64,000 nucleotides of DNA from Nodosilinea sp. WJT8-NPBG4 (GTDB lineage: Bacteria; Cyanobacteriota; Cyanobacteriia; Phormidesmidales; Phormidesmidaceae). The position numbers were made by a program, and so were the translations under genes. Positions 1 through 64,000 of the stretch are shown in pieces. The stretch is taken from contig JAHHHQ010000061.1 of assembly GCA_019359285.1 (NCBI GenBank), positions 1 through 64,000 of the forward strand. Reading direction: 5' to 3'. Numbering within the stretch: position 1 is the first letter of the stretch; the number at the start of each line of letters is the position of its first letter. The notes beneath the pieces were generated by a model. That model had not been told where the DNA came from and did no database searches. It saw only the letters and a program-made list of their open reading frames with translations.

Positions 1-60
1 ACCTCGGTCAACGGCAGCAAGCACTTTCTCACGCAGGTCATCACTGTAAGCGGCTGGCAT
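1..60 (-). mobile_element. IS630-type transposase, first 20 codons only (runs off left edge)
   Basis: From an ATG complementary to 58-60, twenty codons run leftwards out of the window. The peptide begins MPAAYSDDLREKV, which resembles the start of the N-terminal helix-turn-helix of IS630/Tc1-type transposases from cyanobacteria. The catalytic DDE domain would lie outside the window, so intactness cannot be judged. I could not identify a terminal inverted repeat or TA target duplication in bases 61-130. The assignment rests on the short N-terminal motif alone. Confidence 0.6.
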
Positions 61-131
61 TAGGAGGAGTAGTACGGTAAACACACTTCCCCTCTATATT
101 GTCCTAATCACGCCTTCGGCTGCAATAATAA

Positions 132-159
132 AAATCCCCTAGCTACGGCTAAGGGATTT
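132..159 (-). terminator. Rho-independent terminator after pgr5
   Basis: Twelve-base arms (132-143 and 148-159, one mismatch) close a four-base loop. Read on the minus strand the hairpin is followed by TTTTTATTATT. It lies 37 bases after the pgr5 stop codon and would end the psb34-pgr5 transcript. Confidence 0.85.
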
Positions 160-195
160 ACATATCAGCGACTTTATAAATTAAATCGATATTAA

Positions 196-393
196 CTAGG
201 CCAGAAAACCGAGTCTTTGGCCGTTGGCTTTTGCTTTGCGGATTAACGCCTGACGCTCTTTGCTGTCGATGCCAAAGCGGTTGCAGAAGTTTGTAATTGT
301 TTTGGAGTGAAGGGCGATCGCCTGACCCCGCAGCTTGTTGAATTTCGGGGTTCCCATGATATTGCGAACTACCAGAACCATCGGTGCAAACAT
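196..393 (-). CDS. pgr5: PGR5-like protein (cyclic electron flow around photosystem I)
   Basis: This 65-residue protein matches the mature part of plant PROTON GRADIENT REGULATION 5 nearly end to end. Shared features are FAP near the start, FNKLRGQAIALHS in the middle, ITNFC, and the C-terminal GQRLGFLA. The cyanobacterial homologue known in Synechocystis is ssr2016. PGR5 supports ferredoxin-dependent cyclic electron flow and protects photosystem I in strong or fluctuating light; how it acts biochemically is unsettled. It is soluble and stromal/cytoplasmic, with no transmembrane segment here. It follows psb34 on the same strand by 51 bases and precedes a strong terminator, so the two are probably one transcript. 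The ATG at 393 has a purine-rich stretch upstream. Identification is from recalled family sequence, not a search. Confidence 0.9.
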   Translation of the reverse strand: MFAPMVLVVRNIMGTPKFNKLRGQAIALHSKTITNFCNRFGIDSKERQALIRKAKANGQRLGFLA

Positions 394-444
394 AGCGCTC
401 TTTCTCCAAAGACTCTTAAAAACTGCTTGCGAAACTAAACGAAA

Positions 445-618
445 TTAGCTGACTGCCAGAGTGACTAGCATCAGACCAGTCACGAAGAGAGTGGCGATCG
501 CGGCTTGCATGGCGTAGCCTTTTTGCTGCTCAGGCGAGGGGTAGGACGCGAAATATACTTCAGGCTCTACGGCGTAGTTATTGAGAATGCCGTTGTCGAG
601 TTGGGTGGTGGTGAACAT
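445..618 (-). CDS. psb34: Psb34 / ssl1498-family light-harvesting-like protein
   Basis: A 57-residue protein with a short N-terminal part containing ILNNYAVEPEVYFASYPSPE and one C-terminal membrane helix (about residues 36-56). This is the pattern of the ssl1498 family, whose member Psb34 binds a photosystem II assembly intermediate near CP47 and competes with high-light-inducible proteins. The reading frame stays open to 693, but the ATG at 618 has GGAGG eight bases upstream and gives the family's usual length, so I start there. Three RpaB-type (HLR1) octamers lie 34-62 bases upstream. The protein would sit in the thylakoid membrane. pgr5 follows 51 bases downstream. Confidence 0.85.
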   Translation of the reverse strand: MFTTTQLDNGILNNYAVEPEVYFASYPSPEQQKGYAMQAAIATLFVTGLMLVTLAVS

Positions 619-651
619 TGCGAGGCCCTCCTGGGGTGCTGAATGTCTCTT

Positions 652-680
652 TATGTAAATTAATGTAACAGCTATGTAAC
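652..680 (-). promoter_or_regulatory. HLR1 (RpaB-binding) repeats upstream of psb34-pgr5
   Basis: Read on the minus strand, three octamers fit the HLR1 half-site (G/T)TTACA(T/A)(T/A): GTTACATA (680-673), GTTACATT (669-662) and TTTACATA (659-652). The last two are separated by exactly two bases, the spacing of the known RpaB site; the first is three bases away. The site is 34 bases from the psb34 start, overlapping the likely promoter core, a position at which RpaB usually represses in low light. RpaB binding is inferred from sequence only. Confidence 0.8.
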
Positions 681-808
681 GATATTGCAACAATTTCTTG
701 CCTTAATTTTGCTTATGCGTTAACCGCTATTGTCTGTAGCAAGTCGCAGTTGACTTCATTGGCTTGGCGGTAGCAGTGCCAAGCCAGCTAGTGCGTTTGC
801 TGGATGAG

Positions 809-853
809 ATTTTTTGGGCCCAAGCGATCAGCGATCGCTTGGGCCCAAAAAAT
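809..853. repeat. Perfect 21-bp inverted repeat containing HIP1
   Basis: Arms 809-829 and 833-853 are perfectly complementary around a three-base loop. The arms carry a run of A/T, the GGGCCC palindrome and, on the right arm, part of a GCGATCGC octamer. A run of T follows neither arm beyond the stem. It could be a bidirectional transcript end, a cruciform-forming site or a small MITE-like element. Confidence 0.8.
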
Positions 854-944
854 TAAAACCGTTGATGATGCCTAGTGGTGGGGATGGTCTACTCTATGCT
901 CCGGCTCCGGCGAGCGAGGCCACCTGTGAGCGGCTCAGGCACAG

Positions 945-992
945 CTATCCTTTGTGTCGCGACATATTTGAAGATCGCGACACAAAGGATAG
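945..992. repeat. Perfect 18-bp inverted repeat with 12-base loop
   Basis: Arms 945-962 and 975-992 pair perfectly across a 12-base loop. The hairpin lies 66 bases past the stop codon of the minus-strand gene ending at 1058 and may end its transcript, although no U-tract follows. It shares no obvious sequence with the hairpin at 809-853. Confidence 0.75.
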
Positions 993-1057
993 GGGTTGAT
1001 AAAGATGTATCTGTCCTGTAAGTAAGTGAGAGAACGGGGGAGAGGAAGAGGCCTCAA

Positions 1058-2197
1058 TTAGCGGCTCAGAGCCTGGTCTAAATCGGCAATTAGATCGTCT
1101 ACGTGCTCTAGGCCAATGGAAAGGCGGAGCAGGTTGGGGGCGGTTTGAGTCCCTTGCTCAATTGAGGCGCGGTGTTCGATCGCGCTGTGGGGACTGCCAA
1201 AGCTGGTAGCCCGAGCGATCAGCCTGGTTTTGGCGGCAACTTCCATAGCCCTGTCTTGATCGCCTTTCACTAAAAATGAGAGCAGGCCACCATAGCCCTG
1301 CATTTGTTTCTGCGCAACGTCATGTCCGGGATGCTCTGGCAGTCCAGGGTAAAGCACTTGCTCAATGGCGGGATGTTGAGATAGCCAGGTGGCGATCGCC
1401 TGCGCGGCCTGAGCCTGGGCACGAACTCTCAGGGGCAAGGTCTGCAGACCGCGCAGCGTTAGCCAGCAGTCGAAGGGAGACGGCACCACACCGCCGATGG
1501 TTTGCACCAGCCGCAATTGGTCAAACAGTGGATTGGGCTCACGAGTGACCACCGCGCCGCCAATTACATCCCCATGGCCCGCCAGGTATTTGGTGGTGGC
1601 GTGAATCACAAAGTCGGCCCCCAGGGTGAGCGGAGTTTGCAGCACGGGGGAGGCCGTGGTGTTGTCGCAGGCTAGGTAAGCGTTGGCCTGGTGGGCCAGG
1701 TCGGCAACCGCTTGAATGTCTGTAACGGCTAGTTGTGGGTTAGATGGTGTCTCAATCAGCACCAGGCGAGTGTTGGGTCGCAGGGCCTCGGCTACTGCCG
1801 CTAAGTCTGTCGCATCTACCAGGGTATAGCTCAATCCCCAGGGGGCAAAAATGTTGCTCAGCATTTGCTGCACGCCATAGTAGACGCTCTGGGGGGCAAT
1901 CACGTGCTCGGTTGGGCTAAGGGCTTGCAGCAGGCTGAAGGTGGCAGCAGATCCGGAGGCAAATGTGGCCGTTTCTGACCCTTTCTCTAAGGTAGTTAGA
2001 GCTGCTTCGAGGGCGTCGCGGTTGGGGTTGCCGCTGCGGCCATAAATATAGCCTTTAGGATAGCTGCCATCGCCATCTCGCTCAAAGGTGGTCGAGAGAT
2101 GAATCGGCGGCGTTAGGGCTCCCGTGCTGGGGTCGATTCCTCGGCCGCTGTGAATAGACTGGGTTTCTGGGAAAAAAGGCGTGGCGTCGGGAGACAT
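1058..2197 (-). CDS. PLP-dependent trans-sulfuration enzyme (cystathionine gamma-synthase/lyase type)
   Basis: The 379-residue protein has the fold-type I Cys/Met metabolism signature: SIHSGRG near the start, the substrate/cofactor loop YIYGRSGNPNRDALE, the Asp of ACDNTTASPVLQ, and the PLP lysine in HATTKYLAGHGDVIGG. Family members make or split cystathionine, linking cysteine, homocysteine and methionine. Sequence alone does not separate cystathionine gamma-synthase (metB) from gamma-lyase (mgl/metC-like) or from O-acetylhomoserine sulfhydrylase; the length fits the first two. It is transcribed alone on the minus strand, divergent from pilD. The ATG at 2197 gives the expected N terminus. Confidence 0.85.
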   Translation of the reverse strand: MSPDATPFFPETQSIHSGRGIDPSTGALTPPIHLSTTFERDGDGSYPKGYIYGRSGNPNRDALEAALTTLEKGSETATFASGSAATFSLLQALSPTEHVIAPQSVYYGVQQMLSNIFAPWGLSYTLVDATDLAAVAEALRPNTRLVLIETPSNPQLAVTDIQAVADLAHQANAYLACDNTTASPVLQTPLTLGADFVIHATTKYLAGHGDVIGGAVVTREPNPLFDQLRLVQTIGGVVPSPFDCWLTLRGLQTLPLRVRAQAQAAQAIATWLSQHPAIEQVLYPGLPEHPGHDVAQKQMQGYGGLLSFLVKGDQDRAMEVAAKTRLIARATSFGSPHSAIEHRASIEQGTQTAPNLLRLSIGLEHVDDLIADLDQALSR

Positions 2198-2417
2198 AGA
2201 ATTAGAAACGATGGGTTGCCCTTGATTTTAGGGGTGTTGGCCAAGCCTGGCCATGGACCGATCGCCCAGCAGATAGTTTATGCCCTATGTCCTGGGCATT
2301 CTGAACCTAGCAGTTCGTCCATTAATTGGGAAAACTACACAACCAACGGTACTCCCCCTTGCGACTGCTCTAGCCCTAAATTGCCTACTGTCCTTTTGTC
2401 CGCTTTACTGCCCCACT

Positions 2418-3230
2418 ATGGATGCCCTGATCACCTCTGCCCTTGTGTTTCTGTTTGGTGCCGCCGTGGGCAGCTTTCTCAATGTGGTGATCTACCGGGT
2501 ACCGGCGGGGCTATCGCTACTGCACCCCCCGTCTCGCTGCCCTAAGTGTCATACCCAGCTCAAACCTTACGACAACGTGCCGGTGCTGGGCTGGCTCTGG
2601 CTCAAAGGGCGCTGTCGCTACTGCCGCACCTCCATTTCTCCTCGCTACCCGCTGATTGAGGCGTTTACAGGGGCGCTGTTTTTAGCGACGTTTTGGCTAT
2701 TTGGCCTCACTTGGCTCACAGTGGGCTATTGGCTATTGCTGAGTTGGCTGGTGGCGCTGGCGTTTATTGATGTTGATACCCTGACGCTGCCCAATTCCCT
2801 CACCCAGTCAGGGTTGCTGCTCGGTCTGGGGGTGAAACTTTTGCTGCCGCTGCTTCAGAGCGAACCTGGGCCTACCCCCATTCAAAGTTTATTGGGCGGA
2901 ATCTTGGGGGCGGTCTTAGGCATTTGGATTTTTGACTTAATTACCCTGTTTGCCTCGGCGGCTTTGGGACAAACGGCGATGGGGGGCGGTGATGCTAAGT
3001 TGGCAGCGATGCTAGGGGCGTGGCTGGGCTGGCAAGGTGTGTTGCTCAGCGGTTTTTTGGCCTGTGTGGTGGGGGCGGCGGTGGGGGGCGGCGCGATCGC
3101 CCTCAAACTCATCAGCCGTCGTCAGCCGATGCCCTTTGGTCCGTTTTTGGCGATCGGTGCTGTGATCACAGTGTTCTGGGGTGAGGTATTGATTGGGGGT
3201 TACCGGGCTCTGTTTTTCCCCACTCTTTAA
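2418..3230 (+). CDS. pilD: Type IV prepilin leader peptidase / N-methyltransferase
   Basis: A 270-residue polytopic membrane protein of family A24. The N-terminal methyltransferase part has two CxxC pairs (residues 41/44 and 66/69) that normally bind zinc. The peptidase part has its catalytic aspartates in the FIDVDTLTLPN motif (about residue 118) and in GGGDAKL. It cleaves and methylates type IV prepilins, needed for motility and natural competence in cyanobacteria. The frame is open upstream to 2280, but the ATG at 2418 gives the usual start just before the first membrane helix. No other pil gene is adjacent, which is common in cyanobacteria. Confidence 0.93.
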   Translation: MDALITSALVFLFGAAVGSFLNVVIYRVPAGLSLLHPPSRCPKCHTQLKPYDNVPVLGWLWLKGRCRYCRTSISPRYPLIEAFTGALFLATFWLFGLTWLTVGYWLLLSWLVALAFIDVDTLTLPNSLTQSGLLLGLGVKLLLPLLQSEPGPTPIQSLLGGILGAVLGIWIFDLITLFASAALGQTAMGGGDAKLAAMLGAWLGWQGVLLSGFLACVVGAAVGGGAIALKLISRRQPMPFGPFLAIGAVITVFWGEVLIGGYRALFFPTL

Positions 3231-3426
3231 CGTTGTCATTGTGCGAATTTTGCGGGTCACGGCAGGCCTGCTGCTGCCTGTGCCCAACCCCATGGCCTTG
3301 ACCAAGATGGCTGGGGTAACTCATGATCTGTAGGGCGCTTCTGGAACGGATACTCGTTTCGAGTCGGCTCCCGAACGCTACATCGTCACCTGAACTTGAG
3401 TTCACAATACTTTCAGATCGCCCACT

Positions 3427-3870
3427 GTGAAACAACGCCCACAATTTTTTAAGCATGTCCTGTTGCCTTCAGGGACAGCGTTGCAATGGTGGCTGGGCAA
3501 GATGGTTGCTTTAGTTCTAGGATTAGCTCTGGCTTGGGCTGTTTACCCTACCAGTGCCCTGGCTACTACCTGGCAGGCAGTGGCCGAAACTAGCCAAGGC
3601 CAGCAACAGCAGTTTGTCGATATCGATTCTATAGAGCCTGTGGGCTGGAGACACGTGCGGGTGGGCAGCTACTATGTCGATCGCCGCTCTGGACAGCCCC
3701 AGCGCACTGATTATTTGACCGAGTATGACTGCGATCGCCGCCGCTTTCGCGATGTCGAGTTCAATGGCCCTGTAGGCAGCAGTGGCTGGATGCCCGTTGA
3801 CCCTGACCCTTTGAATTATGCGGCAATGGAGTATGCCTGTGAGATCGTCGCCCAGAGCAAGCCAGACTAA
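3427..3870 (+). CDS. Conserved exported protein of unknown function
   Basis: A 147-residue protein starting at GTG (3427), with an alternative ATG at 3502. Residues about 24-46 form a hydrophobic signal segment ending in SALA, a plausible signal peptidase I site, so the mature part is probably periplasmic. The mature region (TWQAVAETSQGQQQQFVDIDSI, then a D/Y/R-rich part) resembles small surface-adhesin-like proteins that cyanobacteria carry, with two cysteines that could form a disulfide. No enzyme motif is seen. It converges on moeA with 48 bases between the stops. Confidence 0.7.
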   Translation: MKQRPQFFKHVLLPSGTALQWWLGKMVALVLGLALAWAVYPTSALATTWQAVAETSQGQQQQFVDIDSIEPVGWRHVRVGSYYVDRRSGQPQRTDYLTEYDCDRRRFRDVEFNGPVGSSGWMPVDPDPLNYAAMEYACEIVAQSKPD

Positions 3871-3918
3871 GCATTCTGCGGATGTCGTACCCTGCGTGAA
3901 ATCAAAGGGGTTGACCTG

Positions 3919-5154
3919 CTATGAACCCACCACCATCACTGAGACCGTTGCCCCGGCAGAGATCAGCTTCGTGCCCACCGGCACCATCGCCAGAGCGTTT
4001 GTTCCCGCTAGGTTGATCAAATTTCCAGAGTTGTGGCCGCCGCCCGCTAACGCAAACTCGTAGCCCTGGGCAGTAGTTTCAAGCTTGCCCCACAGATAGG
4101 TTTCTCGCTGGCCACCAGCCTTGAGTGCATCGCGAGTCATAGCGGGCACAAACTTTGGCCCCCAGCCCTTTGCCAAGCCCGATCGCTTCCGCAGTGCCGG
4201 AGCCACAAATCGCCAAAAGGTCACCAGGGCCGACACGGGGTTTCCCGGCAGTCCAAAGTACAGCGGCGCAGGCCCTCGCTCGGCTGGGAAGGTCGCCACG
4301 GTTAGGGGTTTGCCAGGCTTTACCGCCACCGAACGAATGTGCAGCGTTGCCCCCAATTCGGCCAAAATCTCATCGACATAGTCGTAGTCACCGACAGACA
4401 CACCGCCAGAAGACACAATTACATCGGCCTGGGCCAGCGCCGATTGAATTGCGGCTCTCAGCGCTTGGGGCTGGTCGGGCACAATGCCCAAGGTTATCGG
4501 AATTGCCCCCGCCTGCCGCACCAACGCCGCCAGCGCGTACTGGTTAGAGTCCACAATTTGCCCCGACCGCAATGGCATGTCTGGCATCACCAGCTCATCA
4601 CCCGTGGAGAGAATAGCTACCCGGGGCTGGGGAAACACTGGCACCTGAAGGCATTGGGCCGAGGCCAGCACCGCCAATCCTGGCCCGCCAATGGAAAGGC
4701 CTGGGGCCATAAGTAGGTCACCCGCTCGGCAAAAGCTGCCTCGGTGGCGCACAAACTGCTGCGGCTCTGGGCTTTCTAGCACCAAAACGTGGTCATCCTG
4801 GCGCTGGGTCACCTCTTGAATCACGATGGTGTCAGCTCCATCGGGCAGCATGGAGCCAGTGAGAATGCGCGCGGCCTGGCCGGGGCCGACGGGGAGCTGA
4901 GGCGATCGCCCTGCTGGAATTGTCTCCGTTAGCGTCAGCACTTTGGGCTGCTCAGCACTGGCTCCCTGCACATCCTCGTAGCGCACGGCATAGCCATCCA
5001 TGGCCGAGTTGTCCCAGTGGGGAAAATCGAGCGGACTAGGGATAGCTTTGGCTAGAACACGACCTAGGCAGGCATCTAAGGAAACTTGCTCTACCTCAGT
5101 TGGGAGCAGCACTAGATCGAGAATTTTGGCTTCGGCCTCGACGGCGGGGAGCAT
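3919..5154 (-). CDS. moeA: Molybdopterin molybdotransferase
   Basis: The 411-residue protein carries the MoeA landmarks: the DNSAMDGYAVR motif (about residue 50), the central ILSTGDEL followed by IVDSNQYAL, then SSGGVSVGDYD, and the C-terminal FGLPGNPVSALVTF. It inserts molybdate into adenylated molybdopterin to make the molybdenum cofactor, which nitrate reductase needs. No other moa/moe gene is nearby. Length is normal and no motif is missing. Confidence 0.95.
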   Translation of the reverse strand: MLPAVEAEAKILDLVLLPTEVEQVSLDACLGRVLAKAIPSPLDFPHWDNSAMDGYAVRYEDVQGASAEQPKVLTLTETIPAGRSPQLPVGPGQAARILTGSMLPDGADTIVIQEVTQRQDDHVLVLESPEPQQFVRHRGSFCRAGDLLMAPGLSIGGPGLAVLASAQCLQVPVFPQPRVAILSTGDELVMPDMPLRSGQIVDSNQYALAALVRQAGAIPITLGIVPDQPQALRAAIQSALAQADVIVSSGGVSVGDYDYVDEILAELGATLHIRSVAVKPGKPLTVATFPAERGPAPLYFGLPGNPVSALVTFWRFVAPALRKRSGLAKGWGPKFVPAMTRDALKAGGQRETYLWGKLETTAQGYEFALAGGGHNSGNLINLAGTNALAMVPVGTKLISAGATVSVMVVGS

Positions 5155-5338
5155 GGAGGTGGAGAAGGTGAGGGGATAGGGGAGGTGGGGAGGATGGGGA
5201 GAGGCGTTTTGAGTTCTTAGTTTTGAGTTAGTGCGCTTATCTATCGCGCCATCTATAGGGATGGCGGAGGCGGTAGACGTCAGGAAATTTTTGGGAAAGA
5301 AAATACTAGCTTAAGCCCAGCGACTGTAGCCACTGTAG

Positions 5339-5355
5339 GGTGGGCACTGCCCACC
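5339..5355. terminator. Short hairpin, possible terminator of the 72-residue ORF
   Basis: Seven-base arms GGTGGGC (5339-5345) and GCCCACC (5349-5355) around three bases, 28 bases past the stop of the minus-strand gene. The GTAGGGTGGGCACTGCCCACC type is a common intergenic repeat in cyanobacteria. No U-tract follows. Confidence 0.4.
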
Positions 5356-5382
5356 ACAGGGGAAACTTTTTTAGAAGTAGCC

Positions 5383-5601
5383 TTAAAAGTCGGGGCGGGT
5401 GATTAGGCAGCTGAGGCCCAAGGCGACTGACCCGGCTAGGGTGGCGGCGGCTGAGGCATCGGTTCCTAAGAACACCAGCAGGCTGTAGAGCCCTAGCCCA
5501 ATGCTAGCCACCAAACCCAGGGGGGTTGTGAGAAAGTCTAAGAACTCCAACAGCCCTTCGAGAAATCGCAAAAACTGAAGCCAGCGTGCCAGGAGAGACA
5601 T
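5383..5601 (-). CDS. Small hydrophobic protein, unknown
   Basis: A 72-residue ORF with an amphipathic leucine/phenylalanine-rich N terminus and two likely membrane segments (about residues 26-45 and 50-68). Family not recognised. It has its own ATG, is isolated on the minus strand, and is followed by a small hairpin. Coding status is likely from composition but unproven. Confidence 0.55.
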   Translation of the reverse strand: MSLLARWLQFLRFLEGLLEFLDFLTTPLGLVASIGLGLYSLLVFLGTDASAAATLAGSVALGLSCLITRPDF

Positions 5602-5650
5602 AGGGTTTACCGATTAGGTAGCGTTGGCCAAAATGCTAAAAAATCAGCTT

Positions 5651-5752
5651 AGAGTGTTCCAGCTAAATACTTATCCAAAGTTTTCGGCAACAGGCCCGAC
5701 GGGCCGAGGTTGCGACCTCAAAGGAGACACTTATTTTAGATGGAATACTCTT
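5651..5752. repeat. Imperfect nested inverted repeat
   Basis: The outer arms AGAGTGTTCCAGCTAAA (from 5651) and the complement of TTTAGATGGAATACTCT (ending 5751) pair with two mismatches. An inner GC-rich hairpin around GGCCCGACGGGCC sits between 5688 and 5713. Together they could fold into one long structure. It lies between two minus-strand genes, so it could be a degenerate small mobile element or a processing structure. Confidence 0.5.
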
Positions 5753-5840
5753 AGGGAACTGTCTCTACAATAACTGTCGTGGCTTTAACCAAACGCTTTT
5801 GGCCTCATCTTCTTCAAACTTTCCTAAGTAAAGGGTTGGT

Positions 5841-6659
5841 TCAATAAAGGGCTTGCATCAGGCGTTTGCGATAGATGGGGGTGAGCGGGTCACCGTCGCC
5901 CAGCAGTTTGAAAACGGTGAGCATGGCCTTTCGACCGGCGTCACTGCGGTAGGTGCGATCGCGCTCCACCACTCCCAAAAAGCCCTCTAGGGCAGCGGCA
6001 AAATCGCCCTTTAGCGCTGCCTTACCTGCGGCCCCGTAGGCGGCATCTAGCTCAGAGTCCCCCAGGTCGGCTAAGGATTGGCGTAGGGTGAGCAAGCTTC
6101 GAATGCCATCAGCTTGGTCGGCGGTAGCGCGATCGCTTGGGTCAATCAAATCCAAATACTGGCTGGCTAAGGCATCATCCCCCTGCACCAGATAGACCTG
6201 GGCGGCCTTGAGCAAAATCTGGCCGTTGTTGGGGTAGCGGGTCAGCAGCGTGGCCAGGGCCGGATAAATCTCTGTTGTGTCACCGCTGGCCTGGGCAGCT
6301 TCAAACGCTGCCAGATCTTGTTCCAGGGAGGATTGAAAACCCAAACCGGCCAACAGTTCACGCAGCTGCGGCTCAGGCAGCACCCCCACAAACCCCTCCT
6401 GCACCTGCCCCTGGCTGACAATGCGCACGTCGGGCACCCCTTCAACCTTAAAGGCTTTGGCTAGCTCGGGGTTGGCGTCAATGTCAACCTTAGCCAAGGT
6501 GAAGTCATACTCCTGGGCCAGCTTTTCGAGCATGGGTTTAAGCAGCTGACAGGGGCCACACCAGGTGGCAAAAAAATCGACCAGCACCGGCTGTTCAAAC
6601 GACGGTTGCAGCACCGCTTGCTCAAACTCGGTTTGATTCACAACAATAGACTGTCCCAT
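5841..6659 (-). CDS. Thioredoxin-TPR protein, CnoX/YbbN type
   Basis: The 272-residue protein has an N-terminal thioredoxin domain (about 1-105) with an intact WCGPC active site, then about 160 residues of TPR-like helices ending in a conserved DGDPLTPIYRKRLMQALY tail. This is the architecture of CnoX (YbbN), a co-chaperone that holds unfolded proteins and hands them to GroEL or DnaK. E. coli CnoX lacks the CxxC redox pair, whereas this protein keeps it, so disulfide chemistry is possible. GAGG lies upstream of the ATG at 6659. The RMD1-family gene starts upstream with only eight bases between, so the two are probably co-transcribed. Confidence 0.88.
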   Translation of the reverse strand: MGQSIVVNQTEFEQAVLQPSFEQPVLVDFFATWCGPCQLLKPMLEKLAQEYDFTLAKVDIDANPELAKAFKVEGVPDVRIVSQGQVQEGFVGVLPEPQLRELLAGLGFQSSLEQDLAAFEAAQASGDTTEIYPALATLLTRYPNNGQILLKAAQVYLVQGDDALASQYLDLIDPSDRATADQADGIRSLLTLRQSLADLGDSELDAAYGAAGKAALKGDFAAALEGFLGVVERDRTYRSDAGRKAMLTVFKLLGDGDPLTPIYRKRLMQALY

Positions 6660-6667
6660 CGGGTACC

Positions 6668-7501
6668 TCAGTGGGGGCGAACAAATAGGTCATAGAGCGA
6701 CAGCAGCACTTCTACCACAATCAGCAGCACCACGTACCACTCCAGCCTTAGACCGGTTTGGTGCCGTTGAAGGTCGAGCACTGTTTCGGCGGTGCGGCTG
6801 ACCAAGTCGAGCTTGCGCTCTAGAGCCGAGTGGCGATCGCGAATTTCGTACTCGTCTTCCAGGCGGTGGTACAAAGAGTCGAGTTCAGGATATTCCCACA
6901 GCAGCTCGGGCTTATCGATGATTTCGACTCGACCCACAATTTTGTGCTGAATCATCAGCGTTTGGCCAATCTGCTTGAGCAACTGATCGCCCTGAATGCT
7001 AGGGCGATGCTGGTGTTGCAACTCCACGGCATAGGGCTCAATGCGGTCAAACACAGCCGCCGCGCCGATCTCGTAGTGAGCCAGCACCACGCTCTTAGCC
7101 ATCACATCGGCCACCAGGTGCAGGCGCCGTTCATCAAGGGACGACAAAAAAATCAGTCCATCCTGCACTTTGCCGTTGCTGTTGGGGGCCAGGCGAATGG
7201 TGGCCGCTTCGGTTTCAGGGTGGTCGATGGGATTGGCAATGTGGGGCCTGAGGCTGGTGATAAAAGCCTGTTCTGCGGCGGCAGAAAGGCCAAACAGCAC
7301 TACGGCACCGTAGCTAAACAGCACCCCCTGCCCGCCCTCGCCAACGGGCACCATCAGTGGCGAAGACGGCACCGGTGCTGGACCGCTAGGTTTGGCTAGG
7401 GCACCTAAATCAACACTTTGGCCCAAAAAATAGGCCCGTACAGTCACGTCGTTGGTGCGATCGGAGGCTGCCGTAGCCGTCTCTGATATAACAGTAGTCA
7501 T
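6668..7501 (-). CDS. RMD1/DUF155-family protein
   Basis: A 277-residue protein with the conserved DUF155 core: VLFSYGAVVLFGL (about 60-75), AHYEIGAAAVFDRIEP, and IDKPELLWEYPELDSLY, followed by a single C-terminal membrane helix (about 252-270). RMD1 relatives include yeast mitochondrial proteins of unclear role and the plant protein RETARDED ROOT GROWTH. Topology suggests a cytoplasmic body tethered to membrane. It is probably co-transcribed with the CnoX-like gene downstream. Function in cyanobacteria is unknown. Confidence 0.82.
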   Translation of the reverse strand: MTTVISETATAASDRTNDVTVRAYFLGQSVDLGALAKPSGPAPVPSSPLMVPVGEGGQGVLFSYGAVVLFGLSAAAEQAFITSLRPHIANPIDHPETEAATIRLAPNSNGKVQDGLIFLSSLDERRLHLVADVMAKSVVLAHYEIGAAAVFDRIEPYAVELQHQHRPSIQGDQLLKQIGQTLMIQHKIVGRVEIIDKPELLWEYPELDSLYHRLEDEYEIRDRHSALERKLDLVSRTAETVLDLQRHQTGLRLEWYVVLLIVVEVLLSLYDLFVRPH

Positions 7502-7773
7502 GGGAATTTAAGATAAAAAACAGGCAATATCCGGCAGCTCGAAGGACAGGGTCTCACTCCTTCGGCTGGTGTTGAAAACTATTGCAGAACACCGATACTA
7601 GAGAAATGTTCCTCACATCCCATCGTAGGTTATGTTAAAAACTGGCATGGGTTGACATCAGGCAGCGATGCGGCAATGTCCTTGGCTAGCCTCTGTCTTT
7701 AAAAGTGCAAGCCAATTGGGTGCTGTTATCACCGCCATGGGCGGTTCGGGTATTGTGACGTAGGGCCGCAGCC

Positions 7774-8349
7774 ATGAAGCGTGTGGTATTTATTCTTGGG
7801 GTTTTAGAGGATGAAGACGTTGACTGGCTAATTGATGCTGGTCAGCGTCGAGAACTGCAGCCGGGAGAGGTGTTGATTCGTGAGGGTGCCGCCTGCGACG
7901 ATATTTTCCTTATTCTAAACGGTAGCTTGGAGGTTTCGGTGGCAGCCATGGGCGACCAGTCCATAGCCCAGCTGGCAACTGGCGAGGTGGTCGGCGAAAT
8001 GTCGTTTGTTGACGGTCAACCGCCTTCTGCGACGGTAACGGCCCTCGAACCTGGCATTGTGCTGGCTATTTCCTGTAGTCAGCTGCGCCACAAGCTACAG
8101 CAGGATATGTGGTTTGCCTCGCGCTTTTATCGAGCTTTGGCTATTTTGCTCTCTAGTCGTCTGCGCAGCACCGTCAAACATTTGCAGGGCGAACATTGGC
8201 GTCCTGTAGCCAACCCCAACGATGCCGGGCTCGACGAAATGGGCGATATGCTCTCTATGGGCAACATTCGCTTTGACTGGATGCTCAAGCGTCTGCGCAA
8301 CGTTAACTCTAATCCTTGGGAAGAACTTGAGGTAGACTCTGCCGACTAG
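7774..8349 (+). CDS. Cyclic nucleotide-binding domain protein without DNA-binding domain
   Basis: The 191-residue protein has one cNMP-binding beta-barrel (about 20-130): LQPGEVLIREGAACDDIFLILNGSLEV, then GEVVGEMSFVDGQPPSATVTA, which holds the glutamate of the phosphate-binding cassette. The usual cassette arginine is replaced (PPSATV where CRP has RSATV), so cAMP binding is uncertain. After the barrel come about 60 residues with no helix-turn-helix, so it is not a CRP-type regulator. The C-terminal part may bind a partner. It stands alone on the plus strand. Confidence 0.85.
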   Translation: MKRVVFILGVLEDEDVDWLIDAGQRRELQPGEVLIREGAACDDIFLILNGSLEVSVAAMGDQSIAQLATGEVVGEMSFVDGQPPSATVTALEPGIVLAISCSQLRHKLQQDMWFASRFYRALAILLSSRLRSTVKHLQGEHWRPVANPNDAGLDEMGDMLSMGNIRFDWMLKRLRNVNSNPWEELEVDSAD

Positions 8350-8726
8350 GGCTTTCCCAAACATTTAGTCTCTAGGAGTTTGCCGTTTAGCTCCTTGGCT
8401 GGAGCGACGGGTCAAGCATTTTTGATGGATGCGGCCCACATCCATCACCTAAGAAAGATTTTGCTAACATTCAGGCAAGGCAACTAGGGGGTAATATAGA
8501 GCAACCGTTGGGCGCACCCCCATGGCTATGCCCCTCTTGGCTAAAGGTAAGCTGGCGTAAGTGAGCTTAGGTATGGGCTATATCTGCGGTGGTTAAGACT
8601 GGCTCATAGGAGCGATCGCGGCGATGGGGTGGGTCAAACGCGATATGCTCTACGTTTCCCTGGTTAATTAAGGTCGTCGTTCCATTCTCAACCGATTCTG
8701 AGCTCCGTTTTTGCTAGTGTCAGCGC
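8350..8726. other. Gene-free stretch before the FHA gene
   Basis: A hairpin with nine-base arms (8423-8431 and 8439-8447) lies about 75 bases after the CNBD gene stop and may end its transcript; only a weak T run precedes it. No ORF with coding character was found in the remaining 280 bases, and no promoter or operator could be assigned with confidence. Confidence 0.4.
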
Positions 8727-9181
8727 ATGCCACTCCACACCAAACTCAGTAATATTCTCATTGTTGAAGATAGTAAAGGCCGCCGAGAAATTGTCTTGGA
8801 CGGGTCTGTATACTCCATTGGGCGAGATCCTAAGTGCGACATTCGCCTGTCGTCGCAGTTTGTGTCGCGGCACCACGCCACTCTCGTGCAGTTGCCGAAG
8901 GACGACGATACGTTTTACTACCGCATAGTTGACGGTAACCTGAAGGGCAAACCCAGCGCTAACGGGATGCTGATCAACGGGCGCAAGCTCCAGGCCCACG
9001 ATCTCAAAAACGAAGATGAGATCGTGTTTGGCCCCAAGCTCGCGCCATCTACTACCAGCTCAAGCGCGATAGCCAGTCGACTCTGCCCCCCGACGAGTTT
9101 GATATCACCCTCATTAGCCCAAACATGGTTGAAGAGGGCGATGAGGAGTCGGATAGTCTGGACGATGACACCGAGATCTAG
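8727..9181 (+). pseudogene. FHA-domain protein, frame broken by a single-base lesion
   Basis: From the ATG at 8727 a forkhead-associated domain reads cleanly: SIGRDPKCDIRLSSQFVSRHHATL (the phosphothreonine-binding R, S and H residues), then NGMLINGRKL and DEIVFGPK. Just after base 9038 this frame becomes meaningless and runs to 9203. In the -1 frame, from about 9044, coherent sequence resumes (AIYYQLKRDSQSTLPPDEF, then an acidic tail rich in E and D) and ends at TAG 9179-9181. Restoring one base near 9041 would rebuild a protein of about 151 residues. The phosphopeptide-binding core is complete before the break. It is either a real frameshift or a sequencing error. Confidence 0.8.
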
Positions 9182-9214
9182 CACATCGCCCTGGGGGACT
9201 TGAATGCCTAAGCC

Positions 9215-9532
9215 TTAGACTAGAGCAACAATAGCCTGGTTGATGGCGCTGAACACCTGCTCGCAATGATTATTGTGGCGGAGAGGTAGTTCTTGGTTGC
9301 TGACAACCAAATTCACCGAGGCTGGGTCGGCAGCTACGGTAGGTGGGCTGATCAGCACCTCAATGGTGGTGAGCTGAGCCAGGGAGACCTGTCCTGGCTG
9401 TTCTTTGGCCATCAGATAGTCGCTGGTTTCGTAGACCATATTGAGCCCGAAGGCTTGCAGCGAGCTAACAATCGCATCGCGCAGCCGAGCAGTGGTTGCC
9501 GAGATAGGAAGTGTGTTGGTATACCGGGCCAT
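9215..9532 (-). CDS. Conserved cyanobacterial protein of unknown function
   Basis: A 105-residue protein starting at ATG 9532, which has GAGG six bases upstream; the frame is open to 9556. It contains ETSDYLMAKEQPGQVSLAQL and an ELPLRHNNHCEQVF segment typical of a small protein family I recall from many cyanobacteria, without known function. It has no membrane segment or signal and is probably a mixed alpha/beta cytoplasmic protein. It is convergent with the FHA gene and divergent from tmk. Confidence 0.7.
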   Translation of the reverse strand: MARYTNTLPISATTARLRDAIVSSLQAFGLNMVYETSDYLMAKEQPGQVSLAQLTTIEVLISPPTVAADPASVNLVVSNQELPLRHNNHCEQVFSAINQAIVALV

Positions 9533-9733
9533 AGGCGTCCTCGCTGAGACCATCAAAACTACAAGTTAGCGCATGGTCGTGGTAGGCATGTTTTGACAAG
9601 CCCACGCTGAGCTGCACCCTTGACCTTAGTATGCACTAGTCCGGTTTGTATCTTAGTGTATACCATAGCTTGCTGGGGGGCTGGGCTGTGGCCCCCTTGT
9701 CTGTAAGCTTGAGAGGCGATACTGGGACAAACT

Positions 9734-10417
9734 ATGCCGGGTAAGCTGCTGGTATTTGAAGGGGTGGAGGGCTGCGGCAAATCGACCCAGCTAAAGCTCC
9801 TGCATAGCGCTTTAGGGAAAAGCGATCGCCTCCAGCAGCTTCAGCAGCGAGGTCTGATTCCCCAAATTCTCGCTACTCGCGAGCCAGGGGGCACAGAGTT
9901 GGGCTTGGGTTTGCGCCAGCTGCTGCTGGGCTATCAGGGTGGGGCGGCGATGTCTAGTCGGGCTGAGCTGCTGCTCTACGCCGCCGATCGCGCCCAGCAT
10001 GTCGAAGAGTTGATTAAGCCCGCTTTGGCGAAGGGCTACTGGGTGCTGTGCGATCGCTATACTGACTCCACCGTGGCCTACCAGGGCTACGGGCGTGGCC
10101 TTGACCTAGGGCTGATTGACCAACTCAACCAGGTGGCCACGGGTGGGTTGGTGCCCAACCTCACCCTGTGGCTCAAGCTCGATGCCGCTACTGGTCTGGC
10201 CCGCACTCGCCAGCGAGGGGCTGCCGATCGCATGGAGCAGGCCGATCTGGGTTTTCACCAGCGGGTGCAAGCGGGCTTTGAGGCCTTGGCGGCACAGCAT
10301 TCAGAACGGATTGTGGCCATTGATGCGACAGGTGCGGTCGATACCGTCGCCGCCGAGATTTTTGCCGTTGTGGAAGGACATTTGCAGCAGTGGTACGCTC
10401 CCAGTTTGACGGCCTAG
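9734..10417 (+). CDS. tmk: Thymidylate kinase
   Basis: The 227-residue protein has the P-loop FEGVEGCGKSTQ at residues 7-18, the DRYTDSTVAYQGYGRG substrate motif (about 105-120) and a LID-type segment near TRQRGAADRMEQ. It phosphorylates dTMP to dTDP for DNA synthesis. Its 3' end overlaps holB by 28 bases, so the two genes are translationally linked. Length is slightly above the usual 205-215, with the extra residues at the C terminus. Confidence 0.96.
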   Translation: MPGKLLVFEGVEGCGKSTQLKLLHSALGKSDRLQQLQQRGLIPQILATREPGGTELGLGLRQLLLGYQGGAAMSSRAELLLYAADRAQHVEELIKPALAKGYWVLCDRYTDSTVAYQGYGRGLDLGLIDQLNQVATGGLVPNLTLWLKLDAATGLARTRQRGAADRMEQADLGFHQRVQAGFEALAAQHSERIVAIDATGAVDTVAAEIFAVVEGHLQQWYAPSLTA

Positions 10418-11346
10418 TGGCCCAAGACACCGCCGTTGCCCTGCTCTGCCGTGCGGTGGAGCAGCGGCGGGTGGCTCCCGCCTACCTGTTTGCTGGCCCC
10501 CACGGGATCGGGCGGCGGCTAGCGGCGGAGCACTTTGCCGAAATGTTGTTTACCCCGCAGGCTGGGGCACCGCCAGCCGCTCTAGAGCGACGCATTGCCC
10601 AGCGCAACCATCCCGACCTGCTGTGGGTCGAACCGACCTATTTACACCAGGGCAAGCTAATCGCATCTTCCCAGGCGGCTGAGGAGGGGATCGCCCGCAA
10701 AAGCCCGCCTCAAACCCGCTTAGACCAGGTGCGACAGATCGCCCAATTTCTCAGCCGTCCGCCCCTGGAAGCACCCCGCGCCGTAGTCGTGGTCGAGGCG
10801 GCTGAAACCATGGCCGAGGGGGCGGCCAACGCCCTGCTGAAAACCTTGGAAGAACCCGGTCAGGCGACGATTATTCTGCTGGCCCCTGGCCCACAATCGC
10901 TGTTGCCTACCCTGGTGTCTCGCTGTCAGACGGTTCCCTTTCAGCGGCTGAACGCGGCGGATATGGCAACGGTGCTCGAGCGGGCAGGGCAAGCTGAGGT
11001 GCTAGGGCAACCGCAAATTTTGGCGATGGCCCAGGGAAGCCCAGGAAGTGCGATCGCCGCCTACCAACAGCTTCAAACCATTCCTGCTGACTTGCTCAAC
11101 GCCCTGCACCAGCCACCCCGCAGCCTGCGCGAAGCCCTAGAACAGGGCCGCCAGGTGGCCAAAACCCTCGACACCGAATCGCAGCTCTGGCTGCTCGATT
11201 ACCTGCTCAACTGGTACTGGCAAAGCTACCCCGCCGAAAGTCTCCAGTGGTTGCCCAAACTTGAAGCCGCCAAAGGCTACCTGCGCCGCTTCGTGCAGCC
11301 TCGCTTAGTGTGGGAGGTCATGCTGATGGCTTTGGTGCAGTCTTAA
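10390..11346 (+). CDS. holB: DNA polymerase III delta' subunit
   Basis: The 318-residue protein starts at GTG 10390 inside tmk. It shows the AAA+ clamp-loader pattern: a degenerate P-loop FAGPHGIGRRLAA (no GKT, as expected for a non-hydrolysing delta'), VVVVEAAETMAEGAANALLKTLEEPG in place of Walker B/DEAD, and the sensor region LVSRCQTVPFQRL. The zinc-module cysteines of E. coli delta' are absent, as usual in cyanobacteria. The tmk-holB pairing is conserved in bacteria and supports the call. Confidence 0.92.
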   Translation: MVRSQFDGLVAQDTAVALLCRAVEQRRVAPAYLFAGPHGIGRRLAAEHFAEMLFTPQAGAPPAALERRIAQRNHPDLLWVEPTYLHQGKLIASSQAAEEGIARKSPPQTRLDQVRQIAQFLSRPPLEAPRAVVVVEAAETMAEGAANALLKTLEEPGQATIILLAPGPQSLLPTLVSRCQTVPFQRLNAADMATVLERAGQAEVLGQPQILAMAQGSPGSAIAAYQQLQTIPADLLNALHQPPRSLREALEQGRQVAKTLDTESQLWLLDYLLNWYWQSYPAESLQWLPKLEAAKGYLRRFVQPRLVWEVMLMALVQS

Positions 11347-11645
11347 TCCGGCTCAATTGTTAGATGTGCTTCAGCCTGACAGACATTATTTATCATGCAA
11401 CTGATGCCACACGCCCAGGTTGCCTATTCTCCCCGGTCTGCCCGCGTTAAAGATGCGATCGCTATCAATACAGAAATAAAGCCGGAATTAAACTGTGATA
11501 CCCTTCGCTAAACCGGGTTGCAAGTCAGGATAGGTAATGGGAAAACTGAGAACAGGGGGAAACTGAGAAGACGCAATTGACTGCACTGCATTAGGTTTTG
11601 CTCCCATGCCTCTGCTGTCACCCCATGGGGCCAATTAACTACTCC
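11347..11645. other. Gene-free stretch before the GGDEF gene
   Basis: About 300 bases with no credible ORF. I see no strong hairpin after holB and no recognisable operator. The GGDEF frame stays open back to 11598 but the extra residues look untranslated. Confidence 0.35.
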
Positions 11646-13277
11646 ATGGACTTGCAAATTAACATTAATTTCGGTGTGCTTGCCCTCACGGCGGTGATTA
11701 ATGCGCTGGTTGCCAGCATTGCCTGGCGGCGGCGCGGTTCAACGCTGGCGCGCACTTATTTTTCTCTCATGATGGTCGCGGCAACCTTTTATGCGGCGGT
11801 GGCCGCTATGGAAGCAGGGTCAGTGGCGATCTCTGACAAAATTTTTTGGTCTACGTTGGAATATGTTGGTAGCGGCGGAATTGCTGTCCTTTTCCTCCTG
11901 TTTGCTGAAGCTTTCGCCTACGAGCGATCACGCTTCAATGCTCGACAACTGGTGCGGCTCAGTCTTTGGCCCCTACTCAACGTTATTCTGGTGGCTACAA
12001 ATGCCTGGCACCATTGGGTTTGGACGGCGGTTGTTCCAGGTTTGCCGCCCAGCAATAGTGCCGTTTATGAGCACGGCCCTGGCTATTTCTGGATTCTTAG
12101 CTGCATTTATCTGTATGGGCTGTGGAGCTTTCAGCTGTTGGCCCACTCTGCCTTTAGCGGCGGACCTTTACAACGACGACAGGCACTATTCCTTTCGTTG
12201 GGGTCGCTGTTTCCCTACATCAGCGGCGCACTCTATTCTTTGCAGATTACCCCCGTCAACCTAAACCTTGCCCCGATGTCATTTATGGCAACGGGGCTCT
12301 TTTCCTTTTGGGTGCTCTTTCGCATCGGTGTTTTTGATGCCGTACCCCTTGCACGCGAAATGTTGATCGAACAGCTGCAAGATGGTGTGATTGTTGTCGA
12401 TTTGAAGCATCGAATTGTTGATATCAATCCCCAGGGGCAATTGCTAACGCGCCTAAAAGACAACTATCTGGGGCGATCGCTTCACGAGGCTTTGTCAAGT
12501 GTTCCAGAACTCTTGACAAACTATGACAGAGGCATAGAAACACCCTTCGGCCTCTGGCTAAATTCTCAACATTCGCACTATGTCACCATTCAAATTTCTT
12601 CCCTAGCCGATTACCAGGGGCGAATGCGCGGGCGGTTGCTCATTCTGCATGATATTACCAAGCGCTATCAGGCAGAAGTAGAACTGCGCCAAGCTAATGA
12701 CCGCCTTCAACATCAGCTAGAAGAGATTAAATTTCTACAGACCAGCCTCAAAGATCAGGCCGAAAAAGATCAGTTGACTGGGTTATTTAATCGCTATTAC
12801 CTCAACGAGGTTTTGCCTAAAGCATTAGAAAAAGCAGAACAGGTGGGCTACTCCGTGGTCTTTGTTATGTTTGATATCGACTACTTTAAGCGCATTAACG
12901 ATACCTTTGGGCACCGGGTTGGCGATTTGGTACTCAAAGCGTTTAGCCAAATTCTTCTGCAACAAGTACGAGCCGACGATATTTCTTTTCGGCTCGGCGG
13001 CGAAGAGTTTTTGGTAGTATTTCCTGGCCTATCATTGGATGCAGGTCGTCAGAGAGCCGAAAGTATTTGTCAAGCGTTTGCAGCCTCTACAGTGCATTGG
13101 TCAGGGGCTGAAATAAAAGCGACTGTGTCTGGTGGTATCGCCATTTTCCCTAAGCAAGGCATCAATGATGATGACTTACTCCATGTCGCCGATCTAGCTC
13201 TATATCAAGCCAAAAGAACCGGGCGCAACCGAGTTGTCTGCTCCAGCCGCCTACACTGCCAACAAGCTGAGCAATAA
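11646..13277 (+). CDS. Membrane diguanylate cyclase: 7TM sensor, PAS-like linker, GGDEF
   Basis: The 543-residue protein begins with seven hydrophobic segments (about residues 5-225), resembling the 7TM module found before histidine kinases and GGDEF proteins. A PAS-like region (about 235-345, IVVDLKHRIVDINPQG) and a coiled linker follow. The GGDEF domain occupies about 370-530: DQLTGLFNRYYL, FDIDYFKRINDTFGH, and the active-site loop RLGGEEF. An RxxD inhibitory site (RADD) lies five residues before GGEEF, so product feedback by c-di-GMP is likely. The ATG at 11646 was chosen because the first helix starts soon after. There is no EAL domain. Confidence 0.9.
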   Translation: MDLQININFGVLALTAVINALVASIAWRRRGSTLARTYFSLMMVAATFYAAVAAMEAGSVAISDKIFWSTLEYVGSGGIAVLFLLFAEAFAYERSRFNARQLVRLSLWPLLNVILVATNAWHHWVWTAVVPGLPPSNSAVYEHGPGYFWILSCIYLYGLWSFQLLAHSAFSGGPLQRRQALFLSLGSLFPYISGALYSLQITPVNLNLAPMSFMATGLFSFWVLFRIGVFDAVPLAREMLIEQLQDGVIVVDLKHRIVDINPQGQLLTRLKDNYLGRSLHEALSSVPELLTNYDRGIETPFGLWLNSQHSHYVTIQISSLADYQGRMRGRLLILHDITKRYQAEVELRQANDRLQHQLEEIKFLQTSLKDQAEKDQLTGLFNRYYLNEVLPKALEKAEQVGYSVVFVMFDIDYFKRINDTFGHRVGDLVLKAFSQILLQQVRADDISFRLGGEEFLVVFPGLSLDAGRQRAESICQAFAASTVHWSGAEIKATVSGGIAIFPKQGINDDDLLHVADLALYQAKRTGRNRVVCSSRLHCQQAEQ

Positions 13278-13354
13278 AGGCTTGAAGTTACAGCGGATTG
13301 ATTTTTAAATAGTTATGGCCCTTCTTTTTCGAGGGGGTAGCAAGATACTTAATC

Positions 13355-13933
13355 TTATAAGGGCCGCAAAAACAACTGGGTGAAGTAGTAAGTGCTGCCC
13401 CTTTGCCAGACGCCTACTCCCGTCTCAGTAAAGCCCGATCGCAGAATATTTTCTCGGTGCCCGGGGCTATCCATCCAGCCCTGCACGGCTAGAGGGGCTG
13501 GGTCGGGGGCATTGGTGCTGGTAAACAAGTTTTCGCCCACCATGGCGTAGAGAATGTTTGCCTCTGATACCCGCTGGGCCGGGGCATCCCCCGTGGGGCT
13601 AACGTGGCCAAAAAAGTTTTCGGTAGCCATTCGCTGGCTGTACTGGCGTGCTACTTGGGCCAATGGCCCGTTGGGCTGTAGAGCATTGAGACCCTCCTGC
13701 TGTCGAATCTCATTGATGCGCTCATAGACCAGGGTTTCCATCGCGGCGGTAGCCGATGACTGAGCTCCTGCCGCGTCTGGCTCCGCGGGCGGTTCTCGCC
13801 CAATTCGAGTAACTGGAGGAATGCGTTCGACCAGTTGTTCTAAATCGGTAGGTTCGCAGCTGACCAGCGCTAGGGCCACAGCGACAAAACCAATGGCTTG
13901 ACGAATGTGGATAAAACGTTTGGCAAAAGGCAT
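13355..13933 (-). CDS. CAP/SCP-domain lipoprotein
   Basis: A 192-residue protein with an N-terminal hydrophobic segment ending in the lipobox-like ALVSC (cysteine about residue 25), predicting a lipid-anchored exported protein. A spacer rich in P, E and A is followed by a CAP (cysteine-rich secretory/PR-1) domain from about residue 62: YERINEIRQQEGLNAL, NFFGHVSPTG, GENLF, and GWMDSPGHRENIL. The conserved His and Glu residues of the CAP cavity are present. Bacterial CAP proteins have no agreed function. The frame opens at a TTG (13948); the ATG at 13933 is preferred. Confidence 0.88.
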   Translation of the reverse strand: MPFAKRFIHIRQAIGFVAVALALVSCEPTDLEQLVERIPPVTRIGREPPAEPDAAGAQSSATAAMETLVYERINEIRQQEGLNALQPNGPLAQVARQYSQRMATENFFGHVSPTGDAPAQRVSEANILYAMVGENLFTSTNAPDPAPLAVQGWMDSPGHRENILRSGFTETGVGVWQRGSTYYFTQLFLRPL

Positions 13934-14116
13934 TGGGAACAGTTTCAAGCTAATCAGTCCTAGCTACACCCTAGCGCGACATGCTCGTGCTCTCGGGCAT
14001 GACTAGGGCCGGTCCACGGCAAATGTAGACTCGTATGAAGGGATACTAATGGATAGATTTGTCATCCCCGATGAGTTTCTGAACTGGGCTCAATAGGACT
14101 TGAGCCGGTGACTGTC

Positions 14117-15196
14117 CTAATCCTCTTCTACCATCAGTCGCCAGCGAATGGTTTGGGAGGTGACGCTGTCGATTTCACCCAGGCGCACCTGGACGGTTTC
14201 GCTGGTGACGGGGCCGAGGGCGGTGAGCAAGGCGCGCAGGTTGGGGGTGCTTTCGCCGCTGTCGACAAATACCCGTTCTGCCAATTGGTTGAGGCGTTTC
14301 CAAACGGTGTAGAGTTTGACGGCGGTTTGTTCGATCTGGGCGGCCTGGGCCACCATGTCGGCGGCGGAGTTAAGGCAGCCCACCCGCAGGGCTTCTTCGA
14401 GGGCCAGCTCTAAATCAATGCCGCTAGCTTCAAGCAGCTGTACCTGATTGGCGGAGGCCAAGTATTTTGACAGGTAGCGAGCCTCAGCAGTGACCTGCTT
14501 GAGCGTATCCAAATCGGGGTTTAGCTCTACCTCGGTTTTGAGAGTGCTCTGGTGCACAGGGGGCAGCTTCTCCATCTCCTTCACCAACGGCGCAATATAG
14601 CGGGTGGGGATGGTGTTGTTGGCGGCCTTTTCTCGTAGGGTCTCGGGGATGAGATCTGATGTCATAGCGGCCCACTCGTTGGCCACCTGGCGCACTTCGC
14701 GGCGGGTGATGTGATCGCCTTTGCGGGCGGAGTCGCTGACCAACTGCTGCACTTCGGGGGCCGATTTAGCGGTTTCGACGAAGGCACGTTTGCTGAATTG
14801 GTTGACCTCTTTAGGGGTGAGCATGCCCGCGTCGAGCAGCTGGTCGGCGCTTTCAGCGAGTTCGATCAGGTTGTAGGCGTGGCTTTTGGTGATCTCGCGA
14901 TCTTTGAGCCAGTTGAGAAAGCCGGTGCCGCGCCCATCACCGCCGCGCTTTTCGCGATCGCGCACTGTCCGCAAGATTCTTCCCCGCCAAATGTCGGTTT
15001 GCAGGTCGAAGCGATCGCACACCTGCCAGGCCGCCTCCATCTGCTGGTTAAACTCATAGTCCGAGATTTTTTCGTCGGTGGGGTCGGGGAGGGCAAAGGT
15101 CAGCTCCCCTGACTGCATCGCTGACTCAATTACCTCAGAAGAATAGGGTATTGCCGCCGTCATACCGTTGTTACCACTTGCGCACAGGGTGTTCAT
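14117..15196 (-). CDS. Conserved cyanobacterial protein with putative HTH (unknown function)
   Basis: A 359-residue soluble protein. Residues about 70-125 include GFLNWLKDREITKSHAYNLI, which reads like a ParB/KorB or DUF3102-type helix-turn-helix, followed by LDAGMLTPKEVNQFSKRAF and RRGDHITRREV-like helical segments. The C-terminal 170 residues are alpha-helical, with a highly conserved look (LELALEEALRVGCLNSAADM, then YTVWKRLNQLAERVFVDSGES). I recall close relatives in many filamentous cyanobacteria but no assigned role. DNA binding is an inference. The ATG at 15163 (residue 12) is an alternative start. It is a single gene with no partner nearby. Confidence 0.75.
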   Translation of the reverse strand: MNTLCASGNNGMTAAIPYSSEVIESAMQSGELTFALPDPTDEKISDYEFNQQMEAAWQVCDRFDLQTDIWRGRILRTVRDREKRGGDGRGTGFLNWLKDREITKSHAYNLIELAESADQLLDAGMLTPKEVNQFSKRAFVETAKSAPEVQQLVSDSARKGDHITRREVRQVANEWAAMTSDLIPETLREKAANNTIPTRYIAPLVKEMEKLPPVHQSTLKTEVELNPDLDTLKQVTAEARYLSKYLASANQVQLLEASGIDLELALEEALRVGCLNSAADMVAQAAQIEQTAVKLYTVWKRLNQLAERVFVDSGESTPNLRALLTALGPVTSETVQVRLGEIDSVTSQTIRWRLMVEED

Positions 15197-15477
15197 TCTC
15201 CCACGTCTGCCTGCGTTACCGCGCCCTGGTTATCCAATGGCCCAGGTTCAATCCATGCGATCGCGGTGAGGCTCAGCCCGTACTGCCAACCTAGAGATTG
15301 TCGAGCGGTTTGGTTTGGCCAGGATCCTCTCACTCAGGGAGATGGAAAGTGTCTGCAACCCCTTCGATAAGCTTCATGAAACCCGTCGTAAGGATTAATT
15401 TTGTGGGTGGTAGGATGGCCGGGTGAACCCTGGAATTTAACCTTAAAAAGCCATATATAACGGGATCAGGAGTGTCC

Positions 15478-16086
15478 ATGCCATCAAAAATTTTGCGGAA
15501 ATCTGCTTTTGGGGCGATCGCGCTACTATCTGCGGGGTCGCTGTCCGTAGCCCCAGCCCTCGCTCAGGAGACCCGGGCTCTAACCGAAAATCCAGCCCTA
15601 ATTCGAGGCTGTCGTCAGCTCAACCGAGCCACCGAAGTTTTTGACAACTCCACTCTAGGGCCGATTGCAAATCGCCTTGGCACTCTACAAGCGGGCACCC
15701 AGGTGAGCTTAACCGGGGCAACCTCCCCAGGGCGAGCACAGGTTTTTCTGAGAAGTGGCATCCTGTCTTCGGCACAGCCCGTCGGCTGGATTAACGCCAG
15801 CGTTTTGACCGCCTGCGGTGGCACGCCGCCTGTTACCACCAAAGCCTGCTTTCGGGCCGATCGTGAAATGGTAGTTAGGTCTAGCCCCACAGCCGGCTCT
15901 AGTGCCGTCGCTGGCTACAATATCGGCGACACCGTTATCGCTAGTGCTAACCCACCGACTCAGCAAACCGCCACAGACGGTCGCCGCTGGATGCAGGTGA
16001 CTATCTATAACGGCAGTACCGGCTGGATTGCCCGCACTGGCGCCAATGGCCTAGGCAATAACATAACGCCAATCACCTGCCCTTAA
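15478..16086 (+). CDS. Exported protein with two SH3-like domains
   Basis: A 202-residue protein with an N-terminal signal peptide ending PALAQE (cleavage about residue 29). Two bacterial SH3-type repeats follow (about 40-115 and 120-200), each with the ALxGCRQLN/AxCFRADREMVVRSSP start and a GWI(N/A)-type end, and paired cysteines. Such domains bind cell-wall or other periplasmic ligands. AGGAG lies five bases before the ATG at 15478 and overlaps an upstream GTG (15472), so the ATG is the likelier start. It converges on the DUF4168 gene and shares its terminator. Confidence 0.85.
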   Translation: MPSKILRKSAFGAIALLSAGSLSVAPALAQETRALTENPALIRGCRQLNRATEVFDNSTLGPIANRLGTLQAGTQVSLTGATSPGRAQVFLRSGILSSAQPVGWINASVLTACGGTPPVTTKACFRADREMVVRSSPTAGSSAVAGYNIGDTVIASANPPTQQTATDGRRWMQVTIYNGSTGWIARTGANGLGNNITPITCP

Positions 16087-16118
16087 AAAACGGCTGCCAG
16101 CGCTAGCAATTCAATACG

Positions 16119-16158
16119 TCAAAGCCCCCCTTCAACGCGAATTGAAGGAGGGCTTTGA
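16119..16158. terminator. Bidirectional terminator between convergent genes
   Basis: Seventeen-base arms (16119-16135 and 16142-16158) with one mismatch and a six-base loop, placed between the stops of the SH3 gene and the DUF4168 gene. It is a strong hairpin in either direction; T runs are modest. Confidence 0.8.
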
Positions 16159-16228
16159 TCTAAATCTAGGCTCTCTGTCTCCAGAACCTCAGGCCTGGAC
16201 CAATTGAGGCTCTGGATTACCCTACTGA

Positions 16229-16732
16229 CTACTCAGCTAGACGCTCAACAATCACCTGTTGCAGAGCGGGGTCTGCCTGGGCCTGGGCCATAATCTGCTC
16301 AAACTCCTCAATGCTCAGCGATTCAGCCTCAATGGCGGCCTGCATCTCAGTTCGGGCGCCATCGCGCAGGGTAGCAACCTGTTCAGCCGCTGCTGCAAAC
16401 TGCTCGGCCTGCTCCGGTGGGACTTCGGCGGCAGCTTCGGGAGTCTGCTGCGATTCGGCGATCGCATTGTAGTCATCCACCGTTAGCCCCTGGGCCTCTA
16501 CAGCGGCAACCAGATCAGCCTGTACCGCCTGCTGAATGGTTTGAATCGCCTGATAGGCGCTGACAAAACGGTCAATTTGGGTCTCAGATACCTCTACGGG
16601 GGCAGCCTCTGCTGGGGCAGCTTGAGCCGGTTCTGGCGCTGGTGCCTCTTGCTCCTGAGCCACGGCGGCGGCTGGAACACCTAGCAACAGGGTGGCGGCC
16701 AGAAGACCTTTGAACAGTGTGGAAGGTTTCAT
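16229..16732 (-). CDS. DUF4168 exported protein
   Basis: A 167-residue protein (start ATG 16732 with GAGG upstream; open to 16750). It has a signal peptide ending in VPAAAVAQEQ, then a low-complexity A/P/E linker of about 30 residues, then a helical DUF4168 domain (SETQIDRFVSAYQAIQ and IEEFEQIMAQAQADPAL). DUF4168 proteins are small periplasmic or outer-membrane-associated helical proteins without a known activity. Confidence 0.85.
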   Translation of the reverse strand: MKPSTLFKGLLAATLLLGVPAAAVAQEQEAPAPEPAQAAPAEAAPVEVSETQIDRFVSAYQAIQTIQQAVQADLVAAVEAQGLTVDDYNAIAESQQTPEAAAEVPPEQAEQFAAAAEQVATLRDGARTEMQAAIEAESLSIEEFEQIMAQAQADPALQQVIVERLAE

Positions 16733-17033
16733 TAGCGATGATCCTCGCATACGTCAGTCGCAAACCTCGCCGGGGAGATTTGCACTAGGCACTACTTTGG
16801 TGCCTATGGGTTGACACCCTAGGGGGCAACCATGACAGCGAGATGACGGCCCTATGACGATAGTGTGACCCCCGCTGCTGCCAAAACGGTGAGACTCTGT
16901 ACCCGTGAGGCTGGTAGAGAAAATGCTGACCAGCGAGTCAGCCATGAGGCGATCGATGGCAAAGCTAGGATGGTTGAGGTCGGTACTGTTGCGCTTCGGA
17001 TGAGTTGAATTTAGTGTTGCTTCAGAGGTTTCT

Positions 17034-17702
17034 ATGGCTAAATTCGAAATTATTGAGCGAGAAGGGACACGGTTAGTCAAAGTCACTTTAAATGACGAGA
17101 CCGTGCGCACTGAATCAGGTGCCCTGCACTACATGCGAGGGGCTATTACTATGCAGACCCAAACCCCTTCAGCAGGAGGTTTTCTGAAGTCTTTGGCGAC
17201 GGGAGAAAATATCTTTCGTCCTACTTATACCGGCACAGGGGAGCTATATTTAGCGCCATCGCTGTCTGGCTATCACACTTTAGAACTGTCGGGTGAGGAG
17301 TGGATTTTGGATCGGGGTGCCTATTGGGCCAGCGAAGGCAGCGTTGAGATTGCGACTGAACGCAATAAGTTGTTGAGCGGTATGGTGGGTGGCGAAGGGC
17401 TGTTTCAAACCAAGGTTAAGGGCCGTGGCCAGGTAGTGATGGTGGCCCAAGGCCCTGTAGAAACCGTTGAGCTGCGAGGGGAACGTCTGGTGGTAGACGG
17501 TAGCTTTGCGATCGCCCGCACTGGCACCCTTCGCTATCGGGCCGAAAAAGCCACCAAATCTATAGTGAGCTCTGTGACCTCTGGGGAGTTTCTCGTCAAT
17601 GTTTTTGAAGGGCATGGCACGGTGCTGCTGGCCCCGATTCCCTATTGGCAAGTGCTGCTGCTGCGCGAGGTAGCGGCCTCAACGGCGAGGACCTCTAGCT
17701 AG
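17034..17702 (+). CDS. AIM24-family protein
   Basis: The 222-residue protein has the AIM24/TIGR00266 beta-rich fold with glycine-rich repeats: RTESGALHYMRGAI, TGTGELYLAPS, LDRGAYWASEGSVEI, GEGLFQTKVKGRGQVVM. The family is named after a yeast mitochondrial protein needed for cristae and respiratory complex integrity; the bacterial role is unknown. AGAGG lies upstream of the ATG at 17034. It is followed 70 bases later by pcrA on the same strand; co-transcription is possible. Confidence 0.87.
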   Translation: MAKFEIIEREGTRLVKVTLNDETVRTESGALHYMRGAITMQTQTPSAGGFLKSLATGENIFRPTYTGTGELYLAPSLSGYHTLELSGEEWILDRGAYWASEGSVEIATERNKLLSGMVGGEGLFQTKVKGRGQVVMVAQGPVETVELRGERLVVDGSFAIARTGTLRYRAEKATKSIVSSVTSGEFLVNVFEGHGTVLLAPIPYWQVLLLREVAASTARTSS

Positions 17703-17772
17703 GGTAGGGGGTGAGGCCATCGTTTCCCCTCGGCCAGTGTCATACTTAATAGGCAAAACCCCTCGGCTACCG

Positions 17773-20127
17773 ATGACTGACTTTCTCGCTCCCCTCAATC
17801 CCGCCCAACGCCAATCTGTTGAACACTACTGCGGGCCGCTGCTGGTGGTGGCGGGGGCGGGGTCGGGCAAAACTCGAGCACTCACCTACCGCATCGCCAA
17901 CCTGGTGCTCACCCACAAAACTGACCCCGACAACATTCTGGCGGTGACCTTTACCAACAAGGCCGCCAAGGAAATGAAGGAGCGCATTGAGGTGCTGTTT
18001 GCCGAGCAGGATGCCCAGGCCCGCCACGGTAAATCGCTCTCCAGCCTGCCGCAGTATGAGCAGACTAAGCTGAGATCTCAGGTCTACAAAACCGTCACCA
18101 AGCACCTGTGGATTGGTACGTTCCATGCCCTGTGTGCCCGCATTCTGCGGTTGGATATCGAAAAGTATCAGCACCCCGCCGGCTACCGCTGGACGAAGAA
18201 TTTTTCTATTTTTGACGAATCAGATGCCCAGGGCTTGGTTAAAACCATCGTCACCCAAACCCTGAACCTGGACGATAAAAAATTCAACCCGCGATCGGTG
18301 CGCTTTGCCATCAGCAATGCTAAAAACCAAAAGCTCACCCCCGACGACCTCGAAAAGGAGCAGCCTAACTACCGAGGTCGGGTGATCGCCGATGTCTACC
18401 GCTACTACCAAAAGGCGCTGGCGGAGAACAACGCCCTCGATTTTGACGATTTAATTCTCATGCCGGTTTTCCTGTTTCAGCAGAACGAGCAGGTGCTGGC
18501 CTACTGGCACAAGCGCTTTCGCCACATTTTGGTGGATGAATACCAGGACACCAACCGCACCCAGTATGAGCTAATTCGTCTGCTGGCCACCAACGGTGAG
18601 TCGATCGCCACCTACAAAAATTGGGATCATCGCTCGGTATTTGTGGTGGGCGATGCTGACCAGTCAATTTATTCCTTCCGCGCTGCCGACTTCACCATTC
18701 TGATGAACTTTCAGGATGACTTTGGCGATGGCCTACCTGACGACGATACCCGCAGCATGGTCAAGCTGGAGGAAAATTACCGCTCCACCTCTAACATTCT
18801 CGAAGTCGCCAACCACCTGATCGAAAACAATACTGAGCGCATCGATAAGGTGCTGCGGGCCACCCGGGGAGAGGGTGAAAGCATCTACGTCTACCGGGCT
18901 GAGGATGAAACCGCCGAGGCCGACTTTGTAATCAGCCAAATTCGCAATCTTGAAACCCAGCACCCAGAGCTGAACTGGGGCAATTTTGCCATCCTCTACC
19001 GCACCAATGCCCAGTCGCGCGCCTTTGAGGAAGTGCTAACCCGCTACAGTATTCCCTACCAGGTGGTAGGCGGGCTGCGGTTCTACGATCGCCGCGAGAT
19101 CAAGGATGTGCTGGCGTATTTGCGGGCGATCGCCAACCCCTTCGACACCGTCAGCCTCAAGCGGGTGATCAACGTGCCCCGACGCGGCGTCGGCAAGGGC
19201 ACCATTGATAAGCTAGAACAAGCTACTCAGACCCTGGGCGGCATTCCCCTGTGGGAGATTCTCGCCGATGATACTTCGGTGAAGACCCTGGCGGGGCGAT
19301 CGGCAAAAGGCGTGCTGGAATTCGCCGAGCTGATTAAAAAGTATCGCCAGGACATGGATGGCCAAAAGGGGTCTGAAATTATTCAGGGAGTGCTCGAAGA
19401 CAGCGGCTATTTGGCCGCCCTAAAGGCTGAGGGCACCGACGAAGCCGACGATCGCTTTGGCAACGTGCAGGAGCTTTACAACGCTGCACTACAGTTTGAA
19501 GAAGAAAACGTAGACGATCCATCGCTATTGGGCTTTTTGTCTAATGCCTCCCTGGCCTCCGACATGGACGACAACAAAGATGGCAAAAATGCGGTGTCAC
19601 TCATGACCCTGCATTCCTCAAAGGGATTGGAGTTCCCCGTGGTGTTTCTCGTCGGCCTAGAGCAGGGCCTTTTCCCCAACCATCGCTCTCTCGAAGACCC
19701 CGCCGCCACCGAAGAAGAGCGTCGCCTTTGCTATGTGGGCATTACCCGCGCCAAGGAGCGCCTGTTCATCTCGCATGCCCGCGCCCGTCGCCTCTACGGC
19801 AGTCGCGAACCCGCTAGCCCCTCGCTATTTTTGGGTGAGTTGCCCCTCGATCTCGTGACTGGCAACAGCACCACAGGCCTGCCCCAAAAGTGGAGCACCC
19901 CCATCCGCGAAGCCCGCAATCGCAGTGAGGCTGCTGCCAAACCAGGTAGCGGGGCCCACGAGTCAGACTGGACTGTGGGTGATGTGGTAGTGCACAAAGC
20001 CTATGGGGCCGGAGAAGTAACCCACATATTTGGAGCAGGCAACAAAATTTGCCTGGCAATCAACTTTCCTGGCCAGGGCCGTAAAATCGTTGATCCCAAG
20101 ATTTCGGCACTGCAGCGGGCTGAGTAA
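17773..20127 (+). CDS. pcrA: UvrD/PcrA-type DNA helicase
   Basis: The 784-residue superfamily 1A helicase has all motifs in order: Q motif LNPAQRQSV, Walker A GAGSGKTRAL, TFTNKAAKEMKER (Ia), VDEYQDTNRTQYE (II), GDADQSIYSFRAAD (III), EENYRSTSNIL (IV), TLHSSKGLEFPVVF (V) and YVGITRAKERLF (VI). The C-terminal PcrA-type Tudor region is visible (VGDVVVHKAYGAGEV). It unwinds DNA in repair and clears stalled replication forks and recombinase filaments. ATG 17773 is chosen over an upstream GTG (17737). A strong terminator follows. Confidence 0.95.
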   Translation: MTDFLAPLNPAQRQSVEHYCGPLLVVAGAGSGKTRALTYRIANLVLTHKTDPDNILAVTFTNKAAKEMKERIEVLFAEQDAQARHGKSLSSLPQYEQTKLRSQVYKTVTKHLWIGTFHALCARILRLDIEKYQHPAGYRWTKNFSIFDESDAQGLVKTIVTQTLNLDDKKFNPRSVRFAISNAKNQKLTPDDLEKEQPNYRGRVIADVYRYYQKALAENNALDFDDLILMPVFLFQQNEQVLAYWHKRFRHILVDEYQDTNRTQYELIRLLATNGESIATYKNWDHRSVFVVGDADQSIYSFRAADFTILMNFQDDFGDGLPDDDTRSMVKLEENYRSTSNILEVANHLIENNTERIDKVLRATRGEGESIYVYRAEDETAEADFVISQIRNLETQHPELNWGNFAILYRTNAQSRAFEEVLTRYSIPYQVVGGLRFYDRREIKDVLAYLRAIANPFDTVSLKRVINVPRRGVGKGTIDKLEQATQTLGGIPLWEILADDTSVKTLAGRSAKGVLEFAELIKKYRQDMDGQKGSEIIQGVLEDSGYLAALKAEGTDEADDRFGNVQELYNAALQFEEENVDDPSLLGFLSNASLASDMDDNKDGKNAVSLMTLHSSKGLEFPVVFLVGLEQGLFPNHRSLEDPAATEEERRLCYVGITRAKERLFISHARARRLYGSREPASPSLFLGELPLDLVTGNSTTGLPQKWSTPIREARNRSEAAAKPGSGAHESDWTVGDVVVHKAYGAGEVTHIFGAGNKICLAINFPGQGRKIVDPKISALQRAE

Positions 20128-20242
20128 ATGGCGCTCTAACTGCTGCTAAATGCCCGATAAATACTCAGGCGGTTACAAAGTCATCACCTAACCACAAGAA
20201 ACTACATGTAGATTTTCGGTATATTCCCTTAGGTAGGACGCT

Positions 20243-20289
20243 AAACGGGGGTTGAGCTGCCAAAAGGCGGGTCTAACCTCCGTTTTTTT
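20243..20289 (+). terminator. Rho-independent terminator after pcrA
   Basis: Eleven-base arms (20243-20253 and 20275-20285, one G-U pair) close a 21-base loop and run into seven T (20283-20289), about 115 bases after the pcrA stop. Confidence 0.8.
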
Positions 20290-20563
20290 CCGGTTTAGAC
20301 CCCAAGGGGGAGATGCGACCATAACGACATCAGGCAGGATAACAGACATAGCGCCAGCGAAGATCTCGTTTGAATGATTAGTGAGCCTTCGCCGCTAGAT
20401 CTAGCCAGCTCGACAACTGCCACAGGTTCGTCCAGACCCCATCAGCCGAGATGGGACTCTATAAACAGTTCCTGGTTTGAGGGCACGAGCTTAGGGGTTT
20501 CTGACCTCTGCTCTCCCGCTAAATTGATTTAACGGTTTATGAGCACACGACAGGACTACAACC
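20290..20563 (+). other. Leader region of the TPR gene
   Basis: 274 bases without an ORF. Several short inverted repeats are present (for example around CAGCCGAGATGGGACTC near 20445), but no named RNA family was recognised. It presumably holds the promoter and 5' leader of the TPR gene. Confidence 0.3.
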
Positions 20564-21283
20564 ATGCACATCTACCGATCACAACAGCCTCTGGTTTGCA
20601 TGCTTCCCCTTCCGCCGGGTCTTCCTCCGGTTGACTCGGCGGCCCAGCCCACGGCCCACGACTCAGTAACCGGGTCTTACACCACCGACGATGATACCCT
20701 CAGCCGGCTGGCAGCGGCAGCAGTCAAGCGGCAACAGTATTCCCAGGCGCTGCAGCTGCTAAATCAGCTGGTTGAGCGCAATCCCCAACGGGCGATGTAC
20801 TACAGCAATCGGGGTCTGGTGCAGTTGTGGCTGAGGCAACCCTGGGCAGCTTTGACTGACTGCGATCGCGCCATCCGGCTCAACCCAGACCTCGACCAGG
20901 CCTACAATAACCGGGCCATGTGCCACGCGGCCCTGGGCGACCTGCCCGCTGCCCTTAACGACTACGAACAGGCTGTTGACCTCAACCCCTTTAATGGCCG
21001 CGCCCGCATCAACATGGGCGCTACCCTGCGGCAGATGGGCGACCTCGATCGCGCCCTAGACTGCTTTGACGAAGCGCTGATGTTTCATCAGCTGCCTGAG
21101 TTTATCTATGCTGAACGAGGCCGCACCTACCACCTGCGCGGCGACTGGAACTGTGCGATCGCCGACTACCGCCGCACTTTGACAGCAGCAACAGCTCGGC
21201 AGTCGAGCGATCAGCTCCAGGCTCTAGTTCAGCGGGTCAAGTGCTGGGCAGAAGAGCTATTGCCCCAGCAGAACTGGGCGTAA
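20564..21283 (+). CDS. TPR-repeat protein
   Basis: A 239-residue protein with at least four tetratricopeptide repeats from about residue 45 to 185: AVKRQQYSQALQLLNQLVER, YYSNRGLVQLWLRQPWAALT, AYNNRAMCHAALGDLPAALN, RARINMGATLRQMGDLDRAL. The first 40 residues are proline-rich and not a clear signal peptide. TPRs mediate protein-protein contacts; the partner is unknown. Many cyanobacterial TPR proteins of this type help photosystem or pilus assembly, but nothing here fixes a role. Confidence 0.82.
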   Translation: MHIYRSQQPLVCMLPLPPGLPPVDSAAQPTAHDSVTGSYTTDDDTLSRLAAAAVKRQQYSQALQLLNQLVERNPQRAMYYSNRGLVQLWLRQPWAALTDCDRAIRLNPDLDQAYNNRAMCHAALGDLPAALNDYEQAVDLNPFNGRARINMGATLRQMGDLDRALDCFDEALMFHQLPEFIYAERGRTYHLRGDWNCAIADYRRTLTAATARQSSDQLQALVQRVKCWAEELLPQQNWA

Positions 21284-21358
21284 CGATAACACCTTGTACC
21301 TGCTCCTTTTGAGAAGGCGAATCTAACGCTAATTCAGCGTGCATCTATTTAGTTCCAA

Positions 21359-21577
21359 TTAATCAATTGAGATGCTTTGGGGACCGCCATTGCGATCGCT
21401 GCCTCCCCATCCACTACTATCTCCGCCTGTAGGTGTGATCCCTTGGTTCTGCAGCCAGCCTTTGACTGGGTCGTCCGATAGACTAAGCCGCAGCAGCCCT
21501 GAGGCTAGCCCACCCAAAAACGCCACAGGGTGAGCGGTCAGCTCTTGCACAAAGGGAGTAAGCTCGTCTAAAAACAT
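21359..21577 (-). CDS. Small conserved cyanobacterial protein
   Basis: A 72-residue protein with the conserved N-terminal block LDELTPFVQELTAHPVAFLG, then GLLRLSLSDDPVKGWL, and a variable Gly/Ser-rich tail. The middle is a weakly hydrophobic helix with a GGLASG motif, compatible with a membrane-associated segment. I recall similar short proteins across cyanobacteria without assigned function. Single gene, minus strand. Confidence 0.65.
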   Translation of the reverse strand: MFLDELTPFVQELTAHPVAFLGGLASGLLRLSLSDDPVKGWLQNQGITPTGGDSSGWGGSDRNGGPQSISID

Positions 21578-21761
21578 TGAGTCAGTCCGTAGCGACGGCT
21601 TGATCCTAACCTGAAAGCCTGCGAAAAAGGTATCGGTTAAAAGCTAGAGCTTAGACTTTGGTTGACTAAAACGGTTCGGGGCCGGAAGCTTTAGCGCCTC
21701 GGGGCTGGGCCATCGCCCTTAAACCCTCACCCCTAGACCGTTTAGCCTTCGTTCCCAACCG

Positions 21762-22544
21762 CTATCGCCCGATCGCCTTCACCAAACCAATGCCGCCAAA
21801 GTAGAGAAACAGCACTGCCCCCGCCAGCAGGCTTTGGGTGACTGGGTCAGTAGAAGGGGTGAGCACTGCCCCCAGCACCGCTGCCCCCAGAAGGACGTAG
21901 CGCCAGCCCTTCAACATTTGGTCGGAGTTGACGATGCCTAGCAGCCCCAGCAGCAGTTGTAGAATCGGAATCTGAAAAGCTAACCCAGTGCTAAACAACA
22001 GCAGCAGCACAAACTCAAAGTAGCGATCGATTGACCACAACTGCTCAACCACGTCGGCCCCGTAGCTGATAAAGAAGTTCAGCGCCGCCGGAATCAGTGC
22101 CACGTAAGCAAACACAAGCCCGGCAAAAAATAGTACGCTCGACCCCAGCACCAGCGGTCCCACCAGCCGACGCTCCCGCCGAGTCAGCCCCGGCAGTACA
22201 AACAACACTACCTGATAGAGAATAAATGGGCTGGCGGCTACAAGACCGCTGTAACCCGCCACTTTAAAGGAGACAAAAAAGTACTCCCCTGGCGACAGCT
22301 GCAAGAACTTTACCCCCTGGGCTGGCACCTCCAGCAGGCTGACAATGGGCTTCACCTGCCAGAAGCAGACCACAATAGCCAGCACCACGGCAATCAGGCT
22401 GTATAAAATCCGCTGCCGCAGTTCTTCCAGGTGGTCAAACAGCGACATCTCGACATCGTAGGGCACTTCGTCGAGGTCAGCGGTGTCACCATTAAGAATG
22501 GCCGTCTCGGTGGTGGCGCTCTCAAGCTCGGTGGGCGGTATCAT
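21762..22544 (-). CDS. tatC: Sec-independent protein translocase TatC
   Basis: The 260-residue protein has the TatC signature: [18 protein letters not shown] at the cytoplasmic N terminus (about residue 32), six membrane helices, [28 protein letters not shown] in the first periplasmic/loop area, and [24 protein letters not shown]. TatC is the receptor for twin-arginine signal peptides and works in plasma and thylakoid membranes. The first 25 residues are an unconserved acidic extension. tatA/B are not in the window. Confidence 0.95.
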
Positions 22545-22622
22545 AGGTTGGGCAGATGAGCAGTAGGACGATCGCTTCTATTGTAAGCCCATGATTTCGC
22601 TAGCTTGGGATAATGACCCAGC

Positions 22623-23546
22623 CTAAGGCGACTCAACACTCTCTACCCCCGAATCAGGGGTTACAGTGAGAGTCCTAACCACTCCAGAATCGCCCATTAC
22701 AACAGCGCGATCGCCATTGACTGACAGCTCTACCCCCCCCGCGTTACCCGTCCTCAATGTCAGGCTGGTTTCGGCCGTCCAGGTCTCTTCAAAGCCCTTC
22801 TCGGCGACGCCTTCGTAGACATTCTCACCATCAGCCACCACGCTCAGCCAGGAGCGATCGCTCAGGTTAGCGCTGACTACCACCGGTGCTTCTAGAGGGG
22901 CACTAGATTCATCTTCGGCCTCCAACGGTTCCTCTGGCGGGGTTGTAGTCTCCGCTGGGGCTGGGGCTGCGGCGCCAGTACTGGCGGTTTCAGGGGTTGT
23001 TTCCGCTTCTGAATTGTCGTTGTTGACTTGGGATGGTCCGTTGCTGCGACCAAACAGCCCCCAGGCCCCCAACCCCAAAATTGTCGCCAAAGCGGCCAGA
23101 CTCAGCACTAGTGGCAGGGACAACCGACCCGCTGGGCTAGACGCTGCCTTAGGGGTGCGATCGCTCGGCTGAGGGCTATGGCTAGGAGGTTTCAGTGCCC
23201 CAGTGCCGTTTGTGTGAGGTTTCAGTGCCCCAGTGCCGTTTGTGTCGGCCCGTTCGAGCAGCTCTGGGGTCGGTAGTACATTCACCGGCGTGACCCGAAA
23301 CTCTTGGGCAATGGTTTGACCATCGAGCCCTAAAGCTTCAGCATAGCGACGAATGAATCCTTGAATAAATACCGGCTCAGGTAGCTCAGCATCATGCCCC
23401 GATTCCAATGCCTTCAATAGAGCTGGGCGGATAAAAATTTGATTGGCCAGCATGTCGATGGCCAGCCCTTGCTCTTGACGCACCTGGCGTAGGTACGCCC
23501 CGATACTTTGGAGCTGCTCGATTTGGGTAGGAGCTAACTTAGCCAC
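22623..23546 (-). CDS. RodZ-like membrane protein (HTH_25 + DUF4115)
   Basis: A 307-residue protein starting at GTG 23546 with GAGG upstream. Residues 8-80 form an XRE-like helix-turn-helix (IGAYLRQVRQEQGLAIDML, then FIQGFIRRYAEALG), followed by a linker, one membrane helix (about 143-165), an acidic Pro/Thr/Glu-rich stretch, and a C-terminal DUF4115 domain (VSANLSDRSWLSVVADG, GFEETW). This is the RodZ layout; RodZ links MreB to the wall machinery in rods. The linker carries a ten-residue tandem duplication. Whether it works as RodZ in this organism is inferred. Confidence 0.83.
   Translation of the reverse strand: MAKLAPTQIEQLQSIGAYLRQVRQEQGLAIDMLANQIFIRPALLKALESGHDAELPEPVFIQGFIRRYAEALGLDGQTIAQEFRVTPVNVLPTPELLERADTNGTGALKPHTNGTGALKPPSHSPQPSDRTPKAASSPAGRLSLPLVLSLAALATILGLGAWGLFGRSNGPSQVNNDNSEAETTPETASTGAAAPAPAETTTPPEEPLEAEDESSAPLEAPVVVSANLSDRSWLSVVADGENVYEGVAEKGFEETWTAETSLTLRTGNAGGVELSVNGDRAVVMGDSGVVRTLTVTPDSGVESVESP
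23187..23245. repeat. Tandem 30-bp duplication inside the RodZ-like gene
   Basis: The 29 bases at 23187-23215 recur without change at 23217-23245, a period of 30 bases. It encodes NGTGALKP twice in the cytoplasmic linker and keeps the frame. Zero mismatches over 29 bases suggest a recent slippage event. Confidence 0.95.
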
Positions 23547-23662
23547 GGCACCTCACTGAAGACATTACGGGGAACTATGCCCTGGTCGATGAACCCGAAC
23601 GAGGTCATTTTAATGGGAAATGGCCGCCAGTGTAGCCAAGGCCGTTGAAAACCCTGGCACGC

Positions 23663-23932
23663 CTAAAACACCTGGTTCCAAGCATAGACCTCGTACTCCG
23701 TCCAAACGCCGTTTTGCCAGTAGGGGTCGCCCTCCACCAACTGCCGCACAGCAGCCTCGCTTTCAGCCTCGTAAATGCCGAACACCTTGGTGTTGTCAGT
23801 GGTTGGGCCTAGGGCTACCAACAGGCCGTCGTCTTTTTGCTGCTGCAATCCCTGAAGATGCGCCGCTCGAAAGGGAGCCCGCTTTTCAAGCACATCCTCA
23901 CAATAGCTGCCCCACATCACATATTTGGCCAT
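23663..23932 (-). CDS. YciI-family protein
   Basis: An 89-residue protein starting at ATG 23932 (GAGG upstream; open to 23947). It matches the YciI dimeric alpha-beta barrel fold: AKYVMWGSYCEDVLEKRAPF with the conserved R and AHLQGLQ histidine, GLLVALGP, VFGIYEAESEAAVRQLVEGDPYWQ. The conserved His and Asp of the supposed active site are present. Members include dehydrochlorinase-like and stress-linked proteins; the substrate is unknown. Confidence 0.87.
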   Translation of the reverse strand: MAKYVMWGSYCEDVLEKRAPFRAAHLQGLQQQKDDGLLVALGPTTDNTKVFGIYEAESEAAVRQLVEGDPYWQNGVWTEYEVYAWNQVF

Positions 23933-24418
23933 GGCTGAGCGCCTCAAAAGTTCATCGCCGATGGTATCAGATTAGGTAGTGTCCTATACAGAAAAATGAG
24001 CTGCATGGAGAGGGGAAGAGACGGTATACCCAATTGCAAAAGTGTCATGGCATTCACGCAAAAAACACCTTCACCGGAAATAATTAAACACAGGTCACTT
24101 CAGTAGAACTACTCGATTTTAATGCGCTATTTTTGCTCCTAAAACAACCTGTACTCCATATTTCACAGTCCTTTCCGGAATTGCCATTGACCCTGTTGAA
24201 GTAACTCTTTATCGGAGCTTTAGTGGAAATCCAATGACCTTTGCTGATACTTTACCTGATAGCTAAGGGAATTCTTTAGCTTAAGCAGAAGGCTCACCAA
24301 TGTCTAAGTGGGTTCTATGTTCGCTCCACCCAGTATTGAGTTTCCATACCAAGTCCAGACTCAGTGCTCGATCGTTTCTCAGACAGTCTCAATTGTTGGA
24401 CTTGCGAGAGGTTTAACC
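23933..24418. other. Gene-free, A/T-richer stretch
   Basis: Nearly 490 bases between the YciI gene and the nitrogenase-domain gene, noticeably A+T richer than its surroundings. No credible ORF and no recognised RNA. A GAGAGG Shine-Dalgarno just before 24419 belongs to the next gene, whose frame is open back to 24308. Confidence 0.35.
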
Positions 24419-24736
24419 ATGAATTGCTTTCTATCTTCCCTCCATCACGGGCTGCACGCTCCGGGTCAAGCCCTACCCCTAGACTTATTTCGTCCGCTGC
24501 GCCAGTGGGTTAGCCGCCTGCGGGTCGAGACCCCCCGCCGCGCCCGTAAGGTGGCAGAGTTGATCCCCGCCCAGTGCCCCTTTGAGCGCGACATTGTGGT
24601 GCTGGGTCGCTCGGTTGCTCACATTCCGCCCCTGTGCAAGCTCAACCCCCTCTACAACGAATTGGTCGAGCTGCGATTTCGGGCCCTTTGTTACCTAGCC
24701 GACGAATGCGGCGAAGATATTTCGGCCTATATCTAA
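24419..24736 (+). CDS. Mo-dependent nitrogenase C-terminal-domain protein
   Basis: A 105-residue protein starting at ATG 24419 with a GAGAGG ribosome-binding site. The region PFERDIVVLGRSVAHIPPLCKLNPLYNELVELRF, ending in CYLADECGE, is the small domain named after the C terminus of Mo-dependent nitrogenase-associated proteins and is widespread in cyanobacteria, including non-fixers. Two or three cysteines are conserved in position. No nif gene is in the window, so the family name should not be read as nitrogen fixation. Function is unknown. Confidence 0.75.
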   Translation: MNCFLSSLHHGLHAPGQALPLDLFRPLRQWVSRLRVETPRRARKVAELIPAQCPFERDIVVLGRSVAHIPPLCKLNPLYNELVELRFRALCYLADECGEDISAYI

Positions 24737-24810
24737 ACCTTGGATTCAGCGAGGTCACGTCATCTGGCCTGAGCTCCAAAGCTACAGACAGTATTGCGTT
24801 ACAACATCTC

Positions 24811-24845
24811 ACCCCCTTCGTCGGCCCTAGGTCTACAAAGGGGGT
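24811..24845 (+). terminator. Hairpin after the nitrogenase-domain gene
   Basis: Eight-base arms ACCCCCTT (24811-24818) and AAGGGGGT (24838-24845), 74 bases past the stop, followed only by TTTA. A weak candidate terminator. Confidence 0.45.
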
Positions 24846-24930
24846 TTACTTTGGGAAATTAATGCTTGAAGAATGCTCTGATCTACTATGGGTAGGCTAA
24901 ATCCTGTTGTGGTTGCTTGAGTGACCTACC

Positions 24931-25485
24931 ATGCCCTATGACCTGCCTGCCCATGGCATGCCCCCCTATGACCTGGCTGATGAAACTGTTCTGCATCACC
25001 GCTGGATGCTGCGGGCCCTAGAACTGGCCGAGACCGCCGGAGCTGCGGGGGATGTGCCGGTGGGAGCCGTAGTGGTTGGCCCTGGGGATAAGGTGCTGGC
25101 GGAGGTGGGCAATCGGCGGGAGCAAGATCAAGACCCCACTGCCCATGCCGAGGTGCTGGCGTTGCGGGAGGCCGCACGCCAGTTGGGCAACTGGCATCTC
25201 AACGACTGCACGCTCTACGTCACGCTGGAGCCCTGCCCAATGTGTGCTGGGGCAATTGTTTTAAGCCGCTTAGGGCAATTGGTATACGGTACCCCCGACC
25301 CCAAATCGGGAGCGGTGCGATCGGTGCTAAATCTGCCTGATGGCCCCGCCTCTAACCATCGGCTGAGGGTGGTGGCCGGCATTTTGGCCGAACCGTGTCG
25401 TCAGCAGCTTCAGCAGTGGTTTCAGCAGCGCCGCCAAGAGCAGCGCCGCCCCCCGCTCACCATGACACCGACTGAACTGTCCTGA
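24931..25485 (+). CDS. tadA: tRNA-specific adenosine deaminase
   Basis: The 184-residue protein has the zinc deaminase motifs TAHAEVLALREA (His and catalytic Glu, about residues 71-74) and EPCPMCAGAI (Cys pair about 101-104), plus GAVVVGPGDKV and the C-terminal helix with QQWFQQRR. It converts A34 to inosine in tRNA-Arg(ACG). The N terminus is about 25 residues longer than E. coli TadA and the C terminus is rich in Q and R. A downstream Met at residue 10 is a possible alternative start. Confidence 0.93.
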   Translation: MPYDLPAHGMPPYDLADETVLHHRWMLRALELAETAGAAGDVPVGAVVVGPGDKVLAEVGNRREQDQDPTAHAEVLALREAARQLGNWHLNDCTLYVTLEPCPMCAGAIVLSRLGQLVYGTPDPKSGAVRSVLNLPDGPASNHRLRVVAGILAEPCRQQLQQWFQQRRQEQRRPPLTMTPTELS

Positions 25486-25633
25486 GCCGGGTTGCGTCCT
25501 CTGGCAAGGGCTGTAGTTTAAAGCATGTAGACCAGGGTCAGACCCGTTTTGTTTCCGATCGCAGGCTGTGTGGTAGCTAGCGACGGGCATACTGGGAAGG
25601 CCTAACATCGGCACTATTGGGATTTAGCTGATC

Positions 25634-26422
25634 ATGGCTCCTGTATTACGCCTTCCTATGAAATCCTCTGAACTTCCTGAATCGTCGGCTGGGTTGGTTA
25701 GGGGTGGGGCGATCGCCCCTGCCCAATCGCGCTGCTCGCCAGTGCTGACTCCCCTAGCCTATTTTCTGGGCCGCCACCTGGTGGTGCCCGCCTACTTTGG
25801 CCCTATCACTATTACGGGGCAGCACCATGTGCCCACGGTCGGGCCAGTCATTTTGGCCCCTACCCACCGAGCCCGCTGGGACTCGATTTTGCTGCCCTAC
25901 GCCGCCGGCCGAGACATTACAGGCCGCGACCTGCGCTTCATGGTCACCGCTGACGAGGTTAAAGGCCTCCAGGGATGGTTTATTCGTCGCTTAGGGGGGT
26001 TCGCGGTCAATGTGCGGCGGCCCACGGTAGCCAGCCTGCGCCACGGCATCGAGCTGCTGCTAGAGGGCGAAATGCTGGTGATCTATCCCGAAGGGGGCAT
26101 TCGTCGAGAGGACAAAATCCACGGCCTCAAGCCTGGTCTGGCTAGATTGGCGGTGCAGGCCGAGGCCGCCAGAACTGGGCTGGGCGTGCAGGTGCTGCCG
26201 GTAGACATTTGCTATGGCGCGGCCTATCCAGGCTGGCGTAGCCCGGCTCAAATTCACATTGGCGCACCGCTGCCGGTACAGGCCTATCTCCGAGGGGAGG
26301 ATGCTCCCGAAGTGCTAAAGGCCGGGGCCGCTGAGCTCACCAAAGATCTCAAGACTCGTTTAGAAAGCCTGGTCAGTGCTCGGCAAGGTAACGCCGTATC
26401 GCAGCCCGTTGTACCGTCCTAA
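25634..26422 (+). CDS. PlsC-like acyl-glycerol-phosphate acyltransferase
   Basis: A 262-residue protein with the acyltransferase motifs of the PlsC family: HRARWD (HX4D, about residue 77), the GLQGWFIRRLGGFAVNVRR block, and YPEGGIRR (about 153-160). The family transfers acyl groups to lysophosphatidate or similar acceptors at the membrane. The first 40 residues are probably an unconserved extension; Met-9 (25658) is an alternative start. Cyanobacteria have several paralogues, so the exact substrate is not fixed. Confidence 0.85.
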   Translation: MAPVLRLPMKSSELPESSAGLVRGGAIAPAQSRCSPVLTPLAYFLGRHLVVPAYFGPITITGQHHVPTVGPVILAPTHRARWDSILLPYAAGRDITGRDLRFMVTADEVKGLQGWFIRRLGGFAVNVRRPTVASLRHGIELLLEGEMLVIYPEGGIRREDKIHGLKPGLARLAVQAEAARTGLGVQVLPVDICYGAAYPGWRSPAQIHIGAPLPVQAYLRGEDAPEVLKAGAAELTKDLKTRLESLVSARQGNAVSQPVVPS

Positions 26423-26531
26423 CGACCTGGTTGTCGCCAAATGCCATCGAGGTGAAGGGCCGAGGACAGGACAATCTGATTAGACCGTGGTTTATTAAAG
26501 GCATTGGCCTGTAAACCAGGATGTCCTTCCT

Positions 26532-27518
26532 ATGTTTGATAGCCTTTTTACCTCCAATCCGCTGACCGACCTGCAAACTGATCCGCTACGACCCTTGAAG
26601 GGGGTGATTGTGGGAGCCGGTCAGGTGGGGTTGGCCTGCGCCTACGCCATGATGATCCAAAACGTGCTGGACGAAATGGTGCTGGTGGACATCAACCAGG
26701 ACAAGCTGCTTGGCGAGGTGATGGATCTAGAGCAGGGCATGTCCTTCGTCGAGCCGACGCTGATTAAGGCCGGCACCATGGCTGATGCCGCTGGGGCCGA
26801 CGTGGTAGTGATCACCGCTGGTGCCGCCCAAAAAGAGGGCGAAACTCGCCTGGATCTGGTGCAAAAAAACGTCGAAATTCTCAAAAAGCTAATTCCCGAT
26901 ATTGTTGCCCACTGCCCTGAAGCCATTTTGCTGGTAGTGTCTAACCCTGTAGACGTTCTCACCTACGCCGCCTGGAAGCTGTCGGGGCTGCCCAAGTCTC
27001 GGGTATTTGGCTCCGGCACAGTGCTGGACACGGGCCGGTTTCGGTATTTGCTATCGCGTCGTTTGGGCATTGACCCGCGCAGCCTGCATGCCTACATCAT
27101 TGGCGAACACGGCGACAGCGAGGTGCCGTTTTGGAGCCAGGCCAATGTCTGCGGCACTCCCCTCTACGACCACGGTATGGCCGATGGCGATCGCCAAGCC
27201 ATGGATGAGATCTTTCAGCAGACCAAAAACGCTGCCTACGAGATCATCCGCCGCAAAGGATACACCAACTACGCGGTCGGTCTGGCGGTGACTCAGATTG
27301 TGCAGTCGATTGTGCGCGACCAAAACCGAGTACTGACGGTAAGCTGCGTGGTCGACGAAATCTTTGGCGTTCAAGACCTGTGTCTGAGTGTGCCTGCGGT
27401 GGTGGGGCGCACGGGGGTGAGCCGCCGATTGAATATGCTGCTCAGTCCCCATGAGGAGGAGCTGCTTCAGCACTCAGCTCAGACCCTGCGAGGGGTGATT
27501 GACCAGATTGAGTTTTAA
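26532..27518 (+). CDS. ldh: L-lactate dehydrogenase
   Basis: The 328-residue protein has the NAD-binding GAGQVG (28-33), the Asp of LVDIN that selects NAD, and the catalytic [13 protein letters not shown] histidine and the [15 protein letters not shown] block. The substrate loop reads [12 protein letters not shown]; the glutamine there is the lactate-dehydrogenase marker, while malate dehydrogenases carry arginine. It reduces pyruvate to lactate with NADH during dark fermentation. A 20-residue N-terminal extension precedes the Rossmann fold. No partner gene is adjacent. Confidence 0.9.
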
Positions 27519-27524
27519 CCCCTT

Positions 27525-27806
27525 TTAATCGTCGCTGGCTGCGGGCCACAGCAGCTTGACGGCCAGCAGGGCAAACCCAACGGCGGCAACGGCTTTGACC
27601 GATCGTTCTGGCAAAATTTGGGCAGTGCCTTCTCCCACAATTACCCCCAGCAAGCTGGCCAGCAGCAGAGCGGCGGCGGTGCCTAGGAACACGGCACGGG
27701 GAGACTTTGAGCTGCCTCCGAGGGCGATCGCCGCCAGCTGGCTTTTATCCCCCAGCTCTGAGATGAACACGGCGGTAAAGCTGACAGCAAGAAGGTTCCA
27801 ATCCAT
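27525..27806 (-). CDS. UPF0016 (GDT1/TMEM165) half-size cation exporter, subunit B
   Basis: A 93-residue protein with three membrane helices and the family motif ELGDKSQLAAIAL (E-x-G-D-K-S/T) near residue 17. Full-length UPF0016 proteins carry two such motifs and export Mn2+ or Ca2+; the two-domain Synechocystis member Mnx is a thylakoid Mn exporter. Here the two halves are separate genes, with the other copy 65 bases upstream on the same strand, so they probably form a heterodimer. Manganese is the likely substrate but is not proven. Confidence 0.88.
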   Translation of the reverse strand: MDWNLLAVSFTAVFISELGDKSQLAAIALGGSSKSPRAVFLGTAAALLLASLLGVIVGEGTAQILPERSVKAVAAVGFALLAVKLLWPAASDD

Positions 27807-27871
27807 GGGGAGGTGAGGGGGTGGATGGGTAGGGGTTAGAGACAGCCTGGGACTCTAGACCACGACAAAGA

Positions 27872-28222
27872 CTACAGGTGGACGATGTCCCAGAGGAGGC
27901 AGACGGTGATGCCGATGAGCATGGTGCCAGCGGCGGTGTCTAGGGTGGCAGGGGAAACGCGGCGGGCTAGCCACTGCCCTAGCAGTACGCCCATTAGGCT
28001 GGTGGTGATCAAGGCGGTGCCAGCACCTAAAAAAACGATCCAGGGCGCCTGAGACTGGGCGCTCATAAGCAGTGTAGTCACCTGGGTTTTGTCACCCAGC
28101 TCAGCCAAAAAAATAGTGATAAACGTGGAGCCAAAAACCCGCCAAAAGGCCGCTCGACTCAAGGTGGAAGACTTGGCTTCGACGGCGGTAGCAGAGGGGG
28201 GAAGAGAGCTAGAGATAGACAC
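27872..28222 (-). CDS. UPF0016 (GDT1/TMEM165) half-size cation exporter, subunit A
   Basis: A 116-residue protein whose motif ELGDKTQVTTLLM sits near residue 41, with three membrane helices from about residue 25. A hydrophilic N-terminal extension of about 22 residues precedes them. The frame opens at GTG 28222 without a clear ribosome-binding site, so a TTG or later start near residue 22 is possible. It lies just upstream of the partner half; each supplies one copy of the cation-binding motif. A possible short leader peptide lies upstream (28245-28310). Confidence 0.85.
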   Translation of the reverse strand: MSISSSLPPSATAVEAKSSTLSRAAFWRVFGSTFITIFLAELGDKTQVTTLLMSAQSQAPWIVFLGAGTALITTSLMGVLLGQWLARRVSPATLDTAAGTMLIGITVCLLWDIVHL

Positions 28223-28244
28223 AATAGGGTAAAAGGCAGGTTAA

Positions 28245-28310
28245 CTAAGCGGTCAACAAGGCTGGGCACAGAGCAACGCCGAGACCGTTGAGTACTGCCA
28301 GAGATTTCAT
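28245..28310 (-). CDS. Possible 21-residue leader peptide ORF
   Basis: An ATG at 28310 opens a 21-codon frame (MKSLAVLNGLGVALCPALLTA) ending 22 bases before the GTG of the UPF0016 gene. It is hydrophobic after one lysine. A GATAAT -10-like hexamer lies at 28325-28320, which would put transcription start close to the ATG. I do not recognise a family, and the coding evidence is weak. Confidence 0.2.
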   Translation of the reverse strand: MKSLAVLNGLGVALCPALLTA

Positions 28311-28426
28311 AATGCTTTCATTATCTGCAAGAGTCAACCAAACCGCAACCCCAGCCCCCTTAGGTTGCCCTCCTTCGTCATCTTCCTCACTCCCCTATCT
28401 TCCTCACCTTTCTTACCCCTACCTGC

Positions 28427-28783
28427 TCACTCCTCTACCCCCACCGCTTGATTGAACCGCTCCATCTCTGGGCTGGCTTCGCTGTAGATGTCGGCAATAT
28501 GCTCCTGGCAGCAGTCGATGGCAAAGTCGTCGAGCTCATCGGCCTCAACGCCAAACATGGTTTCGAAGGTGCTAAAGGTAACTCGGCAAAAGCTCGGTCG
28601 GTCGGAGTAGATGGTGCAGAGGCGATCGCCCGCATCGTAATGAATGCACCAGCCGTCTTCGCCCACCATGCTCAGATACAGCGCTAGCTGGTCGGGTTCG
28701 AGATAGGAGTCGAGGTCGGGGCGTTCGTTGGGGGCCAAGAAGCAGCAGGCCCCGCAGGATTTCACACATTGCCAGGTGGCCAT
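28427..28783 (-). CDS. YkgJ-family cysteine-cluster protein
   Basis: A 118-residue protein with the YkgJ pattern: CVKSCGACCF near the start, then CIHYD, LCTIYSDRPSFCR and a later CC pair (DCCQEH). The cysteines are placed to bind zinc or an Fe-S cluster. The family has no settled function. Start ATG 28783 gives the conserved N terminus. Confidence 0.87.
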   Translation of the reverse strand: MATWQCVKSCGACCFLAPNERPDLDSYLEPDQLALYLSMVGEDGWCIHYDAGDRLCTIYSDRPSFCRVTFSTFETMFGVEADELDDFAIDCCQEHIADIYSEASPEMERFNQAVGVEE

Positions 28784-29015
28784 TGAATTTCCTTCGGCCG
28801 TCTCAGGCCTAGCGTTGGGAAGGCAAGCGGTGCTGCCTTAGAATTTTGTTAAGTTATCTAAAATGAGGGCAGCGTTAGCAGGTAAAATAAGCTCCGATAA
28901 GCAAGCTTTACGCCAAGTCCAGAGCGGGGTCTGTAGCTTTTCTACAGGCAAAACTCCACTTCTGGGATTGTAATGAAGTTTATATCAGTCCAGTCGCCTT
29001 GTGTTGGGAGGTCTC

Positions 29016-29147
29016 ATGAGCTTTCTGAGTGGTTTTTTGAGCAGCATTAATTTTGAGCTTATTGCCCAGTTGACCATGCTTGCCATGATCGTCATCGCTG
29101 GCCCAGCGATTGTGTTTCTGCTGTTTTTGCGCGGCGGCGACCTCTAG
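29016..29147 (+). CDS. psb30: Photosystem II protein Psb30 (Ycf12)
   Basis: A 43-residue protein, shorter than most ORF callers accept. After a ten-residue extension it reads [19 protein letters not shown], followed by a helix end and RGGDL, the single-helix Psb30/Ycf12 pattern. Psb30 sits at the edge of the photosystem II core near cytochrome b559. GGGAGG lies five bases before the ATG. It is a single gene closed by a strong terminator whose stem reaches into the end of convergent ispD. The N-terminal extension is longer than usual for this protein (about 33 residues elsewhere). Confidence 0.9.
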
Positions 29148-29171
29148 AACCAAAACCTTGGGATCTAGAAG

Positions 29172-29213
29172 CAGCGCTTGGGGAGGCCTCTCGGCTAACC
29201 CAAGCGCTGTTTT
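29172..29213. terminator. Terminator shared by psb30 and ispD
   Basis: Eleven-base perfect arms (29172-29182 and 29199-29209) around a 16-base loop with TTTT following on the plus strand. The right arm lies within the last codons of ispD (stop at 29195-29197), so the two convergent transcripts share one compact end. Confidence 0.85.
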
Positions 29214-29887
29214 AGTATGAATTCTGCGATCGCCAAATCCATCGGCGTCGTCACCTTGAGGTTGGTCTCTTCGCCGGAAACTACCTGCACCGACAGATCG
29301 CATTTTTCGAACAGAGCAGCATCGTCGGTGACGCTCCAGCCTTGCTCAATGCCCTGCTGATGGCACTGCTTCAACAAAGCCACATCAAAGCCCTGGGGGG
29401 TTTGAGCGGCCCATAGCTGCTGGCGATCGGGGGTAGTCTCAACTCGCTGGTTGGCATCTACAACTTTGATCGTGTCTTTGACGGGCACCGCCGCCACTAA
29501 ACCGGGGCAGGTGTCTAGGGCCGCGGCGCAGCGATCAAACAAGTCTGGGGTGGCTAGGCAGCGGGCTCCGTCGTGAATCAGCACGTGGGTGGCTTCGGTG
29601 GGCAGCGCTTGCAGTCCGTTGTAGACCGACTCCTGACGAGTCGTGCCGCCATCGATCAAGACCACTGGCTTGGACAGGTTCAGCGACTTGGCAATGGTTT
29701 CTAGGGTAGGGCGATCGCCCACCTGGCAAATTACCCCGATCCAAACCACAGCCTCGGCTTGAGCGGCGGCCTTTAGCGTCCAGGCGATGATCGGTTGACC
29801 GAGCAGATCAAGGAGCACTTTGTTGCGATCGGCCCCCATGCGACGACCGCTGCCGGCGGCGGGGATCAGTACATGAACGGGGGACAT
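29195..29887 (-). CDS. ispD: 2-C-methyl-D-erythritol 4-phosphate cytidylyltransferase
   Basis: The 230-residue protein (ATG 29887; an upstream TTG at 29920 is less likely) has the IspD motifs: the P-loop-like LIPAAGSGRRMGADRNKVLL (CTP binding), LIHDGARCLATPDLF, AVPVKDTIK and VTDDAALFEK. It forms CDP-methylerythritol in the MEP pathway, which supplies carotenoids, phytol and quinones. Convergent with psb30. Confidence 0.95.
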   Translation of the reverse strand: MSPVHVLIPAAGSGRRMGADRNKVLLDLLGQPIIAWTLKAAAQAEAVVWIGVICQVGDRPTLETIAKSLNLSKPVVLIDGGTTRQESVYNGLQALPTEATHVLIHDGARCLATPDLFDRCAAALDTCPGLVAAVPVKDTIKVVDANQRVETTPDRQQLWAAQTPQGFDVALLKQCHQQGIEQGWSVTDDAALFEKCDLSVQVVSGEETNLKVTTPMDLAIAEFILKQRLG

Positions 29888-30034
29888 AGACACAGGGCAA
29901 AACCATAATGGGCTGGGCAAATTGGGAAATTTTTATCCCCTAGGGTGAAATTTAATTCATTTTGTAGGTCACATATCCCCTAAACCTTGGCCAGGTTCCA
30001 CTACAATACTTGCGAACAGGCATGGACGTAACAT

Positions 30035-30973
30035 ATGCGGGTACTGGCTCTTGTTCCAGGAGAAACGGAGACGCAGCTGAGCTTCTTTCCGGTCATCAAT
30101 CAGATCAAGGATAGCTTCGAAAATGCTGAGGTATCAGTAGTTGCGGCCCCCAGCGCTACGGCTATTTATCAGCTCTCTAAGGGGGTTGACGAAGTTGTGC
30201 CCTACAACTTTGAGGCCAGCAACAGCCCTGCCGACTGGGCCAACCTGTTAGGGATTGTGCGCGATCGCGAGTTCGACGTTGCCCTCACCCTGACCGACTC
30301 CTGGTCTATTGCCCTGCTGCTGTGGCTAAGTGGCGTGCCTACTCGCCTGGGTTACGGTGGGTCTGCCAACGATCTGCTAATGACGGCAACGGTACCCCGC
30401 TCCGCTGAGGCGGCCCACTACGGTGATCTGCTCAAGCTGATCAACATCACCGATACCCCGCCTGCCCTCTCCGTGAATGTTCCCCGCAAAGACTTGACCG
30501 CCGTAGACAATCTGCGCCAGAGCAACGGGCTCACGAATGGCTATGTGCTGGTGTACCCCGGTGCCACGGCCAGCGGCACTACCTACCCCACCGAAAGCTG
30601 GATCGCTATTCTCAAAGATTTTCAGCAGCGCCAGCCTGACATGCCTCTGGCCCTGCTGCAAACTGACGATGCGGCTCCCCAAACCGTTGCGATCGCCAGC
30701 GCCCTGCCCAATCTTAAGGTTTTGCGACCTGAAACCCCAGGACAGACGGCAGCATTAATCGCCGCCGCTAACCTATTAGTAGCGGTAGAGGGATATCCCC
30801 TAGCGCTGGCGATCGCCCTCAACGTCTACACCCTGGGGCTATTCTCTGGCAATAGCGGCGTCCAGGCCATCGCAGGCGAAGATCGTCTGGTTGCCTTAAC
30901 CTCCTCCACCGGTACCCTGGCCGACATTACCCCCGACCAGGTGCTGAAAAAAATTTGGAGCGAGGGGGCATAA
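30035..30973 (+). CDS. Glycosyltransferase family 9 (heptosyltransferase-like)
   Basis: The 312-residue protein has the GT9 layout: an N-terminal Rossmann domain with ALVPGETETQLSFFPVINQIK, FDVALTLTDSW and GVPTRLGYG, and a C-terminal nucleotide-sugar domain with VLVYPGATASGTTYPTESW and ANLLVAVEGYPLALAIAL. GT9 enzymes act in LPS core or exopolysaccharide assembly. The usual GPTDP-type motif near the C terminus is degenerate (EGYPLA), so activity is uncertain. I recall this gene next to ispD in other cyanobacteria. Confidence 0.75.
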   Translation: MRVLALVPGETETQLSFFPVINQIKDSFENAEVSVVAAPSATAIYQLSKGVDEVVPYNFEASNSPADWANLLGIVRDREFDVALTLTDSWSIALLLWLSGVPTRLGYGGSANDLLMTATVPRSAEAAHYGDLLKLINITDTPPALSVNVPRKDLTAVDNLRQSNGLTNGYVLVYPGATASGTTYPTESWIAILKDFQQRQPDMPLALLQTDDAAPQTVAIASALPNLKVLRPETPGQTAALIAAANLLVAVEGYPLALAIALNVYTLGLFSGNSGVQAIAGEDRLVALTSSTGTLADITPDQVLKKIWSEGA

Positions 30974-31091
30974 TGGCCCAGCTTGGTCTGGGGCTAACCC
31001 TGCCATAGCTACCCCATAGACTCCACACCTACTATGTCAGCAGAGGGCCATCATTACCCCAACCGTGCCCAGCTATTGGAGAGTTACACCT

Positions 31092-31643
31092 ATGGATACG
31101 ATCAAAGAGCAGGCCAATACTGTTAGCCAGCTATTATTTTCCACCGACACGGGCGACATCTACAAGAAAGCCCTTGCCCGCACCTGGGATATTCTGCGTG
31201 AAGTGGGCCTGCTGCTGTGGCTAGTTGTTTGCCTAGCCTTTGTGGGGGCCGAATGGTTTTACCGTACTGGGGTTGGCCTAGGGCGCAGCACCCGCGCCTG
31301 GTACATCGGCCTCAGCGAAAAGGACTCCAGCACCGACGCCCAATCGATGACCTCTACTGGTCAGGCGCTACTCGATACCGTGCAGTCAAGCACGTCTTAT
31401 TTGCTAGCCCAGGCCCGTCAGCAGCTGGGCATTCCAGAACCGGAGCCGCAGCCCGCCATTTCGCCTGTTCCTGCCCCTCCCGTAACACCTCCATTTCCCA
31501 CCCCCGTTGAGCCTCCGACCCCGGTTGAACCTCCTACCCCCAGCGGTCCGCCGGCTCCAGTTGAGCCCACGATTCCCGATGAACCCCTGTCTCCGGTCGC
31601 GACCGTGAGCGCCGGCCTTGAAGAGGACGATGATTTGGCTTAG
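31092..31643 (+). CDS. Conserved single-pass membrane protein with Pro-rich tail
   Basis: A 183-residue protein starting at ATG 31092 (GGAGAG upstream; open to 31065). About 35 polar residues precede one membrane helix (LREVGLLLWLVVCLAFVGAEWFY, about 36-56), then an amphipathic segment, then a proline-rich tail with PTPVEPP-type repeats and an acidic end. The N-terminal and helix region look conserved among cyanobacteria. Function unknown. Confidence 0.65.
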   Translation: MDTIKEQANTVSQLLFSTDTGDIYKKALARTWDILREVGLLLWLVVCLAFVGAEWFYRTGVGLGRSTRAWYIGLSEKDSSTDAQSMTSTGQALLDTVQSSTSYLLAQARQQLGIPEPEPQPAISPVPAPPVTPPFPTPVEPPTPVEPPTPSGPPAPVEPTIPDEPLSPVATVSAGLEEDDDLA

Positions 31644-31722
31644 GGAATAGATCCGTTAGGCCATCAACTCCACTGGCCTAATGAGGTAAACCGGGATTAT
31701 TTCCTCTGAAATTTGTTCTCAA

Positions 31723-31770
31723 CAACGCGTGAAGCCGTAGTCACTTAGGTCACTGCGGCTTCACGCGTTG
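31723..31770 (+). terminator. Long hairpin after the Pro-rich gene
   Basis: Nineteen-base arms (31723-31741 and 31752-31770) with one G-U pair and a ten-base loop. It lies 80 bases past the stop. No U-tract follows, so it may be a processing or stability hairpin rather than a classical terminator. Confidence 0.6.
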
Positions 31771-31850
31771 AACGGGTTGGTCAGACGGCACAAACAGTTA
31801 GAAGTTTCTACAATAGCCAACAGGATCCGTGACCTCAACTTCTCCTCGCC

Positions 31851-32534
31851 ATGCTCCAGCACTATTTATTTATCGGCTTTAGCGCTATTTACTATAGCCA
31901 GAGCACCGCTAACCCCCAGCGGCGGCCCCACCTGTTTGCCTCCCTAGCGCTGCAAGAGGCTGAAGGTAGCCGCACCGTCGCCCATATTCGCTCTGCCAAA
32001 GCAGCCGAGATTCCTCTCTGGCTTGATGAGCAGATGCAGCGCCACGTTAGCGACGAGGTGCGTCACGCTCAGATCTTTACTAAAGCTGTTGAACGCGAGG
32101 GCTACTTTATCGACTTAGACAGCAAAGCTGCCCAGCAGTCGCTCTCCAGTGTGGGCGAGTCCTCCATGCGGCGCTATCACCAGGTCGACGATTTAGCGGT
32201 GGCCCCCTTGCCCCACCTGTTGGCCAGCGTGCTGCTAGCCGAAGAACTGGGGGTAAGGGGCTTTCGCTGCATTCTCAAGGCCCTACCCGACCATCTCACC
32301 GCCACTCGGGCCGCGCTTCAGTCAGTGCTGCACGACGAAGAACGCCACGTGCGCTATCTCACCGATGCCGTGCGCTACTTCCGCGCCACCTCAGTCGTCG
32401 AGGCCTACCGCCGCGACATTGAAAGCAAAATGTTCAAGGATCTGGGCAAAGTGGTGGAATTTGTCACCAAACCCGCCGCAGAACGGCCTAGCCTGGTGCA
32501 GCCTGGTCAAAAGCCAGAGCTATCCCTGGTGTGA
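31851..32534 (+). CDS. Ferritin-like diiron-type protein
   Basis: A 227-residue, mostly helical protein with spaced Glu/His motifs of the ferritin-like superfamily: LQEAEGSRTVAHI (about 36), RHVSDEVRHAQIF (about 64), LLAEELGVRGF and LHDEERHVRYL (about 163). The E(x2)H pairs could bind two irons. The fold resembles MiaE-like and uncharacterised ferritin-like oxidases, not storage ferritin (too long and without cage residues). Substrate unknown. Single gene on the plus strand; ATG 31851. Confidence 0.75.
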   Translation: MLQHYLFIGFSAIYYSQSTANPQRRPHLFASLALQEAEGSRTVAHIRSAKAAEIPLWLDEQMQRHVSDEVRHAQIFTKAVEREGYFIDLDSKAAQQSLSSVGESSMRRYHQVDDLAVAPLPHLLASVLLAEELGVRGFRCILKALPDHLTATRAALQSVLHDEERHVRYLTDAVRYFRATSVVEAYRRDIESKMFKDLGKVVEFVTKPAAERPSLVQPGQKPELSLV

Positions 32535-32546
32535 GCAAGCAGGGGA

Positions 32547-33533
32547 CTAAGCATCTAGGGCCACGGCATCTGGGGGTTGCACAGCCTGAGAAAAGCGGCA
32601 GTGGCCAAGGGACAGGTCAAACAGATGAAACCCGTATTCTCGCGATAGGGCCTCAAATACTTTGAGCCCACGCACGCTGTTGCCGCGACTGTCGAGGGGC
32701 GGCGAAAATACGGCGATACCAGCCTGGTTGGGCACGACGGCGAGAATGCCACCTGAAACCCCACTCTTGGCCGGAATACCAACCCGAAAGGCCCACTCCC
32801 CAGCGAAGTTATACATGCCGCAGGTGTACATAACGCTGAGAATGTCACGCACGTGCTCAGCCCCCACCGCCCGATGCCCGGTGACGGGGTTAATGCCCTG
32901 ATTGGCCAGGGTCGCGGCCATCACTGCCAAGTCATGGGCTGTAACCAGCACCGCACACTGCTGAAAGTACAGGTCAAGCGCTTCATCGATCGGCTGGTCG
33001 ATCATGCCAAAGTTGAGCATCAGGTGAGCCATAGCCCGATTGCGGTGCCCGGTCGATCGCTCCGACATGAAGGTAGATACATCGACAAATACCTCGTCGC
33101 CAACCTAGCGCTGAAACATGGCCAGCAGTCGGTTGAGGCGTTCTGCGGGGTCTTTGCCGGGGATCAGGCCGGTGGTGGCGATCGCCCCCGCATTCACCAT
33201 TGGGTTATCCGGGCGCTTAGAGTCCTCATCCAGCCGAATTAGGGAATTGAACGGATCCCCAGTGGGCTCTACTCCCACTTTTTTGAGCAGTTTTTCACGG
33301 CCATAGTCCTCCAGGGCCATGGCGTAGACAAACACCTTTGAAATCGATTGAATGGTAAATTTCTGCGCCACATCCCCCACCTCGTAGGCGCGGCCGTCGA
33401 GGGTGACAATGCTAATGCCGAACCAGCCGGGGTTAGCCCGCGCCAGCTCAGGAATATAAGACGCTACTCGACCCTCAGAAACTCCCTTAAACTCGTGGTA
33501 AAGCTGCTCTAAAAACGCTTGAACTTGGTTCAT
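32547..33533 (-). pseudogene. glsA: Glutaminase with one in-frame amber codon
   Basis: Glutaminase A (L-glutamine to glutamate and ammonia). The N-terminal part (from ATG 33533) has [10 protein letters not shown] with the catalytic Ser-x-x-Lys and NPMVNAGAI. After QR the codon TAG (33107-33105) interrupts the protein, and the same frame then continues [24 protein letters not shown] and the normal C-terminal half with [25 protein letters not shown] and the end at 32547. No other lesion is visible: frame, motifs and spacing are intact. In relatives this position is usually tyrosine, so one base change (TAC or TAT to TAG) explains it. The second half could be translated from ATG 33068 but would lack the catalytic serine. 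Confidence 0.9.
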
Positions 33534-33669
33534 TGAGAGTCGGTGGGTAGTGGGTAAGTGAGTAGGCAAGTACAGGAGTGAAAGATTACAGGCGCGGAAA
33601 CGCTCTAGATTGCGGAAGGCATGACCACCCGCCTACCCATCCACCCATCTACCCATCCACCTAAATCAC

Positions 33670-34734
33670 CTACTTCTGCTCGGGGTGCTGAGCCTCGGGG
33701 CGATGGTCGCCCAGATCGTTGAGCCGCCAGATCAACTGGTGCAGCCGGCCAAAGTCGCGGTTGTTGAAATGCATCACCAACCGGGGCAAAGCGATGGTTT
33801 CGTCTTTCTGCTCCTCGGGCAGGGCGGCAGACTTTTCAATCGTTCCCTTGGCCAGAATGTCGCCAAATTCCTGATTGAGCAGGTCGACGGCGCCCTCGGG
33901 CAGATCGCTCTTGAGGCGAATGACGAGGCGATCGCTGGTATAGCGGCAGGAATGATATACCCGATAAAAACTGCTGATCGCGTGGCAGGCGTCATCGACG
34001 TTGTCGGTAATGGTGTACAAGCTGGGGTCGTCGGGGCTGATTAACCCTCGGCTCAGCAGATGCTCGCGAATGTAGTTGTCCCACCCCTGCCAGTAATTAC
34101 CGCCAGGATGATCGACCATGACGATGGGCATTGGGTCGGCCTTACCAGTCTGAATGAGCGTCAGCGACTCAAAGGCTTCATCTTGGGTGCCAAACCCTCC
34201 CGGAAACAGCACCAGAGCATCACTTTCGCGCAGGAAAAACAGCTTGCGGGTAAAGAAATACTTGAAGTTGATCAGTTTAGGGTCGCCCTCCATTACCGGG
34301 TTAGCGCCCTGCTCAAAAGGTAGCTGAATGTTTAATCCAAAGGATTGCTCTGCGCCAGCCCCAGCGTTACCCGCCTCCATGATGCCGCCCCCGGCACCGG
34401 TCATGACCATAAAGCCCAGCTCGGTTATCTGCTTAGCAAACTTCTCGGCCAGCTGATAATCGGGGCTGATCGCCCCCGTCCGAGCCGAACCAAAGATAGT
34501 AATTTTGCGGGTATGCCGGTAAGGGTAAAAGACCTGAAATCCCTGCTCCATATCCAGCAGGGCGGAATTTAGAATCTTCCAGTCGAGTCGGTCTGCCTCC
34601 CGCCCCATCATGCGTAGAATGGTCTCTAGCACCTGGCGAATGATCTTGCCATGCTCTAGGTGATGCAATTGCTCAAACACCGCGGCCAAATCGGCCTGAA
34701 CGCTAGAGGGTAGATTTGAGGGAAGCGCAACCAT
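33670..34734 (-). CDS. LOG-family Rossmann-fold protein
   Basis: The 354-residue protein (ATG 34734; a GTG at 34761 is also open) has the LOG/TIGR00730 core: ITIFGSARTG, GFMVMTGAGGGIMEAGNAGA and the PGGFGTQDEAFE nucleotide motif (about residue 180). Short LOG proteins release cytokinin bases from their nucleotides. This is a longer type with about 90 N-terminal and 90 C-terminal extra residues, often called 'lysine decarboxylase-like' in error. Substrate unknown. Confidence 0.85.
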   Translation of the reverse strand: MVALPSNLPSSVQADLAAVFEQLHHLEHGKIIRQVLETILRMMGREADRLDWKILNSALLDMEQGFQVFYPYRHTRKITIFGSARTGAISPDYQLAEKFAKQITELGFMVMTGAGGGIMEAGNAGAGAEQSFGLNIQLPFEQGANPVMEGDPKLINFKYFFTRKLFFLRESDALVLFPGGFGTQDEAFESLTLIQTGKADPMPIVMVDHPGGNYWQGWDNYIREHLLSRGLISPDDPSLYTITDNVDDACHAISSFYRVYHSCRYTSDRLVIRLKSDLPEGAVDLLNQEFGDILAKGTIEKSAALPEEQKDETIALPRLVMHFNNRDFGRLHQLIWRLNDLGDHRPEAQHPEQK

Positions 34735-34795
34735 ACGCTGTTGGGTCCATAGAGGTAGCACCCCATTCTAACGACAATTTTGCCCCCTGCCGTGC

Positions 34796-34833
34796 AAAAA
34801 CCCTCTAGCGAGAGACTAACTAACGCTAGAGGG
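34796..34833 (-). terminator. Rho-independent terminator after trxA
   Basis: Ten-base arms (34824-34833 and 34801-34810) then TTTTTG on the minus strand. It lies about 135 bases after the trxA stop and would end the trxA transcript. Confidence 0.85.
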
Positions 34834-34968
34834 CTGTGTAAATGTTAATAAGCTAGTGACTAAACCTGGACGATGTGCCTTCGCTGACGCTTAGTGCAAA
34901 GGTTGAAGCGATCGCCTCCGTCACACCGTGTGGCTAATCTTGAGCAGATCTAGGCAGAGAAAAGTGGC

Positions 34969-35289
34969 CTAGAGATACTTTTCAAGAGTGTTTGCTAGGG
35001 TGGTCTTGGGTACGGCGCCCACTACCATGTCAACCCGCTGCCCTTCTTTGAAGATCATCAGGGTGGGGATACTGCGAATACCGTACTGGCTAGCCACGCT
35101 CGGATTCTCGTCGGTATTGACCTTAACGACCTTAATTTGGCCGTCGTATTGCTCAGAAATTTCTTCGACTACCGGAGCCACCATACGGCAAGGGCCACAC
35201 CAGGGAGCCCAGAAATCAACCAGTACGGGAACGGTGCTTTCAAGAACTTCTTGCTTAAACGTAGAGTCTGTTACCTGAGCGGCTGCCAT
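34969..35289 (-). CDS. trxA: Thioredoxin, m-type
   Basis: The 106-residue protein carries the WCGPCRM active site, [12 protein letters not shown] context, [21 protein letters not shown] with the cis-proline, and GAVPKTTL. It is the main cytosolic thioredoxin reducing light-regulated enzymes. Yfr1 lies 157 bases upstream on the same strand, an arrangement conserved in cyanobacteria. A hairpin terminator follows. Confidence 0.97.
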
Positions 35290-35445
35290 GCCTTGTGTTC
35301 CTTGCCGTTATTAACCACACGCAATCTTATCATAGCCAATCCCCAGCTTCTTAGGTGAGTGGTCAATATCTACCGAGGGGATGGGCGCTAACTCATCTAA
35401 ACTGGCCGGATTCCCGCGTTTTCAAGCCAAAGGTGCTTTAAATAA

Positions 35446-35516
35446 GGAACCGCCCAGACCAAAGGCCTGGGCGGGGTGTGGTGTGAGGAGTGAACTGAAA
35501 CAAAGGTTTCAGTACC
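35446..35516 (-). ncRNA. yfr1: Yfr1 small RNA
   Basis: On the minus strand the region shows the three Yfr1 parts in order: a 5' stem-loop (arms 35495-35501 and 35506-35512), an unpaired stretch with the invariant ACTCCTCACAC (35491-35481), and a GC-rich terminator hairpin (35450-35457 with 35467-35474). A TACAAT -10 box (35527-35522) sets the start near 35516, giving about 70 nt. Yfr1 pairs with mRNAs of outer-membrane proteins through the unpaired motif and is essential for stress growth in S. elongatus. It is located beside trxA, as in other cyanobacteria. It is the classical neighbour of guaB too, but guaB is not here. Confidence 0.93.
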
Positions 35517-35521
35517 ATTTT

Positions 35522-35527
35522 ATTGTA
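35522..35527 (-). promoter_or_regulatory. -10 box of Yfr1
   Basis: TACAAT on the minus strand, about seven bases before the inferred Yfr1 start at 35516. No convincing -35 box was found at the usual distance. Confidence 0.6.
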
Positions 35528-36003
35528 CTGTGGACAATTGAAAATCTGCCACCGGTCAAGGACATTCGCAACAATATTATGGTAACCGCATGTTATTTCT
35601 GTCTTCAGAAACTTGTGTAGTAGTTCAAAACCGATTGCTGAGGCATTTTAGGGTGCAACAGACGATCTCGTTGTCATTTAGGAGTGCGTTCTAGCTTCAG
35701 CACCAACCGTCGACACCGGTTTTAGACAACGTTCTGTCACCTAATGTTTCGATCCAACCTGCCCAGCTAACTGATGGCCTTAGTGACTTACTGCTGGCTA
35801 TCGTTTGCTCTGCCTCAACAGTCTAGATATGGCTTCGATTTTGCCGCTGCTCTAGCTTGGACATCTAGGCCATTGTAGACGTCTTCCAACAAATTTTTGG
35901 CTTACTACTGACGTTTTTTGATTGAACGATCGCCTGCCCTTATAGTTAACAGCTACTTGCCAACCCTGGCTCAATCCATAGAACTTTTCTTGCTTCAACG
36001 GAA
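35528..36003. other. Gene-free stretch between Yfr1 and ureC
   Basis: About 475 bases with no credible ORF (a short frame overlaps Yfr1 and is not coding). It is A/T richer than its surroundings. ureC ends at its left edge from the right side, so its 3' end must lie here, but no strong hairpin was recognised. Confidence 0.35.
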
Positions 36004-37713
36004 TTAAAACAAGAAGTATCGCTGGGCCATAGGCAAGACATCGGCCGGTTCACAGGTCAGCAATTCGCCATCGGCCCGCACTTCGTAGGTTTCGACGTTG
36101 ACCTCCATGTGGGGCTGGTAGTCGTTGAGCTTCATGTCGGCCTTGCTGAGGCTGCGGCAGTTAGCCACAGCAGCGGTGGATTTGGCGAGACCAATGTGTT
36201 CAGGGATGCCCAGATCCATTGCAGCTTGGGAAATAAAGCTGAGGGAGGTGGCGGCGATCGCTCCCCCGAAACTCCCAAACATGGGGCGCATATGCACCGG
36301 CTGCGGTGTCGGAATGCTGGCGTTGGCATCACCCATCTGCGCCCAAGCGATCAAGCCGCCCTTGATCACAATCTCAGGCTTCACCCCAAAAAAGGCGGGC
36401 CGCCACAGGCAAATATCGGCCAATTTGCCCGCTTCGATGGAACCTACATAGTTGGCAATACCATGGGTAATGGCGGGGTTGATCGTGTATTTGGCCACGT
36501 AGCGCTTGGCCCGGTGGTTGTCGCTGCGCTCAGAATCCTCGGCTAGTGGCCCGCGCTGTACCTTCATTTTGTGGGCGGTTTGCCAGGTGCGAATCACCAC
36601 TTCTCCCACTCGACCCATGGCCTGGGAGTCGGAGGAGATCATGCTGAAGGCACCCAGGTCGTGGAGGATATCTTCCGCCGCAATGGTTTCGCGGCGAATG
36701 CGCGACTCAGCAAAGGCGATATCTTCGGGAATGCTGGGACTAAGGTGGTGGCACACCATCAGCATGTCGAGGTGTTCGTCAAGAGTGTTGCGGGTGTAAG
36801 GCCGGGTGGGGTTGGTCGATGACGGCAGCACGTTGGCTTCACCGCACACCTTGATGATGTCCGGCGCGTGGCCGCCGCCAGCTCCTTCGGTGTGGTAGGT
36901 GTGAATCACCCGACTTTTGAAGGCGGCGATGGTGTCTTCTACAAAGCCCGCTTCGTTGAGGGTGTCGGAGTGGATGGCAACCTGGACATCGTACTCGTCA
37001 GCTACTCCAAGACAGGTATCGATGGTGGCAGGGGTTGTACCCCAGTCTTCGTGAAGCTTGAGGCCCATAGCACCCGCTTTCACCTGTTCCACCAATCCTT
37101 CCGGCTGAGCACTGTTGCCCTTGCCCAAAAAGCCTAGGTTCATGGGAAAGGCGTCGGCGGCTTGCAGCATGCGCCAAATGTTCCAAGCGCCGGGGGTGCA
37201 GGTGGTGGCGTTGGTGCCGGTGGCTGGGCCAGTGCCGCCGCCGATCATGGTGGTGATGCCAGAGGCGATCGCAGTGTCGATCTGCTGAGGACAGATGAAG
37301 TGAATGTGGCTGTCAATGCCCCCGGCGGTGACGATCATGCCTTCCCCAGCCACTACCTCGGTTCCGGGGCCAATAATGATGTCGACATTGTCTTGAATGT
37401 AGGGGTTGCCCGCCTTACCGATTTTGTCGATTTTGCCGTCTTTAATGCCGATGTCAGCTTTGACAATGCCCCACCAGTCCAAAATTAGGGCGTTGGTGAT
37501 CACCATATCTACCGCGCCCGCGTCGCGCCCGATCGGCGACTGCCCCATGCCGTCGCGAATTACCTTGCCGCCGCCAAATTTCACCTCGTCCCCGTAGGTG
37601 GTGAAGTCTTGCTCAACTTCAATGATGAGCTCGGTGTCGGCTAAGCGAACGCGATCGCCTACCGTCGGGCCAAAGGTTTCGGCATAGGCACGGCGGTCCA
37701 TGCGATAGCTCAT
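36004..37713 (-). CDS. ureC: Urease subunit alpha
   Basis: The 569-residue protein has the urease catalytic motifs: [10 protein letters not shown] (nickel histidines), [12 protein letters not shown] with the lysine that becomes carbamylated, [42 protein letters not shown], and the metal-ligand Asp in [11 protein letters not shown]. It splits urea to ammonia and CO2. GAGGAG precedes the ATG at 37713. ureA, ureB and accessory genes are not adjacent; scattered urease genes occur in many cyanobacteria. Confidence 0.97.
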
Positions 37714-37857
37714 GGGGACTCCTCAGTTGGGGCGAATCTAGCTAGAACCACTCTAGAATGCGGGATTTCCCCGGTTTGGTCAATTGGGCTACGGTTGTCA
37801 AACTTGACGAGAAGAATCTCCTACTTGTGAAACAGCGCTCTGCTCAAAGCCAAAAAG

Positions 37858-37887
37858 ATAGCCCGAAGGAAAATTCCCTCGGGCTAT
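37858..37887 (-). terminator. Rho-independent terminator after the group 2 sigma gene
   Basis: Twelve-base arms (37876-37887 and 37858-37869, one G-U pair) around six bases, then CTTTTTG on the minus strand, 47 bases past the stop. Confidence 0.85.
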
Positions 37888-37933
37888 GGGTTCAATGTGA
37901 TCGCGTTGCAACCCCGCAGAAAGCGCAGTTGCT

Positions 37934-38890
37934 CTAGCTGGCTAGGTACTCGCGAATGTCAGACTGGCGCTTGCGCAGCTTGGTCAGGGCTTCCCGCTCA
38001 ATTTGGCGCACTCGCTCACGGCTAATGGAGAGCAGATCACCAATCTTGGCCAAGGTCATGGTTTTGCCGTCGGACAACCCGAAGCGGAGGGAAAGCACCT
38101 CTCGCTGTTGGGGAGTCAGATCGCCCATCAGCCGCTCTAGATCCTGGCGCAGTGAAACCTGGGTAGCGAAGTCTTCTGGCGAAGGGCCGTCATCTTCAAG
38201 CAGTTCACCCAGTTCGGTGTCCTGGTTGTCTCCCACCTTGAGGTCCAGGGAGAGGGGCTGGCGAGACTTTTCCATGTAGTCGCGCACCTGCTTGGCGGTC
38301 AGATCGCACTCGATGGCTAGCTCAGCTACCGTGGCCGCTCGACCGTAGCGCTGAGACAGAGTGCGCTGGGCTTTCTTCAGCTTGTTGAGCTTTTCGGTGA
38401 TGTGAATGGGCAGGCGAATAGTGCGGCTTTTCTCAGCGATGGCGCGAGTGATCGCCTGGCGAATCCACCAGTAGGCGTAGGTAGAGAAACGATAGCCTTT
38501 AGTGGGGTCAAACTTTTCCACCCCGCGCTGCATACCAATGGTGCCTTCCTGAATCAGGTCAAGCAGATCAACGTTGCGCTTGATATATTTCTTGGCCACT
38601 GATACTACGAGGCGCAGGTTGGCTTCTACCATTTTGCGCTTGGCTAGGTTACCGTCGCGCACGATCGCTTTGAGATCAGGTAGGGGCATCTCGACGGCAT
38701 TGGCCCACTGTTCTAGGGTCAACCCATGGCCTGCTGTCTCTTCTAAGTCATGTCGCTTGGCCTCTAGGGCCGACAGCTTTTGCACCTGCTTACCCAACAC
38801 GATTTCTTCTTCATGGGTGAGCAGAGGCACCTTACCAATTTCTTTTAGGTAAGTGCGAACCAGGTCGGTGGAATTTTGCACAGTTCTCAT
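37934..38890 (-). CDS. Group 2 sigma-70 factor (SigB/SigD type)
   Basis: The 318-residue protein has regions 1.2 ([17 protein letters not shown]), 2 ([38 protein letters not shown] and [14 protein letters not shown]), 3 and 4 ([40 protein letters not shown]). It lacks the long region 1.1 extension, so it is not the principal factor, which is at 54615. Group 2 factors replace SigA under light, dark, stress or nitrogen change. The exact class (B, C, D or E) cannot be settled from sequence alone. Confidence 0.9.
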
Positions 38891-38986
38891 AGCGGCACAG
38901 TGAGGAGAGAGCGACGGGGAACGGCAGGGCTCAAAGCCCAGGAAAGCAATAGTTGTCTGGCGCAGAGATGACGGAGGGCCCGTGAC

Positions 38987-39118
38987 CTAGCGGCGATCGC
39001 GCACTGGCACCGGAATGGGCTCAGACTCTAGAGCCGCTTCCTCAGCCTGACGCTTGAGAATGAGGCCAGCAGCGACGGCAGCAATACCAACTTCTAAAAG
39101 GGGTCCAACAAAGCTCAT
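38987..39118 (-). CDS. Putative 43-residue single-helix protein behind an HLR1-like site
   Basis: An ATG at 39118 opens a 43-codon frame starting MSFVGPLLEVGIAAVAAGLI, one membrane helix, followed by a charged tail rich in E, P and R. I do not recognise the family. No Shine-Dalgarno is visible. An HLR1-like repeat pair lies 22 bases upstream, the type of site used by RpaB at photosynthesis and high-light genes, which raises the chance that it is real. Confidence 0.45.
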   Translation of the reverse strand: MSFVGPLLEVGIAAVAAGLILKRQAEEAALESEPIPVPVRDRR

Positions 39119-39140
39119 AGGTAAAAGGTTATTAATGGAA

Positions 39141-39158
39141 TATGTAAACAACTGTAAC
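39141..39158 (-). promoter_or_regulatory. HLR1-like repeats upstream of the 43-residue ORF
   Basis: On the minus strand GTTACAGT (39158-39151) and TTTACATA (39148-39141) are separated by two bases. The second fits the RpaB half-site consensus exactly; the first differs at one position (G instead of T/A). Binding is inferred. Confidence 0.55.
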
Positions 39159-39370
39159 ATTTATGAAGGAAGTCGTGAATGGTCATTAATACTCAGCCCG
39201 CCTTGATCCCGCAGGCTTTCACCCTTTAGATTAAAGCGATTGACTAGGGTGTATTGCATTCCAGAAGACATATTTCTGAGGTAGCCACAGGGGAAATTCT
39301 TAAAATCTAAAAAGAATGTTAATAAAACTCTGAGAAGCTACTCAAAGGTTTACAGAATCTGGGGCTGGTT

Positions 39371-42300
39371 CTAAGCAGACAGAGAAAGCTGCGATCCTTG
39401 GGGGGTCTTCGTCACATCGATGCGGGTTTGAAAGGCCGCTCGAAAGTGGGGAATGTGGGTAACGGTAAGAATGCAGGCAAAGTCGGCAGCGATCGCGTTG
39501 ATGGCCGCAATTAGGCGATCGCACCCCTGCTGATCCTGGGTGCCAAAGCCCTCATCGATGATCAGCAGCTGGAGCGCCCGCCCCGATCGCTGGGCTAGCA
39601 GCCGGGCCAGGGCTAGCCGGAGGGCAAAGTTAACCCGAAACGCCTCCCCACCCGAGTAGGTTTCGTAGGGGCGGGTGCCCCGGGAGTCGGCAATTAAAAT
39701 ATCCAGCGTGTCGATCACCCCTTGGCCCCGCTTGGTGGCCCGCTGGGTGGCGAACTGCACGTGGAGCTGGTGAGCACTGAGGCGGCCCAGCAGGTTGTTG
39801 GTTTCGGCCTCTAGCTGGGGCAGCAGGTTTTCGATCATCAGCGCCTGAATGCCGTTGTGACCAAAGGCTTGGGCCAGTTCTTGGTAGACCCGGTGGCGCT
39901 GACGTACGGCGGCCAGTTCTTGCTGCTTTTGGGCTAGCCCCTGGTGCAGATCATCGAGGTGCTGGCGGGCCTGACCAAGGGCACCTAGCTGAGCCAGCAG
40001 GGCATCGCGCTGGTGCTGACGGGCGGCAATTGCCCGCTCTAGCTGTTCTAGAGCATCCGCATCGTAGGCTAGGGCCTGGTGCTGTTCCTCTAGGGCGGCG
40101 ATCGCAGCGCTCAACTGCTCTAGCTCCTGGCGCTGCTGCCGCTCCTGGGCTTGAAGTCCCTCGATCTGAATCTGTCGCTGGGGCTGCTGCTGGCGGGCTA
40201 CTTCTAGCTCTTGGTGGCGCTGCCGCCAGATTTGGGCTGCTAGCAGGGCCTGGCGCACCTGCTGATGATGGTCAATGCGGTAACTGAGCTGCTCAAGGGC
40301 GGCTTGGGCCGCCGCTAAGGCCTGGCCCTGGGTGCCAACCTGGAGCTGGGTCAGGTCAGTCTCAAGGGTAGTTTGGTCGGCCTCAAGCTGCTGCTGCCGC
40401 CGCTCGAGTTGCTGCCGTCGGCGTCGTGCCTGAGCCAGCTCGTGGTGCTTAATCTCAGCCCAGCGCAGCCGATTGACCTGTCCCCGGGTCAGGGCATGGT
40501 CGCGATCGTCGTAGGCTAGCTGAGCCAGGGTGTTATTGATCTGGTGCAGCTCCGTGCGCAGGTCGAGGGCGTACTGGTTCTCGGTTAGGGACTGCTCCAG
40601 GCGCTGCTGCTCGGCCTCTAGGGCTTGAAGCCGCTCGTGGACGGTGGCTTGGGAGGCCATCTCCGCTGTGAGCTGGCCCTGCTTTTGGAGTACTGGGGCG
40701 TAGGCCTCCAATTCGGCTTCGACCGCTCGGTACTCCTGCCGCAGTACCTGAATTTCGCGCTCTGAAACAGCCAGCTGGTCGCGAATTACCCAAATCTCTT
40801 CTTGCAGTTCTTGCTGCTGCTGGCGATGGCGACCTTCAACCAGGGCTCGGTGACGGGGCTTGAGGGCGCGATCGCACAGCGGGCAGACGGCCTCCGGTTG
40901 AGCTAGCATGCCTAACTTTTGGCCGATTTGAGCAATTTGGGTTTCGCAGGCGCGCTGATTAGACTGGAGCACCTCCATAAAGCTGCGGCGCTCTAGCCCC
41001 TTCTCGCGCACCTGCTCCTGGTAGGCTCGGCGCTGCTCCAAATAGCTCAGGGTTTTCGACACCTCCTGGGCGGTCGCTACTAGCTGGGGCGGATTCACCT
41101 GATCTTGTTGGAGCTGCTGGGCGGCGGCGGCGAGTTCTTCTAGCCGAGTTTGAAGCCGGGTTTGGGCCTGCTGTAACCCGCTCTCTAGCTGTCGGCGTCG
41201 CTGCTGCAAGGGTTCAGCCTGAAGCTGAAGCGCATCTAAATGTTTGAGGCGGGCTTTGGCGGTGAGAAACTGCTGGCGGGCCGCATCAACGGCTTCGCTT
41301 TGCATCAGAGCTGCGTCTAAATCGGCAATCTGGGCCTGCAATGCCGCCAGCTGTAGCTGGGTTTGACCCAAGCGTGTGCGGGCCTCGGCCGACTGGGCTT
41401 GCCACTCAGCATCTAAGCTCTGTCGCTGCGCCTCTAGCGCCTGGTAGCGTTGAAAGCGCTGGTTAAGCTGGGCATCTTCCGACTCTAAAGCCGCCAGTTC
41501 AGCTAAGCCGGTCTCAATTTCGGCGGCTTGGGCCAAACGCCGGTCATGCTGGTGCTGCTCGCGGGTCAGTGCCGCCAGGGACGTTTCGGTTTGGTGCAAA
41601 AGAGCTGTCAGGTGCTGCCGCTGCTGTCGCTGCATCTGAAGCTGCTGATCGTAGGCGTAGTGGGTTTGCTCAAGGGTGCGAAGCTGTTGCTGCTGCTGGC
41701 GATCGCGCTCCTGAGCCTGATCGATCTCGTGCAGCGACCGCTGAAGTTGGGCCTGGCGCTGTAGCGTCGGTTCGTAGTCAGCTAGGGCAGCGGTGAGTTC
41801 ATCCAGCTGGGTCTGACGCAGGGCGGCCTCAGCCTTGGCCTGGCGCGCCTGCTCTTTCGCGCCCTCAGCTAAGTGGTCGTACTGGTGCAGCTTGAGCAAA
41901 TCGGCCAGAATTTGTTTGCGTTCGCCGGGCCGCTTCAGCATAAATTCGTCCGCCCCGCCCTGGCGCAGATAGGCAGAGTTAATAAAGGTGTCGTAGTCGA
42001 GCCTGAGATGGCGGCAGATCAGCAGTTGAGTGGCCCGCACCCCGCGCTGGGTCAGCACCCGCCAGCCCTCCTCAGTGTGCACCTGAAACTCTAGACTGGT
42101 GCCCTGGCTGCGGTGACGGCTGCGCATCACCCGGTAGGTGTGGTCACCCTGGTGAAACTGAAACGTCACCTGGGCCTCCATCTCGCCCTGGTGAATGATG
42201 TCGTCATCGGCCGCTACTCGGCTCTGGCCCCAGAGGGCCCAGGCGATCGCCTCTAGCAGCGACGACTTGCCCGCGCCGTTGGGCCCTGCCACGCAAACCA

Positions 42301-42376
42301 CGTGCAGCCCGTTGAAGTCTAGGCTGGCATTGCGATAGCTGAGAAAATTCTTGAGGGCAATGTGCTTGGGAATCAT
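39371..42376 (-). CDS. sbcC: SbcC/Rad50-like DNA repair ATPase
   Basis: The 1001-residue SMC-like protein has Walker A GPNGAGKSS near residue 32, long coiled coils rich in Q, L and E, a zinc-hook CPLC (about residue 498), the signature YSGGEAFRVNFALRLALARLLA and Walker B LLIIDEGFGTQD. With the nuclease SbcD it processes DNA ends and hairpins. sbcD is not adjacent. The very Q/A-rich coiled coil gives spurious ORFs on the other strand. Confidence 0.95.
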   Translation of the reverse strand: MIPKHIALKNFLSYRNASLDFNGLHVVCVAGPNGAGKSSLLEAIAWALWGQSRVAADDDIIHQGEMEAQVTFQFHQGDHTYRVMRSRHRSQGTSLEFQVHTEEGWRVLTQRGVRATQLLICRHLRLDYDTFINSAYLRQGGADEFMLKRPGERKQILADLLKLHQYDHLAEGAKEQARQAKAEAALRQTQLDELTAALADYEPTLQRQAQLQRSLHEIDQAQERDRQQQQQLRTLEQTHYAYDQQLQMQRQQRQHLTALLHQTETSLAALTREQHQHDRRLAQAAEIETGLAELAALESEDAQLNQRFQRYQALEAQRQSLDAEWQAQSAEARTRLGQTQLQLAALQAQIADLDAALMQSEAVDAARQQFLTAKARLKHLDALQLQAEPLQQRRRQLESGLQQAQTRLQTRLEELAAAAQQLQQDQVNPPQLVATAQEVSKTLSYLEQRRAYQEQVREKGLERRSFMEVLQSNQRACETQIAQIGQKLGMLAQPEAVCPLCDRALKPRHRALVEGRHRQQQQELQEEIWVIRDQLAVSEREIQVLRQEYRAVEAELEAYAPVLQKQGQLTAEMASQATVHERLQALEAEQQRLEQSLTENQYALDLRTELHQINNTLAQLAYDDRDHALTRGQVNRLRWAEIKHHELAQARRRRQQLERRQQQLEADQTTLETDLTQLQVGTQGQALAAAQAALEQLSYRIDHHQQVRQALLAAQIWRQRHQELEVARQQQPQRQIQIEGLQAQERQQRQELEQLSAAIAALEEQHQALAYDADALEQLERAIAARQHQRDALLAQLGALGQARQHLDDLHQGLAQKQQELAAVRQRHRVYQELAQAFGHNGIQALMIENLLPQLEAETNNLLGRLSAHQLHVQFATQRATKRGQGVIDTLDILIADSRGTRPYETYSGGEAFRVNFALRLALARLLAQRSGRALQLLIIDEGFGTQDQQGCDRLIAAINAIAADFACILTVTHIPHFRAAFQTRIDVTKTPQGSQLSLSA

Positions 42377-42461
42377 GGGTACATTAGCACCATCATTCTC
42401 AGCCTACAGTACAAGAGAACCTCGAGTACACCCGTATGTTTAAAAGCCCCTAGTTTACAAA

Positions 42462-42501
42462 CAAAAGCAGCTGGTATGAGCACTCATACCAGCTGCTTTT
42501 G
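42462..42501. terminator. Perfect palindromic terminator between tRNA-Ser and sbcC
   Basis: Nineteen-base perfect arms (42462-42480 and 42483-42501) around two bases, bordered by AAAA and TTTT. It is 14 bases after the 3' end of tRNA-Ser on the minus strand and would end that transcript. Confidence 0.85.
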
Positions 42502-42514
42502 TAGACTCAAAATA

Positions 42515-42604
42515 CGGAAGCGGTGGGATTTGAACCCACGAGGGAAGGTTTACTCCCCTACCTCCTTAGCAGGGAGGCGCTTTCGACCACTCAGCCACGC
42601 TTCC
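42515..42604 (-). tRNA. trnS: tRNA-Ser (anticodon GCU)
   Basis: A 90-base class II tRNA. Acceptor GGAAGCG (42604-42598) pairs with CGCTTCC (42522-42516), the anticodon loop is CTGCTAA with anticodon GCT (42570-42568), the long variable arm contains a stem typical of serine tRNA, and the T arm has GGTTCAAATCC. It reads AGC and AGU codons. CCA is not encoded. Confidence 0.97.
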
Positions 42605-42695
42605 AAGAAGTAGTTCTTCGTTAGTTTAGCAGACACTCGGCAGAGACTTAAAGTAACCCCAGGACTTTTTATGACATTGTGCCCTACCGTCCTGC

Positions 42696-43229
42696 TTAAG
42701 CGCTGCGGCTGGGCTGCATTTGGGGCCACAGATATACCAATCCTGATGCCAGGGTCAGCGCCACCGCTGCCCAAAAGCAAATCTGTGCTGGCCCATCCCA
42801 CACCGCCGGTAGCGGGGCCAGGAGCAGGGCGATCGCCACAATCTGCACCACGGTTTTGGCCTTGCCCCACAGGTTTGCCCCCGGCACCGCGCCCCCCTGC
42901 ATGGCCGGATTGACCCGCCAGCCAGAAATAGTAATCTCCCGCGCCACGATTAAAAACACGCCCCAGCCGGGTACCTGGCCTAGCCCCACCAGCATCAGCA
43001 AGGGAGCCAGCACCAGCAGCTTATCCACCAGGGGGTCTAAAAATTTGCCCAGCTCAGTCACCTGGTTGAGCCTGCGGGCTAGGTAGCCATCGAGCCAGTC
43101 AGTGCTTGCCGCCACCACAAAAATGCCCGCCGCCCACCACCGCTGGACGGCCGTTGGCGACTGAAGGAGGAGCAGCAGTAGGGGCACGCCAAGCAGCCGG
43201 GTGACGGTGATCCAGGTAGGAAGGTTCAT
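42696..43229 (-). CDS. pgsA: CDP-diacylglycerol-glycerol-3-phosphate 3-phosphatidyltransferase
   Basis: The 177-residue membrane protein (ATG 43229; open to 43256) has the CDP-alcohol phosphotransferase motif DWLDGYLARRLNQVTELGKF followed by LDPLVDK, with all aspartates. The N terminus LPTWITVTRLLGVPLL matches PgsA. It makes phosphatidylglycerolphosphate, the first committed step to phosphatidylglycerol, which photosystems require. Confidence 0.94.
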   Translation of the reverse strand: MNLPTWITVTRLLGVPLLLLLLQSPTAVQRWWAAGIFVVAASTDWLDGYLARRLNQVTELGKFLDPLVDKLLVLAPLLMLVGLGQVPGWGVFLIVAREITISGWRVNPAMQGGAVPGANLWGKAKTVVQIVAIALLLAPLPAVWDGPAQICFWAAVALTLASGLVYLWPQMQPSRSA

Positions 43230-43371
43230 AGATTTTTGAAGGCTTAGATTTGGCATGAACGGGGCAGCGCCTAGCGTCTCTACATCAAAGTTCTTTTTGG
43301 GCTAAAGTTTCTCTCCTCCTAAAGAGAGGTATTCAGCGTGAGGGAGCGCTGAAACGGCCTAGGCAACGCTA

Positions 43372-44124
43372 TCACTTGACCTTGCCAAAGCGGCGATCGC
43401 GCTGCTGGTAGGCATAGATCGCCCGGTGAAATTCTGAGGTGTCGAAGTCGGGCCACAGAGTGTCGGTCACATAGATCTCGGCGTAGGCCAGCTGCCACAG
43501 CAGAAAGTTACTAATGCGCATTTCGCCGCTGGTGCGAATCAGCAGGTCGGGGTCGTTAATCTCAGCGGTGTAGAGGTGGCGGCTAAACAGCTCCTCGCTG
43601 ATATCGCTGGGGTTCAGCTCGCCCCGCTGCACCTGCTCGGCGATCGAGCGGCAGGCCTGCACAATCTCCTGCCGACCGCCGTAGTTGGTGGCTACCGTAA
43701 AATCGATGCCGTGGTTGCCCTGGGTCTGGGTCACCGCCTGATGAATCTCGCCCTGGAGCGATCGGGGCAGGGCTGCCAAGTTGCCCACAAAGCGAATGCG
43801 GACGTTCTCTTCCATCATCTCCAGCAATTCCTGGCGCAGCACCCGTTCAAACAGCGCCATCAAAAAATCTACCTCTTCAACCGGGCGACCCCAGTTTTCA
43901 GTCGAAAAGGCGTAGGCTGTCAGCGCCCCAATCCCCCAATCGCGGCAGCAGCGCAGCAGAGTTTTGAGGGTGTCTACTCCCCGGCGATGGCCCATGATGC
44001 GTGGCAACCCCCGGCGTTTGGCCCAGCGCCCGTTGCCATCCATAATGACCGCCACGTGCTGGGGTAGGCGATCGGGCTTGAGGTCGGCGGGCAGGGCGTA
44101 GCGAACAACAGGCTTGGTGGTCAT
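43372..44124 (-). CDS. uppS: Isoprenyl transferase (undecaprenyl diphosphate synthase type)
   Basis: The 250-residue cis-prenyltransferase has [20 protein letters not shown] with the catalytic Asp (about 28), [24 protein letters not shown] and the C-terminal [19 protein letters not shown]. It builds the C55 carrier for peptidoglycan and polysaccharides. Its ATG overlaps the cdaA stop as ATGA (44121-44124), so translation is coupled. Confidence 0.95.
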
Positions 44125-45041
44125 TTTTTCTCTCGGGGAGACGATGAGGGGAGACGAAACAAGCGCAGTACGAAGTTAACTCCAAGGCTGCCCAGCCGCC
44201 GACCAAGGCTTCTGAGCTGGGGTGCCACCGCCTCGCGATCTACCGATTTAGAAAACTTAGACCGCAGAATACTGCGCAGGCGGCTGCTGGTTAGAGGCCG
44301 ATCTAGAATACCGCCTTCCGCTAGCGAAATAGAGCCCGTTTCTTCTGATACCACAACACAGATGCAATGCTCTACTCGTTCGGTAATTCCCATCGCCGCT
44401 CGGTGGCGAGTGCCGAGCTGGCGCGAGGCCACCCGCTCCGAAATTGGCAAGATTACCCCCGCCGCCGCAATGCGCGAACCTCGCACCAGCATGGCCCCAT
44501 CGTGCAGCAGGGTGTTGGTTTGAAAAATGGTTTGAATCAGTTCCCGCGACACTTCCGCATTGATGCGCACCCCCGGCACCGTAAAGTCTCGTTCGTCAAT
44601 TAGCTTGTCGATTTCGAGAATTAACAGTGCCCCGGTGCGGTTTTGGGACAGTTCCTTGACGGCGTCAACAATTTCATCGATCACGTTGTCGGGCTGAGGC
44701 ATGGCCTCACGAGATGGGCTGAGCAGTTCCCATACCCGCCCCTGGCCCAGCAGCTCCAGCAGTCGCCGAAACTCCCCCTGGAGCATAAAGGCCATGGCCA
44801 CCGCTGAGCCAATCACCAGTTTGTCGAGCACAAAGCCGAGCAGGGCTAGACCCAGAAACTTGCTCAGGGCCGCTGCCAGCATCAAAAAAATCAGCCCTCG
44901 CACCATCCACAGGGTGCGCTTTTCGCCAATGATGACGAGCACCACGTAGCTCAGTAGCAGCACCAGCGCAATGTCGAGCGTCTGGAGCACGAACCTAACC
45001 TGGTCAAGGTTTGTTAGCCATTGCTCCCAGAGATAGTTCAT
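44121..45041 (-). CDS. cdaA: Diadenylate cyclase (CdaA/DacA type)
   Basis: The 306-residue protein has three N-terminal membrane helices (about 20-95) and a DAC domain with [11 protein letters not shown] and the [13 protein letters not shown] motif, both essential for c-di-AMP synthesis. c-di-AMP controls potassium and osmotic balance and, in cyanobacteria, night survival. It overlaps uppS by four bases, and lysA lies 96 bases upstream on the same strand. A Ser/Lys-rich tail follows the domain. Confidence 0.94.
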
Positions 45042-45137
45042 GCAGCGTTCAAGGATGGTGTCTGAGCAGCTGGCTGATGGGTTGGCCCGGACAGCCCCCT
45101 GGCAAAACCCTGCCCAAGACTAGCAACGGTGAGCTGA

Positions 45138-46568
45138 CTAGGTAGACTTTGCTTTCGGCCTGAGGGTTTCGGGCAGACAGTCTTGCCGAAGCAGATCCGC
45201 CACGGTTTCTCGGCGAATAATCAGGGCAGCATCGCCGTCGGCCACCAGCACCGCCGCAGGCCGAGGCACCCGATTGTAGTTCGAAGCCATGCTGTAATTG
45301 TAGGCACCCGTGCCCGCAATAGTAACCACATCGCCACTCTTCAGCTCGGGCAGGGCCGCATCCTTAATCAGAATATCGCCAGACTCGCAGTGCTTACCGG
45401 CTAGGGTTACGGTTTCGGCTAGGGGGGCTGTCATGCGGTTGGCTACCAGCGCCCGATACACCGATTGGTAAGTAATTGGGCGGGGGTTGTCGGACATGCC
45501 GCCGTCGATGGCCGCGTAGGTGCGTAGGCCGGGGATCACCTTCTGGCTGCCGACTCGGTAGGCGGTGACACAGGCGGAGCCAATCAGCGATCGCCCTGGT
45601 TCGCACAGCAGCTTGGGCAGAGGAATGTTGTGAGCTGCACAGGCTGTGATCACGCTCTCGCACACGGTCTTTACCCAGGTGTCAATGCTCGGTGGGTCAT
45701 CGCCTTCGGTGTAGCGAATGCCCAGGCCACCGCCCACATCCAGTTCCGTCAGGGTGAGCCCGTAGCGTTGGGCCGTTACCACCCATTGGGCCATGACGCC
45801 CCCCAGGTCGGTGTGGGGATTCAGCTCAAAAATCTGCGAGCCAATGTGGGCATGGACTCCCAAGCACTGGAGCTGGGGCTGGCCCGCGAGGAACTCAAAT
45901 ACCGATTCGATCTGGTCGGGATCGAACCCAAACTTGCTGTCGAGGTGGCCGGTGCGAATGTATTCGTGGGTGTGACACTCAATGCCGGGGGTAACCCGCA
46001 GCAAAATCGGCACGGTTTTACCCGCTTTGGTGGCGATCTCGCCCAGGGTCTTGAGTTCGAGCCAGTTATCGACCACTACCCGACAGCCCACCTCGACCGC
46101 CAGAGTCAGCTCTTCAAACGACTTATTGTTGCCGTGGAAGTAGATGCGCTCAGGATCGGCTCCAGCTCCAGTGGCCGTGACCAGTTCGCCCGCCGACACC
46201 ACGTCAATACCCAGCCCCTCATCGGTGACAATGGCACACACTGCTAGGCAGTTCCAGGCTTTCGACGCGTAGATCACGAGCGCCTCGCCGGGGTAGTAGC
46301 GCTCAAACCCTTGGCGATACTGGCGGCAGGCCGTGCGCAGGGTGTAGTCGTCGAGAATATATAGAGGAGTGCCAAAGCGCTCGACCAAGTCCACCACGTC
46401 GCAGCCGCCGACGCTGAGATGGTCGTCTGGGGTGGTGGTGGCGGTCAGGGGCAACAGCTGCTGGTTGGGGGACAGCGTTCCTTCGGGGTTGACTGGGGGG
46501 AGGTACTGGCGGCTATCGGCGACCGAGGCCGGCAGAGAAGAAGTCGAAACCATAGACGTTGCGCTCAC
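45138..46568 (-). CDS. lysA: Diaminopimelate decarboxylase
   Basis: The 476-residue PLP enzyme of fold type III has the PLP lysine in YASKAWNCLAV (about 100), HGNNKSFEEL, DVGGGLGIRYTEGD, the EPGRSLIG motif and the C-terminal CESGD and AYNYSMASNYNRVPRP. It makes lysine and completes the meso-DAP pathway. Start is GTG 46568; an ATG five codons later (46553) is equally plausible. The first 45 residues look unconserved. Confidence 0.95.
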   Translation of the reverse strand: MSATSMVSTSSLPASVADSRQYLPPVNPEGTLSPNQQLLPLTATTTPDDHLSVGGCDVVDLVERFGTPLYILDDYTLRTACRQYRQGFERYYPGEALVIYASKAWNCLAVCAIVTDEGLGIDVVSAGELVTATGAGADPERIYFHGNNKSFEELTLAVEVGCRVVVDNWLELKTLGEIATKAGKTVPILLRVTPGIECHTHEYIRTGHLDSKFGFDPDQIESVFEFLAGQPQLQCLGVHAHIGSQIFELNPHTDLGGVMAQWVVTAQRYGLTLTELDVGGGLGIRYTEGDDPPSIDTWVKTVCESVITACAAHNIPLPKLLCEPGRSLIGSACVTAYRVGSQKVIPGLRTYAAIDGGMSDNPRPITYQSVYRALVANRMTAPLAETVTLAGKHCESGDILIKDAALPELKSGDVVTIAGTGAYNYSMASNYNRVPRPAAVLVADGDAALIIRRETVADLLRQDCLPETLRPKAKST

Positions 46569-46690
46569 AGAAAAACGTTGTTCGAGGATTGATTTGAGAC
46601 AGCTGTGACCTTGAACTGGCGATCGCCCGACTCAACCAGTCTTTGCCCATTGCGCCCCTGACCCCAACCCCCAGTGTACAATTAAGGGCT

Positions 46691-47410
46691 GTGCCAGTTT
46701 TATTGCCCCAGAAATTAAAAGCCGTAAAGTTGGTGGGCTACCTTTCTTGCCAGGCTCCGTGCCACGACGACATTGCTGCCCTGGTGGCCCTTGACCAGCG
46801 CACCCTGGGGGGGCTGTGGTCAGCGGAGGGCTACGGACGTGAGCTGGATAGCCCCAACAGCTGTCTGCTGATGCTGGTGCATAAACCTCATAGTATCCAG
46901 GAGAATCAGGCCGATCTATCGACAGCGTCGATGGCTGCTCTGAAAACGGCCTCAGGTTCAGAAGATGCTGGACCCAGACCAGTATCAGGCCTAGACCCCA
47001 GTGACGAACCCAATCTCCTTGGTTTGGGCTGCTACTGGGCGATTTTGGATGAGGCCCACATCACGGTGCTGGCGGTCGATCCCCGATATCAGCGGCGGGG
47101 GCTGGGGAAATGGCTGCTGGTGAACCTGCTGACAGATGCCTGCGATCGCGCCCTAACCCGCGCCACCCTGGAAGTGCGCCCCTCCAACAGTCGTGCTTTG
47201 GCTCTCTACGAGAGCTTTGGGTTTGAGACTCTAGGCCGTCGACGTCGTTACTACGCCGACGGCGAGGATGCCCTGATTCTGTGGCGAAAATCCCTCAAAA
47301 CCGCTGAATTTCGCGATCAACTCCAGCAGCAACGCAGTGCGGTAAGTCATCGTCTCGGACGGCAAGGATGGCAGATAACAAACAAAAAATTGCCCCTCAA
47401 CCGAACATAA
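46691..47410 (+). CDS. rimI: Ribosomal protein S18 alanine N-acetyltransferase (RimI-like)
   Basis: A GNAT protein with ITVLAVDPRYQRRGLGKWLL (acetyl-CoA motif A) and ARATLEVRPSNSRALALYESFGFE. From the GTG at 46691 it has 239 residues; a TTG at 46643 is another possible start. An acidic/Ser-rich insert of about 45 residues (roughly 78-120 of this version) splits the GNAT core, and the C terminus extends about 40 residues beyond it. The position between lysA and clpC is conserved in cyanobacteria. RimI acetylates S18; the substrate here is inferred. Confidence 0.8.
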   Translation: MPVLLPQKLKAVKLVGYLSCQAPCHDDIAALVALDQRTLGGLWSAEGYGRELDSPNSCLLMLVHKPHSIQENQADLSTASMAALKTASGSEDAGPRPVSGLDPSDEPNLLGLGCYWAILDEAHITVLAVDPRYQRRGLGKWLLVNLLTDACDRALTRATLEVRPSNSRALALYESFGFETLGRRRRYYADGEDALILWRKSLKTAEFRDQLQQQRSAVSHRLGRQGWQITNKKLPLNRT

Positions 47411-47609
47411 AACCGAACCTTTAAAGTTGAGAAAATTTACATTTTCTACAAACTCAATCTATTGACAGTTGGCGATCCCAACTGATTTCTAAGCCCAAAG
47501 GAGTAGTTAAAGGAAGCGCGGTAAACCGCCTGTTTAGTAGGGCACAACTGACAAAAATCGCTGTGCTAGAATTTGCCTATCCGGCACGCACCAGGTGATT
47601 AATACCATC

Positions 47610-50075
47610 ATGTTTGAACGCTTCACAGAAAAAGCAATCAAGGTCATCATGCTGGCTCAGGAGGAAGCTCGTCGGCTCGGCCACAACTTTGTGGGTACTG
47701 AGCAGATTCTCCTGGGGTTAATTGGAGAAGGCACGGGCGTAGCCGCCAAGGTCTTAAAGTCAATGGGCGTCAACCTCAAGGATGCGCGCATTGAAGTTGA
47801 AAAGATCATTGGTCGTGGCTCCGGCTTTGTGGCCGTTGAAATTCCTTTTACCCCCCGAGCCAAGCGTGTGCTTGAACTCTCCCTGGAAGAGGCTCGTCAG
47901 CTCGGCCACAACTACATTGGCACCGAGCACCTGCTCCTGGGGTTGATCCGCGAAGGCGAGGGGGTCGCGGCCCGCGTTCTCGAAAATCTGGGCGTTGACC
48001 TATCTAAGGTGCGCACTCAGGTGATTCGCATGCTGGGTGAAACGGCAGAGGTGTCTGCCGGAAGCAGTGGTGGGCGCACTAAGACCCCCACTTTGGATGA
48101 ATTTGGCTCTAACCTGACGCAGATGGCCGCCGATGGCAAGCTCGATCCGGTGGTCGGTCGTCAGAAGGAAATTGAGCGCGTCATCCAAATTCTGGGTCGC
48201 CGCACTAAGAACAACCCAGTGCTCATTGGTGAGCCTGGCGTGGGCAAAACTGCGATCGCCGAGGGCTTGGCCCAGCGCATCGGCAACGGTGACGTGCCCG
48301 ATATTCTTGAAGACCGCCGCGTGGTTACCCTCGATATCGGTCTGCTAGTGGCCGGTACTAAGTACCGAGGCGAGTTTGAAGAGCGTCTGAAAAAAATCAT
48401 GGATGAGATCCGCACCGCGGGCAATGTCATCCTGGTGATCGATGAAGTCCACACCCTGATTGGGGCGGGGGCTGCCGAAGGGGCGATCGACGCCGCCAAC
48501 ATCCTAAAGCCTGCCCTAGCGCGGGGTGAGCTCCAGTGCATCGGGGCTACCACCCTAGATGAGTACCGTAAGCACATCGAGCGCGACGCCGCCCTTGAGC
48601 GCCGCTTCCAGCCGGTGATGGTGGGCGAACCCAGCGTGGATGAAACCATCGAAATCCTGCACGGCCTGCGCGATCGCTACGAGCAGCACCACAAGCTAAA
48701 GATCTCCGACGATGCCCTAGAGGCGGCCGCTAAACTGTCGGATCGCTATATCGCCGATCGCTTCCTGCCCGACAAGGCCATCGACCTGATCGACGAGGCT
48801 GGCTCCCGCGTTCGTCTACTCAACTCCCAGCTGCCTCCAGCGGCCAAGGAGCTCGATCGCGAACTGCGCCAAGTGCTCAAGGACAAGGACAACGCTGTGC
48901 GTTCCCAGGACTTTGACAAAGCTGGGGAACTGCGCGATCGCGAGATGGAGATCAAGGCCGAGATCCGGGCGATCGCCCAGAATAAGGTCAACGAAGACGC
49001 TGGCGGTGAAGACATGCCTGTGGTGGGCGAAGAAGACATCGCCCATATCGTCGCCTCCTGGACTGGGGTGCCGGTGAGCAAACTTACCGAATCCGAGTCC
49101 GAGAAGCTACTGCACATGGAAGATACCCTGCACCAGCGGCTGATCGGCCAAGACGAAGCGGTAAGGGCCATTTCCCGAGCCATTCGCCGGGCTCGAGTTG
49201 GCCTTAAAAACCCCAACCGGCCGATCGCCAGCTTTGTGTTCTCTGGCCCCACTGGGGTTGGTAAAACCGAGCTTGCTAAGTCTCTGGCTGCTTACTTCTT
49301 CGGCTCCGAAGACTCCATGATTCGTCTGGATATGTCGGAGTTTATGGAGCGCCACACGGTTTCCAAACTGATTGGCTCGCCTCCGGGCTATGTGGGCTAC
49401 AACGAGGGCGGTCAGCTGACCGAAGCCGTGCGTCGTCGGCCCTACACTGTGGTGCTATTCGACGAAATTGAGAAGGCTCACCCCGATGTCTTCAACATGC
49501 TGCTGCAAATTCTAGAAGACGGCCGCCTGACCGATGCCAAAGGCCGCACGGTCGACTTCAAGAACACCCTGCTGATCATGACTTCCAACATTGGTTCTAA
49601 GGTCATCGAGAAGGGTGGCGGTGGCCTCGGCTTCGAGTTTGAGCAAGACCAGGCCGAGTCGCAGTACAACCGCATTCGCTCCCTGGTGAACGAAGAACTC
49701 AAGCAGTACTTCCGGCCTGAGTTCCTCAACCGCCTTGACGAGATCATCGTCTTCCGTCAGCTCACCAAAGACGAGGTCAAGGAGATCTCCGACATCCTGC
49801 TCAAGGAGGTGTTCGGTCGACTTACCGAGAAGAACATTCACCTCCAGGTCACTGAGCGCTTCAAGGAGCGCCTGGTGGAGGAAGGCTACAACCCCAGCTA
49901 CGGGGCACGGCCGCTGCGTCGAGCGATTATGCGCTTGCTCGAAGACACCCTCGCTGAGGAGATTCTCTCGGGTCGTTTGGGCGATGGCGACACCGCCACC
50001 GTCGATGTGGACGACACCGGCAAGGTCGTTATTCAGTCCGAGCAGCGTCGAGAGCTGATCTCCGCCGAGAGCTAG
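47610..50075 (+). CDS. clpC: ClpC ATPase (Hsp100 chaperone of Clp protease)
   Basis: The 821-residue protein has two N-terminal Clp repeats ([20 protein letters not shown] onward), D1 with [13 protein letters not shown] and [20 protein letters not shown], the UVR motif between D1 and D2 (the stretch with [17 protein letters not shown]), and D2 with [15 protein letters not shown] and the C-terminal ClpP-binding part. It unfolds proteins for ClpP/ClpR. ATG 47610 is preferred over a GTG five codons upstream because ClpC proteins start [10 protein letters not shown] terminator follows. Confidence 0.97.
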
Positions 50076-50101
50076 GCGTTGGTCTAATCATCTGCTGTTG
50101 G

Positions 50102-50136
50102 AAATGCCGTTCTCCTTTGGGGGACGGCATTTTATT
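50102..50136 (+). terminator. Rho-independent terminator after clpC
   Basis: Nine-base arms (50102-50110 and 50124-50132), extended by partial pairing, then TTTATTTCTT, 27 bases after the clpC stop. Confidence 0.8.
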
Positions 50137-50208
50137 TCTTACTTTTAAGGGACATGCGACAGCGGCCCAGAGCCGGTATGCTGACATCACCATTTGACAG
50201 GTTTCACC

Positions 50209-50382
50209 ATGGGCGATACCACCAACTGTGAAAAATTGGCTAGCGTCTTTAACCAGGCCAGCCAGCAGGGCAAAAGTGCCTTTTGTAAAATGCTTTGGGG
50301 TAATCAACCGGAAACCGTGCAGGCGCAGCTTAAACCTCTACTCAGTGCTGAAACTATAGAGGCTTTGCGCGACGAAGATTAG
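50209..50382 (+). CDS. Small conserved protein, unknown
   Basis: A 57-residue ORF from ATG 50209 (open to 50194) beginning MGDTTNCEKLASVFNQA, with two cysteines (CEK and FCKM) and a C-terminal SAETIEALRDED. I recall similar short helical proteins in other cyanobacteria but no function. No clear Shine-Dalgarno. It sits between clpC and rlmD. Confidence 0.55.
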   Translation: MGDTTNCEKLASVFNQASQQGKSAFCKMLWGNQPETVQAQLKPLLSAETIEALRDED

Positions 50383-50600
50383 GTACGAACCCGCTTGTGT
50401 TGACCGGTTTAGGTGAAAGCGTTGGGTTCAGGGTGCTGCCACAAACTTTACTTTCTAGGGCTTAGATCGTTCACCGCCGAGCTCTCCCTCTATTTTCTAG
50501 CTAACGGGTTGGGTTTCTTTAGGTCACGGATCCCCCCATCGGTCGTTTCCCTTGCTACAGTCGATAGGCAGATGAGCACAAGCACAGCAGGAGTACGGCC

Positions 50601-51968
50601 ATGGACCAGTGGCAACAGGGGGAAACCCTTGATCTGGAAATTACTGACCTGAGTAGCAGCGGTGACGGCATTGGCCGCTGGCAGGATCGGGTGGTATTTG
50701 TGCCCGATACCGTACCCGGCGACCTAGTGCGGGCCCGGTTGGTACAGGCCAAGCCAACCTTTGGTCGGGCCAAGGTGCGGCAGTTGCTGACCCCTTCTCC
50801 CGATCGCATTCGAGCAGCCTGCATCGTGGCTGACAAGTGTGGCGGTTGTCAGTGGCAGTCCATCAGCTACCCATCTCAGCTGGCGGCTAAACAGCAGCAG
50901 GTGCTCGATGCCTTTACGCGTCTAGGTGGCTTTGAAAATCCCAAGGTGATGCCGATTTTAGCGTCTGAAGCCCCCCTGGGCTACCGCAACAAGGCGACCT
51001 ACCCCCTGGGGCGATCGCCCGAAGGCCAGGTCAAGGCAGGCTACTTTCGTCAGGGCAGCCACAAGCTGGTCAACCTCAACCAGTGCCCCGTGCAGGACGA
51101 GCGCCTGAACCCTCTACTGGCCGAGATCAAGCGCGACATTCAGGAGCGGGGCTGGTCGATCTATAGCGAGGGCAAGCACCAGGGCAGGCTGCGCCACCTG
51201 TCGCTGCGGGTGGGCCGTCGCACTGGGCAGATGCTGCTAACCCTGGTATCCACAGCGCCTAATCTCAAGGATATAGAATTGCAGGCCCAGGAGTGGCGCG
51301 AGCGTTACCCCGACCTCGTTGGCGTGTGTGTTAACCTCAACCCCGACAAGACCAACGCCATTTTTGGGGCCGAAACCCTAGTAATTGACGGCGTGCCCTA
51401 CATCGAAGAAGTGTTTGCCGGGCTGCGGTTTCGCATTCATGCCACCACGTTCTTTCAGGTCAACACCGAGCAGGCTGAGCAGGTGTTGCAGATTATTCTG
51501 GACGAGCTACAGCTCACCGGCAGTGAAACCATCATCGACGCCTACTGCGGTGTGGGCACCTTGACCCTGCCCCTGGCTCAACAGGCCAAGCGGGTGATGG
51601 GCCTAGAGGTTCAAGGAGAAGCTGTGGCTCAGGGTTTGGCCAACGCGGGGCTCAACGGCATTGACAATGTCGAATTTCGCGCCGGAGATGTTGGGGCACT
51701 GCTGGCTGAGGCGGCCGCTAGTCTGAGCGATCCACTGGATATAGTCGTGCTTGATCCGCCCCGCAAAGGCTGCGATCGCTCCGTGCTCGATGCGCTGATC
51801 GAACTTCGTCCATCCCGCATCGTCTACATGAGCTGTGACCCCGCCACCCTGGCTCGAGACCTCAAAATTCTGCGGGATGAAGGCGGCTATAGCCTGACCA
51901 AGGCCCAACCCGCTGACTTCTTTCCCCAGACCCCCCACGTAGAATGCGTCGCATTTCTGGTAGCGTAA
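50601..51968 (+). CDS. rlmD: 23S rRNA (uracil-C5)-methyltransferase, RumA/RlmD type
   Basis: The 455-residue protein has an N-terminal TRAM domain (about 1-65), a [4Fe-4S] cysteine set C74, C80, C83 and a later NLNQCPV cysteine, and the methyltransferase domain with FFQVNTEQAEQ, DAYCGVGTLTLPLA, VVLDPPRKGCD and the catalytic SCDPATLARD. It methylates C5 of a uracil in 23S rRNA or tRNA; RlmD, RlmCD and TrmA-like forms are hard to separate. GGAG precedes the ATG. Confidence 0.92.
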   Translation: MDQWQQGETLDLEITDLSSSGDGIGRWQDRVVFVPDTVPGDLVRARLVQAKPTFGRAKVRQLLTPSPDRIRAACIVADKCGGCQWQSISYPSQLAAKQQQVLDAFTRLGGFENPKVMPILASEAPLGYRNKATYPLGRSPEGQVKAGYFRQGSHKLVNLNQCPVQDERLNPLLAEIKRDIQERGWSIYSEGKHQGRLRHLSLRVGRRTGQMLLTLVSTAPNLKDIELQAQEWRERYPDLVGVCVNLNPDKTNAIFGAETLVIDGVPYIEEVFAGLRFRIHATTFFQVNTEQAEQVLQIILDELQLTGSETIIDAYCGVGTLTLPLAQQAKRVMGLEVQGEAVAQGLANAGLNGIDNVEFRAGDVGALLAEAAASLSDPLDIVVLDPPRKGCDRSVLDALIELRPSRIVYMSCDPATLARDLKILRDEGGYSLTKAQPADFFPQTPHVECVAFLVA

Positions 51969-52005
51969 AAGCCAGATTGGTTTTACTGCATTTCTCTCAG
52001 CTCCT

Positions 52006-53043
52006 ATGAAGTTCAGCACCATTGCCGACAAAATTCAGATTACCGCCGCCTCTAGTCTGACTGCCAACCCTGGCCACGATCCTGAGATTGCCGGGGTGGC
52101 AGCCGTCGACCAGGCCTCGGTCGGCCTGCTGAGCTACATCGAGGGAGACAAGTTCGCCAACTTTGTCAGTACTACCCAGGCCGACGCCCTGATTTTGCCT
52201 CAGAATCCCGTGTTGCAGGCCAAGGCTACCGAACGCGGCATCGCTTGGCTTAGCACCCCTGACCCGCGCTTGGCCTTTGCCCGGGCCATTGCGCTGTTCT
52301 ATACGCCCTACCAGCCTGCCCCTGGCATTCACCCCACCGCCGTGATTGATCCCACGGCCACCTGTGGTGACAATGTCTCCATCGGGGCCAACGCGGTGAT
52401 TCAAGCTGGAGTCTACTTGGGCGAGGGGGTCTGCGTTCACCCCAACGTGGTGGTCTATCCCCAGGTGCGGGTGGGCGATCGCACTGTGCTTCACGCCAAC
52501 TGCACCATCCATGAGCGCACTCAAATTGGAGCCGACTGCGCCATCCACAGCGGCGCAGTGATCGGGGCCGAGGGGTTTGGCTTTGTGCCCACCCCCCACG
52601 GGTGGGAAAAAATGGAGCAGTCAGGCATTGTCGTCATCGATGACGGCGTGCGGGTGGGCAGCAACTCTACCATCGATCGCCCTGCTGTAGGCACGACTCG
52701 TGTGGGGCGCGGCACCAAGCTCGACAACCTGGTGCATATTGCCCACGGCTGCCAGGTGGGCGAAGGGGTAGTGATGGCGGGTCAGGTGGGCATGGCCGGG
52801 GGCGTTACCATCGGCAATCGGGTGATTTTGGCGGGGCAGGTGGGCATCGCCAACCAGGCCGTGATTGGCGACGGCGCGATCGCCACCGCCCAAGCCGGCG
52901 TCCACGGCGACGTCGCTCCAGGCGAAATCGTTACCGGCTCGCCGGCTCTACCCCACAAAGTCTCTCTCAAAGCCTCAGCGGTGTACCGTCGTCTGCCCGA
53001 AATTTACAAGACAGTTCAGCGTTTGCAAAAGCACTTACCCTAG
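52006..53043 (+). CDS. lpxD: UDP-3-O-acylglucosamine N-acyltransferase
   Basis: The 345-residue protein has the LpxD N-terminal domain (EIAGVAAVDQASVGLLSYI) and a long left-handed beta helix of hexapeptide repeats ending with the active HGDVAPGEIVTGSPALPHK region and GAEGFGFVP with the catalytic histidine in VHIAHGCQVGEGVVMAG. It adds the N-linked acyl chain to lipid A precursors. Downstream by 19 bases lies an uncharacterised gene, possibly co-transcribed. Confidence 0.95.
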   Translation: MKFSTIADKIQITAASSLTANPGHDPEIAGVAAVDQASVGLLSYIEGDKFANFVSTTQADALILPQNPVLQAKATERGIAWLSTPDPRLAFARAIALFYTPYQPAPGIHPTAVIDPTATCGDNVSIGANAVIQAGVYLGEGVCVHPNVVVYPQVRVGDRTVLHANCTIHERTQIGADCAIHSGAVIGAEGFGFVPTPHGWEKMEQSGIVVIDDGVRVGSNSTIDRPAVGTTRVGRGTKLDNLVHIAHGCQVGEGVVMAGQVGMAGGVTIGNRVILAGQVGIANQAVIGDGAIATAQAGVHGDVAPGEIVTGSPALPHKVSLKASAVYRRLPEIYKTVQRLQKHLP

Positions 53044-53062
53044 CTCCCTGTAGCCCTATCCC

Positions 53063-53689
53063 ATGACTCCTGCCTCCCAAGACGACATCCCCGACATTCA
53101 GCAGGAATTGCGCCTCAGCCGCCCATTTACCCTAGCTGACGCCATTGGCCAGGAGGCGGGCAACTTCATGAAAGGGGAATCACCGATTCCGCGGCTCGTG
53201 CAGGCTAGGCATGGCGCCCAGCAAGCGCTGAAAGAATCCCTGGTGGATGGCCCTGGCGCTCTGCACCGAGTGCTGGAGCAGTGGCTAGTGGACGATGAAC
53301 ACCGCCTCAGCCAACACGTGGGGTACCCTGCCGAGGCGGTGAAGGATTTGCTGGCAACGGTGCTGCGATCGCCTGTCACCCTCTACGAACTGGTGCGCCA
53401 AACCGACGTCACTTGGGGCCAGATTTACGATAGCCGCCCCCACTTCCAACAGCCTGGGCAGCCCCCCCACCCCGATGATCAATACACCCACGAGTCAGTA
53501 CGAGAGACGTTGGAGCAATGCCTGTACTGCCTCAACCACCCGCCTGTGACAGAGCTGGAATCAGACTCCGAAGCTGCCCTGCCACAAACGACTGCTCGAA
53601 CAAACTTACGGCTAATCATTAAAAAACCGCTGTTGTGGTTAACAACAGCGGCCAGGAGCATTAGTCTTGTGAAAAATGTCAGACAGTAA
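53063..53689 (+). CDS. Conserved cyanobacterial protein of unknown function
   Basis: A 208-residue soluble protein with conserved-looking blocks FTLADAIGQEAGNFMKGESP and LHRVLEQWLVDDEH. The last 60 residues are less conserved. It follows lpxD by 19 bases. Its end overlaps the convergent lexA stop by 11 bases, and bases 53621-53651 inside it hold the lexA terminator hairpin. Function unknown. Confidence 0.65.
   Translation: MTPASQDDIPDIQQELRLSRPFTLADAIGQEAGNFMKGESPIPRLVQARHGAQQALKESLVDGPGALHRVLEQWLVDDEHRLSQHVGYPAEAVKDLLATVLRSPVTLYELVRQTDVTWGQIYDSRPHFQQPGQPPHPDDQYTHESVRETLEQCLYCLNHPPVTELESDSEAALPQTTARTNLRLIIKKPLLWLTTAARSISLVKNVRQ
53621..53651 (-). terminator. lexA terminator inside a convergent gene
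   Basis: Ten-base arms (53642-53651 and 53627-53636) around five bases, followed on the minus strand by TTTTTT (53626-53621), 28 bases after the lexA stop. It lies wholly inside the coding region of the convergent gene. Confidence 0.85.
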
Positions 53690-54293
53690 AGTCTGGATCG
53701 ATACCGCGCCACACGGCCACTAGCCGACCCTGTACATCTACGAGGTCTGCCGGAAATTCCATAACCGGATACTTGGGGTTGGCGGGTTTGAGATGTACCT
53801 GGTTACCCTCGCGGTGAAATGATTTGAGGGTAGTACCGCTCTCAACTCGAGCTGCCACAATGGTCCCCTCACGAATGCCTTGGGGATCTTTTACTGGACG
53901 CATAATCACCACGTCCCCATCTTGGATCATGGCCTCGATCATGCTGTCTCCAGTAACCTTGAGGGCATAGTCACCAGACTGAATAGGCAACCCGTTGAGA
54001 TCGAGACGCTCAACAGTATCGGTAAACGCTTCGTTGACAAAACCAGCGGCAATGGTGCCGAGAATGGGCACACCACGGACATTATCCCGAACGCGAATGG
54101 TGCGCGCTTTCCCTTCGCTCCACTCAATGTAGCCCTTGTTCTTGAGGTGTTCTAGGCGACTTTGAATGGGTGCGGGGGAACGTAGGTTCATCGCCCGCAT
54201 CATTTGGCGAATGGAGGGGGAGTGCTGATTAGCCCGGATATACTCAACTAGCCAGTCGTAGAGCTCCTGTTGAGCGGTTGTTAAGGATTCCAT
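53679..54293 (-). CDS. lexA: LexA-type transcriptional repressor
   Basis: The 204-residue protein has a winged HTH (about 1-70: QQELYDWLVEYIRANQHSPSIRQMM) and a peptidase S24 domain. All self-cleavage residues are present: the Ala83-Gly84 scissile pair in IAAGFVNEAF, Ser117 in TGDSM and Lys157 in TTLKSF. That contrasts with the Synechocystis LexA, which has lost cleavage residues. So SOS-type control is likely. A consensus LexA box lies upstream at 54326-54339, pointing to autorepression. Confidence 0.95.
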   Translation of the reverse strand: MESLTTAQQELYDWLVEYIRANQHSPSIRQMMRAMNLRSPAPIQSRLEHLKNKGYIEWSEGKARTIRVRDNVRGVPILGTIAAGFVNEAFTDTVERLDLNGLPIQSGDYALKVTGDSMIEAMIQDGDVVIMRPVKDPQGIREGTIVAARVESGTTLKSFHREGNQVHLKPANPKYPVMEFPADLVDVQGRLVAVWRGIDPDFTV

Positions 54294-54325
54294 AGGGGTT
54301 TAGCCACGGCGTCGAATCATGTTAT

Positions 54326-54339
54326 GGAACAAGTGTACC
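54326..54339 (-). promoter_or_regulatory. LexA box upstream of lexA
   Basis: GGTACACTTGTTCC on the minus strand fits the cyanobacterial LexA box RGTACNNNDGTWCB at every position. It lies 33 bases before the lexA ATG. Confidence 0.85.
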
Positions 54340-54524
54340 AACTGGGTGACCATCTGTCTACTCTATCAGTCAACCTTTGGGTAAGTCAGTACTAATACCA
54401 CCCCGATATTAATTATCCCAATTCAATTCAGCTGCTTCCTAAGAGGAACGACTATCTGTTTCCATCGACTCGCCAGTATCTAATTTAGAGTTGGCACGTT
54501 CAGAACAGCGGTCTCCATACCAAT

Positions 54525-54554
54525 AAAAAAGGCTGCCTTTAGGCAGCCTTTTTT
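54525..54554. terminator. Rho-independent terminator after sigA
   Basis: Fourteen-base perfect arms (54525-54538 and 54541-54554) around a two-base loop, bounded by AAAAAA and TTTTTT. It lies 61 bases after the sigA stop and would work in both directions, insulating sigA from lexA. Confidence 0.9.
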
Positions 54555-54614
54555 CAGCGGGTTTCGTTAAGCATCACTAATACTTTAGCCATGGGGCTGA
54601 AGTCTAGGTCAACC

Positions 54615-55754
54615 CTAGCGAATGTACTCTTTCAAAATGCTGTTGCGGTTGGGATGGCGCAGTTTGCGCAGGGCCTTAGCTTCAATCTGGCGAATGCGCT
54701 CGCGGGTAACGTTGAAAATCTGGCCAATTTCTTCCAGGGTTTTCATCCGGCCATCGTCGAGGCCGTAGCGCAGGCGCAGTACATCCCGCTCGCGAGGGCT
54801 GAGGGTACCCAAAACGCTTTCCAGGTCTTCCCGAAGGAGGCTCTTAGACACTTGGTCTTCAGGGGTTTCGCCGTCCGATTCGATGAAGTCACCCAGGCGA
54901 GAATCTTCTTCTTTACCGATGGGAGTCTCAAGGGAGATGGGCAGCTGGGCCGACTTGGCAATAAATCGCAGCTTCTCGATGGTCATTTCCATGCGAGTGG
55001 CGATCTCTTCTTCGGTGGGCTTGCGGCCAAGCTCTTGGGAGAGCAGTTTGGTGGTCTTTTTGATGCGAGAGATGGTCTCGTAAAGGTGTACCGGTAGGCG
55101 AATAGTGCGCGACTGATCGGCGATCGCCCGGGTAATAGCCTGACGAATCCACCAGGTGGCATAGGTCGAGAACTTGTAACCCTTTTCGTGGTCAAACTTC
55201 TCAGCGGCACGAATCAAGCCCAGACTGCCTTCCTGAATCAGGTCTTGGAAGGAGAGGCCGCGGTTCATGTACTTCTTGGCGATCGACACCACCAAGCGCA
55301 GGTTTGACTGCACCATTTTGTCTTTTGCGCGGCGACCAATGTGCAAACGGTGGCGGAAGCTAGCTAGGGTGTAGTCTTTGCCTTCGTCTTGGCTGACAGC
55401 CGCCGCCCACTCAATATCAGAGGGATCGCGCTCAAGGGAATCGAACAGCTCATCGTGGATGCGCTCTAGCTTGAGCAGGTCGGCGATCTTGCGGGCTAGC
55501 TCAATTTCTTCTTCGGCCCGTAGCAGGCGAATGCGGCCAATCTCTTGCAAATAGAGACGAATAGAGTCTTCGGTGTAGTGGCGCTTTTTGGTTTGAGCTC
55601 GGCGGCGGGTTACCTTCCCTTTCGGCGCTTTGTCATCGGCGCCGGCCTCGTCATCTTGGGCAACAAAATTCTCGTCACTATCGTTACCGTCGATCAGAAG
55701 ATCGAGTTCAGTTTCAGGGTTGATGGTGCCGAGCAGATGATTTGCTTGGGTCAT
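54615..55754 (-). CDS. sigA: Principal sigma factor SigA (RpoD)
   Basis: The 379-residue protein (ATG 55754; open to 55790) has an acidic N-terminal region 1.1-like part, [22 protein letters not shown] (1.2), [38 protein letters not shown] (2), [24 protein letters not shown] (2.4) and region 4 with [27 protein letters not shown]. It is the housekeeping promoter-recognition subunit. Confidence 0.95.
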
Positions 55755-56345
55755 GCCGCGATCCTCGTGCTCCTTAAAATTGAAAGACAAAGACTGTGAT
55801 CAGATTAACAGCTCCGTTGGATAGATGCCCACAGTTCCGAAGAAGTGCGGATCTATTTTTTGGGAGTCCAGTGATAAGTGTCTAGCAACCTAGACGTTTA
55901 CGACACTGGCTTGATGCTGCTAGCCCAGGTCGCCGCCGCCTCTATCTAGAGAAATACATCAGCGCCGCCATGGCCCTTCAATTTTAACTGCAATGTTAGG
56001 TGATGTACCACCCCAACTTTGGCAGAAACGATTGAATCGGCTGAAATGCTTAAGCTGCAACCAAAACACCCTCCTCAGAACTAAGGGCGATCGCACAAAA
56101 ACTGACTTACTAGAGCAAATGAACTACTTCACTTTCTTCTCATTTTCTCCTTTATAAAGAATAATGACGCCTCTCCTCAAAAATTCTTGAATGTGGGTAG
56201 CCCCGATTTGCTTAGATACTGCCCAGGAAAATCTACTGCCTTAATCGCCAATTTTGTAAGCAACTCCTTACATTTAAGGCTAGTAAGTGGATCTCTTCTA
56301 AGCATAGTTACAGAGCACTTTTCGTGGGTAAAATTGGATCCAAAT
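55755..56345. other. Long gene-free, A/T-rich stretch between cysE and sigA
   Basis: About 590 bases with low GC from roughly 56100 on. Short frames on both strands at 56177-56387 lack coding character and share no recognised motif. The region holds the sigA promoter and the tail of the cysE transcript. No known RNA family was recognised, though an untranslated RNA cannot be excluded. Confidence 0.4.
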
Positions 56346-56391
56346 AAAGTTAAGGAGGCCTGGCGTTGTGACACCGGACCTCCTTAACTTT
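56346..56391 (-). terminator. Hairpin after cysE
   Basis: Thirteen-base perfect arms (56379-56391 and 56346-56358) with extra pairs toward a loop, 38 bases after the cysE stop. Tail on the minus strand is ATTTG, so it is a strong hairpin with a poor U-tract. Confidence 0.65.
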
Positions 56392-56429
56392 TGGGACACT
56401 TTGGTATTGAAAATTTTAGGAATTCTCGA

Positions 56430-57194
56430 TTAAATGCCGCTGCCGTCTAGAAATTCTTCAATAACGCGGTCTTGCAAGCGACAGTAAACACCGTCTTGAG
56501 AGCGAACAGCACCCACTAAAACGGGTTCGCGGCGCACTTGCCCCAAAGCCTGAACTTCTTTTTCTAACGCTTCAATGCGATCGAGTAGAGCACGAATCAC
56601 TTGGGCTTCAGAGTCGGGTAGGCGGCCGTGCTCTAAGGGTTCTACACGCTCCCCAGCTCGATACACGATGCGCCCGGGTACACCGACTACTGTGCAGTCG
56701 GAGGGCACTTCTCGCAGTACCACTGAACCAGCCCCAATGCGTACGTTGTGTCCGAGGTAAATATTGCCCAGTACCTTGGCACCGGCTCCAACGACCACGT
56801 TGTTGCCTAGGGTAGGGTGGCGCTTGCCAACTTCCTTGCCAGTACCTCCTAGGGTGACGCCTTGGTAGATTAGCGCGTAGTCACCCACGATGGCAGTTTC
56901 ACCAATCACTACCCCCATGCCGTGGTCAATGAAAACGCCCTTGCCGATGGTGGCTCCTGGGTGAATTTCAATGCCGGTGAGAAATCGCGCCAGGTGCGAG
57001 ATGATGCGAGGCACTACAGGCAGGCCCAGGTTCCAAAGCCAGTGACTGAAGCGGTGCAGCCCCAGGGCGTGCAGGCCAGGATAGCAGGTGAGTACCTCTA
57101 GCCAGTTGCGAGCCGCTGGGTCACGCTCGAAGACGATGCGAAAATCGGCAATCAGGGTGGTGAGCACAGGCAATGGAGTTAACTGCAGCTTCAC
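56430..57194 (-). CDS. cysE: Serine O-acetyltransferase
   Basis: The 254-residue protein has an N-terminal helical region ([23 protein letters not shown] with the active-site Asp) and a beta-helix with [26 protein letters not shown] (catalytic His-Asp), then [15 protein letters not shown]. It makes O-acetylserine for cysteine synthesis. A C-terminal extension of about 70 residues with a coiled segment ([12 protein letters not shown]) goes beyond the hexapeptide core and is typical of cyanobacterial enzymes. Confidence 0.95.
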
Positions 57195-57293
57195 TATCCT
57201 AACGTGGCCATGTCCTTGACCAACACCCTTCGCTGTGTGGATTACTCTAGCTCGGCGTTACGGCCTGGCGATAACGAATAGGGCAGGCTAACC

Positions 57294-57776
57294 CTAGGGA
57301 TTAGCGCTGAGGGAATAGTTGTAGCGCTGCCCCTGTTGGTGGGAGCCTACCCAGATACTGTAGGTACCCGTCGACCAGTTTTGGTCTTGAACCAAGGCAT
57401 CGGGATTACGGCGATCGGTGTCGTCGCCACAGCGCACGGTGCCATCGGGCCCTTGAATAAGAATGCTGGTGTCGTTGCCGCCGCTGTTGACCTGAAGGGT
57501 GAGGGTAGCGAAGTCTTGTTGCAATACCATGACGTGATCGGGGGCAACGTCGGCAAACCCAGCGCAGATGTTGCCGTTGCGATCGCGCCCAGCAATACTA
57601 GACAGCGCAGAAATCCCGTTGGTAAAGCCGCTAACGCTAGCGGTTGGGGTAGCGCCCGACAGCGTAAACGACTCAAAGTTGGCCTGTTGGGCCAGGGTGG
57701 GCAGCGCTGATGTCAGACCCACGGCAAGCCCTGCTGCCAATGCTAGTGCCCCACGACGTTGATGCTTAATGGTCAT
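57294..57776 (-). CDS. Exported protein, pre-peptidase-like beta domain
   Basis: A 160-residue protein with a signal peptide ending LPTLAQQ (about 30) and a beta-rich body: ICAGFADVAPDHVM, SILIQGPDGTVRCGDDTDR and WSTGTYSIWVGSHQQG, a pattern like the pre-peptidase C-terminal (PPC) domain with one disulfide pair. GGAGG precedes the ATG. It belongs to a group of small periplasmic proteins common in cyanobacteria. Function unknown. Confidence 0.75.
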   Translation of the reverse strand: MTIKHQRRGALALAAGLAVGLTSALPTLAQQANFESFTLSGATPTASVSGFTNGISALSSIAGRDRNGNICAGFADVAPDHVMVLQQDFATLTLQVNSGGNDTSILIQGPDGTVRCGDDTDRRNPDALVQDQNWSTGTYSIWVGSHQQGQRYNYSLSANP

Positions 57777-57917
57777 GGCCCCAGCCTCCTACGGTTCAAT
57801 TCTATGGTGCTCGGTAACCGCCGCGATCGGCAGCCATAATAGACAGAAGTTGAACTGTCTCTATTGACACCAGCCCAATATAAGTAGCGTATCTAGTGAC
57901 GGCCAGAGGCACCAGCG

Positions 57918-58073
57918 ATGGAACTTGTAATGCTGACAATCTGCGTGTTGACTACATGGGCGATCGCCCATGTAGTTAACAGCCTCACCCACCTAGGCCA
58001 GCTATTAGTGCCTTCGCCCTGGCTGCTGGGGGGCATAGCCCTGGTATTAACCACCTGGATTATGCGCGACTAG
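57918..58073 (+). CDS. Small two-helix membrane protein, unknown
   Basis: A 51-residue ORF from ATG 57918: two hydrophobic segments (about residues 3-23 and 30-48) with a short loop NSLTHLGQLLVPSPW, ending IMRD. I do not recognise it. It is followed by a palindromic terminator at 58096, whose position fits transcription of this frame. The frame contains a HIP1 octamer. Confidence 0.45.
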   Translation: MELVMLTICVLTTWAIAHVVNSLTHLGQLLVPSPWLLGGIALVLTTWIMRD

Positions 58074-58095
58074 CAGCGCCTCAACTGTTATTCGC

Positions 58096-58123
58096 GCACC
58101 ACTGAGCTAAAGCTCAGTGGTGC
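58096..58123. terminator. Terminator shared by the 51-residue ORF and bactofilin
   Basis: Thirteen-base perfect arms (58096-58108 and 58111-58123) around two bases. The right side lies in the last codons of the convergent bactofilin gene (stop 58107-58109). U-tracts are weak. Confidence 0.65.
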
Positions 58124-58502
58124 CGTAAAGCTCGGGCACCTCGCGCGCTGGCGGTAGTGACTTGGCATCTCGAGTCTCTATATATCCGGTGTAGTAGGCA
58201 CCCGGTTCTATTTCTAAGGCTCCGGCTACTACATCTCCTTCTAAACGAGCGGTGCGGCTGAGGGTGAGCTTGCCTTCGGCAAACACCCGGGCCTTCAGCA
58301 CTCCCTGCACCATGATGTTTTGGGCCTTCACTTCGGGACCTTCGATCAACCCTGTAGAGGAAATCTCTAGGTCACCCTTGACATCTACGGTGCCGTGAAT
58401 CACGCCATCTACCCGCAGCATACCCTCGGCGTGGAGCACCCCTTCAAACTCGGTTTTTTGACTCAAATAGGTCAATGGCGGAGCCGCTTTGCGCTTAAAC
58501 AT
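58107..58502 (-). CDS. Bactofilin-family cytoskeletal protein
   Basis: The 131-residue protein (ATG 58502 with GAGG upstream; open to 58544) has the repeated beta-helix of bactofilin (DUF583): TEFEGVLHAEGMLRVDGVIHGTVDVKGDLEI, then GPEVKAQNIMVQGVLKARVFAEGKL and GDVVAGALEIEPGAYYTGYI. Bactofilins polymerise without nucleotide and scaffold cell-shape or envelope functions. It has a short N-terminal hydrophobic tag after MFKRK. Confidence 0.88.
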   Translation of the reverse strand: MFKRKAAPPLTYLSQKTEFEGVLHAEGMLRVDGVIHGTVDVKGDLEISSTGLIEGPEVKAQNIMVQGVLKARVFAEGKLTLSRTARLEGDVVAGALEIEPGAYYTGYIETRDAKSLPPAREVPELYGTTEL

Positions 58503-58970
58503 CAAAATTGCCCTCATAACTCTAGAGAACAGTACTCCAAGCAATGGCCTGAGCCAGATTAGCCCTAAAGACGCTACCGCTGCTGGAACGGCACCCTAGC
58601 TATGTAACTAAATATTAAAAGACAATAGCCCCGGCTCGGCAACAATCCACTAAATAGACCCGTTTTCCCTCTCTTTCGGAGGGTGAGCGTAGCCATCAAC
58701 CCTAGCTATGCTTTAAAACAAAAGAAACTTGGAAGAAATATCCTGTATTCAAAGACATCGGGGATCAATATGAATAGACGATAAACCCCTTTAAATTGAA
58801 ACGACTTCTTCTTCCTTTTTCTGCCTCGACCTCTTAAATCCACTGCCTTAGCTTTGGCTAGTCAAAGCTAAATTCCTTCCTCCAGCGATCGCGATCTGCG
58901 CGACAGAGCCCTCACCTGTTCTGCCACGTTGTTGTCTCACCCCATAGCAAGCTCTTACAGGAAACCTACC
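58503..58970. other. Gene-free stretch before the OCP-N-like gene
   Basis: About 470 bases without a credible ORF. A small stem-loop with arms TTAGCTTTG and CAAAGCTAA occurs at about 58850-58872. The A/T-rich part around 58700-58830 may contain the promoter. Confidence 0.35.
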
Positions 58971-59414
58971 ATGACCGCTATAGATGTTCGCCTTCAGTTT
59001 GAGCAAGCCGTCCAATCGTTTGAATCAGTCGATGTCGACTGCAAGATTGCCGTGCTTTGGCAGATTTATGAAACCTTAGGTCAGGCGTTTGCGGCGATCG
59101 CCCCGGTGGCACTCTTCTCCCAAGCGGTGCAGCAGCTGCTGGGCCAGATTCAGCAAGTTGACCGCGACGATCAAGCGGCCATCTTGCGCGATATTCTGGC
59201 TGGGGCTGATACCCGGTTCACCCAGGCTTATCAGACCCTCAACGCGAATATGAAGTTGGCCTTCTGGCACCGCCTGTTTAGCCTCACGCCCGCAAACCGC
59301 CTGCCTATAACGGCCTGCCAAGATGGTTCGGCCACAACCAAGGCGCTGCTCGCCCGCATCAACACGATGGGGCTTAACGAGCGCCTCCACTTTTTGCGCC
59401 GGGTTGTGGGCTAA
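58971..59414 (+). CDS. Stand-alone OCP N-terminal-domain protein (HCP-like)
   Basis: The 147-residue, all-helical protein matches the N-terminal carotenoid-binding domain of the orange carotenoid protein: LWQIYETLGQAFAAIAP, then TLNANMKLAFWHRLFSLTP. OCP helical-domain relatives (HCPs) quench singlet oxygen or phycobilisome excitation when they bind carotenoid; some members do not bind pigment. It lacks the C-terminal NTF2-like domain, so it is not light-sensing OCP. AGGA precedes the ATG at 58971. I cannot say from sequence whether the carotenoid pocket is complete. Confidence 0.75.
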   Translation: MTAIDVRLQFEQAVQSFESVDVDCKIAVLWQIYETLGQAFAAIAPVALFSQAVQQLLGQIQQVDRDDQAAILRDILAGADTRFTQAYQTLNANMKLAFWHRLFSLTPANRLPITACQDGSATTKALLARINTMGLNERLHFLRRVVG

Positions 59415-59611
59415 GCCTGGGTTCAGCTGTTTTTTGGTGAGCCGTAACGATCGCGTGGGGGCGAACATAGCCTAGGGGTTAGGCAGGCTGTGTGAACTTA
59501 CTACCTGGCAGCTGGGCGATCGCCAGCTCAGCTGCCGCAGCAGGAGGTTAGCGGTAAAGTGAAAGCCATGAACCCCACATGGGGTCTAGCTGCTCTATCC
59601 GCCGTTCCGCT

Positions 59612-60598
59612 ATGCCCACCATTGATGTCAATCAGCTCAGCAAGCGCTATCCCATCGCCATTAAGGAGCCTGGGTTAGGGGGCACGCTGAGGCATTTCTG
59701 GCGCCGTCAGTATCGCCTGGTAGACGCGGTGCAGTCCATTTCCTTCCACATTGAATCCGGCGAAGTGGTAGGTTTTTTGGGCCCCAATGGTGCTGGCAAA
59801 ACCACTACCCTCAAAATGCTCACCGGGCTGATTCACCCCTCCGGCGGCACCGTGCGGGTTGGCGACCAGGTGCCCTTTCAGCGGCGAACTGAGTTTTTGC
59901 AGGATATCACCCTGGTCATGGGGCAAAAGCAGCAGCTGCTGTGGGACCTGCCTGCCTTGGATTCGCTGCGAATTAATGGCGCTATCTATGGTCTTTCTGA
60001 CAAAGAATTTCGCTATCGGATTGATGAACTCACCGAGATGCTGGCCCTTCAGGGAAAGCTGACTCAGCCTGTGCGCAAGTTATCCCTCGGTGAGCGCATG
60101 AAGGCCGAAATGATGGCGGCTCTGCTGCACCGTCCCCGCGTCTTATTTTTAGATGAGCCCACCCTAGGACTAGACGTCAACGCCCAGGTGGCGGTGCGAG
60201 AATTCTTGCGCGACTACAACCGCCGCTACGAAGCCACCATTTTGCTCACCAGCCACTACATGGCCGATATTACGGCCCTGTGTCGTCGCGTGCTGCTGAT
60301 CTACCAAGGACGCTTAATCTATGACGGCAGCCTAGAAGGGCTGCTCGATCGCTTTGCCCCCTACCGAGAAGTCACCGTAGATTTGGCCACTGGCTGCGAT
60401 GCTGCCACTCTAAGCCGCTATGGCGAATTAGAAAGCTTGGAGGGCTGCACCGCCCGACTGATCGTGCACCGCGACACCTTGACTCAAACGGTGGCTCAGC
60501 TGTTGGGAGATTTAGATGTGCAGGATTTAACCGTGAGCGATCCGCCGGTGGAGGAGGTGATTGGGCGAGTGTTTGCGGCCGGATCCGCAGAGAAGTGA
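59612..60598 (+). CDS. ABC transporter ATP-binding protein (ABC-2 type)
   Basis: The 328-residue protein (ATG 59612; open to 59579) has Walker A GPNGAGKTTT (about 58), Q-loop LVMGQKQQLLWDLP, signature LSLGERMKAE (a variant of LSGGQ), Walker B VLFLDEPTLGLD and the H-loop TSHYM. The C-terminal 80 residues look regulatory. Such subunits pair with ABC-2 permeases (DUF990/YadH-like), but none is adjacent: a cupin gene on the opposite strand comes next. Substrate unknown. Confidence 0.85.
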   Translation: MPTIDVNQLSKRYPIAIKEPGLGGTLRHFWRRQYRLVDAVQSISFHIESGEVVGFLGPNGAGKTTTLKMLTGLIHPSGGTVRVGDQVPFQRRTEFLQDITLVMGQKQQLLWDLPALDSLRINGAIYGLSDKEFRYRIDELTEMLALQGKLTQPVRKLSLGERMKAEMMAALLHRPRVLFLDEPTLGLDVNAQVAVREFLRDYNRRYEATILLTSHYMADITALCRRVLLIYQGRLIYDGSLEGLLDRFAPYREVTVDLATGCDAATLSRYGELESLEGCTARLIVHRDTLTQTVAQLLGDLDVQDLTVSDPPVEEVIGRVFAAGSAEK

Positions 60599-60618
60599 AG
60601 GGGGTGAATGGGAAACGG

Positions 60619-60954
60619 CTAGACCCGGAGGCCGAAGTAGGTGAGGACGAGTTCCTGAGTGCCGGTATTAGCGACTTCGTGGTGTTCGCCGGGCTCGATC
60701 GCAATACAGGTGCCGGGGGTTAGTGGATAGGCTTGACCGTCAACGGTAATGGTGCCATTGCCCGCTTCGACAAAGAAGACTTCGGCCATGTCGGGGTGAC
60801 TGTGGCCTGGGGCAACCTGGCCTGGCGCAAAGTGAGCCTGGGAAAAGTTGGTCAGGTGGGGTAAGTCATCCCTGTGAAGCAGTACCCGCTTTTTAATTGC
60901 TGGGTTATGGGAGACCGACGCCTCAGGTACCTGGTCAAGGCCGGTAATTTTCAT
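60619..60954 (-). CDS. Cupin-domain protein
   Basis: A 111-residue protein forming one cupin barrel: ...LTNFSQAHFAPGQVAPGHSHPDMAEVFFVEAG (GX5HXHX3-4E motif with His ligands) and CIAIEPGEHHEVANTG (second motif). It probably binds one divalent metal; the reaction is unknown. It lies between the ABC ATPase and aroC on the minus strand and may be co-transcribed with aroC. Confidence 0.85.
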   Translation of the reverse strand: MKITGLDQVPEASVSHNPAIKKRVLLHRDDLPHLTNFSQAHFAPGQVAPGHSHPDMAEVFFVEAGNGTITVDGQAYPLTPGTCIAIEPGEHHEVANTGTQELVLTYFGLRV

Positions 60955-60987
60955 AATCTGGCATCAGCCCCTTAAAACTGCCATCGA

Positions 60988-62076
60988 CTAAAACAGCTCA
61001 CACTGGCCGTGGTGGCGCAGTAAGTGATCGCACAGCACCAGGGCTACCATGGCCTCGACCATAGGCACAGCGCGGGGCAGCACGCAGGGGTCGTGGCGAC
61101 CCCGCGCGGATAGCACCGTGGCTTCGCCGGTGTTGGTGACGGTATTTTGAGCTTTGCGAATGGTGGCGGTGGGCTTAAAGGCAACGCGAATGATAATGTT
61201 TTCCCCGTTGGAGATGCCGCCCTGGGTGCCGCCGGAGCGATTGGTGCGAGTGCGCAAGGTGCCCGCCTCATCGGTGTAGAACTCGTCGTTGTGTTCGCTG
61301 CCGGTGAGCAGGGTCCCCGCGAACCCAGAGCCAATTTCAAAGCCTTTGCTGGCGGGGAGTGACATCACGCCCTTGGCTAGGTCCGCTTCGAGCTTGTCAA
61401 ACACGGGGGAACCCAGCCCAACCTTGACCCCGCGAGCCACGCACTCCACTACACCACCAATGGAGTCGCCCTGGTCACGGATGGCTTCGATCCGGTCGAT
61501 CATCTGCTCGGCGGCGATCGGGTCGGGGCAGCGGACGATGTTGCTCTCGACCTGCTCTAGGGTGACGGTGCTAGGCTCCACGCTGCCCTCTAGATCTTGA
61601 ATGCGTTTGACGTAGCCAATGATTTCGGTGCCGGTGACCTGGTGGAGAATCTTTTTAGCGATCGCCCCCGCCGCCACCCGACCGATGGTTTCCCGCGCCG
61701 ACGATCGCCCGCCCCCCTGGTGGTTGCGCAGGCCGTATTTGGCGTCGTAGGTGGCATCGGCGTGGGAGGGGCGATAGGCAGTAACCATCTCGCTGTAGTC
61801 CTGGGGACGGGTATTTTCGTTGCGCACCAGAATAGAGATGGGCGTGCCCAGGGTTTTGCCCTCAAAGACGCCAGAGAGAATTTCGCAGCGATCGCTCTCT
61901 TTGCGAGGGGTGGTAATTTTGCTCTGACCGGGGCGACGGCGATCGAGTTCGGCCTGGATTTCCTCAGCGGAAATCTCTAGGCGGGGCGGGCAGCCATCGA
62001 TGACCACTCCCACCCCACCGCCGTGGGATTCGCCAAAGGTGGTAATGCGAAATAAATCCCCAAAGGAGTTGCCCAT
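60988..62076 (-). CDS. aroC: Chorismate synthase
   Basis: The 362-residue protein has [17 protein letters not shown] near the start, the [29 protein letters not shown] motif and [18 protein letters not shown]. It makes chorismate, the branch point for aromatic amino acids, plastoquinone and tocopherol. Length and motifs are normal. Confidence 0.97.
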
Positions 62077-62121
62077 AGATCGGTAATGCCGGCGTCGGCC
62101 CAGGTAGTTTTACCGATCCTA

Positions 62122-63000
62122 CTATTTAGTTTCCGCAAGCTTCAAATAATAGCGAGGATTCACCGCCTGACCGTTGTGGTAGACGCTGTAGTGCAGGTGA
62201 GGACCAGAGGAACGCCCGGTGCTGCCCAGATAGCCCACTACATCGCCCCGCCTGGACGCGACGCCAATTTTGACCTTTAGCTTTGACAGGTGGCCATAGA
62301 GGGTTTCGTAGTCGTAGCCGTGGTCGATTCTGACGTGGTTGCCGTAGCCGCCGTTGTAGTCGGCCCGTACCACCACACCCTCGGCGGTAGCCAGAATGGG
62401 CTTGCCCAATAGCCCTTTGAAGTCGATGCCCTCGTGCATTTCGTAGCCCCGCCGACCGAAGGGGTTGGGGCGCAAACCAAACTCTGAGGAAATCGATGCC
62501 TTGCCCGCGATCGGTTTGCCACTAGGGAAGGCTGCCGCCTGCTCGGCCTCGGACTCCAGGGTTTGCTCAAGGGCTGGCTTCACAGCCCGAGCCAGCATGA
62601 CCTCTAGACTCGGCAGTTGACGGCGGGCCTCGGCGAACATGACCTCAGCTGGAGCCTCCTCTGCCACGCCGCCTCGGGGAGGAATCTCCGCTTTGGAGTT
62701 AGGGACGCGAGTGTTCTCAAGGTTTTGCTCGGGTAAGCCAGCTCGATTTTTGAGCACCTCGATCTCGTTGCCAATGGCGTCTAGCTCGGTGAGCACTTCG
62801 CTGGCGGTTTCAGACAAATGTTGGTTGCGCTGAACTAGTTGCACGTTTTGGTAGAGCAGCAGGCTAATCCAGGCGAGGGGTAGCCCTACCAGCACCGCTA
62901 GCCCTACCAGTAGCGGCACCGGGCGCAACCGGAGGGTGATAGGCGACTTGCCGGTTGCCGTAATTAGTACGGTGTAGGGCTTGAGCTTGAGGCGGGGCAT
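62122..63000 (-). CDS. M23-family peptidoglycan endopeptidase
   Basis: The 292-residue protein (ATG 63000; open to 63036) has an N-terminal membrane helix (about 21-42), a coiled-coil stalk (QLVQRNQHLSETASEVLTEL), and a C-terminal LytM domain with HEGIDFKGLLGKPI (zinc His and Asp), YGNHVRIDHG, YGHLSKLKV and HLHYSVY. All zinc ligands are present, so it is probably an active wall hydrolase. Its substrate is murein cross-links; the coiled coil suggests a partner. Confidence 0.9.
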   Translation of the reverse strand: MPRLKLKPYTVLITATGKSPITLRLRPVPLLVGLAVLVGLPLAWISLLLYQNVQLVQRNQHLSETASEVLTELDAIGNEIEVLKNRAGLPEQNLENTRVPNSKAEIPPRGGVAEEAPAEVMFAEARRQLPSLEVMLARAVKPALEQTLESEAEQAAAFPSGKPIAGKASISSEFGLRPNPFGRRGYEMHEGIDFKGLLGKPILATAEGVVVRADYNGGYGNHVRIDHGYDYETLYGHLSKLKVKIGVASRRGDVVGYLGSTGRSSGPHLHYSVYHNGQAVNPRYYLKLAETK

Positions 63001-63254
63001 GGCAAAATTAGCGGGAGCAATGATAGCAAACGTCAACTCTTAAACCAAGATGGATTATACGGGGATCAGAGCATTTGCACAATTTCGAGGTTCGTTTGCA
63101 GACAAGGCCGCAGCGACTCCCAGCCACGATTTTGAAGTAAATGTTCATTTGAGTCTGTTGTCGAACCTTGCCTAAGCCGCCTTGCTGGCTAGCTATAGCC
63201 TTGTAAAGAATCCGTTACACTAAAGCCAATAGCGCTTTGCAGAGAATTCACTCG

Positions 63255-64000
63255 ATGGAAGTCACCTGGCTCGACAGCAACTCTTGGTTGATTACCCTGG
63301 GCGGACAGCGCATTTTGGTCGACCCCTGGCTGGTGGGAGAACTGGTGTTTGGTCAGCAAACCTGGCTGTTTAAAGGAGAGCATCCCCAATCTCAGCCCCT
63401 GCCCGAGGCGATCGACCTGATCTTGCTCAGCCAGGGGCTAGAAGACCACGCCCATCCCCCCACCCTCGACGCCCTCGATCGCGCCATTCCGGTCGTGGGC
63501 TCACCCAGTGCGGCGAAGGTGGCAGAGAGCTTGGGCTATAGCCAAGTCACCGCCCTCGGCCATGGCGAAACCTTCACTCTTAACCAGCAGGTGACCATTA
63601 AAGCGATCCCCGGCACACCCATGGGGCCGCTAGTGGTTGAAAATGGCTACATCCTGCGGGACATTTCGCGCGGTGAGGTAGGGGCCTCTTTGTTCTATGA
63701 GCCCCACGGCTTTCACCGGCCTGAGCTGAGGTCGGAAGGACCGGTGGATGTGGTGATCACCCCGGTGGTCGATCTGGCGCTGCCCGTGGTGGGGCCAATC
63801 ATCCGCGGTCAGAAGGGGGCTTTAGAACTGGTGGACTGGCTGCGACCCCAGGTAGTGCTGCCCACCGCTGATGCGGGTGAAGTCACCTATAGCGGAGCGT
63901 TGATCAACTGGCTCAAGACGGTGGGCGATCCCCAAGCGCTGCAGGCGGCGATCGCGGCCCAGGGATTTTCGACCCGAGTGCTGACCCCAACTGTGGGTCA
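63255..64000 (+). CDS. MBL-fold (UPF0173-like) hydrolase, 3' end outside window
   Basis: From ATG 63255 an open frame runs 248 codons to the window edge. The start (VTWLDSNSWLITLGGQRILVDPW) and the following LILLSQGLEDHAHPPTLDAL resemble the UPF0173 metallo-beta-lactamase fold. The usual metal motif HxHxDH appears altered: here the segment reads LSQGLEDHAH, with the first histidine missing. The C-terminal end is not seen. Role unknown; I recall related proteins as widespread in cyanobacteria. Confidence 0.75.
   Translation, partial: MEVTWLDSNSWLITLGGQRILVDPWLVGELVFGQQTWLFKGEHPQSQPLPEAIDLILLSQGLEDHAHPPTLDALDRAIPVVGSPSAAKVAESLGYSQVTALGHGETFTLNQQVTIKAIPGTPMGPLVVENGYILRDISRGEVGASLFYEPHGFHRPELRSEGPVDVVITPVVDLALPVVGPIIRGQKGALELVDWLRPQVVLPTADAGEVTYSGALINWLKTVGDPQALQAAIAAQGFSTRVLTPTVG

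Follow-up and report, generated by a model that had tools for sequence, protein, structure and literature searches.

The window is the whole 64,000-nt stretch of Nodosilinea DNA that was analysed, and it begins where contig C61 of a 5.9-Mb genome begins. Right at this end, its minus strand carries a promoter with RpaB-type octamers, a psb34 gene, a pgr5 gene and a terminator. The arrangement raises the question of whether psb34 and pgr5 form one high-light unit controlled through HLR1, as an earlier note had proposed. The features are as follows, in the direction of transcription.

685–690, minus strand: putative −35 element TTGCAA, placed from aligned relatives, with a 17-nt spacer to the −10 element; only 4 of 6 letters match here
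673–680, minus strand: third RpaB-type octamer, GTTACATA, exact in sequence, with a 3-nt rather than a 2-nt spacer to the pair
662–667, minus strand: putative −10 element TACATT, inside octamer 1 of HLR1, at conserved spacing
652–669, minus strand: HLR1, the putative RpaB site, two exact octamers with a 2-nt spacer, GTTACATTAATTTACATA
627–632, minus strand: Shine-Dalgarno-like AGGAGG of psb34
445–618, minus strand: psb34 of the variant (HLR1-linked) paralogue group as placed by the tree, 57 aa (NF033486, 89.9 bits, cut-off 45)
394–444, minus strand: intergenic gap of exactly 51 nt, with a Shine-Dalgarno-like GGAGAAA at 407–401 before pgr5
196–393, minus strand: pgr5, 65 aa (NF049860, 122.6 bits, cut-off 50; match 1–65 of 65)
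122–159, minus strand: intrinsic terminator, a 12-bp stem at 159–132 followed by a T-rich tail

From these features and the comparisons below, it is likely that psb34-B, as the variant is called here, and pgr5 constitute a bicistronic high-light unit that is repressed by RpaB at HLR1 in low light. The psb34 reading frame runs from an ATG at 618–616 to a stop codon at 447–445, and pgr5 begins 51 nt later, just as the earlier note had counted. A sequence scan of this gap (394–444) found no terminator-like site. The terminator behind pgr5, described in that note as strong, pairs 12 bases ahead of its T-rich tail with a folding energy of −17.3 kcal/mol (z −4.6), and most close relatives retain the stem with changed bases. 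The locus is one promoter region, two genes and one terminator, with the shared strand, short gap, common terminator and conserved gene order of an operon.

All three octamers reported upstream of psb34 are present, the third being as exact as the two that form the pair, and many relatives have a 7/8 octamer at the position of the third. The interval 652–680 that the earlier note gave for RpaB binding is thus placed correctly. Read 5′ to 3′, HLR1 is GTTACATT-AA-TTTACATA (669–652), an exact match to KTTACAWW-N2-KTTACAWW. The window has a single match to this 18-base consensus, and 100 shuffles gave none. Across the 5.9-Mb genome, five exact sites were found, and the reversed (mirror) motif has no match. 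Two marks of the repressed class of the RpaB/HLR1 regulon, the promoter motif and a gene for RpaB, are present, the latter scoring 396.8 bits against a cut-off of 330 (NF045944). Elsewhere in this genome, another of the five exact sites (L072, C20:155199–155216) has a TTGACA upstream and lies before the gene of a photosystem II protein related to Psb35, consistent with a regulon made up of genes for PSII helpers.

To place the locus among its relatives, 80 of the 96 loci found by a GTDB-wide scan with a PGR5 alignment, nearly all of them from named cyanobacteria, were combined with loci from further genomes, giving 97 distinct pgr5 loci; these are loci and not independent events, as several share a genome. 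Among the 80 of 96 taken from the scan, the closest named loci are those of Phormidium tenue FACHB-1052, Tildeniella torsiva and Nodosilinea sp. FACHB-131, with PGR5 97–98% identical. A psb34 gene lies directly upstream of pgr5 on the same strand in about 46 of the 97 loci (43 detected by regular expression, with L084, L109 and L137 added by inspection). This survey of adjacency, which the earlier note had suggested, shows that the pairing is widespread and not local, and the order HLR1-psb34-pgr5 is seen in Nodosilineaceae, Nostocales, Pleurocapsales, Crocosphaera and others. In 5 of the 97, for example in Picosynechococcus, the upstream gene is a true Hlip with a chlorophyll a/b-binding match, and in the rest pgr5 stands alone or behind another gene (Synechocystis L095, Hydrococcus L104, Acaryochloris L090). 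HLR1 (15/16 or better) precedes 84 of the 97, regardless of whether pgr5 follows it directly or after psb34-B or an Hlip. What the loci have in common is therefore HLR1 with pgr5, and in many lineages psb34 or an Hlip has been placed between the two. The 13 loci that lack a good HLR1, most of them without psb34, count against the proposed explanation. Among 292 genomes drawn across the phylum, full-length pgr5 by the NCBIfam model is patchy (10 genomes), and a psb34 match of any kind was obtained in only 128 of the same genomes. Xenococcus has more than one pgr5 copy in a genome (L109, L122, L138, L143 and L144 in one genome), the multi-copy loci listed also including L114, L128 and L106; L109 and a Prochloron locus (L106) each hold two copies.

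The same survey bears on the possibility that the two genes are merely adjacent, HLR1 serving psb34 only while pgr5 is read from a promoter in the gap or inside psb34. Such separate control is improbable: the best HLR1 of the linked loci lies upstream of psb34 and not in the gap, and in the window the gap combines its lack of a terminator-like site with a Shine-Dalgarno-like sequence next to pgr5. It draws some support from the roughly half of loci in which pgr5 occurs without psb34, mostly with its own HLR1 promoter, and from gaps of 117–222 nt in some linked loci, the 46 linked copies mostly having 50–72 nt.

How a unit with this promoter would respond to light depends mainly on where HLR1 sits. 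A simple sigma-70 scan of the window did not list the psb34 promoter, which was found instead by aligning 89 promoters of the psb34-B group on HLR1. In 59 of the 89, a TTGACA-like hexamer with at least four matches lies exactly 17 nt upstream of TACATT, compared with 0–10 at other spacings; the mean −35 match is 4.09 of 6 at 17 nt and 2.2 or less elsewhere. Octamer-like repeats continue at 10–11-nt steps on both sides. The hexamers of the window itself are weak (8 of 12 letters in all), which counts against the proposed explanation. With transcription predicted to start near 655, the conserved −35/−10 spacing would put HLR1 at about −14 to +4, and the −10 element and predicted start would both lie inside the putative RpaB site. 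According to a review (PMC13421787), an HLR1 placed from about −38 to +23 relative to the start leads to repression, and one placed upstream, in the range −66 to −45, to activation. In hli/scp genes, HLR1 is located in the core promoter, 3–13 bp upstream of the start (PMC6331805). Since the position predicted here, over the −10 element and start, is a repressing one, RpaB is expected to repress in low light and to let go in high light, and de-repression of the psb34-pgr5 unit in high light is predicted.

The opposite mode, in which RpaB at HLR1 would stimulate the unit in low light as it does at PSI genes, is quite unlikely. RpaB does both, mainly according to site position (PMC13421787), but here the conserved core promoter runs through HLR1, outside the activating range, and Synechocystis pgr5 is induced rather than lowered by high light (up 2.90 log2 after 30 min; PMC12850537). 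The latter source also lists Synechocystis pgr5 as an RpaB target, and Acaryochloris PGR5 is among the genes higher in HL-WL (PMC11633204). Least credible of all is that another OmpR-type regulator such as RpaA binds the site or that the site is a relic: the genome encodes many OmpR-like regulators and RpaA and RpaB have targets in common in PCC 7942 (PMC13421787), but the consensus is exact, and even distant families retain the two octamers with the same spacing. Repression by RpaB at HLR1 would align the locus with hliA/scp, nblA, psbA and Synechocystis ssr2016/pgr5, with which it shares an exact HLR1 in the core promoter and, in the last case, a pgr5 that is a listed RpaB target. It differs from these genes in that pgr5 comes second, behind a psb34 paralogue, and in that its control is predicted from sequence.

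The psb34 gene of the unit belongs to a distinct paralogue group. A tree of 172 psb34 proteins separates 74 canonical (A) from 98 variant (B) rows; the alignment has only 53 columns and support for the branch between the groups is moderate (89/79), but other, independent features divide the copies in the same way. The first is HLR1 (15/16 or better, within 200 nt), which precedes none of 76 A copies and 88 of 100 B copies (43 of 45 linked to pgr5 and 45 of 55 unlinked), compared with means of 0.2 and 0 in shuffles; the minority of group B that lacks a good HLR1 counts against the proposed explanation. The second is a set of signatures, NNFA, AEPP and KRNY in A and NNYA, A-x-YP and QQ..Y in B. 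All pgr5-linked copies are in group B, and the window psb34 falls with them, not in the canonical Ssl1498/Tsl0063 group; Tsl0063, the form present in PSII structures and itself absent from the tree, has the canonical LNNFA-EPKVY signature, and its match to the window protein is weak (28.4 bits). The canonical psb34-A of this genome, which has no HLR1, is found at C61:64161–64319 (L001), 161 bases past the window end and about 64 kb from the variant. The pgr5-linked label changes about 12 times on the tree, at least 5 of them forced by well-supported branches, and the pairing has therefore been gained or lost several times. Group B also includes unlinked genes that have HLR1 and come from genomes in which no pgr5 was found, so psb34-B can do without a neighbouring pgr5. 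A third psb34 subtype (TVDDEGLINNFATEP..YPSPRQQRRY) without HLR1 was observed in other Nodosilinea genomes (L285–L290) and at L227, L237 and L238. At two loci of this subtype that were examined (L292, L293), an ApcA-like allophycocyanin gene and the gene of a 772-aa protein common to both loci lie nearby; the genes around these two copies gave no support to a far-red (FaRLiP) setting.

To our knowledge, studies of Psb34 function have dealt only with the canonical form. The statement in the earlier note that Psb34 helps PSII assembly consequently holds for the window protein by homology, as a family member (NF033486), and not as the studied paralogue. Compared with canonical Psb34 (Ssl1498 of Synechocystis, Tsl0063 of Thermosynechococcus; PDB 7nhp, 7nhq, 7dxa, 7dxh), it shares the NCBIfam family, the LNN-A-EP N-terminus and one C-terminal membrane-helix-like stretch, whereas it has the B signatures and HLR1 upstream, and many copies of its group have pgr5 downstream. 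Canonical Psb34 attaches to PSII complexes that contain CP47 by an N-terminus that it has in common with HliA/B, and it modulates the binding of Hlips (PMC9458560). The Hlip-pgr5 loci of Picosynechococcus, Zarconia and Limnothrix (L105, L139, L145) likewise combine HLR1, a small protein with a Psb34/HliA-type N-terminus and pgr5, but their first gene encodes a true Hlip with an AEKLNGRLAM chlorophyll-binding helix.

In the proposed mechanism, RpaB would occupy the octamers over the −10 region and transcription start in low or normal light and block RNA polymerase. In high light, its release would allow a transcript encoding the high-light Psb34 variant and PGR5, ending at 159–132. Because Psb34-B retains the N-terminal LNN(Y)A-EP stretch common to Psb34 and HliA/B, it probably docks on CP47-containing PSII intermediates, and it may replace or supplement canonical Psb34-A during repair while PGR5 would raise cyclic flow around PSI. 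PGR5/Ssr2016 takes part in cyclic flow in Synechocystis (PMC12850537). Recurrence of the unit in many cyanobacteria suggests that PSII repair and PSI protection are switched on together in strong light. A broader reading, to which we give an even chance, is that the two Psb34s divide labour, the A form serving PSII assembly constitutively and the B form, under RpaB control, serving in high light. The B form would share a transcript with PGR5, so that a single redox switch governs PSII repair and PSI cyclic flow; an Hlip with the same CP47-docking N-terminus could then fill the slot where psb34-B is missing. The two-gene unit of the earlier note thus stands by sequence and by comparison (HLR1 over the core promoter in 89 aligned promoters and a recurrent order), while a joint transcript, binding of RpaB and induction by high light are predictions for this organism.

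The regulator, the type of site and RpaB control of pgr5 in Synechocystis were already known; what is apparently new is that psb34-B forms a group with an HLR1 of its own and that it is paired with pgr5. In open-access literature, no report of a psb34-pgr5 operon or of a psb34 paralogue split was found, in keeping with the earlier note, which knew of no such operon, and none that joins the two genes in cyanobacteria, the one joint match concerning PetD of the cytochrome b6f complex. The arrangement is genuine and widely conserved; its parts are known, but the combination is apparently undescribed. A second Psb34 group with a different promoter, one for light stress, leads to the prediction that in high light Psb34 forms are exchanged on CP47 and compete there with Hlips. 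The mode of action of PGR5 is debated, and the recurrent link is a genetic clue to what PGR5 works alongside. The unit also offers a simple test case in which one RpaB switch would join PSII and PSI protection.

Within the genus, psb34-B adjoins pgr5 in all 15 genomes with pgr5 (one decayed, one with both genes damaged), and HLR1-type psb34-B was found in none of 12 genomes without pgr5, some of the genomes in this comparison being incomplete. This co-occurrence fits a joint function and also fits loss as one segment through physical linkage alone. Decaying units were observed among L068 and L067/L080: in one genome, pgr5 has a stop while psb34-B and a near-HLR1 are still there, and in another, a psb34-B fragment is left and HLR1 is gone. 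Finally, two strong inverted repeats (TTTTTTGGGCCCAAGCGATC...; CTATCCTTTGTGTCGCGA...TCGCGACACAAAGGATAG) are located at 810–855 and 945–990 of the window, between the psb34 promoter and a PLP-enzyme gene.
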